From positions 1,720,007 through 1,784,006 of the forward strand of contig NZ_CP061309.1 of NCBI RefSeq assembly GCF_018687955.1: DNA of 64,000 nucleotides, given 5' to 3'. The position numbers were made by a program, and so were the translations under genes. The notes beneath the pieces were generated by a model that made no database searches, was not told the DNA's origin, and saw only the letters and a program-made list of their open reading frames with translations. Each line of letters begins with the position of its first letter. Position 1 is the first letter of the stretch. Below are positions 1-64,000 of this stretch, in pieces. Source of the DNA: Polynucleobacter ibericus (GTDB taxonomy: Bacteria; Pseudomonadota; Gammaproteobacteria; Burkholderiales; Burkholderiaceae).

Positions 1-630
1 GCTATAGGCCTTGAAGTTATCAGCCGCCTCAGATAGAAGTGTGCCGATCTCTGCCTTACGTCCAGCACCAGAAGTACCTGACTTCGAATCAGAAATAATA
101 TGCGTACCATCAATGAGGTTCTTACCACCCGTAGATTTTGGTGAGAGCAAGGGTGCAAGACCAAGCTGCACTGACGTTGGATAGCAACCCGCTAAACCAA
201 CCACCCGCGCCTTTTTAATGGCATCACGATTAATCTCTGGCAAACCGTAAACGGCCTCAGCCAAAATTTCTGGGCAACTATGTTCCATGCCGTACCACTT
301 CGCAAACTCTTTAACATCTTTGAGACGGAAGTCTGCAGCAAGATCCAAAATCTTCACATTGTTAGCAAGCAACTCTTTTGCTTGCGCCATTGCAACGCCA
401 TGAGGAGTTGCGAAGAACACGACATCGCATTCAGTGAGTTTGGCTTCATCAGGCGTGGTGAATTTGAGAGCAACACGGCCACGTAAAGAGGGGAACATCT
501 CAGCCACTGGCATGCCAGCTTCTGTACGAGAAGTAATTGCAGTGAGCTCCACCTCAGGATGCTGAGCTAATAAACGCAACAACTCTACTCCGGTGTAACC
601 AGTGCCGCCAACGATGCCAACTTTAATCAT
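1..630 (-). CDS. argC: N-acetyl-gamma-glutamyl-phosphate reductase, C-terminus beyond window
   Basis: Catalyses NADPH-dependent reduction of N-acetylglutamyl phosphate to the semialdehyde in arginine synthesis. Reading from the ATG at 630, the product begins [14 protein letters not shown], a Rossmann nucleotide-binding loop. It continues through the [18 protein letters not shown] region and contains the active-site segment LAGCYPTS with the catalytic cysteine. About 210 residues are visible of a family that is usually 310-350 long. The gene runs off the left edge on the minus strand, so its end is unknown. It lies downstream of rpsI in the same direction, beyond a terminator-like hairpin. The family call is secure from motifs and neighbourhood. 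Confidence 0.93.
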
Positions 631-712
631 GTCACTCTCCAAAATGCGCTATATCGAAATTATCGTATAGAGCTTACTACTTGATTCTTACGATTATCTT
701 AATTGTAGAAAC

Positions 713-740
713 AAAAAGGGCCGCTTGCGCGACCCTTTCG
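713..740 (-). terminator. probable terminator after rpsI
   Basis: A short inverted repeat AAAGGG...CCCTTT with an inner GC/GC step around a TTGC loop lies just past the rpsI stop codon. On the minus strand the hairpin is followed by a run of T. It separates the rplM-rpsI operon from argC. Confidence 0.6.
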
Positions 741-764
741 ATAAAACTTAAGCGACTGAAAGAA

Positions 765-1166
765 TTAGCGCTTGCTGAACTGCTTACGACGACGCGCGCC
801 GTGCAGACCAACTTTTTTACGCTCAACTTCACGAGCATCGCGAGTTACCAAACCTGCTTTGGACAGGGTTGGCTTCAAAGCGTTGTCGTAGTCGATCAAT
901 GCACGAGTTACACCGTGACGAACTGCACCAGCTTGGCCAGTTTCACCGCCACCAGAAACGTTTACCTTGATATCAAAGGTCGTTAAGTGGGCTGTGAGAG
1001 CCAAAGGCTGACGAGCGATCATGCGTGATGTTTCACGAGCAAAATAAGCATCGATAGGCTTACCATTAACAATGATTTCGCCTTTGCCAGATTTAATGAA
1101 TACGCGCGCAACAGAACTCTTGCGGCGACCAGTACCGTAATTCCAATTTCCGTAATTAATAGCCAT
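765..1166 (-). CDS. rpsI: 30S ribosomal protein S9
   Basis: Small-subunit protein of the 30S head whose C-terminal tail reaches the P-site tRNA. The 133-residue product has the S9 signature region ([12 protein letters not shown] and [14 protein letters not shown]) and ends in the basic tail RRRKQFSKR, with the conserved final Lys-Arg. Length matches the family at about 130. The start is ATG, placed nine bases after the rplM stop, so the two genes are clearly co-transcribed as in most bacteria. A hairpin follows the stop. Nothing about the gene is unusual. Confidence 0.98.
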
Positions 1167-1175
1167 TTGGTTTCC

Positions 1176-1604
1176 TTAAATCTCTAACGCTTTTGGCTGT
1201 TGAGCCGCATGCGGATGATTGGCGTCGCCGTAGACTTTTAATTTCTTAATCATGGCATAGCCTAGTGGGCCTTTTGGCAACATACCCTTCACAGCCTTCT
1301 CCAAAGCGCGACCTGGGAAACGGTCTTGCATCTTGTCGAAGTTGGTCGAGCTAATACCACCTGGGTATCCGCTGTGACGGTAATAAATTTTGTTCAAGCC
1401 TTTTGTGCCAGTGACACGGAGCTTAGAAGAATTGATGACAACAATGAAGTCGCCAGTATCAACGTGTGGGGTGTATTCAGGCTTGTGCTTGCCGCGTAGA
1501 CGGAGTGCCACTTCACTGGCGACACGACCGAGGACTTTGTCCGTAGCGTCAATCACGAACCATTCATGCACTACCTCATGGGATTTTGCAGAAAAAGTTT
1601 TCAT
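1176..1604 (-). CDS. rplM: 50S ribosomal protein L13
   Basis: Early-assembling 50S protein that binds 23S rRNA. The 142-residue product carries the typical start [20 protein letters not shown], the [12 protein letters not shown] segment and the [19 protein letters not shown] signature. Length is the same as E. coli L13. It is the first gene of the rplM-rpsI operon. Its upstream region is unusually long (about 270 bases to the nearest plausible promoter) and holds a perfect 8-bp hairpin and a strong terminator-like structure. Autogenous control of this operon by L13 is known in E. coli; whether these leader structures serve that purpose here is inference. Confidence 0.98.
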
Positions 1605-1715
1605 GATTTCTCAAATTGTTATGGTCAATAAAAAATTACGCCAACCAAACTACGTCCACCTTGGCCCTGCTTATGTTTGCAAGCTCGCAGATTCTGTAGT
1701 CCAACTGGTACAACA

Positions 1716-1741
1716 AATTACCGCTGACCGGCTCGGTAATT
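1716..1741 (-). promoter_or_regulatory. hairpin in the rplM leader
   Basis: Perfect inverted repeat AATTACCG (1716-1723) and CGGTAATT (1734-1741) with a 10-base loop, located 112 to 137 bases upstream of the rplM start codon. It has no following T-run, so it does not look like a terminator. It may be a leader element of the L13/S9 operon; that role is inferred from position only. Confidence 0.4.
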
Positions 1742-1765
1742 CAGTAAAGCCTTGAATTGTAACCT

Positions 1766-1867
1766 AAAAAAAACCCAGGAACGAGTCCTGGGTTGGAATC
1801 CACCTATGTTTGGGTGGAGGAGACACTGGGAGATAAGTCGCAGTCTTATACAAGACTGACTACCAAT
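1766..1867 (-). ncRNA. candidate small RNA (or attenuator) upstream of rplM
   Basis: No protein gene is visible between the OsmC gene and rplM, yet the minus strand holds a promoter-like sequence followed by about 100 bases with three perfect hairpins. They are CAGTCTT/AAGACTG (1841-1858), CCACC/GGTGG (1800-1817), and a 9-bp stem AACCCAGGA/TCCTGGGTT (1772-1794) followed by eight T residues, which is a textbook intrinsic terminator. The single-stranded stretch before the second hairpin reads TCTCCTCC in the RNA sense, complementary to Shine-Dalgarno sequences. An Hfq-type sRNA fits; a transcription attenuator for rplM-rpsI is the alternative. I cannot assign a known RNA family. Confidence 0.55.
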
Positions 1868-1873
1868 ATGGTT

Positions 1874-1903
1874 ATTCTACACAAGGAATATGGTGCAACG
1901 CAA
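1874..1903 (-). promoter_or_regulatory. sigma70-type promoter for the RNA upstream of rplM
   Basis: On the minus strand TTGCGT (1903-1898), an 18-base spacer and TAGAAT (1879-1874) form a reasonable -35/-10 pair, which would start transcription near 1867, just ahead of the first hairpin. It may drive the small RNA only, or the rplM-rpsI operon with the terminator acting as attenuator. Confidence 0.5.
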
Positions 1904-2026
1904 GAAAATTGACCAAAATCAATTTTTTGCTGATTTTTCGCTATTTTCGTAAGCCAACAGCCCACCTGAAATATTGGTAAACTATTGATAATATTGATTA
2001 ATTTTGTAAGTTAGGGGTCACTAATA

Positions 2027-2449
2027 ATGGAATGTCGAGTAAGTTGGTTGGGTAATAGCGGAATGGCTTTTTCGGCCGAAACCGGTAGCGGCCACCTGGT
2101 AAACATGGATGGCGCCCCTGAAGCAGGGGGTAGAAACCTTGCCCCAAGGCCAATGGAGCTTCTTTTGGCTGGTGCGGGCGGTTGCTCTGCATTTGATGTG
2201 GTTTTGATCCTACAAAGGGCTCGTCAGGCCATTAGCGGCTGCGAAGTGAACCTCCAGGCAGAACGCGCCACAGAAGACCCTAAAGTTTTCACCAAGATCA
2301 ATTTGCACTTTACGGTAAAGGGAAAAGACCTGGATCAAGCCAAAGTGGATCGCGCCGTAAAACTTTCTCACGAGAAGTACTGCTCTGCCACCACCATGTT
2401 GGCCAAAACCGCAGAACTGACTTACAGCGTCGAAATTATTTCAGAATAA
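2027..2449 (+). CDS. OsmC/Ohr family protein (YhfA-like)
   Basis: Members of the OsmC family are small thiol peroxidases that reduce organic hydroperoxides, though the YhfA branch has no firmly established substrate. The 140-residue product has the two family cysteines: Cys53 in the segment LAGAGGCSAFDVV and Cys119 in EKYCSATTML, at the usual spacing. The ATG at 2027 is preceded by a good ribosome binding site (AGGGG). It stands alone on the plus strand between the rplM leader and the RNase P RNA gene and is transcribed away from rplM. Family membership is secure, the substrate unknown. Confidence 0.88.
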   Translation: MECRVSWLGNSGMAFSAETGSGHLVNMDGAPEAGGRNLAPRPMELLLAGAGGCSAFDVVLILQRARQAISGCEVNLQAERATEDPKVFTKINLHFTVKGKDLDQAKVDRAVKLSHEKYCSATTMLAKTAELTYSVEIISE

Positions 2450-2451
2450 GT

Positions 2452-2758
2452 GCAGAGTCAATCGATAAGCCGGATTCTGTCGCCTAGATTTGCATCTAGG
2501 GGCAATCATTCCTCTAGGCCGGCAGTTACCTGACGGCTCAAGCTCCCTACCCGCAGACTCAGCGGGACGCCTCATCGCCTGCTTACTTGGGATTGCTCCG
2601 AGTGGAGGTTACCGCGTTTCACCGTAACTAAATACGCTCGTCTCTGTGGCCCTATTCCTCACGTCACCGTGGATGGCCGTTAGCCATCACCCTTCCCTAT
2701 GGAGTCCGGACTTTCCTCCCCCTCAATAAAGAGGCGGCGATTGCCCAATTGACTCTGC
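2452..2758 (-). ncRNA. rnpB: RNase P RNA component, bacterial class A
   Basis: On the minus strand the sequence has the hallmark elements of the catalytic RNA of ribonuclease P, which trims tRNA 5' ends. GAGGAAAGTCCGGACTCC lies near the 5' end, the conserved ACAGAGACGAGC and GGTGAAACGCGG regions are in the middle, and a 3' portion ends CCGGCTTATCGATTGACTCTGC. The first and last eleven bases (GCAGAGTCAAT and ATTGACTCTGC) pair perfectly as helix P1. Length is about 307 nucleotides, slightly shorter than the E. coli RNA. It starts just after the OsmC gene stop and is convergent with it; exact mature ends are estimated from the P1 pairing. Confidence 0.96.
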
Positions 2759-2815
2759 GCCTGCAGTCTAACGCAGTCAGAACAATTTAGCTAAGAAAGT
2801 AATGATTTGCGTTTT

Positions 2816-3874
2816 TTAAACGAGTGACCAGGCAATCGTTTCACCAGCGCGCAGCGGGACGATAGTGGCATCACCCAGTGGCAATTCAGTAGGGATACTT
2901 TGCGGCTGTTTCACCAAAGTGATTTTTTTGCTATTACGAGGTAAGGCATAGAAATCTGGACCAAAGAAACTAGCAAAACCCTCTAGCTGCTCTAACTTAC
3001 CCACACTCTCAAATGCTTCAGCGTATAAACCTAAGGCATTGAAGGCGCTGTAACAACCAGCACAGCCGCACGCAGCCTCCTTCGCGCCCTTAGCATGAGG
3101 CGCACTATCCGTACCCAAAAAGAAACGGGGGTTACCGCTAGTAGCAGCCTCCAATAAAGCAACACGATGCTCTTCACGCTTAAGAACTGGCAAACAAAAG
3201 TTATGGGGACGAATACCACTAGCAAAAATCGCATTGCGATTCATGAGTAAATGCTGCGGAGTAATGGTTGCTGTAATAGAGTTTTTTCCACCCGTCGCTG
3301 CATCACGTACATAGTGAGCAGCTTGCTTAGTAGTAATGTGCTCAAACACAATCTTGAGCTCAGGCATTTTTTTGCGTAATGGCTCTAGTACCGTATCGAT
3401 AAATACTGCTTCACGATCAAAGATATCGATTTCAGAACTAGTTACCTCACCATGCACTAAGAGTGGCATACCAACCGCCTGCATTGCCTCTAATGCCCCA
3501 TGACAATGCTTAAGATCACTCACACCAGCGTCGCTATTCGTTGTGGCTCCTGCGGGATATAACTTAAATGCTGCAATGCCTGCTGCTTTAGCTTTGCGCA
3601 CCTCGTCCGCAGAACTATTATCAGTGAGATACAAGGTCATTAATGGAGTAAAGCTAGTCACACCCAAAGATTGAAGACTTGTTTCAATTCGACCGCGATA
3701 GGCATTTGCCAAATCAACCGTAGTCACGGGCGGCTTTAAGTTTGGCATGATGATGGCACGCGCAAATTGACGCGCAGTGTCTGCCAAAACATCTTTCATA
3801 ACTTCACCATCGCGAATATGCAGGTGCCAGTCGTCTGGCTGAATCAATTGAATTTGAGTGGGACTATTAGACAT
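2816..3874 (-). CDS. pyrC: dihydroorotase
   Basis: Zinc enzyme that interconverts carbamoyl aspartate and dihydroorotate in pyrimidine synthesis. The 352-residue product is close to the E. coli length of 348 and is of the type II homodimeric class. Metal-binding motif HLHIRDG lies at residues 17-23, the carboxylated lysine is Lys104 in AAFKLYPAG, and metal or substrate residues follow in LLVHGEV, FEHITT and LGTDSAPH. The ATG at 3874 lies one base after the stop of the upstream glycerate kinase gene, so the two are probably translated from one message. No obvious anomaly. Confidence 0.97.
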
Positions 3875-3875
3875 A

Positions 3876-5225
3876 TTATTTTTCTAGCAAGATAATGCGG
3901 AAATCATTTACATTCGTAAGTGTAGGGCCAGTTTCTACCAAAGCGCCTAATTCTGCAAAGAAGCCATAACAATCATGCGCCGCCAGGAATTTTTCTGGCA
4001 AAAGGCTATTGTTCCTGCTGACTTGGCGCACACCTGCATCAAACCAAGCTCCAGCATTTTGTTCACTTCCATCAATTCCATCGGTATCGGCAGCCAAAGC
4101 AGCAATATTTGGTAAATCCGCACTTGCAAAAAGGGAGAGCAGATATTCACTACAGCGACCACCGCGACCTTTAAGTCCGACTGGAATAGTAACCGTGCAT
4201 TCACCACCAGAAATCAAGGCAAGTGGTTGATCAATTCCCTTAGCTACATAGTCACGAGCTAAAGCAGCGTGTGCAACGCCAACCTCTTGTGCCTCACCGA
4301 TAATCGTATCGCCCAAGATCATTGGCTCATAACCTTGAGTACGGACATACTCAGCAGCAGCTTCTAAACTTTTATAAGCAGTTGCAATGACATGGTTAGC
4401 CACTTGAGCATTTACTAAATCAGCATCCTTCAAAGTCTCTGACTTTTCTCCGGCTACACCTTGCTTGAGATGATTTAGTACTGATACAGGAATAGCAGAA
4501 TCTCCTAAATCATATTTTTCTAAAATATTGAGCGCATCGAAATAGGTGGAGTAGTCAGCAGCACATGGGCCACTAGCAATATCTCCAGGCGAGTCTCCTG
4601 TTACATCAGAGATTAACAAAGCCTCTACTCGTGCGCCACAGGCAATCGCAACCCTGGCTAAGTTACCTCCCAAGATTGCAGATAAATGCTTGCGCACTAC
4701 ATTCATTTCTTCAATAGGTGCACCGCTGCGCAAAAGTGCTTCAGTCGTTTTGCGCATATCGTCAATCGATATACCCTCTTGTGGCAAAGTCAGAAGACTT
4801 GAGCCCCCGCCAGATACCAAGGCAATCATGACATCACCCTGTTTGAGCTGTTTGGTTAAAGCTAAAACCTCTTTAGCCCCATCCATACCAGCCTGATCAG
4901 GCACCGGATGCCCGGCTTCAACAATCTGGATATAAGCTGTAGGTGAGTTATGGCCATAACGCGTCAGCACAATACCCTCTAACGTTACTTGTGGCCAATG
5001 TACTTTTGCATAAGCCTCTAAAGCACTCGCCATGGAAGCACTCGCCTTTCCAGCACCCACAACTAAACATCTGCCCCTAGGCTCTTGTCCAACTGGAAAT
5101 ATCTTTGCTAAGTACTGAGGTACTATCACCTTTGGATCTGCAACGGCTACAGCAGCAGCAAATGCATTTTTGAGAATCGCTTCTTTACTAGCTGACATAG
5201 AAGGTGAAGAAGTGTTTTGAGTCAT
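3876..5225 (-). CDS. glycerate kinase, MOFRL family (TtuD/GckA type)
   Basis: Phosphorylates D-glycerate, typically giving 2-phosphoglycerate, in glyoxylate/tartrate and C1 metabolism. Older annotations call this family hydroxypyruvate reductase TtuD. The 449-residue product has an N-terminal DUF4147-type domain with the glycine-rich stretches [12 protein letters not shown] and [14 protein letters not shown], and a C-terminal MOFRL domain with GGECTVTI and [11 protein letters not shown]. Length is usual for the family. It is followed by pyrC after one base and preceded by the ABC exporter gene nine bases upstream, suggesting one transcript. The exact phosphorylated position is not evident from sequence, so no symbol is given. 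Confidence 0.88.
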
Positions 5226-5234
5226 CCAGCTATT

Positions 5235-7058
5235 CTAATCAAGAGTGGCACGTTCTTGCATTTGCCACATCTCAGCATACTTACCCTGAAGTGCCAACAG
5301 TTCGCTGTGACTTCCTCGCTCCACAATCTGTCCATGATCCATCACCAAGATTTGATCAGCATGAATAATAGTTGATAGGCGATGAGCAATGATGAGTGTC
5401 GTACGATTCTTAGCCAAACTAAGCAGCTCCTCCTGAAAAGCACGCTCCGTTTTAGAGTCCAAAGCAGAGGTAGCTTCATCAAAAATCAGCATGGCTGGTT
5501 TTTTCAGCAGCGTTCTAGCAATTGCCACACGCTGCTTCTCGCCGCCCGATAGCTTCAAGCCCCTCTCACCCACCTGGGTGTCATAACCATCTGGCAAGCG
5601 CTTAATAAATCCGTCGATTTGGGCTGCCCTAGCCGCTTCTTGCACTTGCTCAATCGTTGCAGAAGGATCTCCATAAGCGATGTTGTAGCCAATCGTGTCA
5701 TTAAATAGAACGGTATCTTGCGGAACTATGCCAATTGCCTTACGCAAACTAGACTGAGTGACATCCTGAATATTCTGTCTATCAATCAGAATTTCTCCTG
5801 ACTGAATATCATAAAAGCGAAAAAGTAGTCTTGCTAAAGTGCTCTTACCAGCCCCACTTTGACCTACCACTGCTGTAATCGTTCCCGCGGGAATATTGAA
5901 ACTTACATCACGCAAAATTTCTCGCTTAGCATCATAGTGAAATGACACGTGCTCAAAGCGAACATCGGGACCATGGCCCTGATTCTCAATAATCAAAAAT
6001 TTTGCATCTGGAGAATCTGCAATTTCTTTATCTGTATTGAGTAAAGAGAACATGCGCTCCATATCCGTCAAAGACTGCTTGATTTCGCGATAAATCACAC
6101 CCAGAAAATTGAGTGGAATATACAACTGGATCATTAATGTATTGACTAATACGAGGTCGCCGAGCGTCATGGTGCCGTCTACCACTCCGAGCGTAGCGCG
6201 CCATAAAATTAAGACCAAGCCAATGGCAATGATGGTTTGCTGACCAAAATTGAGAACCGCTAAGGATTTTTGCGACTTAATAGCAGCGGCCTGATAGCGC
6301 ACTAAATTTTTATCGTAACGACTAGCTTCAAAGGCTTCATTACCAAAATACTTCACCGTCTCAAAATTTAATAAAGAATCAATGGCTTTTTGATTTGCCT
6401 TTGAATCCATTTCATTCATGGTCTTACGGAAATGGGTGCGCCATTCTGTTACTACCACGGTAAATACAATATAAAAAACCAAGGCGCATAAGGTAATTGC
6501 TGCAAACCAAATATCGTATGAGTAGGCTAAATAACCCAACACCAAAATGAACTCAACCAGCGTTGGTAGGATGCTATAGAGTGAATAAGAAATCAGCGAC
6601 TGAATGCCACGCGTGCCACGCTCAATATCTCGGCTTACACCGCCAGTCTGACGAGCTAAATGAAAGCTCAGCGCTAAAGCATGTAAATGTTCAAAGACTT
6701 GGAGAGCTACTTTACGGACAGCATTTTGGGTCACTCTGGCAAAGAGAAACTCGCGTAACTCAGCAAATAAGGAGGCGGCCATTCGGAGAAGACCGTAAGC
6801 CACAATGAGCGCTACTGGAACTACCAGCAAGACTTGTGGAGAGTCCGCTTTGATATTTAAATCGTCAATTAAACGCTTCAGTAAAATAGGGATACCTAGA
6901 TTGGTAACCTTAGCAGCAACCAAGCAAGCCAGCGCAATCGCAACCCTAAATTTATATTCCAAAAGATAGGGAATTAAATCGCGAATGACTTTCCAATCAC
7001 TTCCCTGCGAGGGCTTGGAATTTGCGCTGCCGTGATGATGTCCCGATGAATGTCTCAT
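5235..7058 (-). CDS. ABC exporter, Atm1/HMT1-like, fused permease and ATPase
   Basis: Half-transporter of the heavy-metal-tolerance/Atm1 branch, thought to export glutathione-linked metal or sulfur compounds across the inner membrane as a homodimer. The 607-residue protein has a six-helix membrane domain at about residues 35-345 and an ATPase domain at about 365-600. Walker A is [11 protein letters not shown] near 397, the signature [13 protein letters not shown] near 501 and Walker [12 protein letters not shown] near 521. The short N-terminus is His-rich (HSSGHHHGS), which fits metal handling. Start is ATG. The next gene, glycerate kinase, follows after nine bases but is functionally unrelated. 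Substrate is inferred from family only. Confidence 0.88.
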
Positions 7059-7089
7059 CGCCCTATCTTATTCCTTATTCGTGCTGGCT

Positions 7090-7533
7090 TTAGTCTGCTG
7101 AGAACAACTTCAGAATAGCTTCTCCATTACTAGGGGAGAAGCATTTTTTAGCGGCTTCTTTATACGGTAGCCACTCAGAGGCTATATGCTCTCTTGGCGC
7201 CAGCTTAACTAGCGTGCTATCAGGAACTTGCAGCGCAAACCAATGTTCAATATTTCGGGTGATGCCAGGGGCATAACGAAAGCGCCATTCTGGATAGATT
7301 TCGTACTCGATCTGATGATGCATATTTTGCAATGCGCCTTTTGGCAAAAGGTCTACCGCAATACCGGTTTCCTCAAAAACCTCACGGGTAGCTGCTAAAG
7401 CCAAATCTTCATCTAAGGCATCCAGACTGCCAGTCACCGACTGCCAAAAGCCTGCTCGGTCAGCGCGCTCTATCAATAAAACATCCCTATTCGATTTGTA
7501 GATAACAACCAAAACCGAAATAGGGATTTTCAA
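7090..7533 (-). CDS. nudB: dihydroneopterin triphosphate diphosphatase (Nudix)
   Basis: Removes pyrophosphate from dihydroneopterin triphosphate in folate synthesis. The 147-residue product holds a Nudix box from GSLDALDED to REVFEETG, with one extra residue between the glycine and the first acidic position, as I recall also for relatives. The N-terminus KIPISVLVVIY matches NudB. No ATG is available in frame; the start is taken as TTG at 7533, about 30 bases after the aspS stop, with no clear ribosome binding site. Position directly behind aspS matches E. coli, where nudB also follows aspS. Function is inferred from both motif and synteny. Confidence 0.88.
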   Translation of the reverse strand: MKIPISVLVVIYKSNRDVLLIERADRAGFWQSVTGSLDALDEDLALAATREVFEETGIAVDLLPKGALQNMHHQIEYEIYPEWRFRYAPGITRNIEHWFALQVPDSTLVKLAPREHIASEWLPYKEAAKKCFSPSNGEAILKLFSAD

Positions 7534-7565
7534 GATAACGCCAATATAAATATGGCTAAATTATT

Positions 7566-9365
7566 TTAAGCAGCAGGCGCAGCTTGACGCAAACGGATAT
7601 GCAACTCACGCAGCTGGCGCTCATCTACCGGGCTAGGAGCCTGGGTTAACAAGCATTGCGCACGTTGTGTTTTAGGGAAAGCGATCACATCACGAATGGA
7701 TTCTGCACCAGTCATCATGGTCACAATCCGATCCAATCCAAATGCAATACCGCCATGTGGAGGCGCACCGTACTGAAGCGCATCTAACAAGAAACCAAAC
7801 TTTGCCTGAGCCTCTTCAGCATCAATTTTCAATGCACGGAATACCTGGCTTTGAACTGCTTCTTGGTGAATACGTACAGAACCACCACCAATTTCACTGC
7901 CGTTCAATACCATGTCATATGCCTTAGCCAAACACTTACCTGGATCTGACTCCAGATATTTCATATGCTCATCTTTAGGGCTGGTAAATGGGTGATGGCA
8001 AGCAACCCAGCGGGCTTCACCTTCATCGTAGTCAAACATTGGGAAATCAACGACCCACAATGGCTTCCAACCTTCTGTAAAGAGACCGTGGGATTTTCCC
8101 CAAGCAGATTGGCCAATGCGTAAACGTAAATTACCAATCGCATCGTTTACTACTTTTTCTTTATCGGCACCGAAGAAAATAATGTCGCCATCTTTTGCAC
8201 CAGTACGCTTCAAGATGCCTTCGATCGCTGCATCATGCAGATTCTTGACGATTGGTGACTGCAAACCATTGCGGCCTTCAGCAACAGAGTTGACCTTAAT
8301 CCACGCCAAACCTTTAGCGCCATAGATGCTCACAAACTGGGTGTAGTCATCGATTTCGCTACGGCTAATTTCAGCGCCACCAGGCACACACAAACCAACT
8401 ACGCGACCACCAACTTGATTGGCTGCGCCTGAGAAAACCTTGAAATCAACGTCTTTCATCAAATCCGTTAATTCAGTGAACTCAAAATTCACACGCAAAT
8501 CTGGCTTATCAGAGCCAAAACGCGCCATACCCTCTGAATAAGGCATGGTTGGGAATGGATTTGGTAACTCCACGTTCATCGTCTTCTTAAAGATGTGACG
8601 AATCATGTTTTCAAATAAATCCCGAATTTCTAACTCGCTCAAGAAAGCGGTTTCACAGTCGATCTGCGTAAATTCAGGCTGACGATCTGCACGTAAGTCT
8701 TCATCACGGAAACACTTTGTAATTTGATAGTAACGATCAAAGCCAGCAACCATTAACAACTGCTTAAACAATTGAGGAGACTGCGGCAATGCAAAGAACT
8801 GACCGTCATGGACGCGTGATGGCACTAAATAATCGCGTGCGCCCTCTGGTGTGCTCTTAGTGAGCATTGGTGTTTCGATATCAATGAAGCCGGCATCATC
8901 CAAATAACGACGGCACTCCATTGCTACGTTGTAACGCAAACGCAAATTCTTTTGCATTTGCGGACGACGCAAATCTAAAACACGATGAGTAAGCCTTGTT
9001 GTCTCCGATAAATTCTCGTCATCAATCTGGAATGGTGGCGTTACAGAAGCATTCAGAATTACCAAACTATGGCAGAGAATTTCCACTTTACCACTCACTA
9101 AATCAACGTTCTCGGTGCCAGCAGGGCGTGCACGAACAAGGCCTTTGATCTGAATACAAAACTCGCTGCGCACTTGTTCAGCCAGCGCAAACATTTCCGG
9201 GCGATCAGGGTCGCAAACTACCTGGACAAAACCTTCGCGGTCACGTAAGTCAATAAAGATAACGCCTCCGTGGTCACGGCGGCGGTTAACCCATCCAGAG
9301 AGAGTGACTTCTTGACCAATCAGTGAATCGGTTACCTGACCGCAGGTATGGCTTCGCATCGACAT
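7566..9365 (-). CDS. aspS: aspartate--tRNA ligase
   Basis: Class II synthetase that charges tRNA-Asp. The 599-residue protein has the N-terminal OB-fold anticodon-binding domain ([20 protein letters not shown]), motif 2 ([18 protein letters not shown]), the bacterial GAD insertion, and motif 3 ([13 protein letters not shown]). Length agrees with bacterial-type AspRS (about 590). The ATG at 9365 is chosen; a second in-frame Met lies two codons on. It is flanked by the DUF502 gene upstream and nudB downstream on the same strand. Whether it also charges tRNA-Asn cannot be judged here because asnS and gatCAB are not in the window. Confidence 0.98.
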
Positions 9366-9381
9366 AACAATTTCCTATAAA

Positions 9382-10035
9382 TCAAAAATGGCGTGGTAAC
9401 TGAGATGCAGTTAAACCACTAGAACTATTAGGAGGAACAGAGCCCATTGAAACAATATGTTTCAGAGCCTCTTCCACACTCATCTCTAACTCAATCGTTT
9501 GTGCACGCGGCACAATCATGAAAAAACCAGAGGTAGGATTGGGAGTTGTTGGCAAGAATACGTTGACGTAATCTTCGCCCAATTTAGCAGTGACTTCTTT
9601 GGCGGGTGCACCAGTTTGGAAAGCAATCACCCAAGAATCTGCGTGGGGATAACGAATTAATAAGGCTTTACTAAAAGCTTGGCCGCTACCAGAAAATAAG
9701 GTGGACGACACTTGTTGAACGCTAGAGTAAATGGATCGCACGATCGGAATACGGTTGATCTGCTTATTCCACATCCGAATCCACCACTGTCCAGCGAAAC
9801 TAATTGCCAGTAAACCGGTAGCCATGATCACGCCAACCACAATCAAAATTCCGACTCCAGGCAGTTCGCGGAAATGCTGAAGATCACCTGCAAATTGGCG
9901 AGGAAACACAGCAATGATGGCGTGCATCACTGAACCAAAAACACCATCGAGCAGACCCAAGCCCCAAGCTATCACCCAAATGGTGATCGACAATGGTGCC
10001 CAAACGAGGATGCCAGCTATAAAGTATTTTTTCAT
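9382..10035 (-). CDS. DUF502 family inner-membrane protein
   Basis: Conserved membrane protein of unknown function. The 217-residue product has two hydrophobic helices, at about 5-28 and 60-85, followed by a soluble segment containing NRIPIVRSIYSSVQQ, the best conserved stretch of the family, and VFLPTTPNPTSGFFMIV. It lies 16 bases upstream of aspS and about 50 bases after ubiB, an arrangement I recall from other Burkholderiales. No enzymatic motif is visible. Involvement in envelope or ubiquinone biology would be guesswork based only on neighbours. Confidence 0.85.
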   Translation of the reverse strand: MKKYFIAGILVWAPLSITIWVIAWGLGLLDGVFGSVMHAIIAVFPRQFAGDLQHFRELPGVGILIVVGVIMATGLLAISFAGQWWIRMWNKQINRIPIVRSIYSSVQQVSSTLFSGSGQAFSKALLIRYPHADSWVIAFQTGAPAKEVTAKLGEDYVNVFLPTTPNPTSGFFMIVPRAQTIELEMSVEEALKHIVSMGSVPPNSSSGLTASQLPRHF

Positions 10036-10087
10036 GTGTTTTGCCTAACCGCTTATTTTAGCGGGTTAGGAGTCAATCAGCGACAGA

Positions 10088-11674
10088 CTAATAAAAGCCC
10101 AGGTTGATGATCAAAATTCCAACTAAAAATCCACCGGTAAAGAGTAAAGCGCCAGCAAGTAGGCGATGAGTCCGTCTTTCCTGCAATAAAAGGGCTTTTA
10201 AGACCTCTAATTCGCCATTTTGATCTTTTATTGGCTGCCGCGCCTTGGCCAAGCTATCAGCAATCAGGCGGGGTAATGTTGGCAAAATCTTGGCCCATGT
10301 AGGCGCCTCTTCCTTTAAACCGTCCAGGAGCCCTCTCCAGCCCAACTGCTTACTAACCCATTTTTCCAGAATCGGCTTAGCCGTTTTCCAAAGATCCAGG
10401 TCAGGATCAAGCTGGCGCGCCAAACCCTCGACATTCAAGAGGGTTTTTTGCAGCAAGGTTAGTTGCGGCTGAATTTCTACCTTAAAGCGGCGTGATGTTT
10501 GGAATAGGCGCATGAGTACGATACCCAAGGAGATTTCCTTTAGGGGTCGATCAAAATACGGCTCACAAACTGAACGTACTGCACCCTCTAATTCTTCAAC
10601 ACGAGTATTAGCGGGAACCCAGCCAGACTCAATGTGTAACTCAGCAACGCGACGATAATCGCGATTAAAGAACGCTAAAAAGTTGAGCGCTAGATAATTT
10701 TTATCTGGCTCACTTAAAGCCCCGACAATGCCAAAATCCAAAGAAATGAAGCGCCCAAATGTTTCTGGCTCCAAGCTAATCATAATATTTCCAGGATGCA
10801 TATCTGCATGAAAGAAACCATACTCAAAGACTTGGGTAAAAAATATCTCTACACCATCAGAAGCCAACTTCTTGAAGTCAATACCCGCCTCTCTTAAGGC
10901 TGCAGTTTTGCCGATAGAGATGCCATACATTCTCTCCATGACAATCACATTGGTGTGGCAAAGATCCCAATACATCTCCGGAATCATTAACTTTTGAGAA
11001 TCTACGAACTGTCTGCGAAGCTGGCTTGCATTTGCTGCTTCGCGCATAAGATCTAGCTCATCATGCAAATAAGTATCGAACTCTGCAACGTTCTCACGTG
11101 GTTTTAAGCGACGACCATCCTCAGAGCTTTTTTCAATCACTTTTGCCAAGTCATACATTAAGGCTAGGTCACCATCAATCACCGGCAGAATACCAGGCCG
11201 CAACACCTTAATAGCTACTGCGCGCCCTTCCCACTCAGGGTGTTTATCTGTACCACGCAAGACTCCAAAGTGCACTTGCGCAACTGAAGCACTAGCAACA
11301 GGAGTTGCATCAAAGCTGATAAAAACTTCCTCGATCGGCTGACCCAAATCCTTCTCAATCAAGCGACGAGACTCTTCATTTGAGAACGGCGGCACTTGAT
11401 CTTGTAGCTTAGCCAATTCATTGGCGATATCTTCTGGCAACAGATCACGACGCGTTGAAAGCACTTGCCCAAACTTCACAAAAATAGGGCCCAGCGCCTC
11501 AAGCGTCAAACGAATACGCTCACCCCTAGGTAAGTGACTACCGGGAGAAAGCCAGCACAGTACCGTTAATAAACCTCGACGAATTCCTGGCTTTAGAAGA
11601 TCGCGAAGAAGCGGCAATAATCCATAACGCCAAGCAGTAAAGAAGATGAAAAAGAGACGAGCAATTCGACGCAC
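10088..11674 (-). CDS. ubiB: ubiquinone biosynthesis protein UbiB, atypical kinase family
   Basis: Member of the ABC1/ADCK/UbiB family, required for aerobic ubiquinone synthesis and thought to use its ATPase activity to extract or present lipophilic intermediates. The 528-residue protein has the family KxGQ motif in [17 protein letters not shown], a nucleotide-binding [10 protein letters not shown] segment, [12 protein letters not shown] and the DFG-like [11 protein letters not shown]-terminal membrane helix covers about residues 505-528. The start is GTG at 11674, three bases after the ubiJ stop, indicating coupling. Length is near the E. coli value of 546. Confidence 0.95.
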
Positions 11675-11677
11675 GAT

Positions 11678-12298
11678 TTATTTAGCCTTTTGCTCTAAAA
11701 GTTGAATACGTTTTTCCATGCGATCTACAGATTCGCGTAGTTCGCTTAACTCAGACTTGTGAAACATGAAGTCTCGTTTATTTAAAAGTACTTTCTTTTC
11801 TTCACTCACATACTCAACTACATTGTCCAGCAAATCAGAGGCAGCGGAGCGAGTTGCAGATACAAACTTTTTACCCTGTCTGACAGCGAAGTTTGCAGGC
11901 GCATCCCCTACCAAGCGAGCTAAATCTTCCTCGTATTCCCAACGTAACTGCCCGGCAAGTCGCCCCAATAATTGAGCCAAGTCTGCATCACCAGTGATTT
12001 TGACGGCTTTAAAAGCTTGCTCTCGCAAAGAGCCGGTGCTACCCGCTAAGTCACTCAGGGCTTTAGCGGAAACTTCCAAAGTAAGAGAGGGAGAATCAAT
12101 CTCATTCAGGGCTGCCAATAAGCCATTAGGCTTTATCTCAAAACAAAGATTACCTAGCGGCAACTGCAACAAAATACTTTTATTAGCGTGCCGTACTAGT
12201 TCTGCAGATGCCCAAGGCTCTCCACCTAAAACGTGATTAATCCCCTGGCAAGCTGTGCTAGAAGCAATCGTATGGGTGGTCGAAAAATGTCTGTTCAT
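11678..12298 (-). CDS. ubiJ: ubiquinone biosynthesis accessory factor UbiJ (SCP2 domain)
   Basis: Lipid-binding scaffold of the soluble Ubi complex that hydroxylates and methylates ubiquinone precursors. The 206-residue product has an SCP2-like fold over roughly residues 20-125 and a charged heptad-rich helix at the end (SELSELRESVDRMEKRIQLL), which is the usual UbiJ C-terminal coiled coil. Overall similarity to E. coli UbiJ is modest, so the call rests on domain order and on direct linkage to ubiB and, across a Tim44-like gene, ubiE. Start is ATG at 12298. Confidence 0.86.
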   Translation of the reverse strand: MNRHFSTTHTIASSTACQGINHVLGGEPWASAELVRHANKSILLQLPLGNLCFEIKPNGLLAALNEIDSPSLTLEVSAKALSDLAGSTGSLREQAFKAVKITGDADLAQLLGRLAGQLRWEYEEDLARLVGDAPANFAVRQGKKFVSATRSAASDLLDNVVEYVSEEKKVLLNKRDFMFHKSELSELRESVDRMEKRIQLLEQKAK

Positions 12299-12304
12299 AA
12301 GTGT

Positions 12305-12330
12305 AAAAAACCCGCACTAGTGCGGGTTTT
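12305..12330. terminator. bidirectional-looking intrinsic terminator
   Basis: Perfect palindrome CCCGCACTAGTGCGGG (12311-12326) flanked by an A-run on one side and a T-run on the other. It lies between the Tim44-like gene stop and the ubiJ start on the minus strand, so ubiJ-ubiB must have a promoter of their own or rely on readthrough. Confidence 0.8.
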
Positions 12331-12351
12331 CCGACGGAAAGTACCTAAAGC

Positions 12352-13266
12352 TTAAACCAACTGGGAGATACCCGCTAGTACCCAGCCGCCAGGACCGTCA
12401 ATAGGCTTACTTAAATTCCAGATTTCAGAGAAGTCGCTCGCTGGTGCACCTTGCTGCTCACGAATCATACCGCTGAACTGAACGCTACAGTAGTAATGAC
12501 CGTCGGCCGTCTCGATTCCCAAGAGCTGAGCGTTAATCGTAACGACGTCAGTTTGATTGCTGCCATCGGTGCGACCAGCTAAATCCTGTTGAATTGTGGC
12601 AAACATCTCGGGCGTTGTAAATTCACGTAATGAAGCAAGATCACCTTGATCCCAAGCTTTTTGCAGAGTTGCAAAATATTGTTTTGCATTTTCTAAAAAT
12701 GCCTGCTGATCAAAACCTGGAGGAAGGGTTGACTGAAATGGCTCTGGCTCAGCACTCACCCCGCCAAATGCATTCGCAGCAGGAGTAAAAGCCGGCTCCT
12801 GTCTTGGTATCTCAGTATTGGTGCGCTGCATACCTTGATTAGGAAAATTAGGACTTTGACCTGCACTAGACAATTTTGGCAACAGCTTGCGAATCACAAA
12901 CATGATCGCAAACCCTGCTAGCACTGCAATCAGCAGGCCTGTAATCATCGAAGATGCAGCCTCACCCATTCCAAAGTGAGACAAGAGGTAACCAATTCCA
13001 AGACCAGCTGCTAAGCCCCCAAGAATTCCACCCATGCCACCAAAACGGCTAGGTGCAGGAGCTTGAGGTGCTGGAGCTGGAGCCGCAGGTTGAGCTTGCT
13101 GTGCAGGCTTCTGAACTGGAGCTGCTTGTTTTTGCATTGGAGCACTTGGTGCTTTGCCGATACTTTTGCCACCGCCCAAACGTGCGGCATCAACATGGCC
13201 AACAGATGCAAACACCAGCGTAAGACTTAACAATGTTGCTTTAAAAAAATGCTTATTCATGTTCAT
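12352..13266 (-). CDS. Tim44-like domain membrane protein
   Basis: Conserved protein with a C-terminal Tim44/mL45-like domain (about residues 170-304); bacterial members have no established role. An N-terminal signal peptide is followed by a low-complexity Ala/Pro/Gln stretch at about 40-75. A Gly-rich hydrophobic region then contains one or two membrane helices (about 80-130). The tail domain contains QAFLENAKQYFATLQKAW and TPEMFATIQQDL, typical of the family. It sits between ubiE and ubiJ, so a structural role near the membrane-bound ubiquinone machinery is possible but unproven. Ends just before a strong palindromic terminator. Confidence 0.85.
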   Translation of the reverse strand: MNMNKHFFKATLLSLTLVFASVGHVDAARLGGGKSIGKAPSAPMQKQAAPVQKPAQQAQPAAPAPAPQAPAPSRFGGMGGILGGLAAGLGIGYLLSHFGMGEAASSMITGLLIAVLAGFAIMFVIRKLLPKLSSAGQSPNFPNQGMQRTNTEIPRQEPAFTPAANAFGGVSAEPEPFQSTLPPGFDQQAFLENAKQYFATLQKAWDQGDLASLREFTTPEMFATIQQDLAGRTDGSNQTDVVTINAQLLGIETADGHYYCSVQFSGMIREQQGAPASDFSEIWNLSKPIDGPGGWVLAGISQLV

Positions 13267-13296
13267 TTACCCCTTCTTATAACTTCTAGACATCTT

Positions 13297-13320
13297 TAGT
13301 TTTTAAGACTTTAAAAACTA
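13297..13320 (-). repeat. AT-rich perfect hairpin between ubiE and the Tim44-like gene
   Basis: TAGTTTTTAA and TTAAAAACTA form a 10-bp stem with a four-base loop, 9 bases downstream (minus strand) of the ubiE stop. It could stop or slow transcription, but it lacks GC pairs and a clean T-run. Confidence 0.35.
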
Positions 13321-13328
13321 TACAACCA

Positions 13329-14072
13329 TCAGTATTTAATACCAATATGTAGGGCAACGATACCCCCAGTCATCCTATGGGTTTCCACTTCGTCAAAACC
13401 CACTCCTAACATCATTTCCTTGAGGGTTTGGGCATCGGGATGCATACGAATGGATTCCGCTAAATAGCGATAGCTTTCCGAATCTTGGGCAATCTTCTCG
13501 CCTAGCCAAGGTAAAACCTTAAAAGAATAGGTGTCATAAACTGGCTGCAAAAAGGCATCTGGCTTAGAAAATTCCAAGACCAAAACACGACCGCCCGGCT
13601 TAATAACTCGACGCATTTCGCCCAAAGCCACATCTTTATGTGTCATATTGCGCAAACCGAAAGCGACTGTCACTACATCAAAGTGATTATTTGGGAATGG
13701 GATCTTCTCGGCATCAAACTGAACACAAGGCAAAGCCATGCCGCGATCCAACAGTCGATCACGACCCACACCCAACATGGAAGCATTGATATCGCTTAAC
13801 CAAACCTGCGCGTCTGGGTTATGACCCCAATCAGCTGCTTTTGCAAAAGCAGCAGCCAAGTCACCAGTACCGCCTGCAATATCCAACACTTTTTGACCAG
13901 GGCGAACATTAGCGCGAGCGATCGTAATTTTTTTCCATACGCGATGTAGGCCAAATGACATAAGGTCGTTCATCACATCGTATTTGGCAGCTACCGAGTG
14001 AAATACTTCAGCTACCTTACTAGCCTTCTCAGTCTCCTCAACGCTTTGATAACCAAAGTGCGTTTTACTCAT
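13329..14072 (-). CDS. ubiE: demethylmenaquinone/2-methoxy-6-polyprenylbenzoquinol C-methyltransferase
   Basis: SAM-dependent C-methyltransferase of ubiquinone (and menaquinone) synthesis. The 247-residue product starts [11 protein letters not shown] and contains motif [22 protein letters not shown], the diagnostic VTVAFGLRN and the ending [12 protein letters not shown]. The ATG at 14072 is preferred over one 15 bases upstream, because it overlaps the stop of the DUF971 gene by one base (TAATG), a common coupling arrangement, and because MSKTHFG matches other family members. Co-location with ubiJ and ubiB supports the role. Confidence 0.97.
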
Positions 14073-14470
14073 TAGTGACTTCCACAAGAATGGCCTGACG
14101 CGCCGCCGGCTTGAACCATCGGTGTATCTCGATCTAAACCAGCAGCAGCTAATTTATCTAAATGCTCTTTCCATAACTCATCCTGATTCTCACACAGGAA
14201 CAATAAATAATCCCATGTAAATAGCCCAGAGTCATGCCCATCCGAAAAGCTAGGCTTAAGTGCGTAGCGTCCTACCGGCTCAAGATTGGCAATCAAGACA
14301 TCGCGCTTACCAGTCTGCAATGTTTCCTGGCCAGGCCCGTGACCTTGTACTTCAGCAGAAGGAGATAGGACTCTTAATAATTCAAAAGGTAGTCGATAAG
14401 TATTACCGCCCTCATAAGAGAGCTCTAAAACCTTAGACTGCTGATGCACTACAACATTGCTTGGAATCAT
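14072..14470 (-). CDS. DUF971 protein (gamma-butyrobetaine hydroxylase-like N-terminal domain)
   Basis: Small protein of 132 residues, nearly all one DUF971 domain: [34 protein letters not shown], and the segment from [17 protein letters not shown] to FTWDYLL. DUF971 also occurs fused to Mrp/ApbC-type Fe-S carriers such as plant HCF101, and at the N-terminus of carnitine-pathway hydroxylases, where it binds zinc. The C-terminal tail is Cys/His-rich (SGHSCGSH), which could bind metal. Its ATG overlaps the stop of the upstream FAD/Fe-S oxidoreductase by one base, and its own stop overlaps ubiE the same way. A role in Fe-S or metal handling for the upstream oxidoreductase is inferred. Confidence 0.85.
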
Positions 14471-17400
14471 TAAACGAGAACCCTCTCAATGCCGCCTTGA
14501 TTTGCTTTGGTTACATAATCTTGCATCCAATCCTTACCCAGTATCTTTTGAGCCATCTCTACAACGATGTAATCGGCTGTTGTATCGCTATCTGCATCAA
14601 AACGTGTAAGGCCTTGCAAGCATGATGGGCAACTAGTTAATACTTTGACATCACCAGTGAAATCGCCTTTACGTAAATCAGTCGCAGCTTTTTCCATCTC
14701 AATCTGTTTGCGGAAACGCACTTGCGTAGAGATGTCTGGACGAGTCACAGCCAAAGTACCGGACTCACCACAACAACGATCATTCTTCTGGATAGCTTTG
14801 CCATCTTCTAGCTGAATGAGTTCATTGACCGTCTTCAGAGGGTCTTGTAATTTCATTGGAGAATGGCAAGGATCGTGATACATGTACTTCACACCTGTGA
14901 CGCCAGAGAGCTTAACGCCCTTCTCTGCCAAGAACTCATGAATATCAATAATGCGACAGCCAGGGAAAATCTGTTCAAACTGATATCCCGCTAACTGGTC
15001 ATAACAAGTTCCACAAGAAACTACCACGGTCTTGATATCCAAATAATTGAGAGTGTTAGCAACGCGATGGAATAACACGCGGTTGTCCGTAATCATCTTA
15101 TCCGCTTTATCAAAGTCGCCATTGCCACGCTGTGGATAGCCGCAGCAGAGGTAGCCAGGAGGCAATACAGTTTGAACGCCAACATTCCACAGCATGGCTT
15201 GAGTAGCAAGGCCAACTTGAGAGAACAAGCGTTCAGAGCCACAACCCGGGAAATAAAACACCGCTTCAGTGTCTGCAGAAGTCGTCTTTGGATCACGAAT
15301 AATTGGCACGTAATTCGCGTCTTCAATATCCAATAAAGCCCGCGCAGTTTTCTTCGGTAAATTACCAGGCATCTTCTTGTTTACAAAGAAAATCACCTGC
15401 TCTTTAACGCTCGGCTTACCTACTGTTGCTGGTGGATGTGCAGTTTGCTTTTTTGCAAACTTACGCAGCACATCATTACCTAAGCGCTGTAACTTATAGC
15501 CCCAACCAATCATGGTGGTACGAGCAAGATTGATGCTTTCTGGACTGGTTGCATTCAAGAAGAACATGGATGCAGCAGTACCAGGATTAAAGCGCTGCTG
15601 CCCCATCTTACGCAAGAGATTGCGCATGTTCATGGACACATCGCCAAAGTCAATATTGACTGGGCAAGGCGTTAAGCACTTGTGACAGACTGTGCAATGC
15701 GCAGCGACGTCATCAAACATTTCCCAATGGCGAATCGAAACGCCACGTCGGGTTTGCTCTTCATACAAGAAGGCTTCAATCAATAAGGAAGTTGCCAAAA
15801 TCTTATCGCGTGGACTGTATAGCAAGTTTGCACGCGGCACATGAGTTGAGCAAACCGGCTTACATTTACCGCAACGTAAGCAATCTTTAACGCTATCCGC
15901 AATCGCACCAATATCACTTTGCTGCATGATGATTGATTCATGACCCATCAAGCCAAAGCTTGGGGTATAGGCCATGCTGAGGTCAGCATGAGGCATTAAC
16001 TTGCCTTTATTGAAGCGGCCTTCTGGGTCAACACGATTCTTATAACTACGGAAGTCTTTGAGTTCAGCTTCGGTTAAATACTCTAATTTCGTAATACCAA
16101 TACCATGCTCACCCGAAATCACGCCATCCAATGAGCGCGCTAATTTCATGATGCGATCTACAGCACGATGAGCGTCTTGCAACATCTCATAGTCATCTGA
16201 GTTCACAGGAATATTGGTGTGAACGTTACCGTCACCAGCATGCATATGCAATGCGACGAATACGCGTTTACGCAAAATATTTTTGTGAATGGCTTCTAAC
16301 TCATTCAGAATCGGCTCGAATGCAAGGCCGCCAAAAATGATGCGCAACTCAGAACGTACTTCTTCTTTCCAGGAAGCGCGCAAGCTGTAATCTTGCAAAC
16401 GCGGGAAATAAGAATCCATCTCAGTGAGCCACTCAGCCCAACGTCCTCGAACCTTGGCGATTAAATCTAAGGCCTGTTGAACACGATCCCCCAAGATTTC
16501 CGCAGTCGGAATCTCATACTCAGCATCACTTTTGCCCAGGGGTAATGCGCTCTTTTTCAAGAAGCTTTCAAGGCCATCAAGTACTTGTAGCTTATTTTTG
16601 AGAGAGAGCTCAATATTGATGCGATCAATACCGTCAGTGTATTCACCCATGCGGGGCAAGGGGATAACAACGTCTTCATTGATCTTAAAAGCATTGGTAT
16701 GGCGAGCAATGGCCGCTGTACGAGCGCGGTCTAGCCAGAATTTCTTACGGGCTTCGGCGCTTACGGCCACAAAACCTTCGCCAACCCGCAGGTTCGCCAT
16801 GCGCACTACTTCACTAGTAGCCGTAGCAACAGCTTCTTCGTCATCGCCAGCGATGTCGCCAATCAATACCATCTTCGGCAAGCTATTGCGCTTAGATTTA
16901 GTGGAATAACCAACTGCTCTTAAATAGCGATCATCTAAATGCTCAAGACCGGCCAAGATTGGGCCACCTTGCTTACTCAAACCATCTAGGTAAGCTTTAA
17001 TTTCAACAATACTAGGAATGGCTTCTCGCGCTTGACCAAAAAATTCTAAGCAGACGGTACGCATGAATTTTGGCATGCGATGCAATACCCAAGTTGCGCT
17101 AGTAATCAAACCATCGCAACCTTCTTTTTGCACGCCAGGCAAACCAGATAAGAATTTATCTGTAACGTCTTTACCCAAACCTTCCTTACGGAAGCGTTTG
17201 CCCTCAACTTCAAGCAATTCTGTTTTTAGAATTCTTTGACCAGGCTCGCTATTGCCATCGGACCAAGTGAGTTGAAAGCGTACTGTGGCCACATCATGGA
17301 TCTTGCCCATATTGTGATCGAGACGCTCAACATCTAACCAGTTTCCTTCGGGATCAACCATGCGCCAGCTAGCAAGATTATCTAAAGCAGTTCCCCAAAG

Positions 17401-18309
17401 AACTGCCTTCTTACCACCAGCATTCATCGCAATATTGCCACCAATACAACTTGCATCAGCAGAAGTGGGGTCGACTGCAAATACAAGTCCAGCATGCTCT
17501 GCAGCATCAGAGACGCGACGCGTAACAACACCTGCGCCAGTAAAGATGGTTGATACTTCGCGGTCTAGTCCAGGCAACTTCTTCGCCTTCACACCATCAA
17601 TGTCTTGTAACTTTTCTGTATTAATTACTGCGGACATTGCATAGAGTGGGATAGCGCCACCGGTATAACCTGTACCGCCTCCACGGGGAATGATAGTCAA
17701 ACCCAATTTAATACAAGCCTTAACTAAACCGGGGATTTCAGATTCGTAGTCGGGCTTGAGAACGACTAACGGAAACTCAACACGCCAGTCAGTTGCATCA
17801 GTTACATGCGCTGCACGAGACACACCATCAAAACAAATATTGTCTGAGGCAGTGTGACGACCTAGTTCCTTGCGTGCACGCTTACGGATCTGCTCGACTT
17901 CTTTAAATCCGTTTTCAAAATTTTCAATCGCGCGATATGCAGCACTTAATAAAATTTCTACTTGATCAGCAGAATCGCCACTATTACGCTTCTTCACTTC
18001 GCCTAGACGATGCCAGAGAGCATCAATCAATTGTTTGCGACGACTCGGACTATCAAGCAAATCATCTTGCAAGAAGGGGTTGCGCTGGACGACCCAAATA
18101 TCACCCAGAATTTCAAATAACATTCGTGCAGAACGACCAGTACGGCGCACTCCACGTAAGTTATTGAGAACGCGCCATGACTCCTCGCCCAATAGGCGAA
18201 TCACAATCTCTCGATCGGAAAAGGAGGTGTAGTTGTAGGGGATTTCGCGAAGACGGGGTGAGCCCGCCTCAGCATCCAACAACTGGTTCAAAGCTAGTGG
18301 TGCGTTCAT
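14470..18309 (-). CDS. large FAD-linked oxidase / Fe-S oxidoreductase fusion with DUF3683 N-terminus
   Basis: A 1279-residue multidomain protein. Residues about 1-160 match the DUF3683-type extension known from Burkholderiales. An FAD-binding PCMH domain follows ([11 protein letters not shown] near 207), then the FAD-oxidase C-terminal domain with [12 protein letters not shown] and GEHGIGITK. Next come two [4Fe-4S] motifs, [11 protein letters not shown] near 808 and [12 protein letters not shown] near 870, and two CCG domains ([18 protein letters not shown] near 1017-1060; [16 protein letters not shown] near 1143-1180). The layout combines GlcD-like and GlcF/GlpC-like parts, so it probably oxidises a D-2-hydroxyacid such as lactate or glycolate and passes electrons to quinone. 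Substrate is not determined by sequence. Confidence 0.88.
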
Positions 18310-18395
18310 AGCGACATATTTGATAAATAAGCATTTTAATAGAGCGAACCTGATAGTGGCAGGATTCCAAGAAAGTTGCTCCCTAAATGGATAAA

Positions 18396-18448
18396 CCCTT
18401 GCAAATCTAAGGGCTTAGGAGCCATCCGTGGTACGCTCATCGGATGGC
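18396..18448 (+). promoter_or_regulatory. two leader hairpins, the second covering the ilvA start codon
   Basis: CCCTT/AAGGG (18396-18413) is followed by the perfect 8-bp inverted repeat GCCATCCG (18421-18428) and CGGATGGC (18441-18448). The ilvA ATG (18444) lies in the second arm. A GGAG at 18417-18420 sits just before the stem, 23 bases from the ATG, and no closer ribosome binding site is seen. Translation control is inferred. Confidence 0.45.
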
Positions 18449-19964
18449 AACGAACTATTTAAAGAAAATTTTATCGGCTCGCGTCTATGACGTAGCCAGA
18501 GAAACCGAACTTCAGCTCGCCCCAGAACTGACTAATCGTTTGGGCAACCAGGTTCTCCTAAAAAGAGAGGATAACCAGCCGGTTTTCTCCTTCAAACTGC
18601 GTGGCGCTTACAACAAAATGGCTCATTTACCCCCGGAAGCCTTAAAACGCGGGGTTATAGCCGCTTCGGCAGGCAATCATGCCCAGGGCGTAGCACTTTC
18701 AGCAGCCAAAATGAAGTGTAAGGCAGTAATAGTGATGCCGGTGACTACTCCCAGCGTCAAAATCGATGCGGTCAAGGCCAGAGGCGGATCCTGGGTTGAA
18801 ATCATCCTACATGGCGAATCTTATAGCGACGCCTTCAAGCATTCTGAAGTTTTAGGCAAAAAACGGGGTCTTACTTTTGTTCACCCCTTTGATGATCCCG
18901 ATGTCATTGCAGGTCAAGGAACGATTGCCCACGAAATTTTTACTCAATATGAAAAACCGATCGATGCCGTTTTTGTCGCGATTGGTGGAGGTGGCTTGAT
19001 TTCAGGCATTGGTGAATACATTAAAGCAGTTAGCCCAAAAACAAAAGTGATTGGCGTGCAAGCCTCAGACTCCGATGCCATGAATCAATCACTCAAGGCA
19101 AACAAACGCATTGAGATGAAAGACGTAGGTTTATTCTCAGATGGCACTGCAGTGAAACTCGTTGGTAAAGAAACATTTCGTATTTGTAAAAAAGTAGTGG
19201 ATGAGATCATCACTGTAGACACAGACGAAATCTGCGCAGCTATTAACGATGTATTTACGGACACTCGCAGCATTCTGGAGCCCGCTGGCGCACTTGCTAT
19301 TGCCGGTATGAAGAAGTACGTTGAGAAGAAGCGTATTAAGAAGAAAACCTTAGTAGCTGTGGCTTGCGGAGCCAATATGAACTTTAGCCGCCTGCGCTTT
19401 GTAGCCGAGCGTGCGGATGTTGGTGAATATCGTGAGGCGGTATTTGCTGTCACCATACCTGAAGAGCGCGGATCCTTCAAACGCTTCTGTGAATTACTTG
19501 GCAAACGCAATGTCACTGAATTTAACTATCGTATTGGTGATCAAAGCGAAGCGCATATTTTTGTTGGCATCAGCACACAAAAAGCTGGCGACAGTGAGGC
19601 GATTGCAAAGCATTTCCGTAAAGCAAAGTTTGCAACGATTGACCTCACCCACGATGAGTTAGCAAAATCCCATTTACGTCACATGGTTGGTGGACATTCT
19701 GCACTGGCTAAGGATGAATTACTCTATCGCTTTGAATTCCCAGAGCGCCCAGGTGCTCTAATGAAGTTCCTAACAAGCATGGCACCTAACTGGAACATTA
19801 GTTTGTTCCACTACCGCAACCATGGTGCTGACTACGGCCGCATCCTAGTGGGTCTCCAAGTTCCCAAGAATGAGCAGAAGAAATTCCAAGGCTTCTTGGC
19901 TGGTCTGGGTTACCCGCACTGGGATGAAAGCAATAATCCCGCTTATCGCCTGTTTCTAAAATAG
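18444..19964 (+). CDS. ilvA: threonine ammonia-lyase, biosynthetic
   Basis: PLP enzyme that deaminates threonine to 2-oxobutanoate, the first step of isoleucine synthesis. The 506-residue product has the PLP lysine Lys51 in FSFKLRGAYNKM, the phosphate-binding loop AIGGGGLISG near 179, and a C-terminal regulatory region with two ACT-like subdomains (about 325-410 and 415-500; FAVTIPEERGSFKRF and YRFEFPERPGALMKF). The two-domain tail marks the isoleucine-feedback-inhibited anabolic type, like E. coli IlvA. It heads a plus-strand group with a nucleotidase and queF and is divergent from the FAD/Fe-S oxidoreductase. Upstream, paired hairpins may hide the start codon. Confidence 0.96.
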   Translation: MATNYLKKILSARVYDVARETELQLAPELTNRLGNQVLLKREDNQPVFSFKLRGAYNKMAHLPPEALKRGVIAASAGNHAQGVALSAAKMKCKAVIVMPVTTPSVKIDAVKARGGSWVEIILHGESYSDAFKHSEVLGKKRGLTFVHPFDDPDVIAGQGTIAHEIFTQYEKPIDAVFVAIGGGGLISGIGEYIKAVSPKTKVIGVQASDSDAMNQSLKANKRIEMKDVGLFSDGTAVKLVGKETFRICKKVVDEIITVDTDEICAAINDVFTDTRSILEPAGALAIAGMKKYVEKKRIKKKTLVAVACGANMNFSRLRFVAERADVGEYREAVFAVTIPEERGSFKRFCELLGKRNVTEFNYRIGDQSEAHIFVGISTQKAGDSEAIAKHFRKAKFATIDLTHDELAKSHLRHMVGGHSALAKDELLYRFEFPERPGALMKFLTSMAPNWNISLFHYRNHGADYGRILVGLQVPKNEQKKFQGFLAGLGYPHWDESNNPAYRLFLK

Positions 19965-19979
19965 GGTGTAAATCGCAAG

Positions 19980-20888
19980 ATGTCATACACACTCACCGGA
20001 AAACTCGTAGTCGCGATCTCCTCGCGCGCCCTGTTTGATTTCGAAGAAGAAAATCGTATCTTCGAATCAACCGATGACAGTGCTTACATGAAATTGCAGC
20101 TTGAACGTTTGAGTGAAGCAGCCCAAAAAGGTGTTGCTTTCCCCTTGGTTAAAAAACTACTGGCTTTTAATGACGAAGGCGAACAACGCGTTGAAGTGGT
20201 GATTCTTTCCCGCAACGATCCTGTCAGTGGCTTGCGCGTCTTCCGCTCAGCCGAACATCATGGTTTGCATTTGGAGCGCGGTGTATTTACAAGAGGTCGC
20301 CCTCCTTATCATTATCTGCGCTCACTACATGCGAATCTATTCCTATCAGCAAATGAAGATGATGTCAGAGCAACGATTGATGCAGGCTTTCCTGCAGCTC
20401 GGGTATATCCAGAATCCAGCAAGACTGCTGAGTCTCATCCTAATGAAATCCGTATAGCATTTGACGGAGATGCAGTACTGTTCTCTGACGAAGCTGAACA
20501 AGTATTCCAGAAAAAAGGTCTTGAAGCTTTCGTAGATCATGAGAGTAAGAAGGTTGATATTCCCTTGCCTCCAGGGCCGTTCAAGCCGCTGTTAGAAGCG
20601 CTACATAGGCTACAGCGCTCTACCAGTGAAAACGGTATGCGTATTCGTACTGCACTAGTCACTGCACGCTCAGCGCCAGCACACGAACGTGCTATTCGAA
20701 CTCTAATGGCGTGGGGTATTGATGTAGATGAAGCAATGTTCTTAGGGGGTCTTTCGAAGAGTGAGTTCTTACGAGAGTTCGAGCCTGACTTTTTCTTTGA
20801 CGATCAAACAGGTCATTGCCAATCCGCCGCCTCTGTTGCACCCACTGGCCATGTTGTATCAGGTGTATCGAACAATCCTAAGAAATAA
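19980..20888 (+). CDS. 5'-nucleotidase (NT5C1-like family)
   Basis: Protein of 302 residues that matches the 5-nucleotidase family related to vertebrate cytosolic 5'-nucleotidase I, which dephosphorylates nucleoside monophosphates. Characteristic stretches are AISSRALFDFEEEN, the segment after VVILSRNDP, SAEHHGLHLERGVFTRG, and HAD-like acidic segments FDGDAVLFSDEAE and FFDDQTGHC. Start ATG lies 16 bases after the ilvA stop and queF follows after 3 bases, so the three genes are probably one operon. Preferred nucleotide is unknown. No signal peptide, so cytoplasmic. Confidence 0.85.
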   Translation: MSYTLTGKLVVAISSRALFDFEEENRIFESTDDSAYMKLQLERLSEAAQKGVAFPLVKKLLAFNDEGEQRVEVVILSRNDPVSGLRVFRSAEHHGLHLERGVFTRGRPPYHYLRSLHANLFLSANEDDVRATIDAGFPAARVYPESSKTAESHPNEIRIAFDGDAVLFSDEAEQVFQKKGLEAFVDHESKKVDIPLPPGPFKPLLEALHRLQRSTSENGMRIRTALVTARSAPAHERAIRTLMAWGIDVDEAMFLGGLSKSEFLREFEPDFFFDDQTGHCQSAASVAPTGHVVSGVSNNPKK

Positions 20889-20891
20889 TTC

Positions 20892-21719
20892 ATGGCAACG
20901 CTTCCACTCGGACAATCTTCACAATATCCAGATCAATACGATCCAGGCTTATTGTTTCCCATTCCAAGAACTGAGAACAGAAAAAAGCTTGGCCTCAAAG
21001 TGGAGCAAGCCTTACCGTTTGTAGGTGTAGATATTTGGAATGCCTTTGAACTCAGCTGGCTCAATCAAAAGGGTAAGCCGCAGATTGCTTTAGCTGAGTT
21101 TCAAATTCCAGCTGATTCACCGAACATGATCGAGTCCAAGTCATTCAAGCTCTACCTCAATAGCCTTAATAGCGCTCGATTTGGGGATGAGAATGAAGTA
21201 AAAGAGCGCCTCATTACAGACCTGTCAGCAGTAGCTGGTAGCAAGATCGCCACAAGAATTAATCCAACAGAATCTATTTCCAAAAAAGGAATGCAAGAGA
21301 TGGGTGGGATTTTGATGGATCGCCTGGATATTGAAGTTGATCCAAATCTACCCGCAGACCCAGACTTGCTGAGGGTGAATGAGTCTTTTGGTCCTATAGA
21401 GCAATGCCTTGTTTCACATCTCCTCAAATCGAATTGCCCAGTAACTGGCCAACCAGATTGGGCGAGTGTACAAATTCGCTATCAAGGCAGACCCATCCTA
21501 GAAGAAGGTTTATTGCGCTACCTGATAGGCTTTAGGAATCTTGGTGAGTTTCATGAGCATTGCGTTGAAACCATCTTTACTGATATCAAGCGTCAATGTA
21601 AACCAGAAAAGCTTTCTGTATATGCGCGCTACACACGACGCGGCGGCTTAGATATCAATCCATTCCGTACTGACTACAACTCTCCGTGGCCGGAAAACAT
21701 TCGGCACTCCAGGCAGTAA
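20892..21719 (+). CDS. queF: NADPH-dependent 7-cyano-7-deazaguanine reductase
   Basis: Reduces the nitrile preQ0 to the amine preQ1 in queuosine tRNA modification. The 275-residue product is of the long bimodular type found in E. coli (282 residues): a degenerate N-terminal half and a C-terminal half with the catalytic cysteine Cys182 in SNCPVTGQPDWA. The aspartate follows at the family spacing, and FHEHCVETIF holds the conserved substrate-binding region. Start is ATG three bases after the nucleotidase stop. A strong terminator follows. The other queuosine genes are not in the window. Confidence 0.96.
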   Translation: MATLPLGQSSQYPDQYDPGLLFPIPRTENRKKLGLKVEQALPFVGVDIWNAFELSWLNQKGKPQIALAEFQIPADSPNMIESKSFKLYLNSLNSARFGDENEVKERLITDLSAVAGSKIATRINPTESISKKGMQEMGGILMDRLDIEVDPNLPADPDLLRVNESFGPIEQCLVSHLLKSNCPVTGQPDWASVQIRYQGRPILEEGLLRYLIGFRNLGEFHEHCVETIFTDIKRQCKPEKLSVYARYTRRGGLDINPFRTDYNSPWPENIRHSRQ

Positions 21720-21740
21720 GAATTTAATCAGTAGGCGAAT

Positions 21741-21776
21741 AAAAACCCCTTGTAGGAAATCCTAGAAGGGGTTTTT
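21741..21776. terminator. intrinsic terminator between convergent queF and ssb
   Basis: Near-perfect hairpin AAAAACCCCTT...AAGGGGTTTTT with inner TAGGA/TCCTA pairing, A-run on the left and T-run on the right. It can serve queF (plus) and ssb (minus). Confidence 0.9.
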
Positions 21777-21794
21777 GCTATTTCTAAAACTACT

Positions 21795-22250
21795 TTAAAA
21801 CGGAATGTCGTCATCCATAGCGCCGAGTGACGCAGCATTAGAGGATGCTGGGGCAGATTGCTCAGCCGGCTTTGAGCGGCTGTAGCTTTCGCCACCATCA
21901 CCACTGCCACCAACTGGCTTACCGCCGAGCATTTGCATAGTTTCTGCAACGATCTCTGTGGAATACTTTTCTTGACCACTTGCGTCAGTCCATTTACGAG
22001 TACGCAAACGACCCTCAACATAAACTTGTGAGCCTTTTTTGAGGTACTGACCAGCGATTTCTGCAAGCTTGCCAAAGAATGCAACGCGGTGCCATTCTGT
22101 GGTTTCTTTCATTTCGCCAGTTTGTTTGTCCTTGTAGCGATCAGATGTTGCTACTGAAATATTTGTAACGGCGTCGCCACTTGGCATATAACGCGTTTCT
22201 GGATCACGTCCTACGTTACCTACGATGATGACCTTATTTACCGAAGCCAT
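21795..22250 (-). CDS. ssb: single-stranded DNA-binding protein
   Basis: Homotetrameric OB-fold protein that coats ssDNA in replication, repair and recombination. The 151-residue product has the OB fold in residues 1-110 ([51 protein letters not shown]), a flexible Gly/Ser/Ala linker, and the acidic tip MDDDIPF that recruits partner proteins. It lies downstream of an MFS transporter gene and close to uvrA, as in many proteobacteria where ssb and uvrA are neighbours; here the MFS gene separates them. Start is ATG at 22250. Confidence 0.97.
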
Positions 22251-22331
22251 GTTGTCTCCCGAAGAAAAATACTACTGTTATTACTACTAAAAAATAAACT
22301 GCTCGCTTTAATTGAATGAATGAAGCTGCGG

Positions 22332-23516
22332 TTATGTCGTTGTGTCTACGGCCTTAGATTCTGTTGCTCTCGTTGGCATTTCGCCCATCGACCAAGCAAT
22401 TATAAGCCAGCAAACTAGGAGCACTGCGCCCATCACAAAGACCGATAAATCACCATGGCTATCCATCAAATAACCACCAATAACAGCCCCTGAGAACAGG
22501 CCAATCGACTGAGTGGTGTTGTAGACACCTAAGGCCGTACCTTTAGATTCCTTTGCAAAACGGGATACCAAAGAAGGCTGCAAAGCTTCGAGCAAGTTAA
22601 AGCCTACAAAATAAACAAGTAATGCCGTCGCAATCGTCATTACTGAATTCGCTTGTGTAAAGGTTAACTCTGCAATAAATAGCAGAACTATCGCAATTAA
22701 AAGTACTGTTTTTAACTGTTGTTTCTTTTCACCAAAAATCAGAACCGGCGCCATGAAGAAAAATGACAACAGCACTACAGGAAGATAAATTTCCCAATGC
22801 GATGAGAGTGGTAAACCTGCTTGTACCAGCAAACGCGGCACCACTAAGAACATCGCTACTTGAGTTGCGTGTAATACAAAAACACCCAGGTTTAAGCGCA
22901 TAAGCTCTGGGCGAAAGAAAACTTCTTTTAATGAAGCTTGTTGAACTTTTGCCTCTAGCTTGGTTGTCGGCAAAACGTAATAGGTCACGAACATAGCCAT
23001 TACGCCCAATACCGCTAGAACCATAAAAATTCCACTGAGGCTAATTGCACGATAGATCGGCGCCGCAATAACCAAAGATAAAGCAAAGGAAAGGGCAATG
23101 CTGCCACCAACCAAGGCCATGGCTCGGGTGCGAACCTGTTCCCGAGTTAAGTCGGCCACCCAGGCAGAGATAGCCGCTGAAACCGCCCCAGCACCCATAA
23201 TTCCGCGCCCGATGGCAATCCACAGCAAATCATCCTTGGCAGCGCAGATTAGGGCGCCGGCCACAAATAGCGACAATCCCCATAAAACAACCGGTTTACG
23301 CCCAATTCGGTCCGATAAACGGCCTAAGGGGATATAAAAACAGGCCTGCACAATATTGAAGATCCCGAGGGTCAAGCCCACCCATAGGGCATGTTCCCCG
23401 CCTGGCAAGCCACGCGCATGAATACTGAAGATGGGCAATAGCAAGAAGAGGCCCAGCATACGAAGGCCAAAGATGCCTGCTAAGGCCAGAGTGGAGCGAA
23501 GTTCAGAAGGATTCAT
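22332..23516 (-). CDS. MFS transporter, YajR-like
   Basis: Inner-membrane major facilitator of 394 residues with about twelve predicted helices. The motif A loop between helices 2 and 3 is present as GRLSDRIGRKPVV (about 62-74), and a second such loop is weaker. The opening LRSTLALAGIFGLRMLGLFLLLP and this gene position between uvrA and ssb match a conserved MFS gene of Burkholderiales. Substrate is unknown; drug or proton-coupled efflux is a family-level guess. It is divergent from uvrA with 37 bases between start codons, so the two promoters must be very close or overlap the coding ends. Confidence 0.85.
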   Translation of the reverse strand: MNPSELRSTLALAGIFGLRMLGLFLLLPIFSIHARGLPGGEHALWVGLTLGIFNIVQACFYIPLGRLSDRIGRKPVVLWGLSLFVAGALICAAKDDLLWIAIGRGIMGAGAVSAAISAWVADLTREQVRTRAMALVGGSIALSFALSLVIAAPIYRAISLSGIFMVLAVLGVMAMFVTYYVLPTTKLEAKVQQASLKEVFFRPELMRLNLGVFVLHATQVAMFLVVPRLLVQAGLPLSSHWEIYLPVVLLSFFFMAPVLIFGEKKQQLKTVLLIAIVLLFIAELTFTQANSVMTIATALLVYFVGFNLLEALQPSLVSRFAKESKGTALGVYNTTQSIGLFSGAVIGGYLMDSHGDLSVFVMGAVLLVCWLIIAWSMGEMPTRATESKAVDTTT

Positions 23517-23553
23517 GGGAAAGAGCTATATTAACAAGTTACGCTAAAAAATC

Positions 23554-26454
23554 ATGAATAACGAAATCAAGATCCGCGGTGCCCGCACCCACAACCTCAA
23601 AAACATCAATCTAGACATCCCTAGGGAGAAACTAGTTGTCCTTACTGGCTTATCGGGATCAGGCAAAAGCTCCTTGGCTTTTGACACTCTCTATGCAGAA
23701 GGTCAACGCCGCTATGTTGAATCTTTGTCAGCTTATGCCCGCCAGTTTTTGCAACTCATGGAAAAACCAGACGTCGATACGATTGAAGGACTTTCACCCG
23801 CAATCTCGATTGAGCAAAAAGCCACTAGTCATAATCCGCGCTCTACCGTTGGTACTGTTACAGAAATTCATGATTACTTACGCTTGTTATTCGCTCGCGC
23901 AGGAACGCCACACTGTCCAGATCACGACCTACCACTAGAAGCTCAAAGCGTTTCTCAAATGGTAGATACAGTGTTGTCAATGCCAGAAGATACGAAGCTC
24001 ATGATTCTGGCTCCAGTAGTCAGTGAGCGTAAAGGTGAATTCGTAGATCTCTTTCAAGACCTACAGGCACAAGGGTTTGTGCGCTTTCGCGTGCGCTCAG
24101 GTGGTGGCACAGCAAACGTAGCAAAAGCAGAAATTTTTGAAGTTGATCAATTACCAACCCTCAAGAAAAACGATAAGCATTCGATTGAAGTAGTAGTTGA
24201 TCGTATTAAAGTTCGTCCCGATATTCAGCAGCGTTTAGCGGAGTCTTTTGAAACAGCTCTGCGTCTAGCAGATGGCAAGGCCATGATTGTCGACATGGAT
24301 ACTGGCAAAGAGATGATCTTCTCTAGCAAGTTTGCTTGCCCAGTTTGCTCATACTCACTCCAAGAGCTAGAGCCCCGCCTCTTCTCCTTTAATAACCCAA
24401 TGGGAGCCTGCCCATCCTGCGATGGCCTAGGTCATCAGTCCTTCTTTGATCCTAAGCGTATCGTTGCTCACCCTGATTTATCGCTAGCGTCTGGTGCCAT
24501 TAAAGGCTGGGATCGTCGTAATCAGTTCTATTTCAAATTGCTTCAGACCCTTGCTAAGCATGGCGGTTTTGATGTGGAGAAGCCATTTGAAACCCTCAAT
24601 AAGAAACAACAAGATTTGATTCTCCTGGGCTCTGGAGATGTCACTATTCCATTTGAGTACATCAATGAACGCGGCAAGAATAGTATTCGTGAGCATGCGT
24701 TCGAGGGCATTGTTGCTAACTTTGAGAGACGCTATCGCGAAACAGATTCCATGACGGTTCGCGAAGAACTATCGCGCTATCAAAATGTACAAACCTGTCC
24801 TGAATGTAATGGTAGCCGCTTGCGCAAAGAGGCTCGCTTTGTCAAGGTGGGTGAGAAAAAGCAATCCCGTGCAATTTACGAGATCAGCGCTCTCCCTCTA
24901 AAAGAAGCAAAAGACTATTTCGAGGCGCTCGAACTCAAAGGCGCCAAGCGAGAAATTGCCGACAAAATTGTTAAAGAAATTAGTGCTCGTCTGCGCTTCT
25001 TAAACGACGTGGGTCTGGACTACCTTTCTCTGGAGCGCAGTGCTGACACCTTATCGGGTGGCGAAGCTCAGCGTATCCGCCTAGCGAGCCAGATTGGTTC
25101 AGGCTTAACTGGTGTTATGTACGTCCTAGATGAACCGTCTATTGGCTTACATCAGCGTGATAACGATCGCCTGATCGGCACTCTAAAACACTTGCGCGAT
25201 TTAGGTAATAGCGTTTTAGTGGTTGAGCATGATGAGGATATGATTCGTGCCTCTGACTGGGTGATTGATATCGGCCCTGGTGCCGGTATTCATGGTGGGG
25301 AAGTAGTTGCTCAAGGTACCCCAGCTGAAGTAGAAGCTAATCCTAACTCTTTAACCGGTGCTTACCTTGCCGGTCGTGAAGCGATTGCCGTTCCAGAAAA
25401 ACGCATCCCAGTAAATGATCGCTTTTTAGAGATCATTGGCGCACGCGGCAACAACTTGCAATCTGTACATGCAAAGATTCCGGTTGGCTTATTAACCTGC
25501 GTTACTGGTGTATCGGGTTCTGGTAAATCCACTTTAATTAATGACACCCTGCATCACGCGGTAGCACAGCATCTGTATGGCTCTAATGCAGAACCTGCAG
25601 CGCATGATGCGATTAAGGGCTTAGAGCATTTTGACAAAGTAATTAGCGTTGACCAATCCCCCATTGGCAGAACGCCGCGTTCGAACCCGGCTACCTACAC
25701 CGGTCTATTCACGCCAATTAGAGAGCTCTTTGCTGGCGTTCCAGCATCACGTGAACGAGGTTATGAAGCTGGTCGCTTCTCCTTTAACGTCAAAGGCGGT
25801 CGCTGCGACTCTTGTGAAGGTGATGGCGTTCTCAAAGTAGAAATGCACTTCTTGCCGGATGTATATGTACCTTGTGATGTTTGTCACGGCAAGCGCTATA
25901 ACCGCGAGACATTAGATATTCGCTACAAAGGTAAAAATATTCATGAAGTACTTTCGATGACCATCGAACAAGCCCATGAATTCTTTGAAGCGGTTCCTGT
26001 TGTTAAGCGCAAACTCAAAACATTACTTGATGTCGGTTTGGGTTATGTGAAGCTTGGCCAGAGCGCTACCACCCTTTCTGGTGGCGAAGCACAACGCGTC
26101 AAACTATCGCTAGAACTCTCTAAGCGTGATACTGGCAGAACCTTATACATCCTAGATGAACCGACTACTGGCCTGCACTTCCATGACATTCAGCTGTTAT
26201 TGACAGTAATTCAAACCCTCAAAAAACAGGGTAATACGATTGTCATCATTGAGCACAATCTTGATGTGATTAAGACGGCTGATTGGATTATTGATTTAGG
26301 ACCCAAAGGCGGCGCTGGTGGTGGACAGATTATTGCTACTGGCACACCAGAAGAAGTAGCTAAAAATGAACTGAGCTTTACAGGTCACTATCTAGCCCCA
26401 TTGTTGACTCGCAAAGCCCCAACTCCTGCGGCTGCCAAAAAGAAAGCTAAGTAA
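23554..26454 (+). CDS. uvrA: excinuclease ABC subunit A
   Basis: Damage-recognition ATPase of nucleotide excision repair, acting as a dimer with UvrB. The 966-residue protein has two ABC-type ATPase modules: Walker [13 protein letters not shown] near 32 and [13 protein letters not shown] near 652, with signatures [14 protein letters not shown] near 498 and [14 protein letters not shown] near 841. Zinc fingers are seen around CPVCSYSLQ...CPSCDGLG and CDSCEGDG...CDVCHGKRY. Length is usual (E. coli 940), with a short Ala/Lys-rich tail. Start is ATG. No LexA-box-like palindrome is evident in the 37-base upstream gap, so SOS control is not supported from this sequence. Confidence 0.98.
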
Positions 26455-26488
26455 ATCTATCAATGCTTGCAGTGCTATTGAACTGATC

Positions 26489-28471
26489 TCAGAGCAATTT
26501 AGCTTCAGCTAAATCGGTTGCCTCTGAATTACCTGAGATCACCAAAATGTCATTCGCCTCGAGTCGTAGATCGGGCCTGGGATCTAACTTCACATAATCT
26601 GCGTTTTGAGCTTTACGACGTACCGCCTGAACATTTACACCATCAATATCCAGATCAAGCTCACCCAAAGTTTTACCAATTGCTTGAGAGTTCGGCAGCA
26701 GCGTTATGGCATGCAAACGCCAAGATTCATTTGAGCCAAAGTCATCATCTGCCGATCCACGGAAATAGCCCCTCAGTAAGCTGTAACGCTCTTCACGCGC
26801 TGTAGTGATACGTCGCACTACCTTACGCATTGGCACACCCATGATCAGCAAAACATGGGAAGCGATCATCAAACTACCTTCAATCAATTCAGGAACCACC
26901 TCAGTCGCACCAGCTGCTTGCAACTTGGCAATATCCGCATCATCTCTAGTACGTACCAACACAGTCATGCCTGGACGTAAGTGCTCAACCTGACGAAGAA
27001 CTCGCATGCTGGCAGCAGTATCAGCATAGGTAATCACTACCGCTTTTGCTCTTGACAGACCCGCAGCTGTCAAATAATTTTCACGACTCGCATCGCCATA
27101 AACTACGTTATCACCAGCAGCGGCTGCCTCTTTGACGCGATCCGGATCTAAATCCAAAGCGATGTACGGAATTTTTTCTTGATCAAGCATACGCGCCAAA
27201 CTTTGACCAGAACGACCAAAGCCACAAATAATTACGTGGTTTTCATTACGAACACTTTTGGAGGCAACGCGAGTTAATGCGAGTGACTGTAATAACCACT
27301 CGTTACTAGAAAAACGCATTGCAATACGATCGCTGTATTCAATGAGAAATGGTGCGCAGAACATGGAGATCAACATTGCCGCCAATACCGCCTGACTCAA
27401 GGTAGGGTCAATCAAATCCAAACCATCAATTTGGTTTAACAACACAAAACCAAATTCACCCGCCTGAGCTAAGCACAAGCCAGTTCTAATGGAGATACCG
27501 GGGCTTGAGCCAAAAGCCCGTGATAGCAGGGCAATCAGGCCAAACTTAAAGATGAGTGGGCCAATTAGGAGCGCTACAACAAGTACCCACTGCTCACGAA
27601 TGACATTGAAATCCAGCAACATACCAATCGTAATAAAGAACAACCCTAGCAAAACATCTCGGAAAGGTTTGACATCCTCTTCCACTTGATGACGATATGG
27701 CGTTTCTGAAATCAACATGCCCGCCAAAAACGCACCGAGGGCCAGTGATAAACCAAAGTGCTCAGTAAGTCCTGCCATGCCCAACACAATCAACAAGAGA
27801 TTGAGCATGAATAATTCTTGTGAACGCAACTTAGCAACTAATCTAAACCAATGACTCATCAAGCTTTGGCCAATGAAGAAAATTAGCACTAAAGCCACGG
27901 TGATTTTGATAGATGCTGCTGTCAGTGCAACAAATAAGTCGGAAGGATTTTTTCCGAGTGATGGCAATAAGATCAACAGGAAGACCACAGCTAAATCCTG
28001 GAATAGCAAAATACCAACCACATTGCGCCCATGCTCAGTTTCTAATTCAGCGCGATCGGAAATCAGCTTAGTGACAATCGCTGTGGATGACATGGCCAGC
28101 GCACCACCCAGTGCAATGGCAGCCTGCCAAGAAATAGGATAAATCCAGCTCATCAATAGACTTGCCGGGACTGCCAGCAACATGGTCAAAATGACTTGAC
28201 TACCGCCCAGACCAAATACGATGGACCGCATCGCCCGTAGCTTATGGAGATTAAATTCCAGCCCGATTGAGAACATCAAGAAAACTACGCCAAATTCGGC
28301 CAAATACTTCACCGTAGCTGAATCATTAGCCAAGCCTAGGGCATGTGGGCCAATCAGTACGCCAATGGCCAAATAGCCCAAAATAGGGGGTAATCCAAAA
28401 TAGCGGAAAATAACCACTCCGGCCACACCCGAGGCCAGGAGAATGAGGGTTAATTGAAGGACTGACGGCAT
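26489..28471 (-). CDS. Kef-type monovalent cation/proton antiporter
   Basis: CPA2-family membrane protein of 660 residues. About twelve helices fill residues 1-385, with the conserved LPPILGYLAIGVLIGP near the start and GLSLALGAFLAGMLISET. A Rossmann-type RCK/TrkA-N domain follows (HVIICGFGRSGQSLARML, about 415-530), then a TrkA-C domain in the last 85 residues. This matches YbaL/KefB/KefC-type potassium efflux systems. No KefF/KefG-type ancillary gene is adjacent. The start codon is only 11 bases from the divergent kdsD start, so promoters must lie inside the coding ends. Ion specificity cannot be read from sequence. Confidence 0.88.
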   Translation of the reverse strand: MPSVLQLTLILLASGVAGVVIFRYFGLPPILGYLAIGVLIGPHALGLANDSATVKYLAEFGVVFLMFSIGLEFNLHKLRAMRSIVFGLGGSQVILTMLLAVPASLLMSWIYPISWQAAIALGGALAMSSTAIVTKLISDRAELETEHGRNVVGILLFQDLAVVFLLILLPSLGKNPSDLFVALTAASIKITVALVLIFFIGQSLMSHWFRLVAKLRSQELFMLNLLLIVLGMAGLTEHFGLSLALGAFLAGMLISETPYRHQVEEDVKPFRDVLLGLFFITIGMLLDFNVIREQWVLVVALLIGPLIFKFGLIALLSRAFGSSPGISIRTGLCLAQAGEFGFVLLNQIDGLDLIDPTLSQAVLAAMLISMFCAPFLIEYSDRIAMRFSSNEWLLQSLALTRVASKSVRNENHVIICGFGRSGQSLARMLDQEKIPYIALDLDPDRVKEAAAAGDNVVYGDASRENYLTAAGLSRAKAVVITYADTAASMRVLRQVEHLRPGMTVLVRTRDDADIAKLQAAGATEVVPELIEGSLMIASHVLLIMGVPMRKVVRRITTAREERYSLLRGYFRGSADDDFGSNESWRLHAITLLPNSQAIGKTLGELDLDIDGVNVQAVRRKAQNADYVKLDPRPDLRLEANDILVISGNSEATDLAEAKLL

Positions 28472-28482
28472 ATACTTACTCG

Positions 28483-29475
28483 ATGATAGCTAAGACTCGT
28501 GAACGTACCCTAAAGCTTGCGCGCGACACCCTCACTATTGAGGCTGCTGCACTGCAAACCATGCGCGATCGCCTAGAGGGCGCCAATGCGGATGCCCTTG
28601 TCCTGGCAGTTGAGCTTTTACATGGCTGCAAAGGCAGAATCGTGGTTTCTGGAATCGGCAAATCAGGTCATATTGCCCGCAAAATTGCCGCTACCTTTGC
28701 CTCTACTGGCTCCCCAGCCTTTTTTGTTCACCCCGCTGAAGCCAGCCATGGTGACTTAGGCATGGTTACCAGAGATGATGTTTTTGTGGCACTCTCAAAC
28801 TCTGGTGAGACAGACGAACTACTTACCATCGTGCCAATTGTGAAGCGCACTGGCGCAAAACTCATTGCTCTAACTGGTGCCCCGAATTCCTCTCTTGCCA
28901 AATTAGCAGATGCACATCTAGATACCAGTGTTGAAAAAGAGGCCTGCCCTTTAAATCTTGCACCGACTACCAGCACTACTGCAGCGCTCGCTATGGGGGA
29001 TGCATTAGCTGTTGCCTTACTGGACACAAGAGGTTTTGAAGCTGAAGACTTTATTCGCTCCCATCCTGGTGGCAGACTAGGTCGCAAACAACTCATGCAT
29101 GTGAGCGAAGTTATGCGCAGTCTTGCAGACACACCAAAAATCTCTATTGATGCGTCTCTACAAGATGCTCTGCTAGAGATGACATCAAAGCGTATGGGTA
29201 TGGTGGTAATCCTAGATACCAACCAAAAAGTGTTTGGTATTTTGACTGATGGCGACTTACGTCGTCTTCTAGAAAAGACTACCAATCTTGACGGCATCAA
29301 ACTTTCGAGCGCGACTACTGCTGACCCACGTACCATTACTGGAGAACTGCTTGCTGAAGAGGCGATTGAGATGATGGAGAAACATCGCATCAATCATCTG
29401 GTGGTTACGGATAACAAAGGTCATTTATTGGGCGCATTAAATCTGCACGATTTATTTGCAGCCAAAGTCATTTAA
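28483..29475 (+). CDS. kdsD: arabinose-5-phosphate isomerase
   Basis: Converts ribulose 5-phosphate to arabinose 5-phosphate, the first committed step to Kdo for LPS. The 330-residue protein has an N-terminal SIS domain (GIGKSGHIARKIAATFASTG, ALSNSGETDELL, ACPLNLAPTTSTTAALAMGD, SHPGGRLGRK) and two C-terminal CBS domains. Length is the same as E. coli KdsD (328). It heads the plus-strand kdsD-kdsC-lptC-lptA-lptB series. The 11-base gap to the divergent antiporter start means its promoter probably overlaps that gene's 5' end. Confidence 0.96.
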   Translation: MIAKTRERTLKLARDTLTIEAAALQTMRDRLEGANADALVLAVELLHGCKGRIVVSGIGKSGHIARKIAATFASTGSPAFFVHPAEASHGDLGMVTRDDVFVALSNSGETDELLTIVPIVKRTGAKLIALTGAPNSSLAKLADAHLDTSVEKEACPLNLAPTTSTTAALAMGDALAVALLDTRGFEAEDFIRSHPGGRLGRKQLMHVSEVMRSLADTPKISIDASLQDALLEMTSKRMGMVVILDTNQKVFGILTDGDLRRLLEKTTNLDGIKLSSATTADPRTITGELLAEEAIEMMEKHRINHLVVTDNKGHLLGALNLHDLFAAKVI

Positions 29476-29502
29476 TTTCTTTAGTAATCGAGCATCCCTT
29501 TT

Positions 29503-30075
29503 ATGCCTAGCGCCTTTAATACCCACAATACCAATCCCCTTGCTCAATATCCACAAGCCTGGGAGCGCGCAGGTCATGTGAAGCTCTTGGTACTGGATGT
29601 CGATGGTGTTCTAACCAATGGTCAGGTATGGATTGGTGCTGACGGCAAAGAATCTTTGAAAGCGTTTGATATTCAAGATGGATTGGGCATCAAATTATTA
29701 GAACAGTGTGGAATACCGACTGCCATCATTACCGGCAGAAATTCCAAAATGGTTTTAGCGCGTTGCGAAGAACTTGGCATTAAACATGTTCATATGGGTG
29801 TAGAAAATAAAGCCATTGCATTAGAAGAGGTGCTTAAGTCGCTCAGACTTACTCAGGCAGATTGTGCGGTCATGGGGGATGATTGGCCCGATATGCAAAT
29901 GATGAAAAATGCAGGCTTACGTATTTGCCCTGCCCAAGGCCATGAGGCTGTTAAAGAATTTGCACATTTAGTAACAATCCGTAGCGGCGGTAACAGTGCA
30001 GTTCGCGAAGTATGTGATTTGATTCTGAAGGCCCAAAATCTTTACGAAGGTTTACTCAATAAGGCTCGCAGCTAA
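29503..30075 (+). CDS. kdsC: 3-deoxy-D-manno-octulosonate 8-phosphate phosphatase
   Basis: HAD-family phosphatase that releases Kdo from Kdo-8-phosphate. The 190-residue product has motif I LLVLDVDGVLTNG, the Lys/Thr region with AIITGRNSKMV, and the terminal motif VMGDDWPDMQMM. It lacks a cap domain, as is usual for this tetrameric class C0 enzyme. Start is ATG 27 bases after the kdsD stop; lptC follows after 3 bases. Gene order equals that of most Gram-negative Kdo/LPS transport clusters. Confidence 0.95.
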   Translation: MPSAFNTHNTNPLAQYPQAWERAGHVKLLVLDVDGVLTNGQVWIGADGKESLKAFDIQDGLGIKLLEQCGIPTAIITGRNSKMVLARCEELGIKHVHMGVENKAIALEEVLKSLRLTQADCAVMGDDWPDMQMMKNAGLRICPAQGHEAVKEFAHLVTIRSGGNSAVREVCDLILKAQNLYEGLLNKARS

Positions 30076-30078
30076 GCA

Positions 30079-30720
30079 ATGCAGTTAAAGCCTCAGCACA
30101 TCAAACTTAGCATTGGCCGCGCACTATTACGCCTACTGCCTTTGATTTTAATGGGGGCGCTCACGCTAGCAACTTTTTGGCTTGTACAAAAAAATACTCC
30201 GCCAGAAAAATCCCCTTTAGAACGCGTACGCCTCCATGAGCCAGACTACACCATTAAAAATGGTGCCCTCTCGGCACTAAATGAATTAGGCAATACTAAA
30301 TATCGAATTCTGGGTGTAAAAGTAACTCACTACGATGATGACGCCTCAATCGATATCCTTACGCCACGCATGCGCTTATTTCAAGCTGAAAAGGCGCCAG
30401 TAACCGTCAAGTCAGATACTGGGCATCTTGATGGCGATCTCACCATTTTGGATTTATACGATAACGCCAGCATCTTTCGTCCAGCACAAGAGGCAACAGC
30501 ATCACAGCCAGCCACTCTAAGAATGCTGGCAAGCTCAAGCTATTTCAAAGTATTGATTAACGATGACATTATTGAAACTGATAGACCGATTACCCTTGAG
30601 CAAGGGATGTCGATCATGAAATCTACCGATGGCGGTATTTTTAACAATGTCGAGCAAAGTATGGTGCTGAGCGGTCATGTTAAGGGACGTATTGAGCGTG
30701 CCCCACGGAGTAACCCATAA
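30079..30720 (+). CDS. lptC: LPS export system protein LptC
   Basis: Bitopic inner-membrane protein that receives LPS from LptBFG and passes it to LptA. The 213-residue product has a short cytoplasmic N-terminus, one membrane helix at about 15-35 (LLPLILMGALTLATFWLV), and a periplasmic beta-jellyroll (PDYTIKNGALSALNELGN, IDILTPRMRLFQ, GHLDGDLTILDLYDNASI). Sequence identity to enteric LptC is low, as is common, but position between kdsC and lptA is diagnostic. The lptA start follows one base after its stop. Confidence 0.92.
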   Translation: MQLKPQHIKLSIGRALLRLLPLILMGALTLATFWLVQKNTPPEKSPLERVRLHEPDYTIKNGALSALNELGNTKYRILGVKVTHYDDDASIDILTPRMRLFQAEKAPVTVKSDTGHLDGDLTILDLYDNASIFRPAQEATASQPATLRMLASSSYFKVLINDDIIETDRPITLEQGMSIMKSTDGGIFNNVEQSMVLSGHVKGRIERAPRSNP

Positions 30721-30721
30721 A

Positions 30722-31294
30722 ATGCCGTCGATCAAGTACTGGCTCACCCATTTAGCGCTATTTATTTTCACAGCATTTGGACTGACTACGACTTTTTCAG
30801 CGCATGCAGAAAAAGCAGATCAAGATAAACCGGTCATCCTAGAGGCAGAGAAAGTTTCTGTAAACGATGTAAAGCAAGTCTATGATCTCAATGGTCAAGT
30901 GTTGCTGATTAAGGGCAGCATTATTGTCACCGGCGAAGATGGACACATTGTTGTAGACCCTCAGGGTTATGAGTTTGTCGATGTCATTGGTACGACCGAA
31001 GCAGTCGCTAGCTTTAGGCAACGTCGCGAAGGTATTGCAGATGAGTTCATGCAAGGCCGCGGTACACAAGTGACTTATGATGCCAAGACAGAATTCCTAA
31101 CCTTGACTGGAGATGCTAGCCTCAAGCGCTTACTCAATATGCAAATGCTCGATCAATTAAAGGGCTGGAAAATTGAGTACGATGATGTAAAGCAGTACTA
31201 TCAAGTCATTCCTCCCAAAGATGCAAAGCCGGATGATTTACCCCTAGCCAGAGCCATCCTTTCACCAAGACGAAAAGCAACCCTAGAGAAATGA
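30722..31294 (+). CDS. lptA: LPS transport periplasmic protein LptA
   Basis: Forms the periplasmic beta-jellyroll bridge that carries LPS to the outer membrane. The 190-residue product starts [13 protein letters not shown], with a signal peptide cleaved probably after FSAHA. The OstA-type repeat region follows: [22 protein letters not shown], where the pattern of a beta strand and turn recurs, and [23 protein letters not shown]. The ATG at 30722 is chosen over an upstream non-ATG start, since it gives a clean signal peptide and abuts the lptC stop. Its TGA overlaps the lptB ATG in an ATGA junction. Confidence 0.93.
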
Positions 31295-32058
31295 CAGCGG
31301 AATTAGCCCAAATTAATAATGCGCCAACACTAAGCGCTCATAACTTACAAAAACGCTATGGCTCAAGAACGGTAGTCCGGGATGTATCCGTTCAGGTGAG
31401 ATGTGGCGAAGTCGTTGGATTATTAGGGCCAAATGGAGCAGGTAAAACCACTTCGTTTTACATGATTGTTGGACTTGTCCCGCTCGATGGCGGCAATATT
31501 ATTTTGGACGGCGCTGATATTACGCACCTCCCGATTCATGAGCGCGCGCGCATGGGTCTGTCTTATTTGCCACAAGAAGCTTCGGTATTTAGAAAGCTGA
31601 ATGTAGCCGAAAATATCCAGGCTGTACTCGAACTCCAAGTTCAAGGTGGCAGGGCCCTCAGCAAGGCTGAGATTGCCAACCGACTAGATGAACTCTTGGG
31701 TGAACTCCAAATTAGCCATCTACGCAATAACCCCGCCCTTTCCTTATCAGGCGGTGAGCGTAGACGTGTTGAGATCGCCAGAGCCCTAGCCTCCCAACCA
31801 AAATTCATCTTGCTAGACGAACCTTTTGCAGGCGTTGACCCTATTGCCGTTGGGGAAATTCAACGGATTGTGCGCTTCTTGCGAGACCGGCAAATTGGTG
31901 TGTTAATCACCGACCATAATGTCCGCGAAACCCTTGGCATCTGTGATCATGCTTACATCATCAGCGAGGGTAGTGTATTAGCTGAAGGGAAACCAGAGCA
32001 GATTATTCAGAACGATGCAGTCAGAAGAGTCTATCTGGGCGAAAACTTCAGGATGTAA
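31291..32058 (+). CDS. lptB: LPS export ABC transporter ATP-binding protein LptB
   Basis: Cytoplasmic ATPase that drives LPS extraction with LptFG. The 255-residue product has Walker [10 protein letters not shown], the LptB-type Q-loop and [18 protein letters not shown], signature [17 protein letters not shown], Walker [14 protein letters not shown] and the switch histidine in [10 protein letters not shown]. It starts in an ATGA overlap with lptA, implying translational coupling. In most betaproteobacteria rpoN comes next; here 193 non-coding bases and then hpf follow. Confidence 0.97.
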
Positions 32059-32251
32059 GCCAGGCAGGGCTTCCTGCTTGTAATGTAATAAATATTGCAT
32101 TTCCCTCTTGGTTTTCGGCAAATTCGCTGATACGCTGGAGGCTCATGGTTTATTTTCCAAAAAAAACAGCATTAAAAATTTCAGGGGCTTGCTGCGCACC
32201 CCGGGCATGATTATGCGCACGCATCTATAGCATCTATAAAAGGAGTCGCTA
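32059..32251 (+). other. 193-base gap between lptB and hpf where rpoN is usually found
   Basis: No open frame of useful length and no sigma-54 motif can be read here. The sequence has an AT-rich middle, a weak GGGG...CCCC pairing near 32184-32202, and a 9-base tandem repeat GCATCTATA (32221-32229 and 32230-32238) whose second copy contributes to a TATAAA that may be the -10 of hpf. The rpoN gene has apparently been lost or moved. Confidence 0.6.
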
Positions 32252-32575
32252 ATGAATTTAAAAATTAATAGCCGTCATGTGGAAGTTACCCCTGCCATGC
32301 GCTCTCATCTCGAGGCGGGGCTAGCCAAAATTCGTAAGCACTTCGACCACGTTATTGATGCATCGGCTTTTCTGGTGGTAGATAAAGCCAAAGAAAAGGA
32401 TCTTCGCCAAAGCGCTGAGATCACCATTCACCTGAAGGGAAAGGATTTATTCGCTGAAGCACATAACGCTGACCTCTATCACGCTATGGATGCAGTGGTT
32501 GATAAACTAGAGCGTCAGGTTGTTAAACACAAAGAAAAGATTCAGGATCATCACCACGAAAAGCATTTTGAGTGA
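32252..32575 (+). CDS. hpf: ribosome hibernation promoting factor, short form
   Basis: Binds the decoding centre of the 30S subunit and promotes inactive 100S dimers in slow growth. The 107-residue product is one S30AE domain (MNLKINSRHVEVTPAMRSHL, DLYHAMDAVVDKLERQVVKHKEK) and lacks the long C-terminal dimerisation domain of Gram-positive HPF. It is preceded by a good ribosome binding site AGGAG. Gene order hpf-ptsN-hprK-rapZ matches the betaproteobacterial version of the rpoN locus, minus rpoN itself. Confidence 0.94.
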   Translation: MNLKINSRHVEVTPAMRSHLEAGLAKIRKHFDHVIDASAFLVVDKAKEKDLRQSAEITIHLKGKDLFAEAHNADLYHAMDAVVDKLERQVVKHKEKIQDHHHEKHFE

Positions 32576-32608
32576 TCTAGCGCGTCAGGACACCTATAAT
32601 CAATTCAC

Positions 32609-33070
32609 ATGAACGCCCTGACCAATCTTTTTACTCCCGACTGCATTGCATTAGACGTCCCTGCTAAAAACCGGGCTGATGCATTTGCAGCCGCCGGAGG
32701 ACTATTCGCCAAACAAACCGGTATTGAGGCAAGCTCAGTAGTGGAGTTCCTCAATGCTCGGGAAGATTTGGGATCTACCGCTCTTGGTGCTGGTGTTGCT
32801 ATTCCGCATGGTCGAGTAAAAGGACTGAAACAACCCAGCATCGCTTTTATGAGGTTACAAGGCCCCATTGAGTTTGCAGCTCCAGACGGTGAGGCGGTAT
32901 CCATCCTCATTTTCTTGTTGGTTCCCGAAAAGGCGACACAACAACATCTAGAAATTCTGTCATCCATTGCGCAGCTTTTGTCAGATGCAGATACCCGACA
33001 GACTTTGTCATCTGCAGCGGACTCTCAAAAAGTTTGTGAACTCTTACAAAACTGGGGTACAACAAAATGA
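32609..33070 (+). CDS. ptsN: PTS IIA-like nitrogen regulatory protein PtsN
   Basis: EIIA component of the PTS-Ntr phosphorelay, which adjusts potassium transport and other functions in response to nitrogen and carbon state. The 153-residue product has the phospho-acceptor His67 in [12 protein letters not shown] and the family segment [19 protein letters not shown] at 32595-32600 lies just before the start, perhaps an internal promoter. The stop overlaps the hprK start as ATGA. Its usual genetic partner rpoN is absent upstream, so the regulatory link implied by the name may not apply. Confidence 0.95.
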
Positions 33071-34053
33071 CTCAGCCATTACTCCTAGATGGAGTAACTG
33101 CTCAGCAGGTTTTTGATGACAACGTTTCAGAGTTAAAGCTTTCCTGGATCGGCGGCCTTGAAGGTGCTGATCGAACCTTCCCGCCTGAGGCGGTAATAGC
33201 AGCAGCCGCCAGCTCAGATTTGGTAGGTCACCTGAACCTCATTCATCCAAGCCGGATTCAAATCTTTGGTGAGCAAGAAGTTGACTATCACGCAGCCCTA
33301 GATCCGAAGCAAAAACAAGAGCAAATTGCTAGCTTGATCTCCAAAACGCCTCCTTGTGTCATCGTGGCCGATGGCAAAAATGCAGATCCAGACTTGCAAC
33401 TGTTCTGCCAGCGTTCATCAACACCGCTATTTACTACTGCAATTTCTGCTGCAGAGGTAATTGATCATTTACGCACTTACCTAACCAAAATTGGCGCACC
33501 TCAAATTACGATGCATGGCGTCTTTATGGACATCCTCGGCTTAGGGGTGCTTCTTACCGGCGAATCTGGTCTAGGCAAAAGTGAGTTGGGTCTTGAGTTA
33601 ATTTCTCGCGGGCATGGTCTGGTTGCCGATGATGCGGTTGATTTTGCACGCCTTGGACCTGATTACATTGAAGGTCGCTGTCCTGTAATTTTGCGTAACC
33701 TCCTCGAGGTTCGCGGATTAGGTTTACTGGATATTCGCACGATCTTTGGTGAAACCGCAGTTCGCCGCAAATTAAAACTCCGTCTTATCGTACAACTGGT
33801 CCGTAGAACTGATGGTGAATTTGAACGTTTACCCCTTGAAGCTCAGCACATCGATGTGCTCGGCATTCCAATTCGTACTGTCAAAATTCAAGTGGCCGCA
33901 GGTCGTAACTTAGCCGTACTTGTTGAAGCGGCTGTCCGCAATACGATTTTGCAATTGCGCGGCATTGACACCTTGAAAGAATTCATCGAGCGTCAACGTC
34001 TTCAAATGAATGCAGAGGCTGATGCCATCAAGTCACAAGGTCGACTGCTTTAA
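33067..34053 (+). CDS. hprK: HPr kinase/phosphorylase
   Basis: Phosphorylates and dephosphorylates a regulatory serine on HPr-type proteins. The 328-residue product has a degenerate N-terminal half and a C-terminal catalytic half with Walker [13 protein letters not shown], the following [10 protein letters not shown] and the HprK signature [15 protein letters not shown]. In proteobacteria without a full sugar PTS it works with the PTS-Ntr type HPr. It is coupled to ptsN by a four-base overlap and is followed by rapZ after three bases. Length (about 310-330) is normal. Confidence 0.96.
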
Positions 34054-34056
34054 GCC

Positions 34057-34947
34057 ATGCAAATTAATCTGATTACCGGAATCTCAGGCTCAGGTAAATC
34101 GGTAGCCCTGAGGGCTTTTGAGGATGCAGGTTACGACTGTGTCGATAACCTTCCTGTTTCTCTTTTGGAAAGCCTTATTTCCACCCTTCAAAAAGAGCAG
34201 TGTGAGCAGGTTGCGGTAGCGATAGATGCTCGACGAGGTCAATCGATTGCAAATCTACCGTCTATTCTTGAGAACTTACGCAAACATCATCAAGTCAGAG
34301 TGGTGTTTCTAAACGCAGATACCAATACATTGGTCCAACGCTTCTCAGAGACACGTCGACGACACCCCTTGTCAACCAATGTCAAGCAATCTCAGTCAGC
34401 AACCTTGATTGAGGCAATTGATAAAGAACGTAATTTATTAGAGCCATTGCGGGCCCAAGCCCACAGTATTGATACCAGCAATCTACCCGCTCATGCACTA
34501 CGTTCCTGGATTCAAGACCTCCTCAAAGATAAGCCAGTAGGTCTCACAGTTGTTTTCGAATCGTTTGGCTTTAAAAAAGGTGTTCCCAGTGAAGCAGACT
34601 TGGTCTTTGATGTACGTTGTCTACCAAATCCTCACTATGACAAAGCATTAAGGCCGCTCACCGGTAATGACAAACCCGTTAAAGAGTTCTTAGAAAAAAT
34701 TCCGGAAGTCATAGGCATGGAAGCCGACATTACGGAATTTATAAACAAGTGGCTACCCCATTACATTGCTGACGGCCGCAGCTATTTAACCGTTGCTGTA
34801 GGTTGTACAGGCGGTCAGCATCGCTCAGTCTATTTAGTAAATCGCCTCAGCGAACACTTCCGCGCCCAAAAAGATCTCATGAATTTGCAGCTGAATTTTT
34901 TAGATCGTCACCGCGAACTAGACTCAATCCCTGCAACAAAAGCTTAA
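34057..34947 (+). CDS. rapZ: RNase adapter protein RapZ (YvcJ family)
   Basis: Nucleotide-binding protein; in E. coli it delivers the GlmZ sRNA to RNase E and senses glucosamine-6-phosphate. The 296-residue product has Walker A GISGSGKSVAL near the start, a Walker B region, and the conserved C-terminal VGCTGGQHRSVYLVNRL. No GlmZ/GlmY gene is seen in the window and the sRNA system is typical of enterics, so the partner here is unknown. The last 71 bases overlap the 3' end of the convergent mutY gene. Confidence 0.94.
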   Translation: MQINLITGISGSGKSVALRAFEDAGYDCVDNLPVSLLESLISTLQKEQCEQVAVAIDARRGQSIANLPSILENLRKHHQVRVVFLNADTNTLVQRFSETRRRHPLSTNVKQSQSATLIEAIDKERNLLEPLRAQAHSIDTSNLPAHALRSWIQDLLKDKPVGLTVVFESFGFKKGVPSEADLVFDVRCLPNPHYDKALRPLTGNDKPVKEFLEKIPEVIGMEADITEFINKWLPHYIADGRSYLTVAVGCTGGQHRSVYLVNRLSEHFRAQKDLMNLQLNFLDRHRELDSIPATKA

Positions 34948-36037
34948 TCGGCTGGGGTAAGCCATAGCGCCCTAGCTGGCTTAAGGGCACCCATCTCAAA
35001 TCTGGATTTAAAAACGTCAACTCTTTTGCAGAGCTTGCCTGCCAAATCTGCATCCATAAACGCCGATGCGTAAAGACATGCTTAATTTCTTCTAACCGCT
35101 TTATAGAGGTGCAAGCCTTTGTCAGTACTGCACCCTTCTCATTGGGCAGTGTAGCGGCGAATAACTCCGGTGAGCCGATCTCAGCAGCTTGTGCAATCGA
35201 TGCTCTGGGTATCCATGGCCCCTCTGGTAAAGACCAAAGACCGCCCCAAATGGCTTTACTTGGGCGCTTTTGCAATAAAACAGAATTACCACAACGCATC
35301 AGTAGCATATTGCAATCAAATTCTGGAGATTTGGCCTTCTTTACTTTTTGCGGAAGCAAAAGAACTTGATCACTTAAATTAGCTTGGCAGTCTTTTGTAA
35401 ATGGGCATTTCTTTTCAGCGCCTAAGCAAACTGGTTTTCGTGACGTACACCAAGTGGCACCAAAGTCCATTAACGCTTGCGTATACACCGGCATATCAGC
35501 AGGTTTATTTGGCAACAAATCTATTGCTAAGGCCCATAGACGGTCGTTGATCCCTTTATCCTGTATCGCACCATCAATCGCAAATAGTCGCGCCAGAATA
35601 CGCTTGACGTTGGCATCCAAAATGGGTGCTCGCTCATGAAAAGCAAAAGCAGCGATAGCACCAGCGGTGCTACGCCCAATACCCTTTAATTGCTCAAGCA
35701 AAAGAGGGTCACTGGGAAACTGACCGCCAAACTCTGTCATGACTTGTTTGGCGCAAGCATGTAAATTTCTGGCACGCGAGTAATAGCCTAAACCGGCCCA
35801 CTCAGCGAGCACCTCATCCACATCAGCAGCGGCTAATTTTTTAACCGTTGGAAATCGCTTCATGAAACGGGGATAGCGCTCAAGCACAGTAGCTACCTGA
35901 GTTTGTTGCAACATGATTTCAGAAACCCACACTGCGTACGGATCACGATTACCCTGCCACGGCAATCCTGAGCGCCCACTGACACCATGCCAAGCGATCA
36001 ACTTTTGTGCAAAAGTATTGATCAGCGTTTTTGACAT
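34877..36037 (-). CDS. mutY: A/G-specific adenine glycosylase MutY
   Basis: Removes adenine mispaired with 8-oxoguanine. The 386-residue product has the helix-hairpin-helix LKGIGRSTAGAIAAFAF followed by the catalytic aspartate in PILDANVKRILARL, and a C-terminal Nudix-like 8-oxoG recognition domain. The [4Fe-4S] ligand set reads Cys-x6-Cys-x6-Cys-x5-Cys (CTSRKPVC...CPFTKDC), whereas the usual spacing has x2 in the middle, so the loop carries four extra residues. The C-terminus is extended into the convergent rapZ gene by 71 bases. The start codon overlaps the mutM stop by 16 bases. Confidence 0.95.
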   Translation of the reverse strand: MSKTLINTFAQKLIAWHGVSGRSGLPWQGNRDPYAVWVSEIMLQQTQVATVLERYPRFMKRFPTVKKLAAADVDEVLAEWAGLGYYSRARNLHACAKQVMTEFGGQFPSDPLLLEQLKGIGRSTAGAIAAFAFHERAPILDANVKRILARLFAIDGAIQDKGINDRLWALAIDLLPNKPADMPVYTQALMDFGATWCTSRKPVCLGAEKKCPFTKDCQANLSDQVLLLPQKVKKAKSPEFDCNMLLMRCGNSVLLQKRPSKAIWGGLWSLPEGPWIPRASIAQAAEIGSPELFAATLPNEKGAVLTKACTSIKRLEEIKHVFTHRRLWMQIWQASSAKELTFLNPDLRWVPLSQLGRYGLPQPIKLLLQGLSLVRGDDLKNSAANS

Positions 36038-36858
36038 TGGGGACAGAAGTACGTGGAGCGTTGACCCTGCACTATTTGACTGATAGGCGTTTTACATACT
36101 TTGCATGGCAAACCTTTACGGTCATAGACTTTGGTCTGAACCATGAAGTGACCAGGGTCGCCATCGCTATTGACGAAATCTTTTAATGAACTGCCGCCGG
36201 CATCGATTGCTTTTTTTAGTATCAATCTCACTGCCTTTGCTAGACGTGAGCATTGCGGTCGTGTGAGCTTGCCTGCTGCCTTTGCTGGATGAATGCCTGC
36301 CTCAAATAAACTTTCGGAACAATAAATATTACCGACGCCGACAACTGCTTGCCCCGCTAAGAGAAACTGCTTCACAGCAATGCTGCGTTTGCGTGAAGCT
36401 TGATACAAAATTTCTGTGCCCAACTCACCAGAAAATTCGGGGGAAAAAGGCTCCACTCCAAGCTTTTGCAAAAGCGTAAATTTTTCAATAGGGCCTTTTG
36501 ACTTAGCATGCCACAAGACAGCGCCAAATTTTCTAGGATCATGCAAACGTAAACTCAACTTACCAAACTCTAGCGTGACCCGATCATGCGTCTTGAGAGA
36601 ATCAGTGCTAGGAAGCACTCGCAGGGTTCCCGTCATCCCCAGGTGTACCAGCAAATAGCCCGTATCCATTTCTAGCAAAAGATACTTCCCGCGCCTCTCA
36701 ATGGCATGTACTTGTTGTCCGGGTAAGGCTTTTACCAGGCTGATAGGGACAGGCCAACGCAAGCGACCATCAATAATCTTGACGGCACTGACCTTACGCC
36801 CCTCAAGATGGGGGGCGATTCCTAATCGGGTGACCTCTACTTCTGGAAGTTCTGGCAT
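36022..36858 (-). CDS. mutM: formamidopyrimidine-DNA glycosylase MutM (Fpg)
   Basis: Excises 8-oxoguanine and formamidopyrimidines and cleaves the abasic site. The 278-residue product begins MPELPEVEVTRLG, with the catalytic Pro after Met removal and the Glu next to it. It has the helix-two-turn-helix segment VGVGNIYCSESLFEAGIHP and ends in a zinc finger with Cys-x2-Cys and Cys-x2-Cys pairs (CKVCKTP and CPQCQKR). It precedes mutY with overlapping ends, placing the two arms of the 8-oxoG defence in one transcript. Confidence 0.97.
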   Translation of the reverse strand: MPELPEVEVTRLGIAPHLEGRKVSAVKIIDGRLRWPVPISLVKALPGQQVHAIERRGKYLLLEMDTGYLLVHLGMTGTLRVLPSTDSLKTHDRVTLEFGKLSLRLHDPRKFGAVLWHAKSKGPIEKFTLLQKLGVEPFSPEFSGELGTEILYQASRKRSIAVKQFLLAGQAVVGVGNIYCSESLFEAGIHPAKAAGKLTRPQCSRLAKAVRLILKKAIDAGGSSLKDFVNSDGDPGHFMVQTKVYDRKGLPCKVCKTPISQIVQGQRSTYFCPQCQKR

Positions 36859-36893
36859 AAATGGATTGTAGATTCGCGGATTAGAATGTGCTT

Positions 36894-38381
36894 ATGAGTA
36901 AATTCATACTGAAACCTCTTTTAAAGGGGTTATTCCTGGCGACCTTGGCTGGTGGAGTCATTTCATCAAGTCATGCTCAAACCCAGCCAAATGGCATGCA
37001 AACGGGTGAAGCCGTCTTTGAAGTGCTTGCCTCCGAAATCGCCCTGCAGCGAGGTGAGGCTGGCTTAGCCTTCAATACCTACCTAGAGATGGCGCGTCAA
37101 TATAAAGATCCTAGATTGGCCCAAAGAGCCATGGAGATAGCGATCACAGGTGGCTCCCCCGATTTAGCCATGCAAGCAGCAAAGACTTGGGATGAACTCT
37201 CTCCTGCAGCAGATTCAAAACCCAAAGAGGTCTTAGTAACGCTATTGATCTTGAGCAATCGCTGGTCCGAAGCAATCAAGCCAGCGATTGCTTTGTTACA
37301 CCAACAAACTCCCGCGCAACAAGAAAATACGCTCTTACAATTGCAGGCATTGCTCGCCAAAGCAAAAGATGAGTCTGATGCCTTACGCGCTTTCTATGAA
37401 ATCGCATCTACCGTCAAGATTTCACCGAAAGATCCTGGTCTACTTTATACCTACGCCATGTCTGCTGAAAAAGCAGGTCGCATTGATGTGATGGAAAAAA
37501 CCTTGCGAGATATTTTGCGCAAGAACCCAAATGATGTGAACTCTCTGAATGCTCTTGGCTATTCCTTGGCAGATCGTAACGTGAAGCTGCCAGAAGCATT
37601 TGCGTTGATAAGCAAAGCGCATCAATTGTCACCAAAAGATGGTTTTATTTTAGATAGCTTGGGCTGGGTAAATTTCCGACTTGGCAAAAACGAACTAGCG
37701 CTAGAACAATTACGACAAGCGTTTGCAATAAAACCAGAAGCAGACATTGCAGCCCACATTGGTGAAGTGTTGTGGGTGATGAACCGTCAAACCCAAGCAG
37801 AGGAGATATGGCGTCAAGGGCAAAAATTAGACGCCAATAATCCAACGCTTAAAGAAACTTTAAAACGTCTAAAACCGGATTGGGCACGAGACGATCAAGT
37901 GGCTAAGGGCTCTTGGGATGGTCGCTTTGCTGTCAAGGTAACCGGTCTGACTGAAGCCCAAAACCAAGGGGGTTCTGGTGGTTTTACCTTGACCCAAGAA
38001 GCATTAAAAGATGTTTTAGAAATTCGCAATCCCATGGGTGGCTCAATTGCAAAAATTACCGTCATGCCAGGCGAAGCAACCCTTGAAAGTGATGGCAAGG
38101 TAGTTACTGCAGTGGATGCAGATACCTTGGTACAAAACGCCTTAGGACTTCCACTACCAGCGCGTGGACTCTCTAATTGGCTAAGAGGTGAAGTACGCCC
38201 CGGAGGCGAAGCAAGCATTGATAGAAACGCACAGGGTCAAGTAAAAAAGATCAGTCAGGATGGTTGGGACCTAGCATATACATGGAGTAATACCAATCAC
38301 CTTGAAAAACTCATCATGACCCGTAGTTCAAACATCGGTTCGATTGATATTCGACTCGTGTTTGATCGTCCGAATGACTGA
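36894..38381 (+). CDS. TPR protein fused to a C-terminal LolB-like domain
   Basis: Product of 495 residues with a signal peptide (MSKFILKPLL..., cleavage probably after SSHA), a tetratricopeptide region at about 35-330 (NDVNSLNALGYSLADRNV; KDGFILDSLGWVNFRLGK), and from about 340 a domain like LolB, the outer-membrane lipoprotein receptor. Shared features with E. coli LolB include EIRNPMGGSIAKITVMPG, where Met381 aligns with the protruding-loop Leu68, and LGLPLPARGLSNWLRG. The region precedes ispE, where separate TPR and lolB genes are normal in Burkholderiales. There is no lipobox cysteine, so the LolB part would not be lipid-anchored. The ATG at 36894 is preferred over GTG at 36888. Confidence 0.82.
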   Translation: MSKFILKPLLKGLFLATLAGGVISSSHAQTQPNGMQTGEAVFEVLASEIALQRGEAGLAFNTYLEMARQYKDPRLAQRAMEIAITGGSPDLAMQAAKTWDELSPAADSKPKEVLVTLLILSNRWSEAIKPAIALLHQQTPAQQENTLLQLQALLAKAKDESDALRAFYEIASTVKISPKDPGLLYTYAMSAEKAGRIDVMEKTLRDILRKNPNDVNSLNALGYSLADRNVKLPEAFALISKAHQLSPKDGFILDSLGWVNFRLGKNELALEQLRQAFAIKPEADIAAHIGEVLWVMNRQTQAEEIWRQGQKLDANNPTLKETLKRLKPDWARDDQVAKGSWDGRFAVKVTGLTEAQNQGGSGGFTLTQEALKDVLEIRNPMGGSIAKITVMPGEATLESDGKVVTAVDADTLVQNALGLPLPARGLSNWLRGEVRPGGEASIDRNAQGQVKKISQDGWDLAYTWSNTNHLEKLIMTRSSNIGSIDIRLVFDRPND

Positions 38382-38392
38382 GTAAAGTAATA

Positions 38393-39271
38393 ATGGTGAA
38401 CCTTGATCAATTAACACTGCGTTCGCCGGCTAAGCTCAATCTTTTTCTTCACATCGTTGGTCGCAGAGACGATGGCTACCATCTTCTTCAGTCTGTTTTT
38501 CAACTGATTGATTGGTGCGACACCATCCACTTAAAAAGAATTCCCCAGCATGAAGTGAGAAGAGTCAACCCGATGCCCGGTGTTCCCCCTGAACACGATT
38601 TAGTCGTTCGCGCTGCACACCTATTAAAAGATTTTTGCAAAATCGATGATGGTGTTGAGATCGACCTCCAAAAAGAAATTCCAATGGGTGCGGGTATGGG
38701 AGGCGGCTCTTCCGATGCAGCAACCACCCTAATTGGACTCAATGCTCTTTGGAACCTCAATCTCTCTAAAGATACGCTTTGTGCTCTAGGACTGAAGCTG
38801 GGGGCTGATGTTCCATTTTTCATTTTTGGTCAAAACGCCTTTGTGGAGGGCATTGGTGAAAAAATTCAGGGAATTTCCCTGGAAACCCCAGATTTTTTGG
38901 TGATATTCCCAAATCAGGGCATCGCAACCAAAAGTATTTTTCAAGACCCGGAATTGACCCGAGATCATGCTCAGATTACAATTGATGGCTTTCTTGCATC
39001 GCCAATGTCGTACCAATCGAATGATTGTCAGGCTGTTGCGATGCGGATTTGCCCAGAAGTGAAGCAAGCTTTGGATTGGATTACCCAGGCAGTAACGGGC
39101 TCTCAGCCCCGAATGTCTGGTTCTGGTAGTAGCGTTTTTTTAGCCTTAGACCCTAAGACTGACATCGCAAAACTAGAAAATCTTCTGCAAAATCTTCCTA
39201 AAGGGTGGGTAGGTCGGGTTGTTCGGGGGCTAAATAAAAATCCCGCTTACAATTTGATTTCTTCAGAATAA
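38393..39271 (+). CDS. ispE: 4-diphosphocytidyl-2-C-methyl-D-erythritol kinase
   Basis: GHMP-family kinase of the MEP isoprenoid pathway. The 292-residue product has the substrate region RSPAKLNLFLHIVGRRDDGYH, the phosphate-binding motif IPMGAGMGGGSSDAATTL, and the third motif PRMSGSGSSVFLAL. It follows the TPR-LolB gene by 11 bases and is followed directly by tRNA-Gln, prs and rplY, an order conserved in betaproteobacteria. Start is ATG, with GTG a codon later. Length is usual. Confidence 0.97.
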   Translation: MVNLDQLTLRSPAKLNLFLHIVGRRDDGYHLLQSVFQLIDWCDTIHLKRIPQHEVRRVNPMPGVPPEHDLVVRAAHLLKDFCKIDDGVEIDLQKEIPMGAGMGGGSSDAATTLIGLNALWNLNLSKDTLCALGLKLGADVPFFIFGQNAFVEGIGEKIQGISLETPDFLVIFPNQGIATKSIFQDPELTRDHAQITIDGFLASPMSYQSNDCQAVAMRICPEVKQALDWITQAVTGSQPRMSGSGSSVFLALDPKTDIAKLENLLQNLPKGWVGRVVRGLNKNPAYNLISSE

Positions 39272-39276
39272 GCTGT

Positions 39277-39353
39277 AGGGGAATCGCCAAGCTGGTTAAG
39301 GCACTGGATTTTGATTCCAGCATGCGAAGGTTCGAATCCTTCTTCCCCTGCCA
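39277..39353 (+). tRNA. tRNA-Gln (anticodon TTG)
   Basis: A 77-base cloverleaf can be folded: acceptor AGGGGAA pairs with TTCCCCT, the anticodon stem CTGGA/TCCAG encloses the loop TTTTGAT with anticodon TTG, and the T arm is GAAGG-TTCGAAT-CCTTC. CCA is encoded. It lies five bases after the ispE stop and before prs, a location known from related genomes. Confidence 0.97.
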
Positions 39354-39407
39354 AATACTGTAGAAACGACAAAGATAACCTTTTGACCCCACAAAACCCT
39401 TAAGACT

Positions 39408-40373
39408 ATGTCCTCCATAAACGCAGATTTATTGACTCTTTTCACAGGCAACGCAAATCCCGTTTTGGCCGAGGCTGTAGCCAAAGAACTGAATCTCCCC
39501 ATGGGAAAAGCCTTTGTTGGCCGTTTCTCTGATGGCGAGATCCAAGTAGAAATTCAAGAAAACGTCCGCGGCAAGAATGTCGTGGTGATCCAATCAACCT
39601 GTGCGCCAACAAACGACAGCTTGATGGAACTGATGATCATGATTGATGCGCTGAAAAGAGCATCTGCCAGCCGCATAACCGCGGTGATTCCTTACTTTGG
39701 ATATGCTCGTCAAGATCGTCGCCCCCGCTCTGCACGCGTTGCCATCTCCGCACGTATTGTGGCCAATATGCTTCAGTCTGTTGCTGGCATCGAGCGCGTT
39801 TTAACTATGGATCTGCATGCAGACCAAATTCAGGGTTTCTTTGATATCCCGGTAGACAACATTTACGCTTCTCCAGTTCTACTGGATGACCTACAGGCCC
39901 AGAAGACTCAGAAAGACCTGATCATCGTGTCACCAGACATTGGTGGCGTAGTACGCGCCCGCGCAATGGCCAAGCAGTTAGGCACTGATTTGGCGATTAT
40001 TGATAAACGTCGCCCTAAAGCAAACGTATCCGAAGTAATGCACCTGATTGGCGAAGTAGAAGGTCGCCATTGCGTCATCATGGATGACATCATTGATACC
40101 GGTGGAACCCTCTGTAAAGCCGCTGAAGCGCTCAAAGAGCGTGGCGCCAAGGGTGTTACTGCCTACTGTACTCACGCGGTCCTATCAGGCGGTGCTGTAG
40201 CTCGAATTGCTGCCTCTGAATTAGATGAACTGGTTGTTACTGACACCATTCCCCTGACCCCAGAGGCAATGAAAGTATCCAAAATTCGCCAATTAAGCGT
40301 CGCACCTATCCTCGCTGAAACCCTTTCCCGCATTAGCAAAGGCGATTCAGTGATGTCGATGTTTGCTGAATAA
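39408..40373 (+). CDS. prs: ribose-phosphate pyrophosphokinase
   Basis: Makes PRPP from ribose 5-phosphate and ATP for nucleotide, histidine and tryptophan synthesis. The 321-residue product has [17 protein letters not shown], the cation-binding motif [13 protein letters not shown], the flexible-loop region [15 protein letters not shown]-like (here [11 protein letters not shown]), and the PRPP loop [14 protein letters not shown]. Start is the ATG 54 bases after tRNA-Gln; the ribosome binding site is weak. A hairpin with 8-bp arms follows the stop. Typical class I enzyme. Confidence 0.98.
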
Positions 40374-40406
40374 GCCAAAAATCAGCGTTTTACCCCGGTT
40401 TTTGGC
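40374..40406 (+). terminator. hairpin after prs, probable terminator
   Basis: GCCAAAAA (40374-40381) pairs with TTTTTGGC (40399-40406) right at the prs stop, with a T-rich stretch after it. The loop is long, so efficiency is uncertain. Confidence 0.5.
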
Positions 40407-40447
40407 AGTTTTAAGCTTTTAGTAGGCAAAAACGTCCTTTCCCACGA

Positions 40448-40453
40448 TATAAT
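40448..40453 (+). promoter_or_regulatory. -10 element upstream of rplY
   Basis: A consensus TATAAT lies 57 bases before the rplY ATG, downstream of the prs hairpin. No good -35 is seen at 17 bases; the call is for the -10 only. Confidence 0.45.
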
Positions 40454-40509
40454 CGAAGGCTTTTCTGTTTGGTCGCGAACGGAAATTAACCTTAACTAGG
40501 GAATTCATC

Positions 40510-41154
40510 ATGAAAGTAGTAGCCTTTGAAAGAAGCGTACAGGGAACGGGTGCGAGCCGCCGTCTGCGCAATGCCGGAAAAACTCCGGGAATCGTTTACG
40601 GTAGTAAAGATCCAGTTGCTGTTATTGAGTTAGACCACAACGCACTGTTTCATGCTCTCCGCAAGGAAGCATTCCACTCATCCATTTTGGATTTGGAAAT
40701 TGGTGGCAAGACACAGAAAGTGTTGTTGCGCGATTACCAAATGCATCCATTTAAGCCATTGGTATTGCACATTGACTTCCAGCGCGTATCCGCGACTGAG
40801 AAAGTTCACATGCGCGTTCCATTGCACTTCACAAATGCTGACACTTCAGCAGCCGTGAAATTGCAAGGCGCTGTTATCAGCCACATCCTCACTGAACTTG
40901 AAGTTTCTTGCTTACCAGCAGACTTGCCAGAGTTCATTGAAGTGGACTTGGCGAAGATTGAAGTTGGTCATGGCGTTCACGCTAAAGACATTCCACTACC
41001 AAAAGGCGTTACTTTGGTATTGCATGTTGAACAAGAGAACCCAGTACTTGCAAACGCACGTATCCCAGCAGTTAAAGCTGCTGAGCCTACAGATGCGCCA
41101 GCTGCACCAGCAGCAGCTGCACCAGCGGCTGAAGCACCAAAGGATAAAGCTTAA
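40510..41154 (+). CDS. rplY: 50S ribosomal protein L25, long (CTC/TL5) form
   Basis: 5S rRNA-binding protein. The 214-residue product has the N-terminal L25 domain ([47 protein letters not shown]) and the C-terminal CTC beta domain, found in most bacteria but missing from E. coli L25. An Ala/Pro/Glu-rich tail ends the protein. The gene has its own probable promoter and a terminator before pth. Co-location of L25 and pth next to prs is widely conserved. Confidence 0.97.
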
Positions 41155-41183
41155 TTCATTAGCTAAATCGCTTGTACGAGAAG

Positions 41184-41207
41184 GCCCGCGCAAGCGGGCT
41201 TTCTTTT
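41184..41207 (+). terminator. intrinsic terminator after rplY
   Basis: GCCCGC/GCGGGC stem (41184-41199) with a four-base loop and a T-rich tail (TTTCTTTTTT), 30 bases after the rplY stop. Confidence 0.9.
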
Positions 41208-41249
41208 TTCCTTTTGTAGAAATACTTATATATCTTTAAACTCTGAAGC

Positions 41250-41840
41250 ATGACTAAATTAATTGTTGGCCTAGGTAACCCTGGGGACGAACATGAAGAA
41301 GATCGGCACAATGCTGGCTTCTGGTTTGTTGACGCCTTGGCTAAACAATTCAGCACTCGTTTTGAATCTGAAAAACGTTTTCATGGAAAAGTAGCGAAAG
41401 CCAAATGGGAAGGCGAAGACCTTTTTCTACTCAAGCCAAGCACCTACATGAATATCAGCGGTCAATCTGTTGGAGCACTGTGCCGCTTTCACAAAATTAC
41501 CCCGGCCGATATTTTGGTAGTTCAAGACGAGCTTGATCTCAAGCCTGGAACCGCACGCCTCAAACTAGGAGGAGGTACTGGGGGTCATAATGGATTAAAG
41601 GATATCCAGGCACATTTAAGCACTCCAGATTATTGGCGCCTACGCCTAGGTATTGGTCACCCGAGAGATCTAGCAGGTGATGGGCGCCCCATGGATGTTG
41701 CCGATTATGTATTGCGTAGGCCACAAATGGCCGAGCAAAAACTCATTGATGCCAGTATTGAAAACGGGCTGCAAGTTTTGCCACTCTTTTTAAAAGGTGA
41801 TACCCAAACTGCCATGATGGAGTTGCACTCTAAGGGTTAG
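41250..41840 (+). CDS. pth: peptidyl-tRNA hydrolase
   Basis: Releases tRNA from prematurely dropped peptidyl-tRNA. The 196-residue product has the opening LIVGLGNPGDEHEEDRHNAG, including the catalytic histidine in the RHNAG segment, then LLKPSTYMNISGQSV, VVQDELDLKPG and GGGTGGHNGLKDI. All are family signatures. It follows rplY beyond a terminator and is convergent with the ferredoxin gene five bases after its stop, which is unusually tight. Confidence 0.97.
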   Translation: MTKLIVGLGNPGDEHEEDRHNAGFWFVDALAKQFSTRFESEKRFHGKVAKAKWEGEDLFLLKPSTYMNISGQSVGALCRFHKITPADILVVQDELDLKPGTARLKLGGGTGGHNGLKDIQAHLSTPDYWRLRLGIGHPRDLAGDGRPMDVADYVLRRPQMAEQKLIDASIENGLQVLPLFLKGDTQTAMMELHSKG

Positions 41841-41845
41841 GGTAC

Positions 41846-42115
<270 letters not shown>

Positions 42116-42128
42116 TTACTCACTAATC

Positions 42129-42626
42129 TCACTCTTTATTCTGAGCGCCAGCAGCAATTTTATTGACCAACCATTTTTCCACTGATGGGAATACAAACTT
42201 GCTCACATCGCCGCCCATAGAGGCAATCTCGCGTACAAAGGTACCAGAGATAAATTGGTACTGATCAGATGGGGTCAAAAATAAAGTTTCAACATCAGGG
42301 AGCAGGTAGCGATTCATGCCCGCCATCTGGAACTCATACTCAAAATCGGAGACAGCGCGTAAACCACGCACAATCACGCGTGCATTGTGCTCACGTGCAA
42401 AATCTTTCAATAAACCCTTAAAACCCACAACTTTGACGTTGGGATAGTGACCTAATACTTCCTTAGCGATATCAATGCGCTCATCCAAGGTAAAAAATGG
42501 ACGCTTGCTACGACTATCAGCAACGCCCACAATGAGCTCCTTGAAAATACTCGATGCGCGACGTACCAAGTCCTCGTGGCCACGAGTAAATGGATCAAAT
42601 GTTCCAGGATATACAGCAACAGTCAT
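42129..42626 (-). CDS. coaD: pantetheine-phosphate adenylyltransferase
   Basis: Transfers AMP to 4'-phosphopantetheine, the penultimate step of coenzyme A synthesis. The 165-residue product has the nucleotidyltransferase start [20 protein letters not shown] with the HxGH-like catalytic His17, [20 protein letters not shown], and the second signature [12 protein letters not shown]. Length equals the family (about 160). It is flanked upstream by rsmD as in many bacteria, and downstream by a ferredoxin. Confidence 0.97.
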
Positions 42627-42661
42627 AAGGTTCCTAAGGCTTTATCGGTACAGGCAAGAGT

Positions 42662-43309
42662 TTAGCCCTTTCCACTCCGGAATAGACAAGCTTTTACCTG
42701 TCCAGCCTCTAAGTATTTTCCACAATGCCAGTCTGGCAATAGGGCCTCCACCTCCTCACGGGGACGGATAGAGGGAAATTCCACATAAATGCCACCACCC
42801 GTAGAGTCATCGCACACCCTCCCGGCCTCAATGACCGCGCGATCTAATAAGTTCGAATCTTGAAATGGTGGATCAATAAAAATTAAATTACTGGAACGGT
42901 CTGCCTGCTGCTTCAGAAATTCAAGGCTATCTTTTTGCAAGATTTCTACTGCGCCAGCGGCGGGAGAAGACTGCAGCAAAGCAAAATTGGCAGTTAAGTT
43001 TGCGCAAGCTTTTTTATCCTTCTCAAGCAGTACTACTAGTACCGCTCCTCTAGAGGCAGCCTCAAAACCTAAAGCGCCGGTACCCGCAAAAAGATCTAAG
43101 CAGTGCAAACCCGTTAAGTCTTGTCCCAGCCAATTAAAAAGCGTTTCACGAATACGGTCAGTTGTAGGGCGCAAACCAGGAAGATCTAAAACTGTCAGCA
43201 AACGGCTTCTCCAGTTACCGCCAATAATACGAACCTTTTTCGGCGGCTCGGCCTTCAGAGACTTATTTGTTTGATTGGGCTTATTTATTTTTTGCTCCCA
43301 ATACAACAA
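42662..43309 (-). CDS. rsmD: 16S rRNA (guanine(966)-N2)-methyltransferase RsmD
   Basis: Methylates G966 of 16S rRNA using SAM. The product has KVRIIGGNWRSRLL, LPGLRPTTDRIRETLFNWL, motif I LDLFAGTGALGFEAASRGA and the catalytic motif IFIDPPFQ. There is no in-frame ATG or GTG before the conserved core. The frame is open from TTG at 43309, which overlaps the upstream M16 gene stop by 29 bases, and an ATA at 43291 follows a GGGAG at a better distance. The start is therefore uncertain, and I give the longest version (215 residues). Position next to coaD agrees. Confidence 0.93.
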   Translation of the reverse strand: MLYWEQKINKPNQTNKSLKAEPPKKVRIIGGNWRSRLLTVLDLPGLRPTTDRIRETLFNWLGQDLTGLHCLDLFAGTGALGFEAASRGAVLVVLLEKDKKACANLTANFALLQSSPAAGAVEILQKDSLEFLKQQADRSSNLIFIDPPFQDSNLLDRAVIEAGRVCDDSTGGGIYVEFPSIRPREEVEALLPDWHCGKYLEAGQVKACLFRSGKG

Positions 43310-44618
43310 TCTTCATACGATCCATTGCAAGATATTTTTGGAATGCTGCCTTTACTTGCTCCAAAGATACCGCCTCCACTTGTTTAGTCCAAACATCCAT
43401 CGTATCAAGCGGTAAATCATTCCATGCGATTGAAGATACGTTATCCAGCAACTTACGATTGTTATCAATGCGAAGTGGATAGCCATTCACTAAGTTTGCT
43501 TTGGCAGCGACCAACTCAGACGGAGTAGGTCCATCAGCAATAAATTTTGCGATTGTTGAGCTCATTACCTCTAAAGCTAGCGAAGACTGATCGCTCTTAG
43601 TTTGTAGGCCAGCCTGAAAGATGCCATTTTCTTTTCCGGGGGCAAAGTAGCTAAACACACTGTATGCCAGACCGCGCTTCTCTCGTACCTCAGACATCAA
43701 ACGAGATACAAAACCGCCACCACCCAAGATGTAATTACCAACCAGCAAGGGGAAATAATCGGGGTTGTTACGTGCTACAGCCGTCATCCCCATCGCAATA
43801 TGGGCCTGCTGGGAATCAAAAGGGATTTGAATTTCTCGCTGCGCCAAGGGCTCTATAGGAGAACGCTCTAATTCAGGTAATTTTGCAATTGGCTGGCCTG
43901 ATTGAGGAATCTCTTTCAATAAAGTCTGGACAATTTCATTGGCCTGCGCGCGATCAACATCGCCAACAATACTCACAATCATCCGATCGCCGCGATAAAA
44001 CTGTTGATGGAATTTCTTCAAATCGCTCGTATTTACTGCAGCAACTGATTTCACAGTTGGCGAATCTGCCAAAGGGTAGTTTCCGTAAACTGATTTTTTG
44101 AAGCGGCGCTCAAGAACAAACTCGGGCTTAGTTTCTGCCTCAAGCAAACTTGTGATGGTTCTTTGTTTCTCGCGTTCAACTATTTTTGGATCATAAGTCG
44201 GCGCACTCAACATCGCTGCCGCTAATTGCACCGCCCTATCACGCAAATCTTTTCTACTGAGACTGCGAATACGCAAGATAGTGCGCTCACCACCTACAGA
44301 CAAACCAATATTGGCGCCTAAATCTGCGATCTCATCGGCAATTTGGGCCTCACTAAGCAGGCCTTTGTTGCCTTTAGCCCCATAATTCATTAGGCTTGCT
44401 GCCATGTCCGCTAAACCGCTCTTACCTGCAGGATCATAGCGATCGCCAGCATCAATACTGACTTCAATATCTACCATTGGCAGGGCTTTGGTTTGAACCA
44501 AGTACGCTTTAGCACCCTTAAATGAATCTAACTGATCAATAGGTAAGATCGCATACGCATGACTAAGCAGCCCCATACCAAGGAGAAAAACAATAGTTGT
44601 CTTAAAAAAGGCTTTCAT
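43281..44618 (-). CDS. M16 family peptidase-like protein, non-catalytic subunit type
   Basis: A 445-residue exported protein with a signal peptide (LLGMGLLSHAYA). It shows the two-domain fold of insulinase-family proteins, but the zinc motif HxxEH expected near GLADMAASLMNYG is missing, so it is probably the inactive partner. The C-terminal part holds the R/Y signature MSEVREKRGLAYSVFSYF. Its start overlaps the stop of the catalytic M16 gene upstream by one base (TAATG), implying paired synthesis, comparable to the alpha and beta subunits of mitochondrial processing peptidase. Substrate is unknown. Confidence 0.87.
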   Translation of the reverse strand: MKAFFKTTIVFLLGMGLLSHAYAILPIDQLDSFKGAKAYLVQTKALPMVDIEVSIDAGDRYDPAGKSGLADMAASLMNYGAKGNKGLLSEAQIADEIADLGANIGLSVGGERTILRIRSLSRKDLRDRAVQLAAAMLSAPTYDPKIVEREKQRTITSLLEAETKPEFVLERRFKKSVYGNYPLADSPTVKSVAAVNTSDLKKFHQQFYRGDRMIVSIVGDVDRAQANEIVQTLLKEIPQSGQPIAKLPELERSPIEPLAQREIQIPFDSQQAHIAMGMTAVARNNPDYFPLLVGNYILGGGGFVSRLMSEVREKRGLAYSVFSYFAPGKENGIFQAGLQTKSDQSSLALEVMSSTIAKFIADGPTPSELVAAKANLVNGYPLRIDNNRKLLDNVSSIAWNDLPLDTMDVWTKQVEAVSLEQVKAAFQKYLAMDRMKIVVLGAKNK

Positions 44619-45982
44619 TATTTAGCCTCCTTAGGTGGAGAGGTGCGGGCTTGCGGATCTAATACTGCAATCGTTAAACCTTCATCAACCAGGTATTTTT
44701 TAGCAACTGCTTGTACTTGCTCAGGCGTTATGGTTTGCATTTTCTCCAGCATGTAATCAATATCTTTCCAAGAGAATCCAGCCATTTCAGTGCTGCCAAT
44801 TTCCATGGCTTGTCCGAAGATAGAGTCGCGCTTATAAATTTGCTCTGACAAAATACGCACCTTAATTCTCTTGAGCTCAGTCTCCAGAATCCCATTCTTT
44901 TTTAGCTCATCAAGCGCCTTCCGAATACTTGCCTGTGCCTGAGCAACCGTCTTGCCCTTGGCCATGCTTGTGCCAATCAAAAATAGCTCGGGCCCGCGTG
45001 AGACCATGTCGTAACCAACACCGACATCATTGACCACTTTCTCTTGTTTAACGAGGACGCGATTTAAGCGGGCATTGTCATAGCCATCAAGCACTGCCGT
45101 TAAAAGCTCCAGAGCATATGGCTCAGGATCATCTAACTTGCTAGGCTCCAGGCGCGGCACCTTCCAAGCCATCGTCAACTGAGCGCTATCCGCAGGTGCT
45201 TTTACCTGTACTTGCTTAATACCTTTTTGAGGGGGCTCAATCTGTGGCTTACGAACTGGCAATTCATGAGTCTTAGCGACACCATAATATTTTTCCACCA
45301 AGCCTAAAACTTTTTTTGCATCTACATCACCAGTGATCACTACTGTTGCGTTATTTGGCGCATACCAGCTACGATACCAATCTCGTGCGTCTGATGCCGT
45401 CATATTCTGCAAGTCATTCATCCAACCAATAACAGGATGACGATAGGGTGAACTCATATATGCCGTTGCCATCAAGGATTCGTTTAGCAAGCTCCTTGGA
45501 TTATCTTCGGTGCGTAAGCGACGCTCTTCCATGACCACTTGAATTTCTTTCAAAAACTCCGCGTCATCAAAATTAAGATTTGACATTCGATCCGCTTCAA
45601 GTCTGATGACATCTTCTAATTTTGATTTTTCAACTTGCTGAAAGTAGGCGGTGTAGTCACGCGAAGTAAAAGCATTTTCGCGCCCACCTACAGCAGCCAC
45701 TAAGCGCGAGAACTCGCCAGCTTTCACTTTATGCGTACCCTTGAACATCATGTGCTCAAGCACATGGGCAACCCCCGTCTTGCCATTGACCTCATCCATG
45801 GATCCCGCCCGATACCAAACCATGTGAGCTACCGTTGGCGCGCGATGATCTTCTCTCACAATCAATTTAAGACCATTACTTAGCTGATATTCATGCGTAT
45901 CTGCTGATTGAGCGCTGGCAGCACAAGCAAATTGTGAAAATATGACGAATAAAAAGGAAATTCGGAGTAAATTGGAAAGCAT
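44618..45982 (-). CDS. M16 family zinc metallopeptidase, catalytic subunit type
   Basis: A 454-residue exported protein with a signal peptide (ISFLFVIFSQFACAASA). The inverted zinc motif HxxEH is present as HVLEHMMFKGT near residue 72, and the third ligand glutamate lies in the downstream VIRLEADRM region. The order of domains matches PqqL/processing peptidase-like proteases. Translationally coupled to the downstream non-catalytic M16 gene, so the two likely form a heterodimer in the periplasm. It is divergent from ftsY, with about 63 bases between starts. Confidence 0.9.
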   Translation of the reverse strand: MLSNLLRISFLFVIFSQFACAASAQSADTHEYQLSNGLKLIVREDHRAPTVAHMVWYRAGSMDEVNGKTGVAHVLEHMMFKGTHKVKAGEFSRLVAAVGGRENAFTSRDYTAYFQQVEKSKLEDVIRLEADRMSNLNFDDAEFLKEIQVVMEERRLRTEDNPRSLLNESLMATAYMSSPYRHPVIGWMNDLQNMTASDARDWYRSWYAPNNATVVITGDVDAKKVLGLVEKYYGVAKTHELPVRKPQIEPPQKGIKQVQVKAPADSAQLTMAWKVPRLEPSKLDDPEPYALELLTAVLDGYDNARLNRVLVKQEKVVNDVGVGYDMVSRGPELFLIGTSMAKGKTVAQAQASIRKALDELKKNGILETELKRIKVRILSEQIYKRDSIFGQAMEIGSTEMAGFSWKDIDYMLEKMQTITPEQVQAVAKKYLVDEGLTIAVLDPQARTSPPKEAK

Positions 45983-46045
45983 CTGCTAAATCACCATATC
46001 CCAAGAATTAAATTGATAAGATGCAAGTTTTAAATTGTATCGATT

Positions 46046-46936
46046 ATGTTCGGCTTACGTAAATCCCTCGGATCTCTTTTCAAATCAAGCAAGGTTGATG
46101 AATCTTGGTTTGAAACTTTAGAAGAATCACTGATTCAAGGTGACGTAGGTCTACCTACGACCGAACAACTCATCACCAAACTACGCAAAGCAGCAAAGTC
46201 TGAAAAAGCCTCCAGCCCAGAAGAGTTACAAGCACTCCTTATCCAAGAGGTCAGCTCACTCCTTACTGCTATTGAGCCAATACCAAATCCACTATTTACA
46301 AGTGATAAGCCTAACACTCCAGAGGTATGGCTGGTTGTAGGGGTAAATGGTGCCGGCAAGACCACAACCATCGGCAAACTTTGTAGACTCTTTCAGTCCC
46401 AAGGTAAATCCGTTCTTTTGGCTGCGGGAGATACCTTCAGAGCTGCAGCGCGTAACCAACTTCAGGAATGGGGTGGACGTAATCAGGTGGATGTCATCAC
46501 TCAAGAGGGTGGTGATGCAGCAGCTGTCGCTCACGATGCTATTCATGCCGCCATTTCTCGCAAGAATGACATCCTCATTATTGATACCGCAGGACGTCTT
46601 GCTACTCAAGATAACCTCATGGAGGAACTGAAGAAAGTGAAGCGCGTCATTGGTAAAGCGCTTCCGGGCGCGCCACATCACACATTGCTTGTCTTAGACG
46701 GCAATACAGGACAAAACGGTTTAAGCCAGGTTAAGGCATTTCATGCGGCTCTGGGCCTCACAGGAATTATTGTTACTAAGCTCGATGGCACTGCCAAGGG
46801 CGGAGTGATTTGTGCCCTGGCCCATACCCTACAAGATGTCCCAAAACCTGCTGTTTTAGCCTTAGGCAAGGGCGAAGGAATTGATGATTTAGCCCCCTTC
46901 ACGGCAGGGCAATATTCATCTGAATTATTTAATTAA
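46046..46936 (+). CDS. ftsY: signal recognition particle receptor FtsY
   Basis: SRP-type GTPase that docks ribosome-SRP complexes at the inner membrane. The 296-residue product is essentially the NG domain: a short helical start (MFGLRKSLGSLFK), then G1 VGVNGAGKTTTIGKL, DTFRAAARNQLQEW, DTAGR and TKLDGTAKGG. The acidic A domain of E. coli FtsY (497 residues) is absent; membrane attachment would rely on the N-terminal amphipathic helix. It precedes rpoH as in E. coli, where ftsX sits between, and ftsE/ftsX are missing here. Confidence 0.96.
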   Translation: MFGLRKSLGSLFKSSKVDESWFETLEESLIQGDVGLPTTEQLITKLRKAAKSEKASSPEELQALLIQEVSSLLTAIEPIPNPLFTSDKPNTPEVWLVVGVNGAGKTTTIGKLCRLFQSQGKSVLLAAGDTFRAAARNQLQEWGGRNQVDVITQEGGDAAAVAHDAIHAAISRKNDILIIDTAGRLATQDNLMEELKKVKRVIGKALPGAPHHTLLVLDGNTGQNGLSQVKAFHAALGLTGIIVTKLDGTAKGGVICALAHTLQDVPKPAVLALGKGEGIDDLAPFTAGQYSSELFN

Positions 46937-46964
46937 ATCAAATACTTATAGATCATTAAAACCA

Positions 46965-46991
46965 TTAGCACTCTCTTGACAAGAGTGCTAA
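46965..46991 (+). promoter_or_regulatory. perfect CIRCE element (HrcA operator) before rpoH
   Basis: TTAGCACTC (46965-46973), nine bases, GAGTGCTAA (46983-46991): an exact match to the CIRCE consensus bound by the heat-shock repressor HrcA. A consensus -35 TTGACA (46976-46981) lies inside the spacer, with a possible -10 near 46999-47004, so bound HrcA would block the rpoH promoter. Confidence 0.93.
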
Positions 46992-47027
46992 AATAGACTT
47001 CTATTAACACCTCATATTTATAAAAAA

Positions 47028-47951
47028 ATGGTTCAAAAGAAATCTGACAAACCGAATTTGCAAACACTGCCAGTCGCGCAGACTGCGGCGGCGTCTGCAT
47101 TTCCAATGCTGCCAACTCTTGGGGTTGGCACTCTCGACTCATATATTGCGTACGTTAATCGCGTACCGATGCTCAGCGCTGCGGAAGAGTTACATCTTGC
47201 GCAGGAATTTCGTCGCACAGAAAATGTGGATGCTGCTAAAACTTTAGTGCTGTCACATTTACGCCTGGTGGTATCTGTTGCTCGCCAATATCTTGGCTAT
47301 GGCATTCCACACGCTGACTTAATTCAAGAAGGCAATATTGGTTTGATGAAAGCAGTCAAACGCTACGACCCAAACAATGGTGCCCGCTTAGTGTCTTATG
47401 CAATTCATTGGATCAAAGCAGAGATTCATGAGTACATCCTTAAGAATTGGCGTTTAGTCAAAACTGCAACAACTAAAGCACAACGTAAGTTGTTCTTTAA
47501 CTTGCGTAGCAATAAACCTACTCTGAGTGCACTCACTCCAAGCGAAGTAGATGCCTTAGCCAAAGCACTTGATGTCAAAGGTTCAGACGTTAAAGAAATG
47601 GAGATGCGTCTTGCGGGTGGTGATGTAGCGCTTGAAGGCGACGATAGTGATGATGAGGCTGCTTACGCACCAATTCAATGGCTTGCAGACAGCTCTCAGG
47701 AGCCTACTGCACGCATTGCCAGTGCTGAAGCTGATGCACTTCAAGGCCCCAAGCTGGATCAAGCCTTGATGGCATTAGACGACCGCAGTCGTAATATTGT
47801 GCAGTCTCGTTGGTTGGCAATGGATGCTGACGGTAATGGCACAAAAACATTACACGATCTTGCGGATGAATATGGCATCTCCGCAGAACGCGTTCGCCAA
47901 ATCGAAACTGCTGCGCTAAAAAAGATGCGCGGCTTACTGCAAGCAGCCTAA
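47028..47951 (+). CDS. rpoH: RNA polymerase sigma factor RpoH (sigma 32)
   Basis: Heat-shock sigma factor. The 307-residue product has sigma regions 1.2 and 2 (LSAAEELHLAQEFRRTENVD, LVLSHLRLVVSVARQYLGYG, PHADLIQEGNIGLMKAVKRY), the diagnostic RpoH box QRKLFFNLR, and region 4 with DEYGISAERVRQIETAALKK. Start is ATG at 47028. Directly upstream is a perfect CIRCE operator overlapping the -35, so transcription is probably repressed by HrcA and released on heat shock, unlike E. coli where rpoH is controlled mainly by translation. A terminator follows the stop. Confidence 0.97.
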   Translation: MVQKKSDKPNLQTLPVAQTAAASAFPMLPTLGVGTLDSYIAYVNRVPMLSAAEELHLAQEFRRTENVDAAKTLVLSHLRLVVSVARQYLGYGIPHADLIQEGNIGLMKAVKRYDPNNGARLVSYAIHWIKAEIHEYILKNWRLVKTATTKAQRKLFFNLRSNKPTLSALTPSEVDALAKALDVKGSDVKEMEMRLAGGDVALEGDDSDDEAAYAPIQWLADSSQEPTARIASAEADALQGPKLDQALMALDDRSRNIVQSRWLAMDADGNGTKTLHDLADEYGISAERVRQIETAALKKMRGLLQAA

Positions 47952-47956
47952 CTAAA

Positions 47957-47980
47957 AAGAAGTTCAATTAAGAACTTCTT
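47957..47980. terminator. intrinsic terminator between rpoH and SCO1 gene
   Basis: AAGAAGTTC and GAACTTCTT form a 9-bp stem with a six-base loop, with A-run and T-run flanks, between the convergent rpoH and SCO-family genes. Confidence 0.8.
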
Positions 47981-47988
47981 TTGTCTCC

Positions 47989-48573
47989 TTACTTCAGCAA
48001 TTCTTTCAAGTCATGCGCCAGGGTCTCTGGACCTTGAGCGTGCTTGATATATAAACGTAGGCGACCATCGGGATCAAATGCGTAGCTTCCTGCTGTGTGA
48101 TCCATGGTGTAAGAGCCTGCCTTAGTTCCGGGCACTTTCTTGTAATAAATCTTAAAGTCCTTAGTTACCTTCTCTAAGCCAGCCTCGTCTGCAGGACGAA
48201 GACCCAAGAAACGAGGGTCAAATGCAGGCACATATTGCTTCAAAATCTCGGCAGTATCACGCTCTGGGTCTACTGTCACAAAAAGCACCTGCACCTTATC
48301 TGACTGGGGCCCCAATAGGGTCATGACTTGCTGCATTTCAGTTAAGGTCGTTGGGCAGATATCGGGGCACTGGGTATAGCCAAAGAACATCACTACCACT
48401 TTGCCTTTAAAGTCAGCCAAGGTTCTCACCTTGCCATCAGGATCCAGCAAGCTAAAGTCTTTACCAAAGGCTGTACTGCCAGTGATATCTATATTTTTGA
48501 ATTCTGGTTTAGGACTACATGCAGTCAATACAAAACAAAGGATGGCTACAAAGCAAGCACGCAAAAAATTCAT
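47989..48573 (-). CDS. SCO1/SenC family copper chaperone lipoprotein
   Basis: Delivers copper to, or keeps reduced, the CuA site of cytochrome oxidase subunit II. The 194-residue product starts with a lipoprotein signal ending in the lipobox LTAC, then a thioredoxin-like fold with the copper cysteines CxxxC in YTQCPDICPTTL (about 72-76) and the distant histidine ligand in TMDHTAGSYAFD. It is the last gene of the heme A/oxidase assembly group (SURF1, a membrane protein, ctaA, ctaB, SCO), eight bases after the ctaB stop. Confidence 0.94.
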   Translation of the reverse strand: MNFLRACFVAILCFVLTACSPKPEFKNIDITGSTAFGKDFSLLDPDGKVRTLADFKGKVVVMFFGYTQCPDICPTTLTEMQQVMTLLGPQSDKVQVLFVTVDPERDTAEILKQYVPAFDPRFLGLRPADEAGLEKVTKDFKIYYKKVPGTKAGSYTMDHTAGSYAFDPDGRLRLYIKHAQGPETLAHDLKELLK

Positions 48574-48580
48574 ATGGATC

Positions 48581-49474
48581 TCAGAGGAAATAATGGTCTA
48601 CCAAGAGCGCTGCAAAAAGTAGCGAAAGATAGGTAATGGAAAAACGGAAGGTTCTCTTGGCCAAGTCATCGCTGTAAGAAATAAAGAGCGCAATCACGTA
48701 AGCCAAGAACATTAGACCAAGAATAATTGCCGACACCAAATAGATAATGCCGCTCATGCCGTAAATATAAGGCAACATCGTAGCCGCAATCAATATCAGG
48801 GTGTAGAGCACGATATTGAGTAGCGTAAAGCGTTCTCCATGGGTCACGGGCAACATTGGCAGACCCGATTGAACATAGTCATCACGACGATATAAAGCCA
48901 ACGCCCAAAAATGTGGGGGCGTCCATACAAAAATAATCAGAACTAAAAGCCAAGCCTCAGCAGAGACGGTATTGGTTACCGCTGCCCAACCCAGTGCTGG
49001 TGGCATAGCGCCCGATAAGCCGCCAATCACAATATTTTGTGGTGTAGCTGGTTTCAGTAACCAGGTATAGATCACTGCATAACCAACGAATGTAGCAAGT
49101 GTTAACCACATCGTTAAGGGATTGCAAAAATTCCACAAAATAATCATTCCGAGCGAACCCAGAATGATGGAGAAAACAATAATATGAAAAGGGGTTACTT
49201 CGCCTGTAGCAGATGGACGCCAAGAAGTACGTTTCATCTTGGCATCTACGGCTTGTTCAATCAAACAGTTCACCGCAAATGCAGCTCCCGCCAAAAGCCA
49301 AATACCCACGATGCCCCCAAAGAGCACTGGATAAGGAACCATCCCAGGTGTTGCCAGGAACATGCCAATCACCGCACAAAAAACGGCAAGCTGAGTCACT
49401 CTGGGTTTAGTTAAAACCCAATATTGGCGCCAACGTGGCATAGCCACTGTTACGCTGGTTTTAGAGTCGCTCAT
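48581..49474 (-). CDS. ctaB: protoheme IX farnesyltransferase (heme O synthase)
   Basis: UbiA-family prenyltransferase that farnesylates heme B to heme O. The 297-residue product has about nine helices and the two acidic prenyl-diphosphate motifs, [15 protein letters not shown] and [16 protein letters not shown]. The ATG at 49474 ([10 protein letters not shown]) is chosen; the frame is open 40 codons further but that would overlap ctaA, whose stop lies two bases before this start. It works directly before CtaA in heme A synthesis and is placed right behind it. Confidence 0.96.
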
Positions 49475-49476
49475 AT

Positions 49477-50598
49477 TTATGCCATCTTCTTTTGAATGAA
49501 AGGCTTCCAAGACGCCCAATAACTCATTCTGACTAAACAGAATACCAAAGCTGCAGAGCCACCGGTATGCAATAGCGCAGCCAATAAGGGCCACTGAAAT
49601 ATCACATTCGAAATACCAGTCACGATCTGCAGCAGAAGTACAGCCAATAACAGCTTAGCTACCAAACCCAGACCAGATAAAACAGGGGTTGCTAGCTGCC
49701 GAGCCTTAAGGCCTAATGCACCCAGCACTACCACCACCAACACCGCAAAGAGTCGATGTGCCCAATGAATCGTTTGCAGCGCCACGGGGGAGATAAATTC
49801 ACCTTGGGCATTTAAACCCAATTGGCGCCAAAGGGTAAAGCCTTCGCTCCAATTAGTTTCTGGCCATACGCTACCCATGCAGGTCGGAAAATCTGGACAT
49901 GCTAAGACGGCGTAATTGGTGCTCACCCAAGCACCCAAGAAAACCTGGATAAAGAGAACCACAAAAGAAAGGGTGAGAAGCTGCGCTGAAATGGGTCGAA
50001 TACGAAGAATGCGAACTGCAGAAAGTTTTTCTTCCCAAGATTCTTGTGCATACAAGGTCAGGAAGGACAACAAAACTAAAGCCAACATCAAATGAATAGT
50101 GACAATAATGGGTTGTAACTTGAGGGTCACAGTCCAGGCACCAAAGGCGCCTTGCACGCAAACCAATACAAGTAAGCCGAGACTACCCAGCAAAGGATTT
50201 TTTCCTAAAGATTTGAGCTTACTAAATGCGATTCCTACTTGTACCAAAATGAGTGCGCCTACCGTCATCGCCAAATAGCGATGAATCATCTCGATCCAAG
50301 CTTTAATAACCGTCACAGGTCCAGTGGGCATGGCGCTCTCAGCCTGCTGAATCTCACTGAGGGCATGAAATGGATTGGAGGTGCCATAGCATCCAGGCCA
50401 GTCAGGACAACCTAAACCTGAGTCAGTAAGGCGTGTAAACGCACCAAACACAATCAGATCAAAAGTCATAAAGACCAATACCCAATTGAGTTTTTGGAAA
50501 AAACTATAGCCTGGCTTTCTCCAAAGATAGAGCAGCGGCAGGCCGGCAAAAATAATTGCGATAGCCGCTAACTCTAAAAATAAAATCAAACTTGGCAT
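49477..50598 (-). CDS. ctaA: heme A synthase (COX15/CtaA)
   Basis: Membrane oxygenase that converts heme O to heme A. The 373-residue product has eight helices with the paired histidine regions, for example [16 protein letters not shown] and [14 protein letters not shown], and the conserved [20 protein letters not shown]. The cysteine-containing loops GCPDWPGC and ACPDFPTC are both present. Its ATG overlaps the stop of the upstream membrane protein by one base, and ctaB follows after two bases. Confidence 0.96.
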
Positions 50599-51254
50599 TA
50601 CAAATTCTCGCCCTTATGATTTAACTTCAGGAGCTTTTCTAGATCTTTTTTCATACCAGCGAACTCTTTAGGAGAGTTTGTCACCGGGAAGTACATCATC
50701 TTTGCGGGGCTTGGGTCTACTAACTGAATCTGCAGACCCGCACCCTCTTTATTTAGCCATGCCTCAAAGTCAGAACGAAGTTTAGGATCCGACGGAAGGG
50801 AAACAATTTTGAAGCCCGCAGCTTTTTCGTCATACGCTTTAATGACTTCTGGATCAACAGGCTGACCATCTGTATTAACCCATAGGAGTTGTAGGCGACC
50901 GCCCTCCCTCCCCATAGCAACCTTTACTTGACGCATCAAAAATAAGGCTTCAATACATTTCTCATCCTTAACCTTGCATTCACCAGCAGGGCGAGCAATT
51001 AAAAGACTCCATTTACCTTTTGTGGGTGTATCAAGCCATGCTGTATTGAATTCTTGAGCTGGGTAAACAAGGGTACCTAAATTGGTTTTACCGCCTGTAG
51101 GCTTAATCACGTAATACGTAAAATACGATGCGATTACTGGAGAGGCGCAAGCTAGCAATAGTAATAGCATCTGAATGCGACCACGACGGGTGCGCGCATT
51201 AATAGCAGCTGAATCTACCTGTGATGCCGGAATTAATAACTCTTTATCACTCAC
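50598..51254 (-). CDS. membrane-anchored protein of the oxidase assembly cluster, thioredoxin-like
   Basis: A 218-residue protein with one membrane helix (about 28-48) and a periplasmic domain. No named family is recognised with confidence. The periplasmic part has a strand-helix-strand pattern resembling SCO/thioredoxin folds: WSLLIARPAGEC, then CIEALFLMRQV, then LQLLWVNTDG. Two cysteines lie seven apart (CKVKDEKC) where SCO has CxxxC. GTG start in a GTGA overlap with the SURF1 stop; its own stop overlaps the ctaA start. I infer a helper role in oxidase assembly from location. Confidence 0.75.
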   Translation of the reverse strand: MSDKELLIPASQVDSAAINARTRRGRIQMLLLLLACASPVIASYFTYYVIKPTGGKTNLGTLVYPAQEFNTAWLDTPTKGKWSLLIARPAGECKVKDEKCIEALFLMRQVKVAMGREGGRLQLLWVNTDGQPVDPEVIKAYDEKAAGFKIVSLPSDPKLRSDFEAWLNKEGAGLQIQLVDPSPAKMMYFPVTNSPKEFAGMKKDLEKLLKLNHKGENL

Positions 51255-52039
51255 CCTTGATCCCCATTCGCAAAACCCTGACGTTTATATTGCCGCAAAC
51301 CTGTAACCAACCAAAATACGAAACCAGCAAAAGCTAAAGCAAACCACTGGAATGCATAAGCATAATGGCGATCGACTCCACTTGTCAGAGGCGGCCACTC
51401 ACGTAGCAAACCATCATCCGAGCCGACCTCAACCTCACGCAAAATAAATGGAGCTTGCGCCCAACTATGCAACTTGCTTTCTGTGGCTAAATCAAAGTTT
51501 TGCTCGATTCTGGGTTTGTCTTTCTCCACAGCGTTCTTGCCGCCACCTAGTTCATAGACTTTTCCAGGATGGGCAAAAACAATCCCTTCAACACTAACTA
51601 CGGTATTGGAGGTTTGCACGGGCGGGAGAGTCTCCCGATTTTCATTATTACGTGGCGCCCAACCCCGATTAACCCACAGCACCTCACCGCCACCCTCAAG
51701 CTTCAAGGGCATCATCAGATAAAAGCCGGACTGCGCATTATTACTACCGACAGGGGGAATCGGTCTTGGCCGATTGTCCAGCCAAATGGCTGCCTCAGGG
51801 ATATATTGGCCGCGCGCAATCATGCGACGCTCACGCGCCTCTTCTAGGCTCCAAGGGCCTTTATTGGCATTTAAGATGGGCATTTGTTGTCTGGCCTGCA
51901 AATTGGCAGCTAAAGCCATTTTGGTCTCAGCCCTACCTAACTGCCAAATGCCAGCGCCACAGCCAATGGCAACGACCAGCAAGGCTGATACAGTAGCAAC
52001 TATGCGCTTAGTAATGAGGGCAGTTAATAGACTATTCAA
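51251..52039 (-). CDS. SURF1 family cytochrome oxidase assembly protein
   Basis: Inner-membrane protein that assists heme a insertion into oxidase subunit I. The 262-residue product has the two terminal membrane helices of the family (about 10-30 and 225-245), the conserved LGRAETKMALAANLQARQQMP, ARGQYIPEAAIWLDNRP, LWVNRGWAP and the C-terminal RHYAYAFQWFALAF. The start is TTG at 52039, since no ATG is available, and the ribosome binding site is poor. It is divergent from a small twin-helix protein gene with 24 bases between starts. Confidence 0.92.
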   Translation of the reverse strand: MNSLLTALITKRIVATVSALLVVAIGCGAGIWQLGRAETKMALAANLQARQQMPILNANKGPWSLEEARERRMIARGQYIPEAAIWLDNRPRPIPPVGSNNAQSGFYLMMPLKLEGGGEVLWVNRGWAPRNNENRETLPPVQTSNTVVSVEGIVFAHPGKVYELGGGKNAVEKDKPRIEQNFDLATESKLHSWAQAPFILREVEVGSDDGLLREWPPLTSGVDRHYAYAFQWFALAFAGFVFWLVTGLRQYKRQGFANGDQG

Positions 52040-52063
52040 GAGATTGAAAAATAAGGATTTGAA

Positions 52064-52276
52064 ATGAAGTGGCTTATTCCGATTGTCCTACTAATGATTG
52101 TTTTTAGCTTAGGATCAGCCTTGTATTACATGATGAAAGATAAGGGTAATAGTTCGCGCATGGTTCACTCGCTCATGCTGCGTATTGGCCTATCTGTCGC
52201 CTTATTTATAGGTATTCTTTTGGCTAATTACTTTGGCTTGATTGAAGCCACCGGAATTAAAGTGGGTACCAATTAA
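52064..52276 (+). CDS. twin transmembrane protein, DUF2909 family
   Basis: A 70-residue protein composed of two hydrophobic helices (about 3-24 and 43-62) joined by a charged loop (MKDKGNSSRMVHSLMLR). It matches the small DUF2909 family that is found on the opposite strand inside cytochrome oxidase loci of betaproteobacteria. The ATG at 52064 has a good ribosome binding site (AAGGA). Function is unknown. It splits the oxidase genes into two minus-strand units and ends before a strong bidirectional terminator shared with ctaE. Confidence 0.85.
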   Translation: MKWLIPIVLLMIVFSLGSALYYMMKDKGNSSRMVHSLMLRIGLSVALFIGILLANYFGLIEATGIKVGTN

Positions 52277-52315
52277 GACGCTCTAATACATCCCAGTAAT
52301 TGGGCTCTTAAAAAC

Positions 52316-52340
52316 AAATCGGGGCTTTAGGCCCCGATTT
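52316..52340. terminator. intrinsic terminator between the DUF2909 gene and ctaE
   Basis: AAATCGGGGC and GCCCCGATTT form a 10-bp stem with a five-base loop. The genes converge here, and A- and T-runs make it functional in both directions. Confidence 0.93.
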
Positions 52341-52350
52341 TTATTCTGAT

Positions 52351-53205
52351 TTACATCCAGTAAACAGCAATGTACAGACCAAGCCAGACTACGTCAACGA
52401 AGTGCCAATACCAAGCAGCGCCTTCAAATGCAAAGTGATGCTTAGATGTAAAGTCGCCACGAATCATACGACGCAACACAATCGCCAACATCGTGCCGCC
52501 AAGGAATACGTGGAAACCGTGGAAACCCGTCAGCATGAAGAAGGTTGAGCCATAGATACCTGAAGTCAATTTCAAGTTCAGCTCATGGTAAGCATGGTAG
52601 TACTCGTAGACTTGGAAGCCCAAGAAGATAACGCCCAAACCAACAGTTGCAGCCAAGCCATAAATGGCTTTTTTCATGTGGTTTTCTACTAAGGCATGGT
52701 GAGCAATCGTAATCGTCACACCAGAGCTCAAGAGCAACAAGGTATTGATTGTTGGGATTGGCCATGGGCCCATCGTTGTGAACTTCTCAACTAAGCCAGC
52801 AGGGCCATCATTTGGCCAAACAGCCTGGAAATCGGGCCAAAGCAATTTGCTCTCAACATCACCCATCCAAGGCATTGCAATATTGCGCGCATAGAAAAGG
52901 GCTGCAAAGAATGCTCCGAAGAACATAATTTCAGAGAAGATGAACCATGCCATTGACCAGCGATAAGAGATGTCTACGTTGATCCCATTCTTGCCAGCAT
53001 TTGACTCTGCAATCGTGTCGCCAAACCAGTTATACAGAACATAAATCACCCATGCCACACCCGCGAGGGTCAGAGGACCACCCCAAGAAGCATGATTTAC
53101 CCATCCTGAAATACCAAAGCCAAATGCAATTAAACCTAAAGCGGCCATTGCTGGATGTCTAGATAGTCCAGGGACGTAATAGTAAGGGGTTGAATTGGAT
53201 GACAT
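52351..53205 (-). CDS. ctaE: cytochrome c oxidase subunit III
   Basis: Seven-helix subunit of the aa3-type oxidase. The 284-residue product begins MSSNSTPYYYVPGLSRHP and has WFIFSEIMFFGAFFAALFY, FFMLTGFHGFHVFLGG and the ending WYWHFVDVVWLGLYIAVYW, all typical of subunit III. The ATG at 53205 follows a GAGA ribosome binding site and is preferred over a TTG 18 bases upstream. It is the last gene of the ctaC-ctaD-ctaG-ctaE unit and is followed by a terminator. Confidence 0.97.
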   Translation of the reverse strand: MSSNSTPYYYVPGLSRHPAMAALGLIAFGFGISGWVNHASWGGPLTLAGVAWVIYVLYNWFGDTIAESNAGKNGINVDISYRWSMAWFIFSEIMFFGAFFAALFYARNIAMPWMGDVESKLLWPDFQAVWPNDGPAGLVEKFTTMGPWPIPTINTLLLLSSGVTITIAHHALVENHMKKAIYGLAATVGLGVIFLGFQVYEYYHAYHELNLKLTSGIYGSTFFMLTGFHGFHVFLGGTMLAIVLRRMIRGDFTSKHHFAFEGAAWYWHFVDVVWLGLYIAVYWM

Positions 53206-53234
53206 CTTATTCTCTCTATTCAATCAAAAAATAA

Positions 53235-53429
53235 TCAATGGGACACAACTGCTTTCACTATCAAGAGGAGAACACCCATAAAAATCAAGGCGCCAACTAC
53301 TCCTGCAATGATAATGTGCACAAAACTCAATGAAGCAACATCTTCCTGCAAACCTGCTTTTTTACGCACCCCCAAAAAGCCCCACATCACGGCTTTCATA
53401 GACTGCATAAAACTACTTTTCTTCTTCAC
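53235..53429 (-). CDS. DUF2970 single-helix protein of the oxidase operon
   Basis: A 64-residue protein with a basic N-terminus (MKKKSSFMQSMKAVMWGFLG) and one membrane helix (about 37-60, VHIIIAGVVGALIFMGVLLL). It matches the small DUF2970 family, always met between ctaG and ctaE in this group as far as I recall. It starts with GTG in a GTGA overlap with the ctaG stop. Function is unknown; an accessory or assembly role for the oxidase is inferred from strict linkage. Confidence 0.85.
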   Translation of the reverse strand: MKKKSSFMQSMKAVMWGFLGVRKKAGLQEDVASLSFVHIIIAGVVGALIFMGVLLLIVKAVVSH

Positions 53430-54010
53430 GAAGCCAACCTTGGTTTAGGAGCTGGAGGCGTACCGCCCAAGCCCAATTCAAAGAAGGTGTATGACAAAGT
53501 AATTGTTTTTACATCATCTGGTAAACCTGCGTCGATCACAAAGATTACCGGCATCTTTTTTGTTTCTTTTGCTGCTAGCGTTTGCTCCTGAAAGCAAAAG
53601 CACTCTAATTTCGTAAAAAACTCCGTTGCGCTTTTAGGCGCATAACTCGGTATTGCTTGAGCGCGTACCGGGCGATTTTGATTGTTTGTCACTTCATAAA
53701 CAATCTCGGTCATCTCACCAGGATGCACTTCTAAAAAGTTTTTTACTGGCTTAAAAGTAAACGGGCCGCGGCTGTTGGAGTCAAACTCAATTGTCACCGT
53801 CCGAGCATAGTTAACCTGAGTATTGCCAACCTTATTAGGGCTAAAGGCTCTGACACCATAATCATTCTTACTCGTTACTACATTAATTCCAGTGACCTCA
53901 CATAAGGCCTTATACATTGGAACCAAAGCATAGCCAAAGCCAAACATCATGACTGAAGCAATCAGTAGCTTCAATAAGATTTGGCGGTTTGCAGAATAAA
54001 TAACTGACAT
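53426..54010 (-). CDS. ctaG: cytochrome c oxidase assembly protein CtaG/Cox11
   Basis: Copper chaperone that builds the CuB centre in subunit I. The 194-residue product has one N-terminal membrane helix (QILLKLLIASVMMFGFGYALVPMY) and a periplasmic immunoglobulin-like domain with the copper motif CFCFQEQ. The ATG at 54010 (MSVIYSANRQ) is preferred over the GTG at 54043, because it matches relatives and leaves room for the small upstream gene. It follows the 43-residue gene and precedes DUF2970. Confidence 0.95.
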   Translation of the reverse strand: MSVIYSANRQILLKLLIASVMMFGFGYALVPMYKALCEVTGINVVTSKNDYGVRAFSPNKVGNTQVNYARTVTIEFDSNSRGPFTFKPVKNFLEVHPGEMTEIVYEVTNNQNRPVRAQAIPSYAPKSATEFFTKLECFCFQEQTLAAKETKKMPVIFVIDAGLPDDVKTITLSYTFFELGLGGTPPAPKPRLAS

Positions 54011-54024
54011 ATTGGCAAGTGGGA

Positions 54025-54156
54025 TTAACCCAAAACGCTCCACTTCATCACAATGCCGATAAAGAAGACAGCAGCAATGCTTAAAAGGATGAGCCCTAAG
54101 CGGCGATTATTCGCAGCCAGGGCTTGTTTAGGAGACGTATTAAATTCCTGCTTCAC
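54025..54156 (-). CDS. cytochrome oxidase small assembly protein, 43 residues
   Basis: A short frame that begins with GTG at 54156, inside the last codons of ctaD (17-base overlap in another frame), and ends at a TAA before ctaG. The product begins [17 protein letters not shown] and has one membrane helix, [18 protein letters not shown], with positive residues on the cytoplasmic side and a short tail KWSVLG. Burkholderiales oxidase operons carry a tiny single-helix gene at exactly this place, often annotated as small assembly protein. No ATG is present. The overlap with ctaD suggests translational coupling. Confidence 0.72.
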
Positions 54157-55771
54157 GCATTTGCTCTGCGCTAGGCGGAGTTTCAAAAGTATGGTGTGGT
54201 GCTGGTGAAGGGACTGTCCACTCTAGGCCTTTAGCTCCATCCCATGGCTTCATCGGTGCTTTTTCACCCTGACCACGATACGCTGGCATCACAACAAAAA
54301 GCAAGAAATACACCTGTGACAAACCAAAACCTAAGGCGCCAATCGAAGCAATCGAATTGAAATCAGCGAACTGAGTTGGGTAGTCAGCATAACGACGTGG
54401 CATACCCGCCAAGCCCAAGAAGTGCATTGGGAAGAAAGTGATGTTGAAGAAAATCATGGAAGTCCAGAAATGGATCTTTCCGCGAGTTTCACTAGCCATG
54501 TAGCCAGTCCACTTTGGACACCAGTAGTAGAAGCCGGCAAACATCGCAAACAATGAACCTGCAACTAAAACATAGTGGAAGTGCGCTACAACATAGTAAG
54601 TATCCTGCAGGCCGATATCAATTGGCGCCATGGCTAGAATCAAACCAGTAAAGCCGCCCATCGTAAATACGAAGATAAAACCAATAGCCCACAACATTGG
54701 AGTTTCAAAGGTCATTGAACCTTTCCACATTGTTGCAACCCAGTTAAAAATCTTCACGCCAGTTGGAACAGCAATCAACATGGTTGCGTACATAAAGAAT
54801 AGTTGCCCAGTTACCGGCATACCAGTTGCAAACATGTGGTGAGCCCAAACGATGAATGACAAGATCGCAATGGATGATGTTGCATAAACCATTGAGCTAT
54901 AGCCAAACAGGGTTTTTCTGGAGAAGGCTGGAACAATTTCACTCACGATTCCGAACGCTGGAAGAATCATGATGTAAACCTCTGGGTGACCAAAGAACCA
55001 GAAAATATGCTGGAACATGATTGGGTCACCACCGCCAACAGCGGAGAAGAATGAAGTACCGAAATGACGATCAGTCAGAACCATCGTAATTGCGCCAGCC
55101 AATACAGGCATCACAGCAATCAACAAGTAAGCAGTAATCAACCATGTCCAGCAGAACATTGGCATCTTCATCAATGTCATGCCAGGAGCGCGCATATTCA
55201 AAATGGTAACGATGATATTGATCGAGCCCATGATGGAAGAAGCGCCTAATAAATGGAGGGCAAAAATCGCCATATCCATACCAGGGCCCATTTGTGAGGT
55301 CAAAGGCGCGTAGATAGTCCAACCACCTGCTGGAGCACCACCAGGAACAAGGAATGAGCTCAATAACAAAGTTGCCGCCACTGGCAGAATCCAGAAGCTA
55401 AAGTTGTTCATACGCGCAAATGCCATATCAGATGCGCCAATTTGCAAAGGCACCATCCAGTTAGCAAAACCAACGAAGGCTGGCATGATCGCACCGAACA
55501 CCATTACCAAACCGTGCATGGTAGTTAGCTGATTGAAGAATTCTGGGCGCAGGAACTGCAAACCAGGCTGGAACAATTCCAAACGAATTCCCAAGGCCAT
55601 CACACCGCCAGCTAATAAGCTAACGAAAGAGAAGATCAAATACATCGTGCCGATGTCTTTGTGGTTGGTTGCAAACAACCAACGACGCCAACCATGTGGC
55701 GTGTGATCGTCATGCGCGTGGTCATGCGCGTGGTCGTGTGCGTGATCGTGGGTAGTAGAGACTGTGCTCAT
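54140..55771 (-). CDS. ctaD: cytochrome c oxidase subunit I
   Basis: Catalytic heme-copper subunit with heme a, heme a3 and CuB. The 543-residue product has twelve helices, the CuB/heme region [18 protein letters not shown] with the cross-linked His-Tyr pair, the K-channel region, and the second histidine pair in [15 protein letters not shown]. The N-terminus, before the first helix, is a repeated His/Asp stretch ([15 protein letters not shown]) encoded by near-identical 12-bp units, which may bind copper. The gene overlaps the small downstream reading frame. Confidence 0.97.
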
Positions 55772-55814
55772 AAATTACTCCGGTTTCGTTTTTATCTGTA
55801 TTGGTTAATCTGAA

Positions 55815-56972
55815 TTAATTGCCGCCGCGTGCAGTCATAATGTCTTGGGTCTGAATCACTTCGCCCGTCTTATTACCCCATGCGTTACGTGTGTATGTCA
55901 TTACTGCAGCGATATCGCCGTCAGAAATCACACCAGCCCACTTCGGCATCGCGCCCTTACCATTGATAAGAATGTTGTATTGCGCTGCTTTAGGTCCTAA
56001 AACCATCTTGCTGCCATCGAGCGCTGGGAATGCGCCTGCACCTTTACCATTTGGTTGGTGACAAGCCGCGCAATTCGCTGCATATACTTTGGCGCCGCGC
56101 TCTTTTTGCTCATCCAAGGTGTAAACCTTAGAAGGATCTTCGCCACCAGCGCCCATTTCTTTCTTCTTCTCTTCTACCCACTTGGTGTAGTCCTCTTGGG
56201 AAACTACTCTTACAACGATAGGCATAAATGCATGTTCTGCACCACAGAGCTCAGAACACTGACCACGAAATGTGCCAATCTTGTCTGCTCTAAACCAAGT
56301 ATCGCGAACAAAACCTGGAATCGCATCTTGCTTAACGCCAAACGCTGGAATAGTCCATGCATGAATGACGTCATTAGCTGTTGTAATCAAACGAATCTTT
56401 TTGCCAACAGGCACAACCATCTCGTTGTCCACTTCCATCAAGTAAGTGTTTGATTTAGGTGCCAAGTTATTAATTGCTTCACGGGAAGTAGACAAAGTAG
56501 ATAAGAAACTAATGCCTTCGCCTTCACCTTTGATGTAGTCGTAGCCCCACTTCCACTGATAACCAGTGGTCTTAATAGTGATGTCAGAGTTAGTTGTATC
56601 TTTCATTGCCACAACTGTTTTGGTTGCGGGCAGCGCCATGACAATAACAATGATTAATGGAATCACTGTCCAAATGATTTCCACAGTGGTGCTCTCGTGG
56701 AATGAGGCAGATTTGTGACCTAATGATTTACGGTGCTTCAAAATGGAATAGAACATCACTCCAAAAACACCCACAAAAATCAACGCACAAATGACCAACA
56801 TCATCCAATGCAACCAATGGATCTCTTGCATGATTTTGGTTGCGGCTGGCGCAAAATTTAGCTGATTAACCGCTGGGCCACCGGGCATATTCTCAGCTGC
56901 ATGAGCAAAAGCAGTACCAAAAGCTACTGCGAAATAGAGCGAAGTCTTAATGACTTTTCCAAATAAATTCAT
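55815..56972 (-). CDS. ctaC: cytochrome c oxidase subunit II with fused cytochrome c domain
   Basis: Electron entry subunit. The 385-residue product has a signal peptide, two membrane helices (about 50-75 and 95-115), the CuA domain with the ligand set in FRGQCSELCGAEHAFM, and a C-terminal class I cytochrome c domain with CAACH near 300 and an axial methionine probably in GAMPKWAG. The caa3-style fusion is common in betaproteobacteria. First gene of the oxidase operon, with a good promoter about 90 bases upstream. Confidence 0.97.
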   Translation of the reverse strand: MNLFGKVIKTSLYFAVAFGTAFAHAAENMPGGPAVNQLNFAPAATKIMQEIHWLHWMMLVICALIFVGVFGVMFYSILKHRKSLGHKSASFHESTTVEIIWTVIPLIIVIVMALPATKTVVAMKDTTNSDITIKTTGYQWKWGYDYIKGEGEGISFLSTLSTSREAINNLAPKSNTYLMEVDNEMVVPVGKKIRLITTANDVIHAWTIPAFGVKQDAIPGFVRDTWFRADKIGTFRGQCSELCGAEHAFMPIVVRVVSQEDYTKWVEEKKKEMGAGGEDPSKVYTLDEQKERGAKVYAANCAACHQPNGKGAGAFPALDGSKMVLGPKAAQYNILINGKGAMPKWAGVISDGDIAAVMTYTRNAWGNKTGEVIQTQDIMTARGGN

Positions 56973-57060
56973 CTTATTCTCTGTTTATTGTCGTGAGCAA
57001 AGCGGCCAAAGTGCCACAAAATGCCCAAAAAACGGTCTCAAGCCAATACATCCTGCCGTG

Positions 57061-57089
57061 ATTATAGGGTTATTTAGGCGCAACAACAA
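57061..57089 (-). promoter_or_regulatory. sigma70-type promoter of ctaC
   Basis: On the minus strand TTGTTG (57089-57084), a 17-base spacer and a consensus TATAAT (57066-57061) lie about 90 bases before the ctaC start codon. The long leader has no obvious hairpin. Confidence 0.6.
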
Positions 57090-57151
57090 ACAGGATTAAC
57101 CCGGCTTGATCCAATCTTGGTCAAGGTTTAAATGATAGTAAGCACTTACAC

Positions 57152-57949
57152 TTAAGCAGAATCTGACCTAGTCTTGCGTCCAATTTGATTTAGATCAATA
57201 TAGGCAACGTTGTCCTTAGCCTTTGCAAGGTGCTTTCCGATGACCCATGCGTGCCCATAAACCACTTCTAGAGTCAGTTTTTGTGGCAAAACATTCATAT
57301 TAGGGATCTCGGAAGGGGCTAATTGCATCAATTTCAGAGCGCTGACATCTGCAAGTAATAGCTCTGGCTTCTCATAATCCAACGTCAAATACTCCATGTC
57401 CATGACGGGATCGGAAAAACGCTCAGCTAGTAAGGCATCTCCCATATCGTGCATATCCCAAGGGCTTAATAAGTTCTTTAACCTTAATTCCGAAAGCTCC
57501 AGAGAACGCAGCTCTTTTCCGGTGTCGGGCCCCAAATAGCTGAAAGCAATTAAACCGCCCTCACGCAATACGCGCCAACACTCTTGTAAAAAAAGCTTAG
57601 GATCTGCCAGATCCTGCAATAAAAGATCGCTAAAAACTAAATCAACAGAATTATCTGGAATATCAAATCTTCCAGACGAGGCGTAGCTTGCCAGAGGATG
57701 GGTTTTGCCAGTAAAGAGAGAGCGCCAATTACTCATCGCTTTAGCGCGCCACATGTGAAACCCTGAAACACCTGTTTCGGTAATGCTAAAAGTACGTGCA
57801 TTTGGATAGCGCTTAGCAAGCACATCTAAATGCTTGCCAGCAAAATCTGGGACGATCAAAATGTCCTTTACATCGATCTTAACAATGTCCAATTTTTGCA
57901 GCATACGATCTGCAATTTCGTCTTGTAACCATCTGATGGGCTGGGTCAT
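57152..57949 (-). CDS. BioC-like SAM methyltransferase, degenerate motif I
   Basis: A 265-residue protein resembling malonyl-ACP O-methyltransferase BioC and other class I methyltransferases. Downstream motifs are present: SVDLVFSDLLLQDLADP, ECWRVLREGGLIAFSYLGPDT. The usual glycine-rich SAM loop is poorly conserved (ILIVPDFAGKHLDVL), lacking the GxGxG pattern. A BioC role in biotin synthesis is possible, as no other bio gene is nearby to test it. It is divergent from comF, the arrangement known from other Burkholderiales. Function should be considered unconfirmed. Confidence 0.7.
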   Translation of the reverse strand: MTQPIRWLQDEIADRMLQKLDIVKIDVKDILIVPDFAGKHLDVLAKRYPNARTFSITETGVSGFHMWRAKAMSNWRSLFTGKTHPLASYASSGRFDIPDNSVDLVFSDLLLQDLADPKLFLQECWRVLREGGLIAFSYLGPDTGKELRSLELSELRLKNLLSPWDMHDMGDALLAERFSDPVMDMEYLTLDYEKPELLLADVSALKLMQLAPSEIPNMNVLPQKLTLEVVYGHAWVIGKHLAKAKDNVAYIDLNQIGRKTRSDSA

Positions 57950-57972
57950 TCGATCAGTATACTCAGCGCCCC

Positions 57973-58716
57973 ATGCGAATTCCAGTGAACATTTTTAAAA
58001 CGATCTGTGAACATCTTTTGCCCACAGCCTGCGTTATTTGCCAAGAGTTTCAGGCTTGCTCCATTTGCATCAAGTGTCTTGGCCGCTTAAATGATGGGGC
58101 GTTATATAACTATCAATGCTGCTACCAATGTGGCGTCGCACTGCACGAGTCAGAATTAACTCAACAACAATGTGGGTCTTGCCAAAGCTTAGCGCCATAC
58201 TTTGATGAAACCTATTGCCTAGATCGCTACGATGGATTATTGCGACACCCACTTCATGAATTGAAGTATCAAAAACGCATTGCATTCGCCAATGCTCTTG
58301 GCAATACATGGAACTTACTTCTCCAAAAAAATCTGGCAGATATTTCCGCAGATTACCTACTCCCCGTCCCACTAAGTAATCAAAAATTAGCGCTACGTGG
58401 TTTTAATCAAAGTTGGGAAATTGCAAAACGCGTTCGCTGTGAAAAACAGATTCAAAAATCACCTTACATCATTCATCGACACCATTATTCGCAGCACCAA
58501 GCGGGAAGCTCTTTGGGTAATCGCTACCTCGCGATTCAGGGGATGTTTTACGTAGAAGAAAATTATATTAACGCGCTCCAAAATAAGACTGTGATCGTAT
58601 TTGATGATGTCATGACTAGCGGAGCAACTCTTAATGAAATTGCACGCGTTCTGAAGGACAATGGAGTATCTCGCGTAATCAATTGGGTACTCCTCAGGGC
58701 TGCGCGGCCAACCTAA
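57973..58716 (+). CDS. ComF family protein (phosphoribosyltransferase-like)
   Basis: A 247-residue protein of the ComF/GntX family, linked to DNA uptake and use in competent bacteria. The N-terminus holds paired cysteine motifs of a zinc-binding region (CVICQEFQACSICIKC, CCYQCGV, CGSC). The C-terminal part is a PRTase type I fold with the PRPP loop VIVFDDVMTSGATLNE. The start ATG is 23 bases from the divergent methyltransferase start. It precedes trmL, whose start lies 10 bases after its stop. Confidence 0.9.
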   Translation: MRIPVNIFKTICEHLLPTACVICQEFQACSICIKCLGRLNDGALYNYQCCYQCGVALHESELTQQQCGSCQSLAPYFDETYCLDRYDGLLRHPLHELKYQKRIAFANALGNTWNLLLQKNLADISADYLLPVPLSNQKLALRGFNQSWEIAKRVRCEKQIQKSPYIIHRHHYSQHQAGSSLGNRYLAIQGMFYVEENYINALQNKTVIVFDDVMTSGATLNEIARVLKDNGVSRVINWVLLRAARPT

Positions 58717-58726
58717 AGAGTGTCAC

Positions 58727-59197
58727 ATGTTTAATATTGTTTTATTCGAACCAGAAATTCCGCCCAATACCGGTAACATCATTCGCTTGTGCGCCAATAC
58801 CGGGGCAAGACTCCATCTCATTGAGCCACTCGGATTTCCAATGGAGGATGCGAAGTTGCGCAGAGCGGGCCTTGACTATCACGAGTTCGCCAAAGTAAAG
58901 GTGCATAAAAATTGGGCGCAGTTTTTAAAGGATGAGCAACCAAAACCTGAGCATCTTTTCGCTTTAACTACCAAAGGCTCAGGAAAGTTTCATGAAGGTA
59001 AATATTCACCAAATGACTACTTTGTGTTTGGCTCAGAAACCAAAGGGATTACAGATGAAGTAAGGGACTCCATTCCTAGTGCTAATCGTATGCGTCTAGC
59101 AATGCAAGATAGCAGTCGTAGCCTGAACTTGTCGAATACTGTAGCAATTGTGGTTTACGAGGCATGGCGTCAAAATGGTCTTACTGGCGGTCAGTAA
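58727..59197 (+). CDS. trmL: tRNA (cytidine(34)-2'-O)-methyltransferase
   Basis: SPOUT-class enzyme that 2'-O-methylates the wobble base of tRNA-Leu isoacceptors. The 156-residue product begins MFNIVLFEPEIPPNTGNIIR and has the knot motifs LCANTGARLHLIEPLGF, FGSETKGITDEV and SLNLSNTVAIVVYEAWRQ. Length matches E. coli TrmL (157). It follows comF with 10 bases between and is convergent with gpsA. Confidence 0.95.
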   Translation: MFNIVLFEPEIPPNTGNIIRLCANTGARLHLIEPLGFPMEDAKLRRAGLDYHEFAKVKVHKNWAQFLKDEQPKPEHLFALTTKGSGKFHEGKYSPNDYFVFGSETKGITDEVRDSIPSANRMRLAMQDSSRSLNLSNTVAIVVYEAWRQNGLTGGQ

Positions 59198-59214
59198 GCA
59201 ACTAATGGAAGTAA

Positions 59215-60237
59215 TTACAACTCGATTTTAGGATCTCGTCCCATCAGCTTTTTAACAGCGTCATGTGGCTGAAGCTTTCCAGAGAGAACCTCTCCCATCA
59301 TGGCGGTAATAGGCATCTCAACACCTAAACGTTTTGCTAAATCTCCGACAGCAGCTGCACAAAGTACTCCCTCGGCAACATGACCAAGACTCGCCAAAAT
59401 CTCCGCCAATGATTTACCAGCGGCAAGTTCAAGACCCACGCGACGATTGCGTGACAAATCACCAGTGGCAGTCAAAATTAAATCACCAACCCCGGTTAAA
59501 CCCATGCAAGTTTCAGATTTGCCGCCAGCAGCCTTCACAAGGCGCATCATTTCAGCCAAACCGCGCGTGAGGACTGCAGCACGCGCATTAAGCCCCAAAT
59601 CAAGACCATCGCCAATGCCTGCCGCTATAGCTAGAACATTCTTAACAGCGCCGCCTAATTCAACTCCAACCAAATCATCGCTTGAGTAAACACGCATATT
59701 GCCGTGATGAAAAGCTGCTTGAACTACCTCACAAAGCTTTGTAGATTTACTAGCAATTGTTAAAGCACACGGCATGCCAGCACCAACCTCGCGGGCAAAG
59801 CTTGGGCCAGATAGAGCGCCATACGAATGCAATATTCCGCGGGAATGGATCTTGCTCTCACGCTCCACTACTTGATGCGGTAATAAAGCGGTAATAGGCT
59901 CTAGACCCTTGCATAACCAAATAATGTTAAGTGGGTGCTCTGCAGCCTCTAATACCTGAGCAATAGTTTCAGAAAGCCCCGCCATCGGCGTAGCAATAAC
60001 CAACAAGTCATTACTAGAAAGTCTTTTAATCGCTGTAGAAAAACTTTCCTCATACTTCAATCCCTCAGGCAATTTGATACCCGAAAGATAAGCGTGGTTT
60101 TCACCACTGCCTTGAATATTTTCTAGCTGCTCTTTACTGCGCGACCATAAACAAACATCGCCTTCCTGAAGATGGCGAGCGGCTTGTGCAGCCATCGCCG
60201 TTCCCCAGGCGCCAGCACCAAGCAGTGTCACTTTCAT
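59215..60237 (-). CDS. gpsA: glycerol-3-phosphate dehydrogenase [NAD(P)+]
   Basis: Reduces dihydroxyacetone phosphate to glycerol 3-phosphate for phospholipid synthesis. The 340-residue product has the Rossmann loop LLGAGAWGTAM, the catalytic lysine in the GGAVKNVLAIAAGIGDGL segment, and the C-terminal helical domain (LNARAAVLTRGLAEMMRL, GLTGVGDLILTATG). It lies after secB (minus strand) with 26 bases between, as in many proteobacteria including E. coli. Length is normal. Confidence 0.97.
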   Translation of the reverse strand: MKVTLLGAGAWGTAMAAQAARHLQEGDVCLWSRSKEQLENIQGSGENHAYLSGIKLPEGLKYEESFSTAIKRLSSNDLLVIATPMAGLSETIAQVLEAAEHPLNIIWLCKGLEPITALLPHQVVERESKIHSRGILHSYGALSGPSFAREVGAGMPCALTIASKSTKLCEVVQAAFHHGNMRVYSSDDLVGVELGGAVKNVLAIAAGIGDGLDLGLNARAAVLTRGLAEMMRLVKAAGGKSETCMGLTGVGDLILTATGDLSRNRRVGLELAAGKSLAEILASLGHVAEGVLCAAAVGDLAKRLGVEMPITAMMGEVLSGKLQPHDAVKKLMGRDPKIEL

Positions 60238-60263
60238 GATCTGTGGGCTCGCTCTTAAAAAGT

Positions 60264-60785
60264 TTAATGAGGCAGAATAATTTTGCCCTCATCAGCAGAG
60301 CTCTCATCTTTTGTAGCTGCAGCTTGCTGAGCCTGCATCAAGCGATGCTCATACATGGCGTGGAAATTAATCTCATTCAAATGAATTGGCTGGAAACCGG
60401 CACGACTAATAGTATCGGCAATGTTAGAGCGTAAGTAAGGATACAAAATCGAAGGGCATGTAATGCCAAGCATTGGGTCAATTTGCTCAACAGGAATATT
60501 GCTGAACTCAAAAATACCAGCTTGTTTTGCTTCTACTAAAAACAATACTTTGCCATCAACTTTTGCAGTCACTGTAGAACTAAGAGACACCTCAAAAATC
60601 TCGTTGCTGATAGGGGCAACCAAAATATCAACCTCTACCTCGATCTGGGGATCAGCCTGAACCAATAAAATTTGCGGCGAATTTGGCTGCTCAAGCGATA
60701 AATCTTTTAGATATACACGCTGAATACGAAATGAAGGCTCTTTTGAGTCAGCTACATCTTTAGGTGCGGAAGATTGTTCAGTCAT
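60264..60785 (-). CDS. secB: protein-export chaperone SecB
   Basis: Cytoplasmic tetrameric chaperone that keeps preproteins unfolded for SecA. The 173-residue product has [19 protein letters not shown], the [19 protein letters not shown] strand region and [22 protein letters not shown]. The last 30 residues are a flexible tail rich in Ala, Gln, Ser, Asp and Glu. The gene lies between grxC and gpsA, a conserved order in proteobacteria. Confidence 0.96.
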
Positions 60786-60819
60786 TACTAACTTTCTTTA
60801 TGTATAAATATATCAAGAA

Positions 60820-61074
60820 CTAAGCCAACAAAGGATCGAGCTTTCCAGCGCGATCCAATGCCACTAAATCGTCATAGCCGCCAACATGAGTATCCCCAAT
60901 ATAAATCTGAGGAACGGTGCGACGACCCGTACGAGTCATCATCGCTTCACGCTGTGATGGGTCACGATCAATCAAAATCTTTTCTAAATTAGCAACGCCT
61001 TTTTTGAGCAATAGCTTTTCAGCCATGACGCAATATGGACAAACCTGAGTGCTATACATCGTTACTGGCGGCAT
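60820..61074 (-). CDS. grxC: glutaredoxin 3
   Basis: Glutathione-dependent thiol-disulfide oxidoreductase. The 84-residue product has the dithiol active site CPYC in TQVCPYCVMAEKLL (second cysteine pair CPYC), the cis-proline segment TGRRTVPQIYIGDTHVGGYDD and the usual length for Grx3. It lies upstream of secB and downstream of the rhodanese gene, all minus strand, as in E. coli where yibN-grxC-secB-gpsA is the order. Confidence 0.96.
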   Translation of the reverse strand: MPPVTMYSTQVCPYCVMAEKLLLKKGVANLEKILIDRDPSQREAMMTRTGRRTVPQIYIGDTHVGGYDDLVALDRAGKLDPLLA

Positions 61075-61084
61075 TGATTTCTCC

Positions 61085-61498
61085 TTACTTCACTAAAGGC
61101 AGGGCTGCCTCTTTCCAGGCCTGAACGCCACCATCCAACGCACCAACTTCAGCAAAGCCAAGTTTTTGAGCTTCGGCAACCAGTTTGCGAGATTGGGCGC
61201 CTGTTTCGCAAACTAGTACTAAAGGATTCTTACGATCTAGCTTTAGCTTTTCAATGGCAGCGGTTAAATCCGCAACATTAGCGAATTTGGCACCTGGCAA
61301 ATGTCCTGCTTTAAAAGCCTCTTCTGAACGCACATCCAGAACATGTGCTTTACGCCGATTAATCCAAATCGTCGCTTCAGTAGGCGACAAGCCTTTTCCG
61401 CCAATAAGCGTAGATAATGTGGGTAGGAAAAGCGCTGCGCCCGAAACCAAAAGGAGGGCAATAAGCGCTAAATTATCAATTTGCGTGAGAAAGTTCAT
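61085..61498 (-). CDS. membrane-anchored rhodanese-like protein (YibN type)
   Basis: A 137-residue protein with an N-terminal membrane helix (LALIALLLVSGAALFL) and a rhodanese domain with conserved HVLDVRSEEAFKAGHLPGA and the active loop LVCETGAQSRKL containing the catalytic cysteine. Matches E. coli YibN, also placed upstream of grxC-secB-gpsA. Sulfur donor and acceptor unknown. Start taken as ATG at 61498; a GTG one codon upstream is possible. Confidence 0.92.
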   Translation of the reverse strand: MNFLTQIDNLALIALLLVSGAALFLPTLSTLIGGKGLSPTEATIWINRRKAHVLDVRSEEAFKAGHLPGAKFANVADLTAAIEKLKLDRKNPLVLVCETGAQSRKLVAEAQKLGFAEVGALDGGVQAWKEAALPLVK

Positions 61499-61520
61499 CA
61501 CCGGATTATAGAATGGCTCT

Positions 61521-62210
61521 ATGAAACAACTTGTCCTTATTCGTCATGGCGAATCCGCCTGGAACCTTGAAAACCGCTTCACTGGCTGGGCGGACGTTGA
61601 CTTAACCCCCAAAGGGGCAGAACAAGCCCTTGCGGCAGGTGAAAACCTGCGTAAAGCGGGCTACGAATTCGATATCGCCTATACCTCTGTTTTAAGGCGC
61701 GCTATTCGTACTTTATGGCATGTCCAAGACACGATGGATTTAATGTGGCTTCCTGTAGTTCATAGTTGGCGTCTCAATGAGCGTCACTATGGTGCCCTCA
61801 CTGGACTCAATAAAGCAGAAACTGCAACAAAGTACGGTGACGAACAAGTTCACATTTGGCGTCGCTCCTACGATGTACGCCCACCTTTGCTAGAAAACGA
61901 TGATGAGCGTAATCCCAAAAAAGATCCGCGCTATTCGAAGCTTAGTCCTTCTGATATTCCATTGGGCGAGTGCTTAAAAGATAACGTTGAGCGCGTGCTA
62001 CCACTCTGGAATGAATCTATTGCACCCGCACTTAAAGCTGGTAAACGAGTTCTCTTGGTGGCGCATGGTAATAGCATTCGCTCATTAATTAAGTATCTTG
62101 ATCAAATGTCTGATGAGGCCATCATGGAAGTCAATGTGCCCAATGGTGTGCCCCTTGTTTATGAATTAGATGACAACCTAAAACCTATTCAACACTTTTA
62201 TTTGGATTAA
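61521..62210 (+). CDS. gpmA: 2,3-bisphosphoglycerate-dependent phosphoglycerate mutase
   Basis: Interconverts 3- and 2-phosphoglycerate through a phosphohistidine. The 229-residue product has the phospho-histidine motif [20 protein letters not shown] near the start, the [13 protein letters not shown] region and [18 protein letters not shown] with the second histidine. Start ATG is 22 bases from the divergent rhodanese start. Followed by ctpA after 12 bases, so the two genes are probably co-transcribed. Confidence 0.97.
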
Positions 62211-62222
62211 ATCAAAAGAGAT

Positions 62223-63656
62223 ATGCGCCAATTTCTAAAGAACTTTGCCCTCATAGCTGTTGGTCTTATCGCTGGTGTGGCAGCCACGATTCAGCTCTCC
62301 GCCACTGCCCAACAAGGCTCGCAGCTGCCTCTAGATGAACTGCGCACGCTTTCTAATGTCTTTGCGCAAATTAAGCGCGAATATGTTGAGCCAATTGAAG
62401 ACAAGCAATTATTGACAGACGCTGTCAAAGGAATGGTGAGCAGTCTTGATCCACACTCCACCTTCTTGGATAAAAAAGATTTTTCAGAAATGCAAGAGCA
62501 AACCTCTGGAAAATTTGCAGGTCTCGGAATTGAAATCACCTCTGAAGATGGCGTAGTGAAAGTATTGAATCCGATTGAAGATAGCCCTGCGGCACGAGCT
62601 GGTTTGCAAGCAGGTGATTTAATTACTCGCCTGGATGACAAACCAGTGCGTGGTATGTCTTTAGATAAAGCAGTGCGCACAATGCGTGGCGCCCCTGGTA
62701 CCAAAATTACTTTGACGGTATTTCGTAAGAGTGAAGAACGTAGTTTTCCAGTCACCATTACTCGCGCAGAAATTAAAGTTCAGTCAGTCAAAACCAAGAT
62801 TCTCGATAACGATATTGCTTGGGTGCGAATTACAAGCTTTCAAGAACGCACTGTTCCTGACCTTGCTAAAAAATTGACTGATATTGCCAATCAAGATCCG
62901 AAGCTCAAAGGTGTCATCTTGGATCTCCGCAACAATGGTGGTGGCCTCCTCCAAGGTGCTGTAGGCGTAGCTGCCGCTTTTTTACCCGCTGATGCCATTA
63001 TTGTCTCAACTAAAGGGCAATCGCCGGACTCAAAACAGGTATTTAATGCGACTCCGGCAATGTACCGCTTAAGCGAGCCTGGCGACCCCTTAGCCGGCGT
63101 TCCAGCCATGTTTAAGAAATTACCGATGGTGGTTTTGGTAAACGCCTATTCAGCCTCAGCTTCTGAGATTGTGGCTGGCGCACTTCAAGACTACAAACGC
63201 GCAACTATTATTGGAAAAACAACCTTTGGTAAAGGCTCTGTACAAACTGTACGCCCTCTAACCAATGACTCAGCACTCAAGATCACTACCGCCTACTACT
63301 ACACTCCAAGCGGTAAATCGATCCAAGCCTATGGTGTGAAACCAGATATTCCAGTGGATCAAAACAAAGATGGCGATCCAGATGATGTCTTGATTACTCG
63401 CGAGATTGATAGTGAAAAACATCTACGTAATAAACAATCTGCTGAAGATAAGTTAATTAAAGATCGTGAGCAACGTCGCCTCGAAGAGTTACAGCGGATT
63501 GAGGAAAAGAATGCCAAGAAGACCCCCGAGGAAAAAGAGAAAGAAAAAAATAAGAAGCCAACTGAACTCGGTAGCGCAGATGACTTCATGCTTTCTCAAG
63601 CGGTGGCCTTTATTAATGGTCAGCCAGTAAAACGCTCTTCATCCAAACTCGAATAA
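62223..63656 (+). CDS. S41 family carboxy-terminal processing protease
   Basis: Periplasmic serine protease of the CtpA/Prc family. The 477-residue product has an N-terminal signal anchor, a PDZ domain (about 85-170: GLGIEITSEDGVVKVLNP, SPAARAGLQAGDLI), and the S41 domain with LRNNGGGLLQGAVGVAAAF, catalytic serine in NAYSASASEIVAGAL and lysine in GKTTFGKGSVQTVRPL. A charged Lys/Glu-rich segment near 415-450 precedes the C-terminus and is typical of betaproteobacterial members. It is preceded by gpmA and followed by a moeB-like gene, a known Burkholderiales order. Substrate unknown. Confidence 0.94.
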   Translation: MRQFLKNFALIAVGLIAGVAATIQLSATAQQGSQLPLDELRTLSNVFAQIKREYVEPIEDKQLLTDAVKGMVSSLDPHSTFLDKKDFSEMQEQTSGKFAGLGIEITSEDGVVKVLNPIEDSPAARAGLQAGDLITRLDDKPVRGMSLDKAVRTMRGAPGTKITLTVFRKSEERSFPVTITRAEIKVQSVKTKILDNDIAWVRITSFQERTVPDLAKKLTDIANQDPKLKGVILDLRNNGGGLLQGAVGVAAAFLPADAIIVSTKGQSPDSKQVFNATPAMYRLSEPGDPLAGVPAMFKKLPMVVLVNAYSASASEIVAGALQDYKRATIIGKTTFGKGSVQTVRPLTNDSALKITTAYYYTPSGKSIQAYGVKPDIPVDQNKDGDPDDVLITREIDSEKHLRNKQSAEDKLIKDREQRRLEELQRIEEKNAKKTPEEKEKEKNKKPTELGSADDFMLSQAVAFINGQPVKRSSSKLE

Positions 63657-63680
63657 TCTTTAAAGCTCTACGGCCAGCAA

Positions 63681-64000
63681 ATGAATGATGAGCAGTTACT
63701 TCGATACTCCAGGCATTTACTGCTGGAAGAAATTGATGTTGTTGGCCAAGAAAAGCTTCTTAACTCACACGTATTAGTCGTTGGTGCCGGTGGGCTAGGT
63801 AGCGCTGCCGCACCCTACCTAGCAGCCGCAGGTGTCGGTCACATTACCTTAGTAGATCACGATGATGTTGAACTCACCAATTTGCAACGACAAATCATGC
63901 ATGCTGAAAGTAGTGTTGGTAAAAGCAAAGTAGCATCCGGAAAAGAGTTTTTACAACGCCTTAACTCAAGCATTCAAATTGAGACTATTCAAACTAAAGT
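63681..64000 (+). CDS. HesA/MoeB/ThiF family adenylyltransferase, truncated by window end
   Basis: E1-like enzyme that adenylates the C-terminal glycine of a small ubiquitin-like sulfur carrier (MoaD or ThiS). From the ATG at 63681 about 106 residues are visible: MNDEQLLRYSRHLLLEEIDV, the ATP loop VVGAGGLGSAAAPYLAAAGV, and VDHDDVELTNLQRQIMHAES. The zinc-binding cysteines and the catalytic cysteine lie beyond the right edge, so MoeB and ThiF cannot be told apart. Follows ctpA by 24 bases in the same direction. Confidence 0.9.
   Translation, partial: MNDEQLLRYSRHLLLEEIDVVGQEKLLNSHVLVVGAGGLGSAAAPYLAAAGVGHITLVDHDDVELTNLQRQIMHAESSVGKSKVASGKEFLQRLNSSIQIETIQTK

Follow-up and report, generated by a model that had tools for sequence, protein, structure and literature searches.

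A natural LbcA-LolB fusion without a lipid anchor in the genus Polynucleobacter

The window analysed here is a stretch of 64,000 nucleotides from Polynucleobacter ibericus (NZ_CP061309.1, positions 1,720,007 to 1,784,006), in which an open frame of 495 codons (36894..38381, +) encodes a signal peptide followed by a TPR domain and, at the C-terminus, a LolB domain, both domains being recognised by profile and by PDB sequence match. A GTG at 36888 is an alternative start that adds two residues. Residues 1-28 (36894..36977, +) read from the translation as a type I signal peptide without a lipobox, likely cut after S-H-A and before Q. There follows an LbcA-type adaptor region (residues 34-103; 36993..37202, +) that includes the counterparts of the CtpA-contacting positions of Pseudomonas aeruginosa LbcA, as placed by the LbcA alignment, by conservation in 28 fused loci and by contacts given in the part of PMC11021448 consulted. 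The TPR superhelix (residues 109-327; 37218..37874, +) was delimited by profiles, PDB sequence match, predicted structure, Foldseek and VIA, and residues 34-327 as a whole are helical. A fast-evolving junction linker (residues 328-340; 37875..37913, +) leads into the LolB domain (residues 341-495; 37914..38378, +), which is without a LolB lipoprotein signal and is identified by PF03550, profile-profile comparison, Foldseek and VIA. Within it alignment and 28-locus conservation place the LolB hook NPMGG (residues 379-383; 38028..38042, +), with M381 at the position of Leu68 in E. coli. The earlier note had read a TPR region and a LolB-like C-terminal part in this one frame, and the TPR and PF03550 profile matches bear it out.

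Cysteine is absent from the whole of the 495-residue protein, and a lipid anchor therefore cannot arise from any start codon in the frame. An internal start producing a separate lipoprotein is ruled out in the same way, and the cleavable-looking signal peptide without a lipobox cysteine that had been described from the letters alone stands. A loose A-x-A type cleavage site was found in 42/42 fused loci, whereas any cysteine occurs in only 5/42, none of them beyond residue 45, and a lipobox-like match in a single one (L085), inside the signal peptide. This locus, L085:4001-5485 of Polynucleobacter sp. AQU-01, has LVAC at signal-peptide residues 17-20 and a later A-x-A type site as well. To judge from these features, the fusion protein would leave the cytoplasm by way of a type I signal, with no lipid attached. 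Elsewhere in the window a strict lipobox pattern picked one ORF only (47989-48573, -; 194 aa, LTAC), which on reading resembles a SCO1- or TlpA-type thioredoxin-fold lipoprotein.

Next after the fusion gene, across a gap of 11 bases, is an ispE (ipk)-like gene (38393..39271, +), followed by a tRNA (39277-39350, +) and then by prs-, rplY- and pth-like genes, all of the protein-coding ORFs being named from their translations. The tRNA was the only hit of an RNA family scan of 36000-42200. It is usual for ispE (ipk) to follow lolB. The P. aeruginosa lbcA gene is described as sharing an operon with lolB and ipk, both essential (PMC6050968, seen in part), and with the ispE-like follower this means that the fusion occupies the place of lolB, joined to its usual upstream neighbour.

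The genome is a single contig of 1.9 Mb, in which PF03550 gives one place only at E up to 10. A mixed LolB profile returned the same place and one further match (E 0.17), which was taken for chance, as it covers model positions 3-38 (the signal region) and has a stop inside. The search for a separate lolB that the earlier note had proposed thus found none with either profile. The same genome has one LolA, one LolC/E-type protein over the cut-off and no match to LPP. The single LolC/E-type protein suggests a LolDF-type transporter, a kind that is called typical in the consulted part of a review (PMC11784454). About 24 kb downstream of the fusion is a CtpA-type S41 protease (62223..63656, +), a likely partner of the LbcA half, identified as an ORF, as the sole PF03572 match in the genome and by PDB matches, the best of which are CtpA chains (best E 1.5e-108). 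At six contact positions, with numbers placed by pattern, three residues are unchanged and the others read Phe49->Leu, Leu53->Phe and Ala50->Ser. PF03572 is found in 60/61 genus genomes and in 51/51 of those at least 90% complete and clean.

Residues 155-292 hold matches to several TPR models, and the best match of the fusion among solved sequences is LbcA (PA4667, E 4.5e-45). With the whole-protein model LbcA also came first, both in Foldseek (E 1.4e-11) and in VIA (Z 20.6 over 288 residues, rmsd 9.8, with the next row at 17.5), and the TPR part of that full-length model is mostly at pLDDT about 85-97. The TPR reading of the earlier note was therefore sound as far as it went, but it missed the kinship with LbcA, the CtpA adaptor whose gene usually borders lolB on its upstream side. 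The identity of this half as LbcA explains the origin of the fusion and suggests a second function. The LbcA positions L53, Y54, L56, L57, V58, L61, A62 and V87 appear as V/I, F, V/I, L, A, I, A and L, respectively, in the 28 fused loci, and the CtpA contact made by Phe48 is lost, being replaced by Q, K, E or D. Except for Phe48, then, the alignment indicates that the hydrophobic CtpA-contacting helix of LbcA is present in the fusion.

The TPR superhelix of P. aeruginosa LbcA comprises 11 repeats. It is not found in full in the fusion, where nearly half of the TPR region is gone: aligned with four fused loci, the LbcA family model matches over about 119-162 positions on each side and skips about 230-260 between. 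LbcA is described as an outer-membrane lipoprotein that scaffolds CtpA and activates it against cell-wall hydrolases (PMC11021448 and PMC12569750, in the parts consulted). With no lipobox the fusion is not a member of that class, and by analogy its LbcA half may still bind and activate CtpA.

The LolB half was recognised by PF03550 over residues 342-491 (E 2.6e-24) with 86.4 bits against a curated cut-off of 23.7, whereas the NCBIfam LolB equivalog TIGR00548 gave 40.5 bits against a cut-off of 59.6. Profile-profile comparison of 28 fused LolB domains with 13 unfused LolBs of the family aligned 153 columns at a probability of 99.7%. Folded alone, the domain gave a weak model, the best of five reaching pLDDT 65.1 and the other four 43.8-53.4, and in the full-length model both the LolB part and the linker are poorly predicted. 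Even so, the likeness of the C-terminal domain to LolB that the earlier note had put forward for structural comparison was recovered with this weak model, since rows 1-6 in Foldseek were all LolB and rows 1-7 in VIA were LolB at Z 13.3-14.6, the first LolA being at 12.0. No LolB is among the matches listed for the whole-protein model in Foldseek and VIA, which are filled by TPR proteins.

Studies of E. coli LolB indicate that Leu68, Trp117 and Trp52 matter and that W52P is defective (PMC10368991, seen in part, citing Hayashi 2014 for the three residues). Alignment sets NPMG of the fusion against NPLG of E. coli with M381 opposite the leucine, and that leucine is Leu68, as identified through the L68E and L68D chains in the PDB, which agrees with the equivalence originally proposed. 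The residue at this position is hydrophobic throughout the 28 loci (M 14, V 11, I 2, L 1). The Trp117 position is Trp in 28/28 and the Trp52 position is Leu in 28/28. From its relatives the LolB half would be expected to act as the receptor that takes lipoproteins from LolA to the outer membrane.

It is also clear that the fusion is not confined to one genome. PF03550 was found in 117/121 genus genomes, including 96/96 of those at least 90% complete and clean, and the four without it are drafts 78-85% complete. In 114 of the 117 the LolB-match frame is 483-546 aa long; the other three frames (306, 393 and 455 aa) are close to the ends of contigs. The LbcA and LolB parts share one frame in 46/46 loci read, some of them in single-contig genomes, so that an assembly or frame error joining two genes is ruled out and the fusion is real, as the earlier note had held. 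These 46 comprise 42 loci (the present one, 10 from genus genomes and 31 from named records) and four more, with some species possibly represented twice; of the named records 23 are titled Polynucleobacter and eight are other beta-proteobacterial or Burkholderiaceae metagenome records. The LbcA-LolB fusion without a lipid anchor is thus natural and extends through the whole of this freshwater genus.

Both domains are under strong purifying selection. Across 28 loci the TPR half, taken in two parts, has a median dN/dS of 0.042 and 0.037 and LolB one of 0.043, whereas the linker reaches 0.27 and the signal peptide 0.29, and the contrast argues against a decaying domain. The medians derive from 378 pairs, of which 181-284 remain once pairs past synonymous saturation are left out; with synonymous sites near saturation the absolute values are rough, but the contrast between domains and linker is clear.

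Outside the genus the two proteins are separate. Among the matches listed for the rest of the family, LbcA and LolB were both found in 54/60 loci (from 58 genomes), always in different frames, with four loci lacking a detectable LolB and two a detectable LbcA. The comparison across the genus and its relatives therefore gives a fusion throughout the genus and separate genes in the other family members read. A lipoprotein-type cysteine is present in the unfused LolBs of 56/56 loci, 46 with the usual lipobox pattern and 10 with LQAC or PQAC. Among unfused family LbcA frames, four of which run off the stretch read, the lipobox pattern matches only 3/28, in or before the hydrophobic core as read, and in two others (L056, L069) a cysteine that falls outside the pattern stands close to where the core ends. 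As none of the three matches is convincing, LbcA in the family was, from its sequences, probably not a lipoprotein before the fusion. Beyond the family LbcA looks like a lipoprotein in some lineages, such as L141, L146, L159 and L162, and not in others, such as L138, L139, L142 and L148.

A LolB tree of 98 rows placed the 42 fused sequences in one group with support of 100/99, on a long stem of 1.95 changes per column. Surveys of the order and class, being samples of 155 and 147 genomes that would not reveal a fusion in a shorter frame, supplied further stretches. Of the 21 stretches read outside the genus, 20 have LolB and LbcA in separate frames; the set is made up of 16/20 from one collection and five from another and includes all eight order-survey frames longer than 360 aa and 5/6 of those from the class survey (a weak second match, G523, was left out). 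The remaining stretch, L158, was not counted as a fusion because its shared frame exists only across a run of N marking a scaffold gap. LbcA lies directly before LolB in 21/21 of these stretches, which were picked partly for long frames, and the lbcA-lolB neighbourhood looks old and wide. Small-genome Burkholderiaceae of genera g21 and g22 (L061-L066, L068) have a separate LbcA in short frames of 313-461 aa, that is, shrinkage without fusion. In another family of the order survey (f18) PF03550 is absent at E 0.01 from 4/4 sampled genomes (G364, G410, G453, G491; 97-99% complete), a possible case of real LolB loss.

The explanation that fits best, and which we hold to be probable without being secure, is that the old operon neighbours lbcA and lolB have fused and that an unanchored LolB domain, attached to a CtpA adaptor of LbcA type, is what completes the sorting of lipoproteins. 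The ancestor of the genus would have lost the stop of LbcA and the lipoprotein signal of LolB, with nearly half of the LbcA TPR region deleted. From LolA, lipoproteins would pass to the LolB domain at the C-terminus and be inserted into the outer membrane by its hydrophobic hook; the adaptor at the N-terminus may dock on CtpA, and the TPRs may bring CtpA its substrates. Correct placement without an anchor could come about if TPR or CtpA contacts keep LolB close to the outer membrane, or if an ATP-driven inner-membrane transporter re-extracts misplaced lipoproteins, so that only insertion into the outer membrane lasts. Counted in favour is that unanchored E. coli LolB accepts cargo from LolA (PMC10368991, PMC9457489 and PMC10094684, in the parts consulted), as is the presence of one LolB in the genome together with LolA, a LolC/E-type protein and CtpA. 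Counted against are the change of Trp52 to Leu, the shortfall against TIGR00548, the loss of Phe48 and the pLDDT of 65, and the long stem means that the function of LolB may have shifted.

A neutral origin has a sizeable, if less than even, chance of being the whole story. A deletion during genome reduction would have joined the neighbours, with the halves keeping their old jobs and both the link and the lost anchor being meaningless. The 1.9 Mb genome is in keeping with this, as is the shortening of LbcA both here and, unfused, in g21 and g22, and as is the absence of an LPP match from the genome, Lpp and OsmB being the lipoproteins reported lethal when misplaced (PMC11784454, seen in part). 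Against it, the fusion has been kept in every genus genome where it could be read. Neutral joining is in any case compatible with an unanchored LolB that completes sorting, and differs only on whether the link matters.

It seems unlikely that a bifunctional LolA, as reported for Caulobacter in the consulted part of PMC11784454, completes sorting alone and that the fused LolB is no longer a receptor but a lipid or lipoprotein sensor of the CtpA adaptor. The genome has one LolA, and the LolB domain, on its long stem, is without the anchor and the Trp52 equivalent and falls below the TIGR00548 cut-off; yet the hook and Trp117 positions are kept in 28/28 loci and LolB is as constrained as the TPR part. 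Cutting of the chain after export into soluble LbcA and soluble LolB is less likely still, for while the linker is fast-evolving and poorly predicted and a periplasm-acting protease is present, the linker alignment shows no conserved cleavage motif, and LolB would be unanchored all the same.

The fusion is best regarded as a variant of two known proteins, with a possible consequence for lipoprotein sorting that is drawn by analogy. Like E. coli LolB (PF03550, TIGR00548) it has the domain, the fold, the hydrophobic hook, the Trp117 position and the place before an ispE-like gene, but unlike it the fusion has no lipoprotein signal or cysteine, is joined to LbcA, carries Leu at Trp52 and lies below the equivalog cut-off. 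With P. aeruginosa LbcA (PA4667) it shares sequence, TPR fold, hydrophobic CtpA-contact positions, the location upstream of lolB and the presence of a CtpA-type protease, whereas it is no lipoprotein, skips about 240 middle positions of the family LbcA model and ends in LolB. The Caulobacter bifunctional LolA likewise completes sorting without a lipid-anchored LolB, but the consulted part of PMC11784454 recognises no LolB there, while Polynucleobacter keeps a constrained LolB domain. A parallel for a LolB without lipid is mLolB, the engineered unanchored E. coli protein; that, however, is a laboratory construct described, in the sources seen in part, as misplacing lipoproteins, in contrast to a natural, genus-wide and fused protein. 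No report of an LbcA-LolB fusion was found in a literature search judged by titles and abstract openings, with most subscription journals outside its scope.

E. coli cannot do without LolB, whose lipid anchor has been argued to keep lipoproteins from the wrong membrane (PMC11784454, in the part consulted). Here an unanchored protein of two parts seems to carry out an essential step that normally relies on an anchor. LbcA-CtpA activity in P. aeruginosa tracks how fast the cells grow and seems to be tied to phospholipid transport (PMC12569750, in the part consulted), which makes a functional link between the two halves conceivable. It is a doubtful but possible extension that LolB cargo tunes CtpA, or that CtpA docking places LolB, matching outer-membrane and wall growth without a lipid-anchored receptor. 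A genus apparently relying on a natural unanchored LolB would make the keeping of direction without an anchor directly testable, and the lbcA-lolB neighbourhood, met here as one chain, suggests that the delivery of lipoproteins may be coupled more widely to wall remodelling under the control of CtpA.
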